From Aquificota bacterium (GTDB lineage Bacteria; Aquificota; Aquificia; Aquificales; Hydrogenothermaceae): a stretch of 32,973 bases of DNA. This document shows, in pieces, positions 1 through 32,973 of this stretch (position 1 is its first letter; each line of letters opens with the position of its first letter). The position numbers and the translations under genes are program-made. The notes below the pieces were generated by a model that worked only from the letters and a program-made list of their open reading frames with translations, was not told where the DNA came from and did not search any database. The DNA lies in the NCBI GenBank assembly GCA_013153635.1, contig JAADDZ010000013.1, forward strand, positions 1 through 32,973. Direction: 5' to 3'.

Positions 1-30
1 AAAGTAGAAAAACTTAAACTAAAAAGACAG
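1..30. repeat. Left arm of a 30-base perfect inverted repeat (partner 301-330)
   Basis: Bases 1-30 are the exact reverse complement of 301-330, which lie inside the lapA-like gene. Read on the plus strand from base 1 they encode KVEKLKLKRQ, then Tyr and a stop at 34-36. That is the same ten residues found in the lapA-like protein just after its second membrane segment. The repeat reaches the window edge, so its full length cannot be seen. It may be the end of an inverted partial copy of the gene, or a fold-back artefact at a contig end. Confidence 0.9.
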
Positions 31-71
31 TACTAAACCAAAGTATATTATATAGTTTATGTAATTTTGGG

Positions 72-121
72 CATATACAAAAATCTTTTTCACAGTATAA
101 ACCTGTCTCTTTTTGTATATG
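72..121. repeat. 12-base inverted repeat with a nested 4-base stem
   Basis: CATATACAAAAA (72-83) pairs perfectly with TTTTTGTATATG (110-121). Inside the 26-base loop, ACAG (92-95) can pair with CTGT (103-106). The structure lies just beyond the 3' end of the lapA-like gene. It is AT-rich and lacks a GC stem followed by a T-run, so it is not a textbook terminator. It could still be an RNA 3' end structure or the trace of a small inversion. Confidence 0.6.
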
Positions 122-150
122 TTCGGAGTTTGATATATTTTTATTAGCTA

Positions 151-540
151 TTATGTTTCTTCTAGAGGGTTTATCTCTTCTATTTTTATGTTTTGTTCTT
201 TTTTTAGTAAGGCTATCTCCTCTTGTAATTTTTTTATCTCTTCTTCTAGCTGTTTATTTTTCTTTGTACATTTTTCTAGCTCGTGTTTGGTTAGATTTAT
301 CTGTCTTTTTAGTTTAAGTTTTTCTACTTTAAAAACAAACCAGTCTGTAATAGTAAACATAAGTATCATAACAGCTCCTAATATCATACTAAGTATGATA
401 ATAAGTGCTAGAGGAAGCTCTGGGGTTTGATAAGTAGGCAATAGCTTTATAGCTACCGAAGGTTGGGTGTTCATGGACACAAAGTAGGCTACCAATAAAA
501 GGATAATTAGCCATATTACTAACCTTATTTTCCCTATCAT
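151..540 (-). CDS. LapA-domain (DUF1049) inner-membrane protein
   Basis: The 129-residue product has two hydrophobic segments at about residues 5-25 and 42-65. A long Lys/Glu-rich coiled coil follows at about 72-118. This is the architecture of the LapA/DUF1049 family, whose E. coli member works with LapB in controlling lipopolysaccharide assembly. The start codon overlaps the stop of the upstream HIT gene as ATGA, so the two are translationally coupled. It is the last gene of a run beginning with the NlpC/P60 gene. Bases 301-330 of this gene are repeated in inverted orientation at 1-30. The family call rests on topology and the N-terminal hydrophobic pattern; no lapB is next to it. Confidence 0.7.
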   Translation of the reverse strand: MIGKIRLVIWLIILLLVAYFVSMNTQPSVAIKLLPTYQTPELPLALIIILSMILGAVMILMFTITDWFVFKVEKLKLKRQINLTKHELEKCTKKNKQLEEEIKKLQEEIALLKKEQNIKIEEINPLEET

Positions 541-1025
541 AACACTTTCTCCAGATTTTCTTTTAGTCTTTTGTATATCTCTTTTAGGTCTTGAGATATG
601 ACTCTAACTTCAGCAAGAACAGGCATAAAGTTTGTATCACCTATCCATCTTGGAACTATATGGTTATGTATATGGTCTTCTAATCCTGCTCCTGCGGCTC
701 TTCCAAGATTGTACCCTAGATTAAAACCGTCTGGTTTTAAGGTTAATTCTAAGAGTTTTACCATCTGTTGAGTTACTGTAGATATTTCACACAGAGTATC
801 TTTGTCTAATGCTGTAAAGTCTCCAATATGTTCATTGGGACATACTAACAGATGTCCAGCGTTGTAAGGGAAAAGATTCATAATCACAAACACTTTTTTG
901 CCTCTATACAGTACCAAGTTTTTTTCATCATCTTTTTCTTTATATGCTTTACACAAAAAACATTCGTTGTCTTTGCTTAAGCCTTCTATGTATTGAGAAC
1001 GCCATGGAGAATATAACCTTTCCAT
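537..1025 (-). CDS. HIT-family nucleotide hydrolase/phosphorylase
   Basis: The 162-residue protein carries the histidine triad His118-x-His120-x-His122 (DHIHNHIV), the catalytic signature of nucleotide-binding HIT hydrolases and transferases. The N-terminus (MERLYSPWR) and a Cys22-x-x-Cys25 pair match the zinc-containing HIT subgroup that includes Ap4A phosphorylases and related dinucleoside polyphosphate enzymes. The exact substrate cannot be read from sequence. The ATG is preceded by AGAGG. The gene sits 11 bases after priA and overlaps the lapA-like gene by four bases, so it is probably co-transcribed with both. Confidence 0.88.
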   Translation of the reverse strand: MERLYSPWRSQYIEGLSKDNECFLCKAYKEKDDEKNLVLYRGKKVFVIMNLFPYNAGHLLVCPNEHIGDFTALDKDTLCEISTVTQQMVKLLELTLKPDGFNLGYNLGRAAGAGLEDHIHNHIVPRWIGDTNFMPVLAEVRVISQDLKEIYKRLKENLEKVL

Positions 1026-1036
1026 ATAATACCTCT

Positions 1037-3082
1037 TTATATTATTTGTTTTGGGTCTATATCAATTATTAATTTTATACCTTTTCTCCTGCATTTTTCA
1101 TATAGTTGTATGAGTTTTTGTTTATTTTTAAAGTTTTTTAGGATTATCTGTATCCTCGTCTTCCCTCTCATATACGGATAATAGGCAAAAAACGCTCCTT
1201 TATAGTTTATATTGGTGATTCTCTCTTCTAAAATCCAATTTTTAAATATCTTTTCCACTGTTTCTATATCTAAATTTCTTTTTTCAAATGTAAGCAAGAT
1301 AAGTTTTGTGTAAGGAGGTAGCTCAAACTCTTTTCTAAGATATAGCTCTTTTTCATAGAAGATACTTGGGATTTTTTTTTCTAAAGCCTTTACCGCTATG
1401 TTTTTTATACTATTGGTGACTAAAATATACTTTTTCTGGGCTTTAAATATACCTAAGTATATATTCTTAAAATATCTTTCATTACCTCTAAAATCATTTA
1501 TGTTCAGTAGAAAATCTGGATATATGTTTAAAATAAGCTCAAAATCTGGAATAAGGAGTTCTTTGTCTACTATACTAGTGGCAAGTTTTATCTTTGTATC
1601 TACACTAGCTTCTAGGTAGCTTATCTGGTTTTTAAAATATCTATTTAATATTTCTTCTATTCTTTCTATCCCAAAACCTATTTCTATAAGCTCTTGATGA
1701 CAAGTTGGGCAGTACTTAAGGTATTGGTACTTTTGGTTACAAAGTTCACATCGTAGATATTTTTGAGGTTTACTGTAGATTTTCAAAGGTATCTCACAGT
1801 TAGGACATGTTATCTCTTCCTCACATTTTACACAGTACAAAAAGGAAGCATACGCTTTTTTGTTCGCAATGATGAGAACTTTTTGGTTCTGCTCAATCTC
1901 GGTAATAATCTTTTCGGTAAACAACTTTTCTTTGTTCAAAGGGGTTATCTGCAGTTCTACATCTGGGATTTTCCATTTTTGGAAATTTTTAAAAAAGTTT
2001 GTTTTTTGTAGATAGTAAGACTCTACAGAAGATATAGTAGATGCAAATAGTAGAATACTACCCTTTTGGTTAGAAGTCTCTAAAACAACTCTTCTTGTAT
2101 CAAATCTAGGAACTCTTAGAGCTTTGTAGCTGTCAGAGGATTCATCTTCCAAAATAATAAGTCCCAACCTATCTGTAGGTACTAAAGCTCCACTAAAAGT
2201 CCCTACTAAAATAGTCCCAAAATATTTTCTAAAGTTAAACCATGTTTCTATCTTTTGTTTACCACTTATCCCATCGTGATAAACGAAAACTTTGTCTGCA
2301 AAATGTTTCCTTAAAAAGGAATAAACATAGTCTACCGCTCTTACCGAAGGAAATATAAGAAAAACATCTTTTTTTTCTTTTATTTGGGAATAGATGATAG
2401 GAAGATACCTTTTTATTCTATCTATTTGTTTGTCAAATGAATAAAGGTATCTTCTATCTTTTAGAGGTTCTTCCTTTAGGTAAGTTGGTTGTCTAGCTTT
2501 TAAGGTTGCTTCCCTAAATAAAAATTTTTCCTCTTTAACCAAACCTTTTTTTATCAAGGTCTTCAGTGAAGAAACAGAAAACCCAAACTCAACAATCTCC
2601 TTTCTAGTAACTTCTCCTCTTTCTAAAATAAATTCTAATAGCTCTAGAGCCTTTAATGATAACTTTTGAATACCTGTAGTGCTAACCACTGTGGGGATAT
2701 ATATCTTTTCTTCTTTTACTGTTTTTATCCACCTTCCCTGTTTTTTTTTCCAATTTAATACATCAGGAAGAAAAAAATTAACTGTTAGTCCTAGAGGTGA
2801 TACATAGTAGTTTGATAACTTTTTTAGAATGTCTAGTTCTAGTTTTGTAAAAACCACATCTTTATCTGGTATTTCTTCTATAGGTTTTACTTGGTAAGAG
2901 GGTTTTTTTGTGTGGTCTATGATGATACCTGTAAATCCAGTATTTCTAAAGGGTACTAATACTCTCCTACCGATTAACTCTTTGTTATCTAACTGTTTTA
3001 AGATTTCTAAAGGTATCTTGTAAGTGAACGTTTTATATTGGGCAATAGGTATAGCTACTTCTACATATATCTCTTCTTCCAT
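1037..3082 (-). CDS. priA: Primosomal protein N' (PriA) with degenerate helicase motifs
   Basis: The 681-residue protein aligns over its full length with PriA, the replication-restart initiator that binds forked DNA. Conserved parts are the N-terminal DNA-binding domain (about 1-105), the paired zinc sites with eight cysteines at 417, 420, 426, 429, 444, 447, 458 and 461, and the C-terminal ELPPYTKL region (about 587-594). The ATPase motifs are not conserved. The Walker A position (GxTGSGKTE in E. coli) falls in SFDKQIDR near 215-222. The DEEH box is LEDES (311-315). The motif III position (GSATP) reads ASTIS, and QVAGRAGR of motif VI is unrecognisable. The frame is intact, so this looks like a stable non-helicase PriA rather than a pseudogene. 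The start overlaps the hslV stop by one base. Confidence 0.88.
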   Translation of the reverse strand: MEEEIYVEVAIPIAQYKTFTYKIPLEILKQLDNKELIGRRVLVPFRNTGFTGIIIDHTKKPSYQVKPIEEIPDKDVVFTKLELDILKKLSNYYVSPLGLTVNFFLPDVLNWKKKQGRWIKTVKEEKIYIPTVVSTTGIQKLSLKALELLEFILERGEVTRKEIVEFGFSVSSLKTLIKKGLVKEEKFLFREATLKARQPTYLKEEPLKDRRYLYSFDKQIDRIKRYLPIIYSQIKEKKDVFLIFPSVRAVDYVYSFLRKHFADKVFVYHDGISGKQKIETWFNFRKYFGTILVGTFSGALVPTDRLGLIILEDESSDSYKALRVPRFDTRRVVLETSNQKGSILLFASTISSVESYYLQKTNFFKNFQKWKIPDVELQITPLNKEKLFTEKIITEIEQNQKVLIIANKKAYASFLYCVKCEEEITCPNCEIPLKIYSKPQKYLRCELCNQKYQYLKYCPTCHQELIEIGFGIERIEEILNRYFKNQISYLEASVDTKIKLATSIVDKELLIPDFELILNIYPDFLLNINDFRGNERYFKNIYLGIFKAQKKYILVTNSIKNIAVKALEKKIPSIFYEKELYLRKEFELPPYTKLILLTFEKRNLDIETVEKIFKNWILEERITNINYKGAFFAYYPYMRGKTRIQIILKNFKNKQKLIQLYEKCRRKGIKLIIDIDPKQII

Positions 3083-3618
3083 TACAGTTCTTCAATAGTT
3101 ATGTTCTGGTTGGTGTATATACATATTTGAGAAGCTATGCTCATCGCTTCTTCTACAATTTTTCTAGCTGAAAAATCAGTATTTTTGTACAGAGCTAAAG
3201 CGGCTGACCTTGCAAAATCTCCTCCAGAACCTATAGCAAGAACTGGTTCATCTGGTTCAATAACATCACCGTTTCCTGATATTAAGAGCATTCTCTCTTT
3301 ATCTGCCGCAACCAATATAGCTTCTAATCTCCTTAGGTACTTATCAGTTCTCCAATCTTTAGCAAGCTCTACAGAAGCCTTGAGAAGATTGCCTCTATAT
3401 TTATTTAACTTTTCTTCTAACCTTTCCATAAGAGCTAGTCCATCTGCGGCACTTCCAGCAAATCCTACCACTACTTTTCCGTCAGAGAGCTTTCTAATCT
3501 TCTTAGCGGTTGCCTTCATAACAGAGTGACCAAGAGTTACTTGACCGTCCCCTGCTATAACTGTTTTACCGTCTTTTCTAACTACGCATATAGTAGTACT
3601 TCTTATTTTAGAATCCAA
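3082..3618 (-). CDS. hslV: ATP-dependent protease subunit HslV (ClpQ)
   Basis: This is the 178-residue peptidase subunit of the HslUV proteasome-like protease. The [11 protein letters not shown]-terminus, GDGQVTLG and the [17 protein letters not shown] block are typical of HslV. Removal of a seven-residue propeptide would expose Thr8 as the catalytic N-terminal threonine. Translation most likely begins at a TTG (3616-3618), with AAGGAG 12 bases upstream; no in-frame ATG fits the family start. The gene overlaps the NlpC/P60 gene by 11 bases and priA by one base. The partner ATPase HslU is not in the window and must be encoded elsewhere. Confidence 0.93.
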
Positions 3619-4204
3619 AGCTTTGTGTTTCTCCTTCTTTTTTGGAACTATTATATGCTATCTTTGGGTCGTATAAAAATACCCTTTTCGCAAAAAGAAA
3701 ATGCCTTAGATAGTAGTCTTTGTCTATATTTGAAATTATTATCCTTCCACCAGCAGAAGAGGCATGTATCATCTTCCCTTCTCCTATATATATACCTACA
3801 TGGGAAGGGAATCTAGCATAAGTCCTAAAAAATAGTAAATCTCCCGGTTTTAGATTTTCTCTATTTACAAACAGACCAAACTGGGCTTGGTATCTTGCAG
3901 TTCTTGGTAGCTGTATACCTAGCATAGCGTATACCTTTTGAACAAAGGCGGAGCAGTCCATACCTCTAACAGATTGCCCTCCAAATTTATACTGTATCCC
4001 TAACAACCCAATAGCAAAATCCACAATGTCTCTTTGGAGATTTGGAGCAGGGATTCCATCATCTATCATTACCGCCCTGTACCGTTCTTTTTCGTAATTA
4101 ATCTTTAGAGTTTTGTAATAATCACTTTCTATAGGCAACGGCTCTACAGCCATACCAAATCCAAATATACCAAGTGCAACCCCCACACACGCTAAAAATT
4201 TCAT
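3608..4204 (-). CDS. Exported NlpC/P60 cell-wall peptidase
   Basis: The 198-residue protein has an N-terminal signal sequence (residues 1-20, hydrophobic core [15 protein letters not shown]) and a C-terminal NlpC/P60 papain-like domain. The catalytic Cys84 is in GMDCSAF and His135 is in PSHVGIY, with His147 in the MIHAS motif as the likely third residue. Such enzymes cleave D-Glu to diaminopimelate bonds in peptidoglycan stem peptides. I chose the ATG at 4202-4204 because AGAGG lies about seven bases upstream. The longer frame from a TTG at 4225 would put that site inside the gene. It is the first gene of the hslV-priA-HIT-lapA run and has its own candidate promoter. Confidence 0.87.
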
Positions 4205-4246
4205 TTTAAACCTCTTTAAATACAAATTTTGATTTATTATTCTTTA

Positions 4247-4275
4247 ATATTAATTTTATAAATTTTCGTTTTCAA
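4247..4275 (-). promoter_or_regulatory. Candidate sigma-70 promoter of the NlpC/P60-hslV-priA run
   Basis: On the minus strand TTGAAA (4270-4275), a 17-base spacer and TAATAT (4247-4252) lie about 45 bases upstream of the chosen NlpC/P60 start. Each box matches the consensus at four or five of six positions. The surroundings are extremely AT-rich, so chance matches are common. Confidence 0.4.
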
Positions 4276-4332
4276 TTGTATTTCGGTTTAAAATTTTAAA
4301 GCTAAATGAATATTAACACAAAAGGAGATTCT

Positions 4333-4974
4333 ATGGACATTCTTTTTGAAGAAAAACAAAAAGCTGTACAGGCTTTAAATGACCTAAAAATAGAACTCCA
4401 CAAAAAAGGGTGGTTTCCGGCAACAAGTGGAAACTTGTCCCTAAAGGTAAGGAACAATCCTCTAATATTTGCTGTTACCTCTAGTGGAAAAGACAAAGGG
4501 AAAGTAACCCATGAGGACATCTTGTTTGTAGACAAAGATGCAAAACCTATCCAGCAAACAAACCTAAAACCTTCAGCAGAAACAAAGATACATTCGAAGA
4601 TATATCAGAATACTGATGCTTCTTGTGTTATTCACATACATACAGTAAATAACAACTTCCTATCAGAGGTTTTTTTCGAAAAAGGATATGTACCTATAAA
4701 AGATTTGGAAATGATAAAAGCTTTAGACATATGGGAAGAGAACGCCTATATTAAAATCCCAATTGTAAAAAATTTCTTTGACCTAGACACGTTAGCCCAA
4801 GAGACAGAAAAAGTTATAACCAAAAAAGTACCAGCAGTACTTATAAGAAATCACGGGGTATATGTATGGGGGAAAAATGAGTTCGAAGCAAAACGACATG
4901 TAGAAGCTTTGGAGTTTATGTTTGAGTACATGAAAAACCTTATACTGTTTAAAGGCTCACTAAATATCTGGTAG
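4333..4974 (+). CDS. mtnB: Methylthioribulose-1-phosphate dehydratase (class II aldolase family)
   Basis: The 213-residue protein belongs to the class II aldolase/adducin fold. In the methionine salvage pathway MtnB dehydrates 5-methylthioribulose-1-phosphate. The expected landmarks are GWFPATSGNLS near residue 26, the SSGKDKG loop, SAETKIH with Glu83, and the zinc ligands His101 and His103 in IHIHT, plus the RNHGVYVWG block near the C-terminus. The start is the ATG at 4333, which has AAAGGAG (4321-4327) at ideal spacing. An in-frame ATG at 4306 lies upstream of that site and is rejected. No other methionine-salvage gene is in the window. A related class II aldolase function cannot be fully excluded. 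Confidence 0.85.
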   Translation: MDILFEEKQKAVQALNDLKIELHKKGWFPATSGNLSLKVRNNPLIFAVTSSGKDKGKVTHEDILFVDKDAKPIQQTNLKPSAETKIHSKIYQNTDASCVIHIHTVNNNFLSEVFFEKGYVPIKDLEMIKALDIWEENAYIKIPIVKNFFDLDTLAQETEKVITKKVPAVLIRNHGVYVWGKNEFEAKRHVEALEFMFEYMKNLILFKGSLNIW

Positions 4975-4985
4975 TCGATTTAAGG

Positions 4986-4991
4986 TATAAT
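4986..4991 (+). promoter_or_regulatory. Candidate -10 box for lepB
   Basis: A perfect TATAAT lies about 30 bases upstream of the lepB ATG, in the short spacer after mtnB. I see no convincing -35 box at the usual distance, so this is weak evidence for a lepB promoter. Confidence 0.3.
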
Positions 4992-5021
4992 TTTTAAAAT
5001 TTTATTTAAAACGGAGGTTTT

Positions 5022-5747
5022 ATGGAAGAAAAAGAAGAAAACAGAGGAGAAAAGAAGAAAAAAGGTATAAAAAATCTTATAGAAACAGTGATTTTTATAG
5101 TAGTTGTAGTATCTATCATAAGAGTATTTTTTGTGCAAGCTTTCAATATACCATCTGGCTCTATGAAACCTACATTACTAATAGGAGATTTTATCCTCGT
5201 TAACAAACTAGTATACGGTAGTTGGGACATAGGAATTCCGTTTACAAATATAATCTTTTACCACTATAACAACAGACTTACAAACCCTGACAGAGGGGAC
5301 ATAATCGTTTTTAAGTATCCTGAAAACCCCAAAATAGATTTTATAAAACGAATAGTAGCCCTTCCGGGAGACAAAGTAGAAGTAAAAGATGATTTGGTAT
5401 TCGTAAATGACAAACTGTTAAAACGAGAATACATAGGAGATTTTAAAGAGTACGGAACTAACATAGCCAAAATGTATAGAGAAACCACCATTAGAAAAAA
5501 TGGAAAACCATACTCATACACAATAATGGAGATAGATGATGGTCTTGGGAAAGATTTTGGACCTATCGTTGTTCCAGAAGGTCATTATTTCGTTATGGGA
5601 GATAACAGAGATAACAGTAAAGACAGTAGATTTTGGGGGTTTGTACCAGAAGATTACATAATAGGACAAGCTTTTGTTATCTACTTTTCTATAGATTTCA
5701 AAAAACCAGCTATTAGATTTTCCAGAATTGGAAAGATTATCCAGTAA
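5022..5747 (+). CDS. lepB: Signal peptidase I
   Basis: The 241-residue membrane protease removes signal peptides from exported proteins. A charged N-terminus precedes one membrane anchor (about 19-38). The box A motif IPSGSMKPTL then places nucleophile Ser47, and the general base Lys109 lies in DFIKRIVALPGD. The later GDNRDNSKDSR motif is the conserved box E. This Ser/Lys pair matches E. coli Ser90 and Lys145. The ATG is preceded by CGGAGG. The gene lies between mtnB and pyrC with short spacers. Confidence 0.95.
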   Translation: MEEKEENRGEKKKKGIKNLIETVIFIVVVVSIIRVFFVQAFNIPSGSMKPTLLIGDFILVNKLVYGSWDIGIPFTNIIFYHYNNRLTNPDRGDIIVFKYPENPKIDFIKRIVALPGDKVEVKDDLVFVNDKLLKREYIGDFKEYGTNIAKMYRETTIRKNGKPYSYTIMEIDDGLGKDFGPIVVPEGHYFVMGDNRDNSKDSRFWGFVPEDYIIGQAFVIYFSIDFKKPAIRFSRIGKIIQ

Positions 5748-5794
5748 TTGATAATATTATTATTTAAAGCAAGAAAATTTGTGGGAGAAACAGA

Positions 5795-7099
5795 TTGGAA
5801 ACAATCCTCATAAAAGGAGGTCACATAATAGACCCTCAAAACAACTTAAATAGTGAACTAGACATAGTTATAGAAAAAGGTAAAATTACAAAAATAGAAA
5901 AAAATATACCTCCTTTCCCAAACTGTAAAGTGATAGACGCTTCAGACTGTATAGTATCTCCTTCATTTACAGACCTACATGCCCATCTAAGAGACCCGGG
6001 ACAAACATACAAAGAAGATATAAAAACTGGCAGCTTATCAGCAGTAGCAGGGGGATTCACAACTGTAGTGTGTATGCCTAACACGATACCAGCTATAGAC
6101 GAACCCTCTTTAGTGAGATACGTTATAGAAAAAGGAGAAGAAATCGGTCTATGTAGAGTTCTCCCTACAGGAGCAGTAACAAAAGGAAGAAAAGGACAAC
6201 AGCTCACAGAAATGGCACTTCTCAAAGATGCAGGAGCTGTTTATTTTACAGATGACGGAGCGCCTATTATAGATTCTAATATTATGAGAAAAGCTATGGA
6301 ATATGCGGCATCTTTAGGTACATTTATAGCAAACCATTGTGAAGATACAGCACTTTCAAAAGACGGGATAGCCCACGAAGGAGAGATAGCCGCCGCTTTA
6401 GGACTACCTCCTCTACCCCCAGAAGCAGAGGAAAGCATGGTTGCTAGAGACTGTATTTTATCTATCAGAACTCAAGCACCAGTACATATATGTCATATAT
6501 CTACAAAATTAGCAGTAGAAATCGTTGCATGGGCTAAAGCTATGGGAGCTAATGTTACAGCAGAAGTTACACCCCATCATTTGTATCTTTGTGATGATGA
6601 ATGGCTAGACTTTCATTGTAAGGCAAAAGTCTCTCCTCCATTGAGAGAGTTTGAGGATATAGAAGCTGTCAGATGGGCGCTCTCTTCAAAAATAATAGAC
6701 TTTGTAGCAACAGACCACGCTCCCCATGCACACCACGAAAAGATGTTAGACCATTGGAGCTGTCCTCCGGGTATGATTGGACTACAGTTCGCTTTACCTA
6801 TAGTTTTAGAGCTTGTACGAAAAGATTATATAAACATAGTAAGAGCTGTAGAAGTTCTATCTACAGAACCATCAAAAAAGATAGGGTTAAAACCCCCTTC
6901 TATACAAAAAGGCAATACCGCAGAACTGGTGATATTCAATCCAAATGAACCTTGGGAAGTTACTGAAGATAAAATATTCTCAAAAAGCAAAAACACTCCC
7001 TTACTTGGGAGGAAACTAAGAGGAAAAGTAAAATACACCTTTTATAAAGGCAAAATAGTATATCAAGATAGCTCCAAACAAGAGTTTTGTTATGATTAA
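5795..7099 (+). CDS. pyrC: Dihydroorotase (class I, PyrC/AllB type)
   Basis: The 434-residue amidohydrolase closes carbamoyl-aspartate to dihydroorotate in pyrimidine synthesis. The metal-binding HAHLRDPG motif has His62 and His64, GGFTTVVCMPNT follows near residue 87, and catalytic Asp307 lies in ATDHAPH. Translation starts at a TTG (5795-5797) with GGGAG about seven bases upstream; METILIKGG is a normal N-terminus for the family. The 3' end overlaps the next gene by eight bases. Class I dihydroorotases often pair with aspartate carbamoyltransferase, but pyrB is not in view. Some relatives are allantoinases; the HxHxRDPG context favours dihydroorotase. Confidence 0.93.
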   Translation: METILIKGGHIIDPQNNLNSELDIVIEKGKITKIEKNIPPFPNCKVIDASDCIVSPSFTDLHAHLRDPGQTYKEDIKTGSLSAVAGGFTTVVCMPNTIPAIDEPSLVRYVIEKGEEIGLCRVLPTGAVTKGRKGQQLTEMALLKDAGAVYFTDDGAPIIDSNIMRKAMEYAASLGTFIANHCEDTALSKDGIAHEGEIAAALGLPPLPPEAEESMVARDCILSIRTQAPVHICHISTKLAVEIVAWAKAMGANVTAEVTPHHLYLCDDEWLDFHCKAKVSPPLREFEDIEAVRWALSSKIIDFVATDHAPHAHHEKMLDHWSCPPGMIGLQFALPIVLELVRKDYINIVRAVEVLSTEPSKKIGLKPPSIQKGNTAELVIFNPNEPWEVTEDKIFSKSKNTPLLGRKLRGKVKYTFYKGKIVYQDSSKQEFCYD

Positions 7100-7409
7100 A
7101 GAAGAATCAGTACTCGAAGCATTAAAAGAAGTTTGTGACCCAGAGATACCATTGAATTTAGTAGATTTAGGTTTAGTAAAAGATGTAACCTGTGATGATG
7201 ATACAGTAAAGATAGAGATGACCTTAACTACCCCAAAATGCCCCCTTGAAGACTACATTATCAACTGTGTAAAACAAAAAATCAAAGAAAAATTCCCACA
7301 AGTAGAATATATCACAGTAAACCTATCGTTTGATGAAGTTTGGAAGCCAGAAAAACATATATCTGAAGAAGGTAAAAAAAAGCTTAGAGAGTTAGGTTGG
7401 GATATATAA
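7092..7409 (+). CDS. MIP18 / DUF59 family protein (SufT/PaaD-like, Fe-S assembly)
   Basis: The 105-residue protein starts with a helix and the family signature DPEIPLNLVDLGLV (residues 17-30). A conserved TTPKCPL loop with Cys50 follows. MIP18-family proteins act in iron-sulfur cluster assembly or delivery (SufT, Cia2) or as parts of ring-hydroxylase systems (PaaD). The assembly role is more likely in a genome with no visible aromatic degradation genes, but this is inference. The gene overlaps the pyrC 3' end by eight bases, so coupling is likely. Its last 26 bases overlap the convergent kinase-like gene. Confidence 0.85.
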   Translation: MIKEESVLEALKEVCDPEIPLNLVDLGLVKDVTCDDDTVKIEMTLTTPKCPLEDYIINCVKQKIKEKFPQVEYITVNLSFDEVWKPEKHISEEGKKKLRELGWDI

Positions 7410-7998
7410 ACTGGGCAAAAATCCCAGTACCAAGAGGAACAATAATGTTATCATCTAGATAGAGCTTTTTAGAACTAGAAAAAAGCTCAAAAATTCCTCC
7501 AACTAAAGAAAAAATAAAAGCCTCCTTAAAAGGAAGGACAAACAAAAGAGCTAATGTATTTACAATCACCCCTCCTAAAAACCCTTCGTAAGACTTCTTT
7601 AATCTGTACTTACCAAAACCTATCTTGTGTTTACCAAACAAAAGCCCAAAAATAGTAGCAAAACCATCGTATACAGAGTAAGTAATAATAACAATTTTTA
7701 GGACATCTTCATTAAACAGAATTCCAGATATAAAAATACCTATCAAACTCCCTACAGCTTGTCTTCCGGGAAAAGTTTTAAGATTATCTTCTCTTTCCAT
7801 TTTATCTATAAAAAACCACAATATATTTGTAAGCCAGTTACGTACACCAAAGTAAAAGACTCCTACACCTACAGCTATTCCTACAGCAGAAGTAATAAGA
7901 ACTCCTTCCTTCCCAAAAAGCTCTAAGATAACCAAAAACGAAAGACCACTAACTATATGAAAAAGCTTTCTAGGTATCTCTTTTTTCAAATCAGCCAT
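7384..7998 (-). CDS. Diacylglycerol/polyprenol kinase family membrane protein
   Basis: The 204-residue protein is mostly hydrophobic with about six membrane segments. It carries the hallmarks of the CTP-dependent dolichol/phytol/diacylglycerol kinase family (SEC59/DGK1/VTE5): RKLFHI at 10-15, YDGFA around Asp111, KSYEGF at 135-140 and DDNIIVPL at 182-189. In a thermophile this could recycle a prenol or phosphorylate a lipid precursor; the substrate is unknown. The ATG has AAGGAG about 13 bases upstream, a long spacing. It is a single-gene unit, overlapping the DUF59 gene tail to tail and divergent from the repeat-protein gene. Confidence 0.8.
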   Translation of the reverse strand: MADLKKEIPRKLFHIVSGLSFLVILELFGKEGVLITSAVGIAVGVGVFYFGVRNWLTNILWFFIDKMEREDNLKTFPGRQAVGSLIGIFISGILFNEDVLKIVIITYSVYDGFATIFGLLFGKHKIGFGKYRLKKSYEGFLGGVIVNTLALLFVLPFKEAFIFSLVGGIFELFSSSKKLYLDDNIIVPLGTGIFAQFIYPNLTL

Positions 7999-8015
7999 CT
8001 TTTCTAAAGTTCTCC

Positions 8016-8044
8016 TTGCAACGCTAATAATTAGATAATAAACT
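8016..8044 (+). promoter_or_regulatory. Candidate promoter of the repeat protein / thpR pair
   Basis: TTGCAA (8016-8021), a 17-base spacer and TAAACT (8039-8044) precede the ATG at 8079, with AAGGAG in between. Each box matches the consensus at four of six positions. A 6-base inverted repeat AGATAA/TTATCT (8033-8038, 8045-8050) flanks the -10 box and could be an operator or chance. Confidence 0.35.
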
Positions 8045-8078
8045 TTATCTAAAATTCTAACAAAAGGAGCTAATATTA

Positions 8079-8732
8079 ATGTATAAACTTATAAAAGATG
8101 GTAATAGATTCTACTTTGTAGAAAACAATCAGCGGATAACAGAAGATTTTGGATATATATTTGAGTCAGGAGCTCCTAGAGGAGAAAGCCCTTATTTCAT
8201 AGCCACAAAACAACCTGTATTAAAAGAAGAAAGACCCACCATAGCAATGAAACGCTCTAAATGGGCTATATACGACATTAGAACTAGAAAGAGAGTTACA
8301 CAGTACTACGACTGGATAACAACAAAAGGTTTAGTCCAAGGTCAATCCATATACTTTAGAGCAGAGTTGGATAAACATGAAGCGATTTTTACTTTGGAAA
8401 ATCAAGTAACAAAATGGTTTAGAAAAATAAGAGATAGAGGGGTTCTCACAGGAGAAAGCTCTTATTACTGGGCAAAAGAAAAAACCCATTATGCTCTTTA
8501 TGACATAGATACAGGAAAAAAACTGACAGAAGATTATAAATCCTCTGTAATAGCAGGAGCGGTTATTGGAAAAGGAAGTTACATAGTTGGTAGTTATGGA
8601 GATGAGATATTTTTTATAGTAGATTTAAAAACAGGAAAGAGACTCACTGACGATTTTGATGAACCTACTCTTATAGAGATACTAAAACACGGCGATTTAG
8701 AAAAAGCGGTAAAAGATTTAACTGGACAGTAA
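8079..8732 (+). CDS. Unrecognised protein made of five degenerate repeats (WG-repeat-like)
   Basis: The 217-residue product has no signal peptide or membrane segment and I do not recognise a named family. It contains repeats of about 35-45 residues at roughly 2-43, 61-95, 100-133, 137-174 and a partial one at 176-202. The clearest units read WAIYDIRTRKRVTQYYD, YALYDIDTGKKLTEDY and FIVDLKTGKRLTDDFD. Each is followed after about ten residues by a Gly-x-Ser-x-Tyr turn (GESPYF, GQSIYF, GESSYY, GKGSYI). The pattern resembles WG/KWG beta-repeat proteins, suggesting a beta-propeller-like or solenoid fold, probably for binding. AAGGAG precedes the ATG. It lies four bases before thpR and is probably co-transcribed. 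Confidence 0.75.
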   Translation: MYKLIKDGNRFYFVENNQRITEDFGYIFESGAPRGESPYFIATKQPVLKEERPTIAMKRSKWAIYDIRTRKRVTQYYDWITTKGLVQGQSIYFRAELDKHEAIFTLENQVTKWFRKIRDRGVLTGESSYYWAKEKTHYALYDIDTGKKLTEDYKSSVIAGAVIGKGSYIVGSYGDEIFFIVDLKTGKRLTDDFDEPTLIEILKHGDLEKAVKDLTGQ

Positions 8733-8736
8733 AATT

Positions 8737-9279
8737 ATGAAAAGGCTATTTATCGGTATCTTTATCCCTCCAAAGGTTTTAAATAAGCAGTATCCAAGAC
8801 TAAAAAAAGAGTTTGGGGGCATTATACCGGGAAAATGGGTAAAAACAGAAAATTTACATATAACCTTAAAATTTTTAGGATATGTAGATAACAATAAAAT
8901 CAAGCAGATAAATCATTCTCTAAAAGAGATTTTTAACAACCCTCTACAAGAACCCATAGAGCTAAGCGGTTTAGGAGTTTTCCCAAATCCTAAAAACCCA
9001 AGAATACTTTACATAAATGTAAAAGATAACTCTAACTTCCTACAGGAGCTACATCAGTCGATAGAAAAAAAGATGCTAAATCTTGGATTTGAAAAAGAAA
9101 GAAAACCTTTTAAACCTCACATAACTATCAAAAGAATAAAAACAGATATAGATACAGAAAAATTTATACCGAAACTTACAAAGTATAAAGATTTTTATTT
9201 TGGTAAATTAGAATCTGTAGAAATAAATCTTATAGAGAGTATAACTCTTCCTTCAGGAGCTATTTACCACAAGATTTGA
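8737..9279 (+). CDS. thpR: RNA 2',3'-cyclic phosphodiesterase (2H / LigT superfamily)
   Basis: The 180-residue protein has the two catalytic HxTx motifs of 2H phosphoesterases: His41-Ile-Thr43 in LHITLKFLG and His128-Ile-Thr130 in PHITIKRIK. Length and the N-terminal RLFIGIFIPP match ThpR, which opens RNA 2',3'-cyclic phosphates to 2'-phosphates; its physiological RNA target is not known. It follows the repeat protein by four bases. The last 27 bases overlap the convergent PAS gene. Confidence 0.88.
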   Translation: MKRLFIGIFIPPKVLNKQYPRLKKEFGGIIPGKWVKTENLHITLKFLGYVDNNKIKQINHSLKEIFNNPLQEPIELSGLGVFPNPKNPRILYINVKDNSNFLQELHQSIEKKMLNLGFEKERKPFKPHITIKRIKTDIDTEKFIPKLTKYKDFYFGKLESVEINLIESITLPSGAIYHKI

Positions 9280-10623
9280 CCTTATTTTGATAGTGTCGAA
9301 CTGTTTTAGAGCTATATCTAGATGGGTTTCTATTTTTGAAGTCTTATTTTTAAAAGAAACTATCCCTTTTTGGATTTTTTCTGTAGGTTTTATTATCTCT
9401 AATATCGACTGCTGGGATTTGTGTACAAGCTCCTTGACTTGGTTAAAAATGATATTAAACTTTACCTCTTCTAGATATGCTGACTCTATTTTTCCATTAA
9501 CATGTAAGAATTCCAATTTTTCAAATAAAGCTAAAACTTTGTCTATGTATGTAGTGATTTTCTCTAACTGTGATGTTAATTCGTCAAGCATTTTTCTATT
9601 TTTCTTTAGATTATTTAAAGAAGTGCGCAGTATATATTTAAAATCTAAAATATCTTTTTCGAAATCATCACTTATACCGTTTATTATCAAGTCTTTAACC
9701 ATAAGAATCTGTAAATTTGTCATTCCAAGATAAAATATAATCTCCCTTATAGAAAAAGAAGCTTTTTCTATAGTTTCATTTATAAGGCGTATATATTTAG
9801 CACTACTTTCGGCACTTTTTCTCATCTCTTGGGACAACACAGAAAATACGATACCAGAACTTCCTAATCTTAGAGATTCTACTGAAGCATTCAAAGCAAT
9901 AATCCGTATATCTTCTGTAAAGCTGGAAATACTCTTGGCATTAGAACCTAAGATATTTCTGTAATCAGAGAACATATTCATTATTTTGTCTGTTTCTTCA
10001 AAAATCTCTATTATTTTGTATATCTGAAACAGTAGTCCCTTTAATACAGGCTTATGCTCTTTATTGTCTTTTACCTTTAGATAAGGTATCTTATCCTTTA
10101 ATTCACTTATAAAAGCCTTTATCATAAAATCATCGTAATCTTTAAAACCAAGAGATTTTAACCTTTCTAGGAGATACTCTTGAGCTTTTTCCATACCATA
10201 CTGTTTTTCTATTTTTAGAATATCTAAGTACAGATTTTCCACATATCTAAAATAATCAGTAGTAGGCTTTATCCTTATAGAGAGATATTTAATCATGTTT
10301 CCTTCTTCATCAAACACAGGGAAAACTGTAGCAAGAACCCAGTAATAACTGCCATCTTTTGCCATATTTTTCACGTATGCTACTATCGGTTTTCCCTTTT
10401 GGATATAGTCCCAAAGTAACTTAAATACTACTTTTGGCATGTCTGGGTGTCTTATGATATTGTGAGGTTTACCTACCATCTCATCTATAGAATATTTACT
10501 CACTCGGGTAAATACACTATTTCCAGAGAGAATAACTCCTTTGAGATTCGTAGAAGAAAAAAACATCTCATTTTCTTTAAAGATAGATTCAATATTTTTA
10601 GGAGCGATAGACAGCCTTTTCAT
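9253..10623 (-). CDS. Soluble PAS-domain, chemoreceptor-like signalling protein
   Basis: The 456-residue protein begins with an Aer-type PAS domain (about 22-118) with VGKPHNIIRHPDMP and a DGSYYWVLATVFPV strand pair. A helical linker follows. Residues about 225-290 resemble the methyl-accepting chemotaxis signalling tip: IALNASVESLRLG where classical receptors have LALNAAIEAARAGE. The rest is long coiled-coil helix. There is no membrane segment, so it would act in the cytoplasm, perhaps sensing redox or energy state. The tip is degenerate (QTNL is replaced by EDIRI), so coupling to CheA/CheW is uncertain. It lies downstream of pdxJ-glmS on the same strand and overlaps thpR at its 3' end. Confidence 0.78.
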   Translation of the reverse strand: MKRLSIAPKNIESIFKENEMFFSSTNLKGVILSGNSVFTRVSKYSIDEMVGKPHNIIRHPDMPKVVFKLLWDYIQKGKPIVAYVKNMAKDGSYYWVLATVFPVFDEEGNMIKYLSIRIKPTTDYFRYVENLYLDILKIEKQYGMEKAQEYLLERLKSLGFKDYDDFMIKAFISELKDKIPYLKVKDNKEHKPVLKGLLFQIYKIIEIFEETDKIMNMFSDYRNILGSNAKSISSFTEDIRIIALNASVESLRLGSSGIVFSVLSQEMRKSAESSAKYIRLINETIEKASFSIREIIFYLGMTNLQILMVKDLIINGISDDFEKDILDFKYILRTSLNNLKKNRKMLDELTSQLEKITTYIDKVLALFEKLEFLHVNGKIESAYLEEVKFNIIFNQVKELVHKSQQSILEIIKPTEKIQKGIVSFKNKTSKIETHLDIALKQFDTIKIRSNLVVNSS

Positions 10624-10680
10624 AATTTCCTCATATCTCTACTGATTTTTACAGATTTTCGGAAATTATTTTGATTTAGT

Positions 10681-12492
10681 TTACTCTACGGTAACTGTCT
10701 TTGCGAGATTTCTAGGTTGGTCTACATCTTTTCCTAAAAAGGTCGCTATATGGTACGAAAGTAACTGTAAAGGGACGATAGAAACTATAGGATAAAGTTC
10801 ATCTTTGGTTTTAGGAATGTATATTGTTTCATCTGACAAATCTTTTACAACTTTGTCCCCTTTTGTAGCTATAGAGATTATCTTGCCTTTTCTTGCTTTT
10901 ACTTCTTGTATATTAGACAAAGTTTTTTCATACAGGGAATCCTTAGGAGCAATAAACACTACAGGCATATTCTCATCAATAAGGGCTATTGGACCATGTT
11001 TCATCTCTCCAGCTGGGTAACCTTCTGCATGTATATAAGATATTTCTTTAAGCTTCAAAGCTCCCTCTAAAGCTATAGGATAGTTTAGGCCTCTAGCCAA
11101 AAATAAGAAATCATCAGCTTTTGTGTAGTTATACGCTATGTTTTTAATCTCTTTCTCTTCTTTTAAAATACTTTCTACTACTGTAGGCAGATGCAAAAGG
11201 TTTCTATACTTTTGGTCAAACTCTTTTTCAGATATAAGTCCTCTGTATTCCGCTAATTTTAAGGCAAAGAGGTATAAAACAACAAGCTGTGCTGTGAAAG
11301 TTTTGGTTGCGGCTACTCCTATCTCTGGACCACAGTAAGTATACAGGACAAAATCACTCTCCCGAGATAGCGAACTACCTACGACATTAACAAGAGCCAA
11401 CGTTTTAGCTCCTTTTTTCTTTGCATCAAGCATGGCAAAACGAGTGTCGGCAGTTTCTCCTGACTGGCTAATCCCAAATATGAGAGTTTTGTCATCTACT
11501 ATATAATCTCTGTATCTAAACTCTGATGCATAGTCTACTTCCACAGGAATTTTTGCATACTTTTCTATCCAAAATTTTCCAACAAGACCCGCATGAAAAG
11601 AAGTCCCACAGGCTACAACTGTTATTCTAGAAATATCCTTTAACTTTGAAAAGATTTTTTCAATATCTTGAGACGAAAAACCTGTTATCGTATCTGCTAT
11701 AGTCCTTGGCTGTTCATGTATCTCTTTTTGCATAAAATGTTTAAAACCACTTTTTTCAGCAATAGATATATCCCACGTAACATGAAGTATCTTTTTTTCC
11801 TTTTGTTTTCCTTGAAAATCAAGGAGTTTAACATCTTTAGCTGTAAGTACAGCTATTTCATTATCATCAAGAGGGATTATATCCTTTGTATACTCAAGAA
11901 CTGCAGGTATGTCAGAAGCTATCAAATTTTCATCTTTACCTACACCTACAATTAAGGGACTTCCTTTTCTAACTCCTATCAATTTATCAGGTTCGTATGT
12001 AGAAATTATCCCTAAAGCATAAGCTCCTTCTAACTTTTTTGTAACTTTTAATACTGTGTTTAACAAATCTTTTTCATACTCATCTTCTATAAGATGGGCT
12101 ATCACTTCGGTATCTGTCTCTGAACTAAATCTAAAACCTTTCTTCTCTAAAGATTCCTTTAATTCCAAATAGTTCTCTATTATTCCATTGTGAACGATAG
12201 CTATTGTTCCTCTTTGACTTAGATGAGGGTGAGCATTCTCAATTGTAGGTGGACCATGTGTAGCCCACCTTGTATGAGCTATTCCTACATTTCCCTCTAT
12301 CTTTTTATTCCAAAGGTATTCATGCAAATCTTTTATCTTTCCTACTTGTTTTTCAACTATTATTTTTGTTCCCTCTTTTTCTAATACCGCTATTCCAGCA
12401 GAATCGTAACCTCTATACTCTAATCTCTGTAGCCCATACAACAAAATAGGAACAGCATTCCTCTTACCTATGTATCCTACTATCCCACACAT
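10681..12492 (-). CDS. glmS: Glutamine-fructose-6-phosphate aminotransferase (isomerizing)
   Basis: The 603-residue enzyme makes glucosamine-6-phosphate, the first committed step to UDP-GlcNAc for peptidoglycan and lipopolysaccharide. It has an N-terminal class II glutaminase domain with catalytic Cys in MCGIVGYIG, two SIS sugar-isomerase domains (around 285-420 and 455-590) with SQSGETADTRFA, and the invariant C-terminal DQPRNLAKTVTVE. I place the start at the ATG at 12490-12492, because the glutaminase cysteine must follow the initiator Met. A GTG at 12504 would add four residues and is rejected. The pdxJ stop is one base upstream. I see no glmS ribozyme, and no room for one. Confidence 0.96.
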   Translation of the reverse strand: MCGIVGYIGKRNAVPILLYGLQRLEYRGYDSAGIAVLEKEGTKIIVEKQVGKIKDLHEYLWNKKIEGNVGIAHTRWATHGPPTIENAHPHLSQRGTIAIVHNGIIENYLELKESLEKKGFRFSSETDTEVIAHLIEDEYEKDLLNTVLKVTKKLEGAYALGIISTYEPDKLIGVRKGSPLIVGVGKDENLIASDIPAVLEYTKDIIPLDDNEIAVLTAKDVKLLDFQGKQKEKKILHVTWDISIAEKSGFKHFMQKEIHEQPRTIADTITGFSSQDIEKIFSKLKDISRITVVACGTSFHAGLVGKFWIEKYAKIPVEVDYASEFRYRDYIVDDKTLIFGISQSGETADTRFAMLDAKKKGAKTLALVNVVGSSLSRESDFVLYTYCGPEIGVAATKTFTAQLVVLYLFALKLAEYRGLISEKEFDQKYRNLLHLPTVVESILKEEKEIKNIAYNYTKADDFLFLARGLNYPIALEGALKLKEISYIHAEGYPAGEMKHGPIALIDENMPVVFIAPKDSLYEKTLSNIQEVKARKGKIISIATKGDKVVKDLSDETIYIPKTKDELYPIVSIVPLQLLSYHIATFLGKDVDQPRNLAKTVTVE

Positions 12493-12493
12493 C

Positions 12494-13222
12494 TTATATA
12501 TCACCTCTTGCTTCTTGTATTAATCTCTTCATACGTCTTACTGCTTCTCCAATACCCCAAAAAACAGAATTGGCTATTATAGAATGCCCTATATTTAGCT
12601 CCTCTATTTGAGGAATAGATGCCACAGGTTTAACATTCTGATAAGTAAGACCGTGTCCAGCAAAAACCTTTAGACTTTTTTCCTGTGCATACCTTGCGGC
12701 TTTTTTTAACCTCTCTAGCTCTACATCTACCTCTGTGCCTGTGGCATTAGCGTATTCCCCTGTGTGTAGTTCCACAGCGTTAGCTCCAGCTTCCAAAGAA
12801 GCCTCTATTTGAGCGTAAACAGGGTCTATAAAAAATACCACCCGTATCCCCAAATCTTTAAAATCTTTTATATAGTTTAGTAAAAATTCTTGCATCTGCA
12901 CAACATCTAACCCACCTTCAGTTGTAATCTCCTGTCTCTTCTCTGGAACTAAAGTTATAGAATCTGGTTTTACAGTTAAAGCTATCTTTTTCATCTCTTC
13001 AGTAGCCGCCATCTCAAGATTTATTGGAACTTCTGTTATCACTTTTCTAATTTCAAATAAATCTTCATCTTGGATATGCCTTCTGTCCTCTCTCAAATGT
13101 AACGTTATCTGGTCTGCTCCTGCTTCTACAGCAAGGATAGCTCCTTTAACAGGGTCAGGTTCAAAAGTCCTTCTTGCTTGTCTTAGCGTAGCTATATGGT
13201 CTACATTTACCCCTAATCTCAA
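12494..13222 (-). CDS. pdxJ: Pyridoxine 5'-phosphate synthase
   Basis: The 242-residue TIM-barrel enzyme condenses 1-deoxyxylulose-5-phosphate with 3-amino-2-oxopropyl phosphate in the DXP-dependent vitamin B6 route. Diagnostic segments are [17 protein letters not shown] at the N-terminus, [15 protein letters not shown] near residue 38 and the VELHTGEYA loop. The start is a TTG (13220-13222) with AGAGGT about eight bases upstream. It is separated from glmS by one base, so the pair is almost certainly an operon. The upstream region is shared with the divergent amidase gene. Confidence 0.95.
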
Positions 13223-13294
13223 GATGACAACCTCTAAATTTTGTAATAAAATTAACGAATATTATTGTACTGGAAAATTTCAAGGAAAATAATA

Positions 13295-14527
13295 ATGAAG
13301 TATATGATTTTAGTTTTTTCATTTCTATTTTTGAGCTTTAGTACATTTTCAAAAGAAAACATCAGTATTAGAGCATCTACCCACAAAAACTTTTTTCGAA
13401 TCGTATTCGACCTAAATAAAAATCTTCCATTTGAAAAGATAGAATTTACAGAGCCTCCATTGATTATCCTAAAATTCAAAGGTTCAAACCCAATAAATGT
13501 TAAAAACTTCGTTAAAAATTCCCAGTACATCAAAAATTTTGAGATAATAAAATCAAGAGACGACATAAAAATAGTTCTAGAACTAAAAGAAAAATACAAA
13601 TATACCCTTTTCTCTCTAAAAAAACCCTATAGGCTAGTTCTAGATATAAAAAAAGAAAAGTCCCAAGACCCGATAAAAGAGATTATACTCTCTTCCTTAT
13701 CAAAAGAAGAGAAAAAAAAGACTACACATAAAACAACCACTTACAAAGACCCAATAAAAGAGCTTTTGACCCAGAAATTAAAAGAAGACCAAGTAGTTAT
13801 ACCTGTATCATTAAAAACACCGAAAAATTGGAAAGGAAAGAAAAAAATTATCGTTATAGACCCGGGACACGGAGGAAAAGACCCGGGCGCTATAGCAAAT
13901 GGTCTAAGAGAAAAAGACGTTAATCTTATCTTCGCAAAAGCACTAAAAAAAGTACTAGAAAAAGACCCAAGATTCAAAGTATATCTAACAAGATACACAG
14001 ACAGATACGTCTCTTTGTACAAAAGAACTATCTATGCTATGAGAAAAAATGCAGACCTATTTATAAGCCTCCACTGTAACTCATCACCATCAGGTTACGG
14101 ATATGGAACATATGTATATACACTAAACCTAAGAGGAGCAAAATCAAAACTCGCAAGATTAGTAGAAAAAAGAGAAAATAGAGCAGTTTTAGAATATATG
14201 AAAGTAAGTACAAATAGGTCTGTAAATCGAATACTAGCAGACCTAGCTATGAGTACCACAATGACAGAAGGTCTAAACTTCGCAAAAGCCCTAAAAAAAT
14301 ACTTAAGAAAAGCTAACAGATTCCAAGATATAGACAGTGCAAACTTTGCAGTACTAAAAACACCGGGAATACCCTCTGTCCTAATAGAAATAGCATACAT
14401 AACCCACCCAAGAGAATCTAAACTGTTAAAATCTCCAAAATTTATAAACAATTTTAGTTATCAGATATACCAAGCAGTGGTAGAATACTTTTTCTCTAAA
14501 AACAAAAAAGTACTAACCCTAAAATGA
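13295..14527 (+). CDS. N-acetylmuramoyl-L-alanine amidase (AmiC-like: signal + AMIN + Amidase_3)
   Basis: The 410-residue protein has a signal peptide (1-20), an AMIN domain (about 25-125) thought to bind the envelope or peptidoglycan, a charged linker, and a C-terminal zinc amidase domain. Zinc ligands are His192 in DPGHGGKDPGA, Glu206 in LREKDVNL and His260 in LHCNSS. The likely catalytic Glu is in VLIEIAYITHP. It cleaves the stem peptide from N-acetylmuramic acid, usually during cell separation. The ATG at 13295 is chosen over a TTG at 13265 because AAGGA precedes it and it opens cleanly into the signal sequence. Its stop overlaps the coaX start as ATGA. Confidence 0.92.
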   Translation: MKYMILVFSFLFLSFSTFSKENISIRASTHKNFFRIVFDLNKNLPFEKIEFTEPPLIILKFKGSNPINVKNFVKNSQYIKNFEIIKSRDDIKIVLELKEKYKYTLFSLKKPYRLVLDIKKEKSQDPIKEIILSSLSKEEKKKTTHKTTTYKDPIKELLTQKLKEDQVVIPVSLKTPKNWKGKKKIIVIDPGHGGKDPGAIANGLREKDVNLIFAKALKKVLEKDPRFKVYLTRYTDRYVSLYKRTIYAMRKNADLFISLHCNSSPSGYGYGTYVYTLNLRGAKSKLARLVEKRENRAVLEYMKVSTNRSVNRILADLAMSTTMTEGLNFAKALKKYLRKANRFQDIDSANFAVLKTPGIPSVLIEIAYITHPRESKLLKSPKFINNFSYQIYQAVVEYFFSKNKKVLTLK

Positions 14528-15294
14528 TAGTAGGCATAGATATAGGAAACACCACAGTAGAAGTTGGACTAATAGAAAATCCCAAGAACATACATAGCTA
14601 CAAACTTTATTCAGACAAAAATAAAACAGAAGACGAATGGTATCTCCTATTTAACAGTATTATAAAAGACAAAAGTCATATAGAAGCAGTACTTATCTCA
14701 TCTGTAGTACCCCAAATAACAGATAAAATAAAAAACGCTGTATCCAAAGCCACAAACTCACAAACCTTTATAATTGGAGAACATATAAACTACCCAATAA
14801 AAATAAACTACACAAACCCAGAAGAAGTAGGTACAGACAGAATAGTAAACGCAGTTGCAGTAATAAACCAAAAGAAATATCCATCTATAGTCGTAGACTT
14901 TGGAACAGCAGTAACCTTTGATTACATCAACAAAAAAGGAGAATACGAAGGAGGAGCTATATTTCCGGGAATAAAAAGTAGTATAGAAGCCCTTTTTTCA
15001 AAAACAGCAAAACTTCCCTCTGTGAGCCTAAAAAAAATTTCTAATCCTATAGGTAAAAACACAATAGAAAGTATACAAACAGGTATATACAATGGATACA
15101 TATCTATCATAGAAGGAATGGTAAGCCGTATAAAAGATGTATGCGAATGTAAATTAGACATAATATTAACAGGAGGAGACGCATACCTAATAAAAGAAGG
15201 TCTAAAAATAGACCACTCCCTAGAACCCTATCTAAACATGAAAGGTATTTATTTTATATACAAAAATCTTGAAAAAAATTTACTTAGCAGTTAG
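14524..15294 (+). CDS. coaX: Type III pantothenate kinase
   Basis: The 256-residue enzyme phosphorylates pantothenate in the first step of coenzyme A synthesis. It shows the ASKHA-fold motifs of CoaX: DIGNTTVEVGLI at the N-terminus, GTDRIVNAVA, VDFGTAVTFDYI and GGAIFPGI, with LTGGDAY near the C-terminus. Type III enzymes need a monovalent cation and resist CoA feedback (family knowledge). Its ATG overlaps the amidase stop by four bases, so the two are co-translated. Confidence 0.95.
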   Translation: MIVGIDIGNTTVEVGLIENPKNIHSYKLYSDKNKTEDEWYLLFNSIIKDKSHIEAVLISSVVPQITDKIKNAVSKATNSQTFIIGEHINYPIKINYTNPEEVGTDRIVNAVAVINQKKYPSIVVDFGTAVTFDYINKKGEYEGGAIFPGIKSSIEALFSKTAKLPSVSLKKISNPIGKNTIESIQTGIYNGYISIIEGMVSRIKDVCECKLDIILTGGDAYLIKEGLKIDHSLEPYLNMKGIYFIYKNLEKNLLSS

Positions 15295-15333
15295 TATTTT
15301 ATGTAAGAGATAAAATAAAATTTTGAGGTTAGA

Positions 15334-15861
15334 ATGAAAACAATCAGACTTTTTTCTATAACAGTTCTTTCAGCCGCTCTTTTAATCTCTTGTGGAAAAG
15401 AAGAAAAGAAAGAAAAAGACGTAGAAGAAATGAAAAAACAGGTAAAAGAACTCCAAGAAAAGATAAAAGAAGCCGAAGAAAATGAAAATACGAACTCCAA
15501 AATAGAAAAAGAAGAAGAAAAAGAAACCTCACAAAAAGAACTCTCCTATCAGGAAAAAAGAGACGAAAAGATAAGTCTAAAAGGAAGTGAGCTGTTTGAA
15601 AAATACAACTGTGACAGATGCCATATGGTTACAGGATTGAAAGTTGGACCTCCACTAGCAGAAATCGCACAAGCATATAAAGGGAAAAAAGAAGAACTAA
15701 TAAAGTTCTTAAAAGGAGAAGCTCCACCAAAACTAGCAACAGAAGCAGGACAGGCGGCTCACCTTATGAACTTACAGCTCGCCGCAACAAAAGATTTGAC
15801 AGAAGAAGAACTATCTGCATTAGCAGATTATATACTCTCATTTGCAGAAAAAACTGACTAA
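15334..15861 (+). CDS. Lipoprotein monohaem cytochrome c
   Basis: The 175-residue protein has a lipoprotein signal ending in the lipobox LISC with Cys20. A very acidic/basic coiled-coil linker (about 22-78) comes next, then a class I cytochrome c domain. Haem attachment is Cys93-Asp-Arg-Cys96-His97. The distal ligand is probably Met145 in HLMNLQ. Such a lipid-anchored cytochrome would carry electrons in the periplasm, for example from a hydrogenase, a sulfide oxidase or the bc1 complex to a terminal oxidase. The partner is unknown. It is followed 14 bases later by a small membrane-protein gene with a very strong ribosome site, which suggests a membrane complex. Confidence 0.87.
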   Translation: MKTIRLFSITVLSAALLISCGKEEKKEKDVEEMKKQVKELQEKIKEAEENENTNSKIEKEEEKETSQKELSYQEKRDEKISLKGSELFEKYNCDRCHMVTGLKVGPPLAEIAQAYKGKKEELIKFLKGEAPPKLATEAGQAAHLMNLQLAATKDLTEEELSALADYILSFAEKTD

Positions 15862-15875
15862 AAGGAGGGATAAGT

Positions 15876-15989
15876 ATGCAAGAACTATTTGAAAACCCAA
15901 AACCAGAATACATCAATATGACCATTCTATTAATCCAGTTCATCTTTTTGTGGGGTTATATTATGTACAAAATGGGAACATCTAAATAA
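15876..15989 (+). CDS. 37-residue single-span membrane microprotein
   Basis: The ATG at 15876 opens a 37-codon frame ending in TAA at 15987-15989. It is preceded by AAAGGAGG (15861-15868), one of the best ribosome sites in the window. The product starts with a polar, Pro-containing stretch (residues 1-14), then one hydrophobic helix, MTILLIQFIFLWGYIMYKMG (15-34), and a short basic tail. It sits between the lipoprotein cytochrome c and the 85-residue unknown, all on one strand with tiny gaps. Size and topology are like the small accessory subunits of respiratory complexes (CcoQ or CydX style), but I see no sequence match, so that role is inference. Confidence 0.72.
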   Translation: MQELFENPKPEYINMTILLIQFIFLWGYIMYKMGTSK

Positions 15990-16006
15990 TAATTAAGGAG
16001 ACTATT

Positions 16007-16264
16007 TTGGAAAAAAAAGCTTACGCCTTTGTACTACCCGGGTTCTTTGTTACAGACCACTCTCCAGAAGAGGTATTTAAAGAAGACATAAAACCAGAAG
16101 AGCTAGAAAAAATACAAGAGTTGATAAAAAAGGTAATATTCAGGGACGACATAGACATCGACATCGTTATAGCACCATTCTTAGTTCCTCCAGACCAAGC
16201 TCACGATGCATTAGAGCAGTTAGGACAGGCTGTTTTCGGAGGTGAAGAACAGAGCAATGGTTAA
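16007..16264 (+). CDS. Unrecognised 85-residue acidic soluble protein
   Basis: The small acidic protein has no signal or membrane segment. It has a strand-like N-terminus (AYAFVLPGFFV), a helix with many Glu and Lys (about 27-44), a second strand (DIDIVIAPFLVPP) and an amphipathic C-terminal helix (DQAHDALEQLGQAVFG). I do not recognise the family. Translation starts at a TTG (16007-16009) six bases after AAGGAG. It lies 17 bases after the microprotein gene and overlaps the 5' end of dapB by eight bases, so all are probably one transcript. Confidence 0.75.
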   Translation: MEKKAYAFVLPGFFVTDHSPEEVFKEDIKPEELEKIQELIKKVIFRDDIDIDIVIAPFLVPPDQAHDALEQLGQAVFGGEEQSNG

Positions 16265-17072
16265 CGTTATAATCTCTGGCATCATGGGGAGAATGGGAAA
16301 AACCATTGCAAAACTTGCACATGAAGATAAAGATGTAAATATCGTTGCTGGTATAGAAAGCCCAGATTGCGTCCATTTTCATGACACAGTAGGAGAAGTT
16401 ATAGGAGTCAAAGAATTAAAAGCTCCTATAACCTCCGATTTATCTGAAGTTATAGAGTTAGGTGACGTTATTATTGATTTTGCTAACAATACTGAAGCAG
16501 TATTAGGTCATCTTAGGCTAATAGCCGCAGACAAAAATAAAAAATCCATGGTGATAGGAACCACAGGGTTTAATGAAAAAGAGATAGAAGAGATAAAAGA
16601 GCTAGCCTCACAAGTACCAATAGTAATCGCTCCAAACATGAGCATAGGAGTAAACCTTTTATTCAAACTAGTCAAAGAAACAGCAAAAGTTCTAAAGGAT
16701 AAAGGGTTTGATATAGAGTTAATAGAGATGCACCACAGACACAAAAAAGATGCTCCATCAGGAACAGCGGTAAAATTAGTAGATATTCTAAAAGAAGAAA
16801 CAGGCATATCAAAAGTTGTATATGGAAGAGAAGGGCATTTTGAGCATGGGAGACCTTCAGATGAGATAGCTGTTTTCGCCTTAAGAGGCGGTGATGCAGT
16901 AGGAGAACATACAGTTATTTTTGCAGGTTTAGGAGAAAGAATAGAACTAACTCATAAAGCATCTTCCAGAGATATTTTTGCAAAAGGTGCTGTAGAAGCT
17001 TCAAAATGGCTCAAAGACAAACCTCCCGGTCTATATGATATGATGGACGTTCTTGGTCTAAAACAACATTGA
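16257..17072 (+). CDS. dapB: 4-hydroxy-tetrahydrodipicolinate reductase
   Basis: The 271-residue enzyme reduces the product of DapA on the route to diaminopimelate and lysine. The N-terminal nucleotide site is ISGIMGRMGKTI, and the diagnostic EMHHRHKKDAPSGTA motif holds the catalytic His and Lys residues. The likely start is the ATG at 16257 (MVNVIISG), which gives the usual family N-terminus. A GTG at 16242 overlaps the GGAGG site and is less likely. The stop shares two bases with the TTG start of the next gene. dapA is also in the window but 9 kb away on the other strand. Confidence 0.95.
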   Translation: MVNVIISGIMGRMGKTIAKLAHEDKDVNIVAGIESPDCVHFHDTVGEVIGVKELKAPITSDLSEVIELGDVIIDFANNTEAVLGHLRLIAADKNKKSMVIGTTGFNEKEIEEIKELASQVPIVIAPNMSIGVNLLFKLVKETAKVLKDKGFDIELIEMHHRHKKDAPSGTAVKLVDILKEETGISKVVYGREGHFEHGRPSDEIAVFALRGGDAVGEHTVIFAGLGERIELTHKASSRDIFAKGAVEASKWLKDKPPGLYDMMDVLGLKQH

Positions 17073-17326
17073 AGAAAAAATCTTCACTTTTTAAAGAGTT
17101 TTCAAAATATATCTCTATAGGAACAATAGGTCTTCATCTTGTATCAGGTATCATTGTAGGAGTTTTTGTAGGATACTATTTGGACAAATTTTTCAATACT
17201 TCACCAATCTTAACTATAGTGTTCTTCTTCTTAGGAATAATCACTGGTTTTTATAATATGTATAAAGATGTCCTAAGATACATAAAAGAAGAAGAGAGAA
17301 AAGAAAAAGAGAAAAATGAGGGCTAA
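17069..17326 (+). CDS. AtpI/AtpZ-like small membrane protein
   Basis: The 85-residue protein has two membrane helices (about 16-37 and 46-66) joined by a YYLDKFFNTSP loop, and a highly charged C-terminal tail. This is the pattern of AtpZ/AtpI-type proteins that sit beside F-type ATP synthase genes and are linked to c-ring assembly or Mg2+ transport. Here no ATP synthase gene is adjacent. It starts with TTG overlapping the dapB stop (TTGA). Its own stop codon lies in the loop of the hairpin at 17316-17335. Confidence 0.72.
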   Translation: MKKKSSLFKEFSKYISIGTIGLHLVSGIIVGVFVGYYLDKFFNTSPILTIVFFFLGIITGFYNMYKDVLRYIKEEERKEKEKNEG

Positions 17327-17335
17327 AGCCCTCAT
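17316..17335 (-). terminator. Rho-independent terminator of aclBA
   Basis: ATGAGGGC (17316-17323) and GCCCTCAT (17328-17335) form a perfect 8-base stem with a 4-base loop. Read on the minus strand the stem is followed by TTTTTC and more pyrimidines, and it lies four bases after the aclA stop. On the plus strand there is no T-run, so it mainly serves aclA. The stop codon of the AtpZ-like gene (17324-17326) falls in the loop. Confidence 0.85.
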
Positions 17336-17338
17336 CAG

Positions 17339-19189
17339 TTAATCTTGAGTATCACACTGTACATTGTAAAGTATGTCGTCCCAAGGGTGTCTGTATAGAG
17401 GCATATCAAGTCTCTTTTCGTCGAGGTAATGTCCAATAAAGCCTATAGTTCTTCCTAAAACAAAGAAGGCATTAAATGCTCCAGCATTTATAAGTTCATC
17501 TATTTCTGCATCAGAATAACCCAACTCTCTAAACATATCCACAAGGAGAACACCAATAGTACCATCTACATTTAAGATAAGATTTTCTTTTTTAGAAGTA
17601 GTAACTTTTTCTACCTCTAACGCATAGTCTAAAAGCTCCGTTTTTGGGAAGTTCTTTTTAGCAAAATCTTTTAAAAGCTCTACTCTTTTATCTGGATTTT
17701 TTGTAGATTTGATTCTGTGTCCAATTCCGGGTATAGGAATTTTTTCAACCTTTTTCATATAATCTACAAACTCTATAGGGTCCATACCTTTTTCTTTCGC
17801 CATTTTAAAATAGTTTGCGGCTCCATCTATAGCTCCACCAAATCTTGGACCTATAGTAAGTATTCCAGTAACAATAGAAGACATCAGGTCTTTTCCAGCT
17901 CTAGCTGTAACTTTAGTATTATGCGCTCCAGAAACAGCTGGACCGTGGTCTGCCACAATCTTTATTACCATATCTATAAAATCAGAAGCCCACTTAGGAA
18001 ACTTCTTCTTAAACCATAAAAGACCTATAACATCTGCTATAGAATAACCTTCTTCTACCACTGTAGATATAGGAACACCACAATAGGTAGCCTCCTCTCC
18101 TCTATCGTCAGAGATAGTACATATGAAATTGGTTGGTTTTCTTATTTTTCCAGCTTTTTTCGCTTTGTCGTAATCTTCTGGAATTGGAGGAACTTCTGGT
18201 TCTTGTATGTCTGGTATTTCTCCTTTTGAGTGGAGCTCTTCATATACCCCATTTATAAGCTCTGGTAAGTCGTTAAACGATTTTGGTACATAAGCTCCAG
18301 CTTCAGCTAAAGCCGCATTTTTGGCGTCAGCAGTTTCTCTTTCAACTCCAGCTTTTGCACCTGCATGACCAAACTGCACTTCTCCTCCAAAATGTTTAGA
18401 TATAGTTCCTATACACCATGCAATAACAGGTTTTGTTATTCTACCGTCTTTGATAGCTTCTGCTACTTTGTACTCTAACTCTCCTCCAACTTCTCCTAAC
18501 ATAACCATCATCTTTATCTGTGGATTCTTTTCAAATCTAAGCATATGGTCTAAAAAGTCTGTACCCGGGTATCTATCTCCACCTATAGCGATACCTTCAG
18601 CGATACCATTTGCATTTCTCGCTATAACATTAGATAGTTCGTTGAATAATCCTCCAGACCTTGTAACAAGACCTACAGAACCGGGTCTGTGGAGTTTAGA
18701 GTTTATTATGTTTTCTATTGTTCCACCTGTATTTGCTATTCTAAAGGCTCCGGGAGCTATACCACCAACGGTAGCTGGACCTATAATCCATTTTCCAAGC
18801 TCTTTTCCTTTTATTCTCATAATTCTTGCAAATCTCTCTGGGATACCTTCGGCAGTTATAGCTATCGTTCTTATTGTAGGTATCTCCAAAGCTTCCATCG
18901 TTACATCATAAGCTGTTCTAAAAGATGCGAAATTTAAAAGAACATCTGCCTCTGGAAAGTCTTTTGCGGCTTCTGTGGTAGATTTGTAAAGGGGTATCAT
19001 AATTTCTTCGGTTCCATAGAAGAACTTATCGAACTTTCTATTCTGGGTTGGTGCTACAACAGCAACTATTGATGGGTCTCTTCCTATTACATAATCGTAA
19101 TCTAACATTCTTTGAATAGCGTTTCTATTTAGATTCCAAAATATTGCCTTTGTATCTCTATCAAATAATAGATAATCAGGTTTACTCAT
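17339..19189 (-). CDS. aclA: ATP citrate lyase, alpha (large) subunit
   Basis: The 616-residue subunit combines a succinyl-CoA-synthetase-alpha-like CoA-binding part (about 1-330) with a citrate-synthase-like lyase part (about 370-605). The phosphorylated histidine is His275 in QFGHAGAKAG. The lyase part contains ADHGPAVSGAHNTKVTARAG near 413-432 and PIPGIGHRI. With AclB it splits citrate to acetyl-CoA and oxaloacetate using ATP and CoA, the key step of the reductive TCA cycle. AAAGGAGG precedes the ATG. It lies 27 bases downstream of aclB, and the operon ends at the hairpin just after it. Length is close to that of bacterial two-subunit enzymes such as that of Chlorobium. Confidence 0.97.
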   Translation of the reverse strand: MSKPDYLLFDRDTKAIFWNLNRNAIQRMLDYDYVIGRDPSIVAVVAPTQNRKFDKFFYGTEEIMIPLYKSTTEAAKDFPEADVLLNFASFRTAYDVTMEALEIPTIRTIAITAEGIPERFARIMRIKGKELGKWIIGPATVGGIAPGAFRIANTGGTIENIINSKLHRPGSVGLVTRSGGLFNELSNVIARNANGIAEGIAIGGDRYPGTDFLDHMLRFEKNPQIKMMVMLGEVGGELEYKVAEAIKDGRITKPVIAWCIGTISKHFGGEVQFGHAGAKAGVERETADAKNAALAEAGAYVPKSFNDLPELINGVYEELHSKGEIPDIQEPEVPPIPEDYDKAKKAGKIRKPTNFICTISDDRGEEATYCGVPISTVVEEGYSIADVIGLLWFKKKFPKWASDFIDMVIKIVADHGPAVSGAHNTKVTARAGKDLMSSIVTGILTIGPRFGGAIDGAANYFKMAKEKGMDPIEFVDYMKKVEKIPIPGIGHRIKSTKNPDKRVELLKDFAKKNFPKTELLDYALEVEKVTTSKKENLILNVDGTIGVLLVDMFRELGYSDAEIDELINAGAFNAFFVLGRTIGFIGHYLDEKRLDMPLYRHPWDDILYNVQCDTQD

Positions 19190-19216
19190 TTATTTAACCT
19201 CCTTTGTGTTTTTCAG

Positions 19217-20527
19217 TTATGCTACTTTCCCTTCTGCTTCTTGGAGAGCTTTTCTAACTATCTCTGTCATATGAGTTTCTGGTCCATATACTTCGATAGG
19301 TATTCCTAACTGCTGTGCCGCTTCTTTTATTCTTTTTAGTCCTATTTCATAGTTAGGACCACCTCTTCTTACATAGATTTTTATCCCAACTTCTCTAAGT
19401 TTATCTGCATATTCTTTCATCGCATCTATTATTCCATCAAAAGTTTTAGCCACATCTGTGAAGTTTGCTATAGCCCCACCAATTATCAAAATCTTATGTC
19501 CCTGTGGGTGTTTATTTCTAGTCATAAGGTCAAACACTGTTTTAACGTATTCTCTAGTTTCTGCTCTAGATGGGTTACCAGAGTATTCTCCGTAATTTGC
19601 CAGTTCTTTTACGTAACCTAAGTCTGCAACTGTATCAGCGTATACTACTGAAGCACCACCTCCAGCTACCAAAGTCCATATTCTACCTTCTGGGTTTAGT
19701 ACTGTTAGTTTTAATGATGCTCCTGATTTTTCGTCCATATCTTTTATGTATTTCTCTTCAGGAGTTAGGTCTCTACCAAAACCTGCTGGGAATTCTACAT
19801 CTCCCCAGTTTCTTCCTACTACAAATTGAGCAGTATCATCTAGCCTTCCTACAAAGTCTAATGGGTAGACTTTATTGCCTACCATGACTAATGGGTTAAC
19901 TTCTAGATAAGAAAAGTGCAAATCTTTAAACAGTTTGTACAATCTGTATACAAAATCTGCAAAAGTGTCTTTATCTTTTATTTCTTTTGGTACGTTCTGT
20001 TTTATAATCGTTTTAATCTCTTCATCTGAAGCAGTGATAGGGATTTTTACCTCTACAACTTTATCCCAGTTCTCTTCTACTTCTATTCCTCCAAATGCTG
20101 ACATGTAGATTATATCTTCGTCTTCACCGGCAGTTATTGCAACATAGTACTCTTCTTCTGGTTTATGAGGAACGAAAGGTTCTACAAGAAAATGGGTCAA
20201 TCTTCCTTTTACCCCGTTTATCTCTATTTCTTCTGCCATTTTTTGTTTAATCCACTGTTTTACGTCTTCCCATGTAACATCTCCGGGTTTTTCCTTTTTA
20301 AAGTATATAAGTCCTAGTTTTCCTCTTTTCCCAAAAAGCATATCTGGTTTTGCTACAAGCGGAGTTTCTTTTACCCATGGATACTGCTGTGGTATCTTAT
20401 CAAGGTCTGTTTGAGGGGTAATAAGTATTGATTTAAAATCGTACTCAAAAGCTCCGTCAAAATATTCTTCCCAGTTGTTTGCAAGAATTCTTTTTCCGTC
20501 ATATTCTCTTATGCCTCTTTGAGCCAT
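19217..20527 (-). CDS. aclB: ATP citrate lyase, beta (small) subunit
   Basis: The 436-residue subunit has the ATP-grasp domain (about 1-240) and a C-terminal domain with LVAGGGASVVYADTVADLG and GGAIANFTDVAKTF, the succinyl-CoA-synthetase-beta-like block that helps bind citrate and phosphate. It supplies ATP-dependent phosphorylation of the AclA histidine. GGAGG lies about seven bases before the ATG. A -10 box and the icd terminator lie just upstream, so aclB starts its own transcript and aclA follows. Confidence 0.96.
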   Translation of the reverse strand: MAQRGIREYDGKRILANNWEEYFDGAFEYDFKSILITPQTDLDKIPQQYPWVKETPLVAKPDMLFGKRGKLGLIYFKKEKPGDVTWEDVKQWIKQKMAEEIEINGVKGRLTHFLVEPFVPHKPEEEYYVAITAGEDEDIIYMSAFGGIEVEENWDKVVEVKIPITASDEEIKTIIKQNVPKEIKDKDTFADFVYRLYKLFKDLHFSYLEVNPLVMVGNKVYPLDFVGRLDDTAQFVVGRNWGDVEFPAGFGRDLTPEEKYIKDMDEKSGASLKLTVLNPEGRIWTLVAGGGASVVYADTVADLGYVKELANYGEYSGNPSRAETREYVKTVFDLMTRNKHPQGHKILIIGGAIANFTDVAKTFDGIIDAMKEYADKLREVGIKIYVRRGGPNYEIGLKRIKEAAQQLGIPIEVYGPETHMTEIVRKALQEAEGKVA

Positions 20528-20568
20528 CTATATCCTCCTGCAAAAATAAAAAAATTTTTTAACAAAAA

Positions 20569-20574
20569 ATTATA
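20569..20574 (-). promoter_or_regulatory. Candidate -10 box of aclBA
   Basis: On the minus strand a perfect TATAAT lies about 42 bases upstream of the aclB ATG and about 25 bases past the icd terminator hairpin. The -35 position falls in the pyrimidine tract of that terminator and shows no clear TTGACA, so strength and exact start are uncertain. Confidence 0.4.
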
Positions 20575-20598
20575 ACAGATAATAAAGTTTAAAGAAAA

Positions 20599-20616
20599 AG
20601 GCGGGTTAACCCGCCT
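20599..20616 (-). terminator. Rho-independent terminator of icd
   Basis: AGGCGGG (20599-20605) and CCCGCCT (20610-20616) form a 7-base GC-rich stem with a TTAA loop. On the minus strand it is followed by TTTTTC and lies about 10 bases after the icd stop. It separates the icd transcript from aclBA. Confidence 0.88.
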
Positions 20617-20625
20617 CTTCACTGA

Positions 20626-22863
20626 TTATATTGAGTCTATTATTCTATTGAGTGTTTCGCTTGGTCTCATAGCTTTTGAAGCTTTTTCGTCATCTGGGTG
20701 ATACCAACCACCTACGTCTGTAGGTTTTCCTTCTGCGGCGGCTATCTCACCTAATATCTTTTGTTCGTTCTCTTTAAGCTCTTGATAGACTTTTGCAAAT
20801 TTTTCAGCTAACTCTTTGTCTTCTGTTTGATTTGCTAAAGCTTCTGCCCAGTAAAGAGCTAGATAAAAGTGAGAGCCTCTTGTATCTAACTGTCCTACTT
20901 TTCTTTTTGGGGTTTTGTCGTTTTCTAAGTATTTTCCAATAGCTTCTGATAATGCTTGAGCAACTACGAGTATTTTTGGGCTGTCTTTTTCATGGAGAGC
21001 CTTTAACTGTTTATAGGCTAATTTTAGAGATTCTACAAATGCTAAGAACTCTCCTAAAGAATCCCATCTTAGATGTCCTTCTTTTAGAAACTGCTCTACG
21101 TGTTTTGGAGCAGAACCTCCAGCACCTGTTTCAAAAAGTCCTCCTCCTGCTATTTCTGGAACTATAGATAAAGACCTTGCTGATGTACCTACCTCTATTA
21201 TTGGGAATAGGTCTGTCAGATAGTCTCTTAGTACGTTCCCTGTGACTGCTATCGTGTTTTCTCCTTCTCTAAATCTTGCTAATGTGTACTTCATAGCATC
21301 TGCAGGTGCTTTTACGTACCAGTCTATACCTTCTAAGTCGTATTTTGGTAGTTCTTCTCTTACTTTTTCTATTAGGTTTTGGTCGTGGGCTCTATACTCG
21401 TCTAACCAAAATACGATTGGGAATCCAGAGTCTTTAGCTCTATTTATAGCTAGTTTTATCCAGTCTCTAATCGCTATATCTTTTGTTATACAACTTCTGT
21501 ATATGTCTCCTTCATTTACGCAGTGTTCCATGAGTACATTGCCTTCTTCGTCTACTACTTTCATCTTTCCGTCTTCTGGTGGGAAGAATGTTTTGTCGTG
21601 AGAACCATATTCTTCTGCTTTCATTGCCATAAGTCCTACGTTCTGCACAGTTCCTATTTTTGTAGGGTCAAACTGTCCTCTAGCTTTGATGTCTTCTATT
21701 ATTTCTTTGTACATAGTTGCGTATGACCTGTCTGGGATACTAAGGACTGTATCGTCTGTTTCTCCTTGAGGTCCCCACCCTTGAAGACCGTTTTTGATTA
21801 CTGCTGGAACTGATGCATCGATAATAACATCATTTGGCATGTGTAAGTTTGTTATACCTTTATCAGAATCTACCATGTACATTCTAGGTCTTTTTTTGTA
21901 TATCTCTTCTATAGTTCTTTTAATGGCGTTTCTTTCTTCTTCTGGGAGCTGTTCTAGTCTTTCTTCTAAGTCCTGCATTCCTGATTCTGGCTTCCAGCCT
22001 AGTTTTTCTAATGTTTCTCCGTGTTTTTCGAAAAGCTCTTTGTAGTATACTCTGATGGCATCTCCAAATATAACTGGGTCTGATACTCTCATCATGGTTG
22101 CTTTCACGTGTAGGGAGAAAAGTATATCATCTTCTTTTGCTCTCTCTATTACTTCTGCAAAGTATTCTCTAAGCTTTTTTCTGTTCATAAATGTGGCATC
22201 TACTACATCTCCTCTTTCTACTTGTACTTCTTTTAGAACTGTTTGGTTTCCTTGTTTGTCTTCGAATACATATTTTAGCTTTGTGTCTTTATCGATAATT
22301 ACAGATTGTTCGTGCTGATAGAAGTCTCCTGTTTTCATGTGTGCTACATGTGATTTTGAATGGGGAGATACTTCTTTTAATCTGTGAGGGTGTTTTCTTG
22401 CGTATTCTTTAACGACTTCTGCGAGTCTTCTGTCTGAATTACCTTGTCTTAAAACTGGATTAACTACAGAACCGACACATCTGTCGTACCTCGCTTTTAT
22501 CTCTTTTTCTTCTTCTGTTTGAGGGTTTTCTGGGTAGTCAGGTAGAGGGTATCCTTGCTCTTGGAGTTCTTTTATCGCTTCTTTTAGCTGTGGTACAGAT
22601 GCAGAGATATTTGGGAGCTTCATTATGTTTGCTTCTGGCTTCCATACTAGTTCTCCTAGATATGCTAGGTCATCAGGCACTCTTTTGTCTTCAGGAAGTA
22701 AGTCTGGAAATTGTGCTAGTATCCTCCCTGCTAGTGAGATGTCTCTCACTTCGATGTTTACATCAGCGTCTTTTGTGAATGCTCTCATGATTGGTAGTAA
22801 AGAGTAACTTGCTAACTGTGGAGCTTCGTCTACCTTTGTCCATACGATAGTAGCTTTTGCCAT
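20626..22863 (-). CDS. icd: NADP-dependent isocitrate dehydrogenase, monomeric type
   Basis: The 745-residue protein is the large single-chain isocitrate dehydrogenase, unrelated in length to the roughly 400-residue dimeric type. Recognisable blocks are VWTKVDEAPQLASYSLLPI at the N-terminus, MYMVDSDKGITNLHMPNDVIID, PDRSYATMYKE, WLDEYRAHD and the GGGLFETGAGGSAPKH motif. In reductive-TCA autotrophs it carboxylates 2-oxoglutarate to isocitrate using NADPH. I use the ATG at 22861-22863 (MAKATIVWTK), which follows GAGGAGG at good spacing. A frame extended six residues upstream would include that site. It is a single-gene transcript with its own promoter and terminator, directly upstream of aclBA. 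Confidence 0.96.
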   Translation of the reverse strand: MAKATIVWTKVDEAPQLASYSLLPIMRAFTKDADVNIEVRDISLAGRILAQFPDLLPEDKRVPDDLAYLGELVWKPEANIMKLPNISASVPQLKEAIKELQEQGYPLPDYPENPQTEEEKEIKARYDRCVGSVVNPVLRQGNSDRRLAEVVKEYARKHPHRLKEVSPHSKSHVAHMKTGDFYQHEQSVIIDKDTKLKYVFEDKQGNQTVLKEVQVERGDVVDATFMNRKKLREYFAEVIERAKEDDILFSLHVKATMMRVSDPVIFGDAIRVYYKELFEKHGETLEKLGWKPESGMQDLEERLEQLPEEERNAIKRTIEEIYKKRPRMYMVDSDKGITNLHMPNDVIIDASVPAVIKNGLQGWGPQGETDDTVLSIPDRSYATMYKEIIEDIKARGQFDPTKIGTVQNVGLMAMKAEEYGSHDKTFFPPEDGKMKVVDEEGNVLMEHCVNEGDIYRSCITKDIAIRDWIKLAINRAKDSGFPIVFWLDEYRAHDQNLIEKVREELPKYDLEGIDWYVKAPADAMKYTLARFREGENTIAVTGNVLRDYLTDLFPIIEVGTSARSLSIVPEIAGGGLFETGAGGSAPKHVEQFLKEGHLRWDSLGEFLAFVESLKLAYKQLKALHEKDSPKILVVAQALSEAIGKYLENDKTPKRKVGQLDTRGSHFYLALYWAEALANQTEDKELAEKFAKVYQELKENEQKILGEIAAAEGKPTDVGGWYHPDDEKASKAMRPSETLNRIIDSI

Positions 22864-22909
22864 AGGTATACTCCTCCTCAAAAGTTTTTATTTGATTTAC
22901 TGGCAGATT

Positions 22910-22937
22910 ATTATACAAAAAATTTTTGTAAAATCAA
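22910..22937 (-). promoter_or_regulatory. Promoter of icd
   Basis: On the minus strand TTGATT (22932-22937), a 16-base spacer and a perfect TATAAT (22910-22915) precede icd by about 47 bases. The -35 box lies inside the palindrome at 22930-22952. Confidence 0.55.
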
Positions 22938-22952
22938 ACAGTGTTTGATTTT
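22930..22952. promoter_or_regulatory. Palindrome over the icd -35 box (candidate operator)
   Basis: AAAATCAAAC (22930-22939) and GTTTGATTTT (22943-22952) are perfect 10-base inverted arms around AGT. The left arm covers the -35 box of icd, a position suited to a dimeric repressor or activator. It could instead be a weak terminator for nusB, but the stem is AT-rich and a T-run does not follow directly on the minus strand. Confidence 0.5.
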
Positions 22953-23022
22953 TTGGTAGAAAGAGATAAAAAAGTTTTAATATTTCTTGACATTTACAAT
23001 GTTTTAAACATACTATTACAGC

Positions 23023-23493
23023 TTAAGAGATGGTTTTTCTTTTGTCTGATTGGTATTTTTTGGTTATCTTTTTGAATATTCCACTTAGAACGCCATTTAT
23101 GAATTTTATTGAATCTTCTTCAGGAAGATAACATTTGGCAAGGTCTAAAATATCAATAAACACTCTGCCTTTGTCTTGTATATCTGAAAAAACTAGTTCG
23201 TATGTACCTAATCTAAGTAAAGCTCTTTCTAAGTATCCTAATCTCTCTAATCTCCACCCTTTTAGATGTCTCTCTATTATCTTGTCTATCTCTTTTAGAT
23301 GTTTTTCTATGCCTTTTGCTATAGAGTTTGCGTATTCTACGGTTTTTGTGTTTATTTTTCCTTTGTTGTCTCGTTTGAACTCTTCTATGTAGTATTTTAG
23401 AATGTCTGACAGGTTTTCTCCTTTTAGGTCGTAAGAATATAGGGTTTTAAATAGAATCTCTCTTGCTTTTTTTCTGTATTTCCCTACTTTCAT
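23023..23493 (-). CDS. nusB: Transcription antitermination factor NusB
   Basis: The 156-residue all-helical RNA-binding protein works with NusE (S10) at boxA sites in rRNA antitermination. Family features are KYRKKAREILFKTLYSYD at the N-terminus, RLGYLERALLRLGTYEL in the middle and the C-terminal FINGVLSGI segment. AAGGAAA precedes the ATG, whose first base is shared with the ribH stop. The ribH-nusB order is common in bacteria, which supports both calls. Confidence 0.93.
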   Translation of the reverse strand: MKVGKYRKKAREILFKTLYSYDLKGENLSDILKYYIEEFKRDNKGKINTKTVEYANSIAKGIEKHLKEIDKIIERHLKGWRLERLGYLERALLRLGTYELVFSDIQDKGRVFIDILDLAKCYLPEEDSIKFINGVLSGIFKKITKKYQSDKRKTIS

Positions 23494-23954
23494 TAAATTT
23501 CCTTGAGGACATTTACCATTTCTATAGCTGAAAGTGCCGCATCAAAGCCCTTATTCCCCATTTTCGTTCCAGCTCTCTCTATTGCTTGTTCTATTGTGTC
23601 TGTTGTAAGTATACCGTAGGCTATTGGTATTTCTTCTTCTAGGGATACTAATGCTATTCCTTTTGTTACTTCTGCGGCAACGTAATTAAAGTGTGGTGTT
23701 GCTCCTCTTATAACCGCTCCTAAACATATAACTGCATCGTATTTTTTTGTTTTGGCTAATTTCTTTGCTGTAAGAGGTATCTCAAAGGAACCGGGTATTC
23801 TTACTATAGTGATGTCTTCTTTTTCTCCACCGTTCCTTGTTATACAATCGATAGCTCCCTCTAGGAGTTTTTCTGTTATCAGACTGTTAAACCTACTGAC
23901 AACTATGGCAAATTTTATACCTTTTGCATCTAGGTTCCCGTTTATCTCTACCAT
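23493..23954 (-). CDS. ribH: 6,7-dimethyl-8-ribityllumazine synthase
   Basis: The 153-residue enzyme performs the penultimate step of riboflavin synthesis and normally assembles into pentamers or icosahedral shells. Family motifs are [44 protein letters not shown] (with the catalytic His) and [22 protein letters not shown] use the ATG at 23952-23954 (MVEINGN), which matches the family N-terminus and follows GGAAGG. A GTG two codons earlier (23960) overlaps the preceding stop and is the alternative. It is followed directly by nusB. Confidence 0.95.
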
Positions 23955-23956
23955 GT

Positions 23957-24136
23957 TCACCTTCCTATTATATCTTCTATATCTATATTGTTGTTTATAG
24001 GTCTTTTGTGTCTAATCGTAGATTTTTCCTGTTCTCTTTTTCTCTCTAACTCTTTATGTCGATGTTTTTTTGCTTTCATATGACCACAACTGATAAAAAT
24101 AGATGCTGAAATTAAGATAGATATTATTTTAACCAT
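23957..24136 (-). CDS. Small 59-residue predicted lipoprotein
   Basis: A 59-codon frame fills the gap between the aminotransferase gene and ribH. It starts with a short signal sequence ([16 protein letters not shown]) ending in a lipobox with Cys17 (FISCG). The rest is a strongly basic, then acidic, tail with no known domain. The start is three bases after the preceding stop, and its own stop TGA abuts the ribH start, so it fits the operon exactly. The ribosome site is weak (a GGTG about seven bases upstream). No function can be assigned; it resembles the small lipoproteins that anchor or space envelope parts. Confidence 0.65.
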
Positions 24137-24139
24137 GAT

Positions 24140-25198
24140 TTACACCGACCTTACTATTTTTTTCATTGTATCAATAATATAAGCCACTTCTTCTTCTTTT
24201 AAAGCCGCATGTACAGGTATAGCAAAAATCTCGTTTTTTACTGCTTCTGCAAACTCACAAGGTAGATGTTCTGCATTTCTAAGTTCGTGAAGAGTATATT
24301 CATAGTATATTCTAGCTCCTATCCCATGTTCAATGAGTTTTTCTACTATTTTGTTTCTTTTTGGGTGTCTTAGGGTATATATGTGCCAAACATGTTCTCT
24401 TTGAGGGTACTCTTTTGGGAGTATCAATCCGGGGAGGTCTTTGAATTCTTCGTTGTACATGTATGCATATTTTTTTCTTACTTTGTTTGTATGGGGGAGC
24501 TTTTGAAGTTGCCAGTAACCTACTCCTGCTTGAAATTCTGTGATTCTTACATTTAAGGCTGGGTGGTCTCCGAATTCTATCCAGTTTGATATTTTTTCGT
24601 CTATATTTGGGTTATTTGTAGTTATAGCTCCTCCTTCGCCCATTGCTACATTTTTAGAGGCATAAAAGCTAAATGCGGCTAAATCCCCTAAACTTCCTGC
24701 TGGTTTGTTTTTGTATTTAGCTCCGTGGGCTTGGGCTGAATCTTCAAAAACTATTATGTTTCTAGGTTGACAGATTTGGTTTATTCTGTCCATATCTGCT
24801 GTTTGTCCGTATAGATGTACTGGTATAACCACCTTTGGGTTGTATTTTTCTACCGCTTCTTGCAAGAAATTTACGTCCATTGTGTAACTTTCGTCTATAT
24901 CTATAACTACAGGTGTTCCTCCTGCTAGTATTACAGCATCTATGGTAGCCATAAAGCTCATAGCCGGTACTATAACTATGTCTTCTTTTGAGGAGATACC
25001 AAGAGCTTTTAACCCTATGTAGAGGGCTGTAGTTCCGCTACATACTGTATGGCAGTATGCGGTGTTCGTAAAGTCTTTGAAGGCTTCTTTAAATTTTATA
25101 GTCCATTTTCCTCTTGTTATCTGTCCGCTTTTCATTATCTCTAGGACTACTTGTTCTTCTTCTTTTCCAAATACTGGTTTTATAATAGGAATTGGCAT
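24140..25198 (-). CDS. DegT/DnrJ/EryC1/StrS family PLP aminotransferase
   Basis: The 352-residue fold-type I enzyme usually transfers an amino group to a keto-sugar nucleotide. It shows SGTTALYIGLKALG (phosphate-binding region, about 54-67), FEDSAQAHGA with the pyridine-ring Asp153, and Lys182 in SFYASKNVAMGEGG as the PLP-binding lysine. The C-terminal half is typical of the family. I start at the ATG at 25196-25198, which has AAGGAG six bases upstream. An ATG at 25213 overlaps the preceding stop. It directly follows a Gfo/Idh/MocA dehydrogenase, a pairing seen in amino-sugar pathways; the substrate is unknown. Confidence 0.9.
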   Translation of the reverse strand: MPIPIIKPVFGKEEEQVVLEIMKSGQITRGKWTIKFKEAFKDFTNTAYCHTVCSGTTALYIGLKALGISSKEDIVIVPAMSFMATIDAVILAGGTPVVIDIDESYTMDVNFLQEAVEKYNPKVVIPVHLYGQTADMDRINQICQPRNIIVFEDSAQAHGAKYKNKPAGSLGDLAAFSFYASKNVAMGEGGAITTNNPNIDEKISNWIEFGDHPALNVRITEFQAGVGYWQLQKLPHTNKVRKKYAYMYNEEFKDLPGLILPKEYPQREHVWHIYTLRHPKRNKIVEKLIEHGIGARIYYEYTLHELRNAEHLPCEFAEAVKNEIFAIPVHAALKEEEVAYIIDTMKKIVRSV

Positions 25199-25209
25199 TT
25201 TTTTCTCCT

Positions 25210-26049
25210 TCATTTATAGAATTTGATAAATTCTTCTAGTATGTTTAAGGCTCTTAATGCACTTTTTTGGGAGGGGTTTTTAACAAATTCTTCTATCATT
25301 AGTTCTAGTTTATCTTGGTTGTCTTTTTCTACTACTGTTCCATCTGGATATAGGATTTTGTCTTCTACAAAGTTTAATACAAGTTGTCCTTTGTTAGTAT
25401 CTATCACCCACTCTCTTTTTAGATAGGAATTTTCCCACGCTACTTCTAAATCTATAGGTATACCTCTTTGTGATTTTGCAAAAACTTGGACTAGATGTGT
25501 TTTTTCTTCTTTTTTGTCTTTTACATCTTCTATTTTGAACTTTCCAAAAAGTTTATAAAATATGTAAAGGTCGTGCCAAGCCAAGTCTAGAAAAGGATTT
25601 ATGTACCCTTTTCCTAGGTTCAACCTGTAAGCTTTGACTGCTTGAACGTCTAGATTTGATATGTCCAGATTTCTAACTGCACTTGATTTTAGCTCTATTT
25701 CAGATACTCCAAAGATTATATCGCTTTTCTGGGCTAAGAGAATAGTTTCTTCTAGGTCATAAATATCAAGAGCTGGAGGTTTTTCTACCATTACATTGAT
25801 ACCGTGGTGTATGATTTTTTGAGCTATCGGGATATGAGATGTAGGTGATGTAACAACAAATATGGCATCTGCACTTTTTTCTGCTTCTAGAGCTTCATCT
25901 AGGTCTGTATATTTTCTAAATTTTGATGGAAACTGCTCTAATTGAGTTTTTTCTTTGTCTACTAAAAAGGCATCATATCCTAATATATCAAATTTATTTA
26001 TGTACTTAGAACCCATACGACCTGTGCCTACTATTCCAACTTTGTGCAT
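25210..26049 (-). CDS. Gfo/Idh/MocA family oxidoreductase
   Basis: The 279-residue protein has an N-terminal Rossmann fold with GTGRMG (8-13) and the family signature EKPPALD (89-95), where Lys90 is the usual catalytic lysine. The C-terminal part is shorter than in most members (typically 330-350 residues overall). Members oxidise or reduce sugars, sugar nucleotides or related cyclic compounds with NAD(P). It lies between dapA and the DegT-type aminotransferase and may supply the latter with a keto substrate, which is inference from adjacency. Confidence 0.85.
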   Translation of the reverse strand: MHKVGIVGTGRMGSKYINKFDILGYDAFLVDKEKTQLEQFPSKFRKYTDLDEALEAEKSADAIFVVTSPTSHIPIAQKIIHHGINVMVEKPPALDIYDLEETILLAQKSDIIFGVSEIELKSSAVRNLDISNLDVQAVKAYRLNLGKGYINPFLDLAWHDLYIFYKLFGKFKIEDVKDKKEEKTHLVQVFAKSQRGIPIDLEVAWENSYLKREWVIDTNKGQLVLNFVEDKILYPDGTVVEKDNQDKLELMIEEFVKNPSQKSALRALNILEEFIKFYK

Positions 26050-26067
26050 TCTCTTCTCCTACGTGTA

Positions 26068-26949
26068 TTAATTTATGAGTCCATATTCTTTTAGAACTTC
26101 TTTCAGTTTTTCTTCGTTTTTTTGGTTCATATGGTAAAGAGGAAGTCTTAACTCTTTATCTTCTATTAAACCTAATAGGTATGCGGCTGTTTTGATTGGG
26201 ATAGGATTTGTCTCTATAAATAGGACTTTAAAGAGCTTCCAGTAGTAGTTGTGGATTTTTTGGGCTTCTTCAAAGTTACCTTCTAATGCATAGTTACACA
26301 TCTTTGCTATCTCTTTTGGAATTATGTTATTGGCAACCGATATAACCCCTTTTGCTCCGATAGACATCATCGGTACTGTAAGAGCATCATCTCCAGATAA
26401 GATTAGAACATCTGGATTTGTTAGGGATATTATTTCAGATACTCTAGCTGTATTTCCTGTAGCTTCTTTTAGTCCTATGATGTTTGGATAGTCAGCAAAT
26501 AGTCTTGCAAATGTTTCTGGAAGCATATCTACGCCAGTTCTTGATGGTATATTGTACAGTATCAGAGGTATATTTGTCTCTTCTGCAATCGCTTTAAAAT
26601 GCTGATATATACCCTCTTGGGTTGGTTTATTGTAGTATGGAACTATCTGTAAAGATGCATCTGCTCCTATTTTTTCTGCGAATTTTGTCATTGCTACTGC
26701 TTCATGGGTTGCGTTAGCTCCTGTCCCTGCTATAATCGGTATTCTTCTATCTGCAAACTCTACAGCTAATCTAATCAGGTCTTCATGTTCAGAAAAGGTC
26801 AAAGTAGCAGACTCCCCAGTAGTACCTGCCACTACTATTGCATCTGTATCGTTTTTAATATGGAATTCTATAAGATTTTTCAGGGATTTCTCGTCAATTG
26901 AACCGTTTTTAAAAGGAGTTATCAGTGCTACTATGGAACCTTTAAACAT
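26068..26949 (-). CDS. dapA: 4-hydroxy-tetrahydrodipicolinate synthase
   Basis: The 293-residue TIM-barrel aldolase condenses pyruvate with aspartate semialdehyde, the first dedicated step to diaminopimelate and lysine. Key residues are Thr43-Thr44 in AGTTGESATL, Tyr132 in LYNIPSRTG and the Schiff-base Lys161 in IIGLKEATGN. Length and N-terminus (MFKGSIVALITPF) are standard. CTGGAGG precedes the ATG. It heads the run dapA, Gfo/Idh, DegT, lipoprotein, ribH, nusB and shares a divergent control region with mreB. Confidence 0.96.
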   Translation of the reverse strand: MFKGSIVALITPFKNGSIDEKSLKNLIEFHIKNDTDAIVVAGTTGESATLTFSEHEDLIRLAVEFADRRIPIIAGTGANATHEAVAMTKFAEKIGADASLQIVPYYNKPTQEGIYQHFKAIAEETNIPLILYNIPSRTGVDMLPETFARLFADYPNIIGLKEATGNTARVSEIISLTNPDVLILSGDDALTVPMMSIGAKGVISVANNIIPKEIAKMCNYALEGNFEEAQKIHNYYWKLFKVLFIETNPIPIKTAAYLLGLIEDKELRLPLYHMNQKNEEKLKEVLKEYGLIN

Positions 26950-26988
26950 AAAATATCCTCCAGTGATTTTAGAAATAGAAATAAACTA

Positions 26989-27001
26989 ATTATAGTATAA
27001 T
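26989..27001. promoter_or_regulatory. Back-to-back -10 boxes for dapA (minus) and mreB (plus)
   Basis: In the 98-base spacer a TATAAT read on the minus strand (26989-26994) faces dapA, and another on the plus strand (26996-27001) faces mreB. They are almost adjacent, so the two promoters would overlap and might compete. Clear -35 boxes are not visible for either. Confidence 0.45.
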
Positions 27002-27047
27002 ATAAACCTCTAATTTTATATTTTATATTTCTACTCGGGAGGATATA

Positions 27048-28082
27048 ATGCTGTCCAACAAATTCTTTGGTCTTTTTTCTAATGATATTGGTATAGACCT
27101 AGGAACTGCAAATACTATAGTATTTGTAAGAGGTAAAGGTATCGTTTTGTCTGAACCTTCTATTGTTTCTGTAGATAGAAAAACTGGCAAAATTATAGCT
27201 GTAGGAACAGAAGCTAAAAATATGATAGGAAAAACTCCAGAACATATAGAGGTTATTAGACCTTTAAAAGATGGAGTTATAGCTGACTTTGATGTTACTC
27301 AAGCTATGCTCAAATATTTTATAAAAAAGGTTCATTCTAACCTACCTTTTTCTTTTGTAGCGAAACCAAGAATAATAGTAGGTGTTCCTTCTGGAATTAC
27401 TACAGTAGAAAAAAGAGCTGTTATAGATGCGGCTAGGCAGGCTGGTGCAAGAGAGATTTATTTAGTGGCTGAACCTATGGCGGCGGCTATAGGTGCGGGT
27501 CTTCCTATTAAAGACCCGGGAGGTAACATGATTGTAGATATAGGGGGAGGTACTTCTGAAATAGCTGTTATTTCTCTTTCTGGCTTGGTTTTGTCTTACT
27601 CTATTAGAACCGCTGGAGATGAGATGAATGAAGCTATAGTCCAATACCTAAAGAGAAAACATCAGATATTAATTGGAGAACAGACAGCAGAGAAGATAAA
27701 AATAGAGTTAGGGTCTGCTTATCCAACAGAGAGAGACGAACAAGAGATGGAGATAAGAGGTAGAGATATGACAGGTATGCCAAGAGGTGTAGCTATAAAA
27801 GGAAAAGAGGTTAGAGAAGCTTTAGAAGATGTAATCTCTGCGATTGTAAATGCTGTGAGAACTGCACTGGAAAAAACTCCTCCAGAGCTTGCGGCTGACA
27901 TTGTAGAAAGAGGTATCGTTTTAGCTGGAGGAGGGTCTTTAATATATGGCTTAGACCAAAGACTTAGAGAGGAGACAGATTTACCTGTATCTTACTGTGA
28001 AAATCCGCTTACAGCGGTAGCACAGGGTATAGGTGATGCTCTTGAAGATTTTGAACTTATAAAGAGGGTTTCTTTTGTTTGA
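27048..28082 (+). CDS. mreB: Rod shape-determining protein MreB
   Basis: The 344-residue actin homologue forms membrane-bound filaments that guide lateral wall synthesis. Nucleotide-site motifs are present: DIGIDLGTANTIVFVRGKG (phosphate 1), NMIVDIGGGTSEIAVI (phosphate 2) and GIVLAGGGSLIYGL (adenosine). The N-terminus (MLSNKFFGLFSNDI) can form the short amphipathic membrane helix. GGGAGG precedes the ATG. It heads a five-gene elongasome cluster. Confidence 0.97.
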   Translation: MLSNKFFGLFSNDIGIDLGTANTIVFVRGKGIVLSEPSIVSVDRKTGKIIAVGTEAKNMIGKTPEHIEVIRPLKDGVIADFDVTQAMLKYFIKKVHSNLPFSFVAKPRIIVGVPSGITTVEKRAVIDAARQAGAREIYLVAEPMAAAIGAGLPIKDPGGNMIVDIGGGTSEIAVISLSGLVLSYSIRTAGDEMNEAIVQYLKRKHQILIGEQTAEKIKIELGSAYPTERDEQEMEIRGRDMTGMPRGVAIKGKEVREALEDVISAIVNAVRTALEKTPPELAADIVERGIVLAGGGSLIYGLDQRLREETDLPVSYCENPLTAVAQGIGDALEDFELIKRVSFV

Positions 28083-28086
28083 TTAG

Positions 28087-28956
28087 ATGATACAGTTTTT
28101 TAAGGTCGTTGTAGGACTTTTACTTTCAAATATTTATACGCGAATTCTATTTTTGTTTATCGTTCCTATTTTTGTTTTATTTTTGGTTTTTCTGTCTGTT
28201 GATGCCAAAAAAGGCTCTTTTTTATATGAGGTAAAAAATATCTTCTTAACTATCGTTTACCCTGTCCAAAAAGTAAGTAGTGGTATTTATTCTTTTTACA
28301 AAGATAAGGTTACTTTACTAAAAGACAAATCTAAATTGATAGAAGAAAATAAACTTTTAAAGCAAGAGCTTGACTATTTGAGATTTAAAATCATTGAGCT
28401 AAAAAATAAAGAAATCGAAAATGAACAGCTCAAAAAACTTCTCAACTTTACTGAAAAAAATAAGGATATTTTTAAAAAGCTATACTACATCTCTGGAAAG
28501 GTGATAGGTATATCTCCTGATAGCTTATTTGAATTTGTAGTTATAAATTTGGGAAAGTTAGACGGGGTAGAAGAAGGGAATTTTGTTATTAGTAATGGCT
28601 ATCTTGCAGGGATATTGAATCAGGTGTCTAGATATTCTTCATCTGTCTTACTTGTTACAAACAAAAATTTTAAAACAACTGTAAGATTACGAAATACGAG
28701 AGAGATAGCTTTCTTTCAAGGTCTAAATAAAAAATATGGGGTTTTAAAGTATGTAAAGCCAGAACAAGACATAAGAGTAGGTGATGTGGTTGAGACAGTA
28801 GGATTTGACGAGTATCCAGCAGGTATACCTATAGGTATAGTAGATGATATTGTGTATGAAGAAGGAAATTTTTTTAAAACTATAAAAGTCAAAGTTTTCC
28901 TAAATCCTACCAAACTAGAATATGTACTGGTTCTAAAGAAAAAAGATGAAAATTAA
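28087..28956 (+). CDS. mreC: Rod shape-determining protein MreC
   Basis: The 289-residue protein has a membrane anchor near residues 17-38, a coiled coil (about 78-125, rich in Lys, Glu and Leu) and a periplasmic beta domain with NLGKLDGVEEGNFVISNGYLAGI, the conserved MreC core. It links MreB filaments to PBP2 and RodA. It begins a few bases after the mreB stop and overlaps mreD by 11 bases. Confidence 0.92.
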   Translation: MIQFFKVVVGLLLSNIYTRILFLFIVPIFVLFLVFLSVDAKKGSFLYEVKNIFLTIVYPVQKVSSGIYSFYKDKVTLLKDKSKLIEENKLLKQELDYLRFKIIELKNKEIENEQLKKLLNFTEKNKDIFKKLYYISGKVIGISPDSLFEFVVINLGKLDGVEEGNFVISNGYLAGILNQVSRYSSSVLLVTNKNFKTTVRLRNTREIAFFQGLNKKYGVLKYVKPEQDIRVGDVVETVGFDEYPAGIPIGIVDDIVYEEGNFFKTIKVKVFLNPTKLEYVLVLKKKDEN

Positions 28957-29398
28957 ATCTGTCTTTTTGGGTATCTTGATTATTGTGTTTCAAACGACTG
29001 TTCTATTTAAAGCGTTTTCTATTGGAGGTGTCTATCCTTCTTTAATCAAAGTTTTTTTGATGTTCTTGGCTTTTAGATTTGATTTGAAAGAAGCATTAAA
29101 GTATGCATTTTTATTTGGGATTGTAGAAGATTTATATATGAATCAGCTTTTTATGTACAATATAATATCTAATCTTATAATCGTCTCTCTAGTAGAAAAA
29201 TTTAAATACCAGATAGATTTTGACATTTTGCTTTATGGGTTGATTTTAACAGCTGTAGTATCTATCACAGATTTTTTTGTTAAAACAGTACTGATTTTAA
29301 TGAAAACAGGGATATTTTATATCTCTGCTGAATTTATTGTTTATACAGTACTTAATATTATTGTTTATTTGTTATTTAAGGTTTTTTCATTAAGATGA
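28946..29398 (+). CDS. mreD: Rod shape-determining protein MreD
   Basis: The 150-residue, very hydrophobic protein has about five membrane segments and fits MreD in size, topology and position between mreC and the PBP2 gene. Sequence conservation in this family is low, so the assignment depends strongly on context. Its stop overlaps the next start as ATGA. Confidence 0.85.
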   Translation: MKIKSVFLGILIIVFQTTVLFKAFSIGGVYPSLIKVFLMFLAFRFDLKEALKYAFLFGIVEDLYMNQLFMYNIISNLIIVSLVEKFKYQIDFDILLYGLILTAVVSITDFFVKTVLILMKTGIFYISAEFIVYTVLNIIVYLLFKVFSLR

Positions 29399-31197
29399 AA
29401 AAAGACAGAATTTACATTGTGGTTTTAGTTTTGGGGATAGTATATTTAGTTCTTGCAGGTAGATTGTACTATTTGCAGGTGAAAAAAGGAGACTACTACA
29501 GAGAAATCTCTACTAAAAATTATGTGAGACTTTATACTATAAATCCTCCTCGCGGAAAAATCTTTGACAGAAATGGAATCTTACTCGCTTACGATATACC
29601 AACATTTTCTCTAGTAGCTCTTCCTTACATAGTTCACAGCAATTATGAGATGCAACATATTCTAAACATGCTAAAAGATACACTAAATATAACCCCTTCT
29701 CAAAAAGTTATCGAAGCTTTTAGCAAAGGATTAATCACAAAAGTAGTAGTAGCCCAAAACCTTACTCAAGAACAGATAGAAAGCTTTTATAACAAATTTT
29801 ACCTTTTTAAAGGTTTCTTTATAGAAGTGATTCCTAAAAGAGTGTATACAAGTTATGCAAAGTATATGCCTCACGTATTAGGGTATGTAGGATACCCTTC
29901 TTACAGTCAGCTTAAAAAAAATCCGTATCTTAGACCTGATGTTCTTATCGGAAAAAGTGGTATAGAAAAAATGTATGACGATTATCTACGGGGAAGTCCC
30001 GGCTATAGAGCGGTTATCGTAGACGCATACGGCAGACAAAAAGAAGTCTTATGGGAAAAACAACCAAAAAGAGGAAAGGATATATATCTGACTATCGATG
30101 CTCGCCTCCAAAAGATAGCTTACGAATCTTTCAAAGAATCAGGACACCCTTCAGGTGCAGTCGTTATTATAAATCCCCAAGATTATCAAATCTTAGCCCT
30201 TCTAAGCTATCCTATTTACGATATAGAAAAATTTACAAAAGGCATGAGTGCAAAAGAGTGGAATCAGCTAGTAAATAACAAATACAAACCACTTTTCAAC
30301 AAAGCTCTATATGGACTATACCCTCCCGGCTCTATATACAAAATAATAGTTGGTCTTGGCGCATTAGAAGAAGGTATTGTAAACCCATATGAGACTATAG
30401 AAAGTGGAGCTGTCTTCCAAATAGGAAAGTGGAAGTATAGAAACTGGAATCCTGCTGGTTGTGGAAATATAAATATTGAACAAGCTTTAGAGATGTCTTG
30501 TGACACATTCTTCTATCAGATAGGTTTAGAGTTAGGAGTAGACAGAATTGTTTATTATACCCATCTTTTTGGGTTAGGAGAAAAGTTAAACCCTAGAATA
30601 GAAAGAAAAATCTCAAGGATACCCTCCCCTGACTGGAAAATGGAAGTACTAAACGAAAACTGGTTTCACGGAGACACGATAAATTTGAGTATAGGACAAG
30701 GTTATCTAGCCATTACTCCTTTTGATGCTGTTAAAATCATATCTCCTATTGCAAACGGAGGTAAAATCTTCAAACCACAGCTTTTAAAAGCATACTTCGA
30801 CAATAAAGAAAATAGATTGTACACTACAAAACCTGTACTAATAAGAAGTCTTAATGTTAACTCTTTTTATATAAAAATCATAAAAAAGGGTCTATACAGG
30901 GTAATATATGGAAAAAGAGGAACAGCTAAAATCTTGAGAGACACTCCTGTAATAAATGCTGGCAAAACTGGTACTGCACAGGTCTCTAGGAAAAAATCAA
31001 AAAAAGAAGAAAAAGAGACAAAATGGGAACTAAAAGACCACGCATGGTTTGTAGACTTTTATCCCTATAAAAAACCAAAATTCTCGGTAGCAGTTTTTGT
31101 AGAACACGGAGAAAGTGGAGGTAGAGTAGCCGCTCCTATAGTAAAAGACATTATAGAAAAATCTGTAATTGAAGGTATCTTAGATGAAGATATATAA
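29395..31197 (+). CDS. mrdA: Penicillin-binding protein 2 (elongasome transpeptidase)
   Basis: The 600-residue class B PBP cross-links peptidoglycan during side-wall growth. It has one membrane anchor (about 7-22), the N-terminal pedestal with NPPRGKIFDRNG, and a transpeptidase domain. The three active-site motifs are Ser313-Ile-Tyr-Lys316, Ser368-Cys-Asp370 (the SxN-type position carries Asp) and Lys524-Thr-Gly526. Its start overlaps the mreD stop, and its 3' end overlaps rodA by 14 bases, so PBP2 and RodA are made together as a synthase pair. Confidence 0.95.
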   Translation: MKKDRIYIVVLVLGIVYLVLAGRLYYLQVKKGDYYREISTKNYVRLYTINPPRGKIFDRNGILLAYDIPTFSLVALPYIVHSNYEMQHILNMLKDTLNITPSQKVIEAFSKGLITKVVVAQNLTQEQIESFYNKFYLFKGFFIEVIPKRVYTSYAKYMPHVLGYVGYPSYSQLKKNPYLRPDVLIGKSGIEKMYDDYLRGSPGYRAVIVDAYGRQKEVLWEKQPKRGKDIYLTIDARLQKIAYESFKESGHPSGAVVIINPQDYQILALLSYPIYDIEKFTKGMSAKEWNQLVNNKYKPLFNKALYGLYPPGSIYKIIVGLGALEEGIVNPYETIESGAVFQIGKWKYRNWNPAGCGNINIEQALEMSCDTFFYQIGLELGVDRIVYYTHLFGLGEKLNPRIERKISRIPSPDWKMEVLNENWFHGDTINLSIGQGYLAITPFDAVKIISPIANGGKIFKPQLLKAYFDNKENRLYTTKPVLIRSLNVNSFYIKIIKKGLYRVIYGKRGTAKILRDTPVINAGKTGTAQVSRKKSKKEEKETKWELKDHAWFVDFYPYKKPKFSVAVFVEHGESGGRVAAPIVKDIIEKSVIEGILDEDI

Positions 31198-32287
31198 TCA
31201 GTTAAACGTTTTTAAAAATGTAGACTATGTAATCTTGATTCCAGTCATTATCCTTATATTCTGGGGTGTAATAAACATATATAGTGCCTCTATAAATGAG
31301 TACCCAAATCTATATATAAAACAGATTATAGTGGGTATAGTTGGTATATTTTTGATGCTTTTCCTCTCTACAATAGAATTAAGAAAACTGATAAATATAT
31401 CCCTTATCCTCTATGGTATAGGAATTATGGCGTTACTGTTTGTTTTGATAGCTGGTGATATGGTTCTTGGTGCCAAAAGATGGATAAATCTAGGTTTTTT
31501 CTCCCTACAACCTTCAGAGTTTATGAAAGTACTGGTTATATTAACCACAGCTTATTATTTATCAGACAAGAAAAGTCCTATCTCCTTTATTGATGGGTTA
31601 GTGATACTACTGATAGCTTCTATTCCCGCATTTTTAACTATTATCCAACCAGATTTGGGAACAGCCCTTACTATCATATTTCCAGTAATCTTTATTATCT
31701 TTGTGTACGGTATAAAGAAAAGATATATATTTGGTGCTTTACTGGTTATGATTATATTGTCCCCTTACATATGGACACATCTTAAAGATTACCAAAAAAA
31801 TAGAATCTTAGCATTTATAAACCCAGAAAAAGACCCACTAGGAACAGCCTATCACATTATCCAGTCAAAAATAGCCATTGGTTCAGGACAAATCACTGGA
31901 AAAGGGTTTTTAAACGGAACTCAATCAAAATTATACTTTTTACCAGAACAGCATACAGATTTTATCTTTGCCACTATAGGAGAAGAATGGGGATTTATAG
32001 CTACTATAACCATACTCACTATCTATATGTTCTTAATAGGTAGGATACTGTACTGGGGAATCAAGATAAAAGACAATACCGCAAAAGTAGTATGTTTTGG
32101 AGCTGTCGCTGTACTGTCATTTCAAGCGTTCATAAATATAGCTATGACCTTAGGGATAGCCCCTGTTGTAGGGATAACTCTTCCCTTTTTAAGCTATGGG
32201 GGAAGTTCTCTATTATCTTTTTCTATATTGATAGGTACAGTGCTAAGCGCCGTTTCCACCTTTAGAAAAGAAAAGATACAGTTCTAA
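31184..32287 (+). CDS. rodA: RodA peptidoglycan glycosyltransferase (SEDS family)
   Basis: The 367-residue polytopic protein (about ten membrane helices) polymerises lipid II in the elongasome with PBP2. Family motifs are GAKRWINLGFFSLQPSEFMK, IQPDLGTALT, FLPEQHTDFIFATIGEEWGF (with the conserved Asp in the loop) and the C-terminal GITLPFLSYGGSSLLS. The ATG follows GAAGG inside the mrdA end. The stop overlaps the convergent hypothetical gene by four bases. Confidence 0.95.
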   Translation: MKIYNQLNVFKNVDYVILIPVIILIFWGVINIYSASINEYPNLYIKQIIVGIVGIFLMLFLSTIELRKLINISLILYGIGIMALLFVLIAGDMVLGAKRWINLGFFSLQPSEFMKVLVILTTAYYLSDKKSPISFIDGLVILLIASIPAFLTIIQPDLGTALTIIFPVIFIIFVYGIKKRYIFGALLVMIILSPYIWTHLKDYQKNRILAFINPEKDPLGTAYHIIQSKIAIGSGQITGKGFLNGTQSKLYFLPEQHTDFIFATIGEEWGFIATITILTIYMFLIGRILYWGIKIKDNTAKVVCFGAVAVLSFQAFINIAMTLGIAPVVGITLPFLSYGGSSLLSFSILIGTVLSAVSTFRKEKIQF

Positions 32288-32676
32288 CCTGCTTTTTTAG
32301 AAAGATATTTGTGCTGAACAATGAGTTTTATCTTCTCAAGTTCTTCTTTAGAAAAGATATTCGTTTTTTCTAAAAACTGAACAGCCTCTAAAACAGCATT
32401 TATGTCATCAGATTTTTCAGTAATAAAATTTCGTACATCATAAAGATAGAATATGATTTTTTCATCTTCGTCTTGTTGTAATAACTGTTCTATCTTGGCG
32501 TCAATTTTCTTGAGTATAGAGGCTGTCTGATTATTCATATCAAATCTAGAACTAGATAAAACTATAGGATTTTTTGGAGAGTTAGCGTTGTTAGACACTC
32601 TACTTTCCCTTTTATTGTGACTATACGAAATCAAAATCACAGAAACGATAGGAACTACATACAAAAGCTTTTTCAC
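32284..32676 (-). CDS. Unrecognised membrane-anchored or secreted protein
   Basis: The 130-residue protein has a basic start and one hydrophobic segment (MKKLLYVVPIVSVILISYS), then a polar Asn/Ser-rich linker and an acidic helical domain (about 50-125) with repeated Leu/Ile/Lys/Glu pattern. No family is recognised. I place the start at a GTG (32674-32676), which has AAGGGG six bases upstream. A GTG at 32697 gives seven more residues but would contain that site. An extended -10 box lies upstream. The 3' end meets rodA tail to tail. It is a single-gene unit. Confidence 0.75.
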   Translation of the reverse strand: MKKLLYVVPIVSVILISYSHNKRESRVSNNANSPKNPIVLSSSRFDMNNQTASILKKIDAKIEQLLQQDEDEKIIFYLYDVRNFITEKSDDINAVLEAVQFLEKTNIFSKEELEKIKLIVQHKYLSKKAG

Positions 32677-32712
32677 CTTAATCCCCTTCCTCTCCACATC
32701 TACAGTAATTTA

Positions 32713-32721
32713 ATTATACCA
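32713..32721 (-). promoter_or_regulatory. Extended -10 promoter element of the 32284-32676 gene
   Basis: On the minus strand TGGTATAAT (TGn plus a perfect -10 box) lies about 37 bases before the chosen GTG start. No good -35 is present, as expected for an extended -10 promoter. Confidence 0.45.
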
Positions 32722-32749
32722 AGCAAAATGGTAATCTTTCCAAAATTAT

Positions 32750-32778
32750 TTGACAAAATTCGATGTTTATATTAAATT
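32750..32778 (+). promoter_or_regulatory. Promoter of the tRNA-Lys / tRNA-Glu pair
   Basis: A perfect TTGACA (32750-32755), a 17-base spacer and TAAATT (32773-32778, four of six matches) place transcription start about 10 bases before the mature tRNA-Lys 5' end. Confidence 0.6.
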
Positions 32779-32796
32779 ATTAAGCCTAAAACTGAT

Positions 32797-32869
32797 GAGT
32801 CGCTAGCTCAGTCGGCAGAGCACCGGTCTTTTAAACCGGTGGTCCCGGGTTCGACCCCCGGGCGACTCA
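32797..32869 (+). tRNA. tRNA-Lys (anticodon TTT)
   Basis: The 73-base cloverleaf has an acceptor stem GAGTCGC (32797-32803) with GCGACTC (32862-32868), a D arm GCTC/GAGC, anticodon stem CCGGT/ACCGG with loop CTTTTAA (anticodon 32830-32832), and T arm CCGGG/CCCGG with TTCGACC. The discriminator is A. The CCA end is not encoded, so a CCA-adding enzyme is needed. Confidence 0.97.
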
Positions 32870-32883
32870 TCAGAAATGCTTAT

Positions 32884-32958
<75 letters not shown>

Positions 32959-32973
32959 TTTTTATTTTGTAAT

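Follow-up and report, generated by a model that had tools for sequence, protein, structure and literature searches.

Inverted joins predominate among the chimeras described for MDA: Lasken and Stockwell (2007, PMC1855051) report 406 inverted chimeras out of 475, and in 337 of these 406 the joined parts lay <10 kb from each other. In the model outlined in that paper, 3' ends anneal at complementary segments that occur at random. Library preparation can also give inverted-repeat chimeric reads, as put forward in the PDSM model (PMC10908179). A narrow term search of the literature returned no paper on chimeric inverted repeats as an assembly artifact at metagenome contig ends. Here, we analyze a perfect inverted repeat at such an end and conclude that it is most likely an artefact, not a real genetic feature.

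The stretch of DNA under study (“the window”, 32,973 bases) is the complete contig C26 (G000:C26:1-32973) of a 28-contig, 1.69-Mb assembly, G000, the other 27 contigs of which were also examined. Base 1 of the window is thus where a contig ends, and no sequence further left exists in the assembly. A sequence-only reading had noted that bases 1–30 are the exact reverse complement of 301–330, which recomputation bore out: the two arms are 100% complementary over 30 nt, with 270 nt between them. This pair is the longest exact inverted repeat of the whole window, while the runners-up in a scan for repeats of at least 16 nt reached 18 nt and were all self-palindromes. The same reading had called the identity far beyond chance, rightly so: window base composition predicts ~8e-9 perfect 30-base inverted repeats, and a chance origin was rejected. 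It had also pointed out that both copies encode KVEKLKLKRQ. They do so because they are reverse complements of each other, i.e., this is not separate evidence. The peptide is present in a 129-aa ORF that contains the 301–330 arm and matches Pfam LapA_dom (PF06305) at 38.5 bits against a cut-off of 28. We assign the features of this end as follows:

1 to 25, plus strand: fold-back extension, very probably non-native; exact reverse complement, i.e., inverted copy, of 306–330, where contig C189 of genome G005 carries other sequence
26 to 30, no strand: fold-back junction with the 5-base microhomology GACAG, common to native 26–98 and the inverted arm (CTGTC at 301–305)
31 to 98, minus strand: native sequence, the start of a gene; matches G005:C189, with a diverged homologue at the same place after lapA in contig C200 of genome G002
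151 to 540, minus strand: lapA-like gene (LapA_dom), the 129-aa ORF, Pfam PF06305
301 to 330, minus strand: native arm within lapA, the probable fold-back template; the lapA region of G002 aligns across it

The assignment of native sequence was made by comparison with related genomes. Window 26–98 corresponds to C189 101–29 with 72 of 73 bases identical, the caveat being the one differing base and the binning of C189 in G005, a genome of another genus. The 5-base length of the junction is the distance from the start of this match (window 26) to the end of the arm (window 30). Past the shared stretch, C189 goes on with other sequence and without an inverted lapA copy. It carries, in order, a 166-aa ORF whose start is the shared stretch, a 153-aa ORF and a 504-aa ORF. 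Pfam was scanned with these three ORFs and with three from the window (lapA, HIT and priA-like): the 504-aa ORF is a secretin (PF00263, 109 bits), and the 166-aa ORF had no Pfam match at 0.01. From its position and an N-terminal membrane segment, our guess is that the latter is PilO-like.

The same gene order was found in G002, a congener. There, window 110–1013 aligns at 6951–7855 (plus strand) of C200 at 81%, the 301–330 arm included, and C189 67–2547 aligns at 4369–6888 (minus strand), so that lapA is immediately followed by the secretin cluster, oriented as expected from the window. Compared by eye, the boundary sequences continue alike between the end of lapA and the next gene. In G001, from the window's genus, lapA and the secretin region are on separate contigs (C40 and C43), and this gene order may therefore not be universal. 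Taken together, the C189 match and the G002 gene order indicate that window 31–98 is native and that 1–25 would be fold-back. On the same comparison, we infer that the chromosome of G000 should continue beyond base 26 as C189 does.

Next, we evaluated terminal inverted arms across the assembly. For all 56 contig ends of G000, the first 50 bases were locally aligned to the reverse complement of bases 51–700, with 1064 interior positions of the same stretches as controls. An arm score of at least 20 was reached at 5/56 ends vs 0/1064 interior positions, and one of at least 14 at 7/56 vs 1/1064, the controls being partly overlapping and not independent. The five highest-scoring ends were:

C25 start: arm score 41
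C24 end: arm score 41, arm 7–47 against 76–116
C26 start (the window): arm score 30
C3 start: arm score 23, one mismatch in 26 bases
C20 start: arm score 22, one mismatch in 25 bases

An exact-match test required the arm to start in the first four bases and searched 3 kb at 82 ends (56 from G000 and 26 of ~400 from G005). Arms of at least 18 bases were found at six ends, i.e., C25, C26, C20 and C3 of G000 and C189 and C2 of G005, while the largest among 1394 interior controls was 15. These controls were searched over 1 kb, which slightly favours the ends, and the six values were unchanged when the ends were also searched over 1 kb. The C24 end scored only 11 bases here because its arm begins at base 7, not base 1. 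Inter-arm distances across the fold-backs ranged from 28 to 308 bases.

Two of these ends have features of their own. At C24, the outermost six bases lie outside the inverted arm and a direct copy of the first 11 bases is found at 84, and there may be a second rearrangement at this end. G005:C2 starts with a perfect 28-base self-palindrome (1–28), either a terminator-like hairpin or a loopless fold-back.

For two further joins, the neighboring contig is known. The end of C13 overlaps C25 inward from base 37, with 55 exact bases up to the fold-back; as the C25 arm extends to base 41, the microhomology consists of the 5 bases GAGAG. This join is contiguous in contig C38 of G002, where the C13 end (2386–5384) and the C25 start (1798–2435) both align on the minus strand. 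Similarly, the end of C23 overlaps C24 from base 44 over 28 bases, with the arm ending at 47 and a 4-base microhomology, TTTG. In both cases, the neighbor overlap ends where the fold-back starts, as at the end of the window. No neighboring contig was found for the fold-back ends of C3 and C20.

Ordinary overlaps between contigs were also seen. Exact 91-base shared ends link four pairs (C13–C18, C19–C9, C21–C9 and C25–C26), and 91 bases is perhaps the k-mer size of the assembler. Such k-mer overlap was considered as a cause of the terminal repeat and rejected, since the 91-base overlaps join different contigs and not inverted copies of a contig's own end. The last 91 bases of the window (32883–32973) are the exact dovetail overlap with the C25 end; part of this segment also matches C28 at 97%, and a repeat may lie at the C25–C26 join. 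The contigs probably follow one another as C13–C25–C26–(G005:C189). Elsewhere in the assembly, the C1 end carries a 22-base unit about every 66 bases over ~540 bases, and C11 starts with one unit and an 84-base overlap, which suggests a CRISPR array with its edge at C11.

C189 has a fold-back of its own: bases 1–36 are the reverse complement of 280–315 (36 bases), joined at an 8-base microhomology, ATACTGTG. Both other genomes searched from the genus of the window, G001 and G002, match the first 3000 bases of C189, and G003 does so weakly, with no match in G012 or G018, two other genomes of the genus of G005. The last 3000 bases of C189 gave 76% matches in G003, G018 and G001 and none in G000. 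Judging from the matches of its start, C189 may derive from the window's own lineage and have been misbinned.

Given these results, we weighed other origins for the terminal repeat. Of the two alternatives in the sequence-only reading, C189, G002 and the 5/56 vs 0/1064 contrast uphold an artefactual fold-back at the end of a contig and speak against a genuine inverted duplication or an inversion switch. If the 5' part of lapA had truly been duplicated in inverted orientation to the left of the window, and recently so, this would account for a base-1 copy without mismatches that the contig edge truncates. Yet the gene next to lapA continues past the junction in both C189 and G002. In a search of G000 with window 1–400, all matches apart from the window and its two arms were at 75–88% and 33 to 94 bases long. 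We consider this duplication very improbable, and the same holds for a real invertible segment at ~26–305, i.e., one that has short inverted repeats at its borders and occurs in either orientation within the population, where the assembler would have joined one orientation to each side. The junction geometry alone does fit an inversion of 26–305 with the ends GACAG and CTGTC. However, site-specific switches typically have repeats longer than 5 bases, the inversion would sever both the 3' end of lapA and the start of the next gene, and terminal inverted arms also occur at unrelated contig ends. A search of the window's own genome found no second place for the segment in either orientation. The adjoining contig C189 likewise counts against it with another fold-back: the two fold-backs have different ends and are therefore not one invertible segment. 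Provided that C189 is the neighbor, the same defined inverted repeats were not seen from both sides, as they would be for a switch.

The assembly could also have broken at 26–98 because of a repeat, for instance the end of a mobile element; in favour of this, the 73 bases are nearly identical in G005, a genome assigned to a different genus. Across 41 genomes of the family, the stretch was found only in G000 and G005, once each, at an E-value of 0.001 in a DNA-level search, which would miss diverged copies; moreover, an ORF begins with it, and a diverged homologue occupies the corresponding position in G002. On the single occurrences in these two genomes, this reading was rejected, with the chance of its being right close to nil. 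One observation is left unexplained by an artefact alone: C26 and C189 break within ~70 bases of each other, a coincidence for two assemblies. In each contig, the G+C content is 20–30% over the first 350 bases, and low G+C may contribute. That lapA and the secretin cluster instead meet at a true hotspot of structural variation, with short inverted rearrangements arising in cells and both assemblies folding back there for that reason, strikes us as highly unlikely.

The reading that we prefer is that of a contig-end chimera. With a high degree of confidence, on the sequence comparisons above, bases 1–25 would not be chromosomal at this place and would represent the tail of an inverted, fold-back chimera of amplification or library origin. 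The repeat lies at a contig terminus, consists of a microhomology-joined inverted copy of nearby sequence, and has counterparts at contig ends and not in interiors, and the native continuation, taken to be C189, differs from the fold-back. Specifically, a strand leaving lapA leftward into the next gene would anneal via GACAG/CTGTC to the complementary strand ~270 bases back and would then be copied from that point, yielding the inverted lapA tail. The assembler would extend a weakly supported contig end into the chimeric sequence and then stop, and we infer that coverage at the C26 end is weak. The chimera would have arisen through MDA template switching, through strand annealing during library preparation or within the assembly graph. 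These results call for caution with terminal inverted repeats at contig ends, which can mimic inversion switches; in addition, the fold-back caps with known neighbors (C13–C25 and C23–C24) hide real joins.

Compared to described systems, this case differs from the PDSM chimeras, which, as presented in PMC10908179, come from human tumour DNA and hybrid-capture libraries. The 28–308-base distances between the arms would also fit a limit set by library fragment size. In its form, the terminal repeat is nonetheless like the inverted MDA chimeras as described in PMC1855051: nearby sequence is joined in inverted orientation via short complementary segments.
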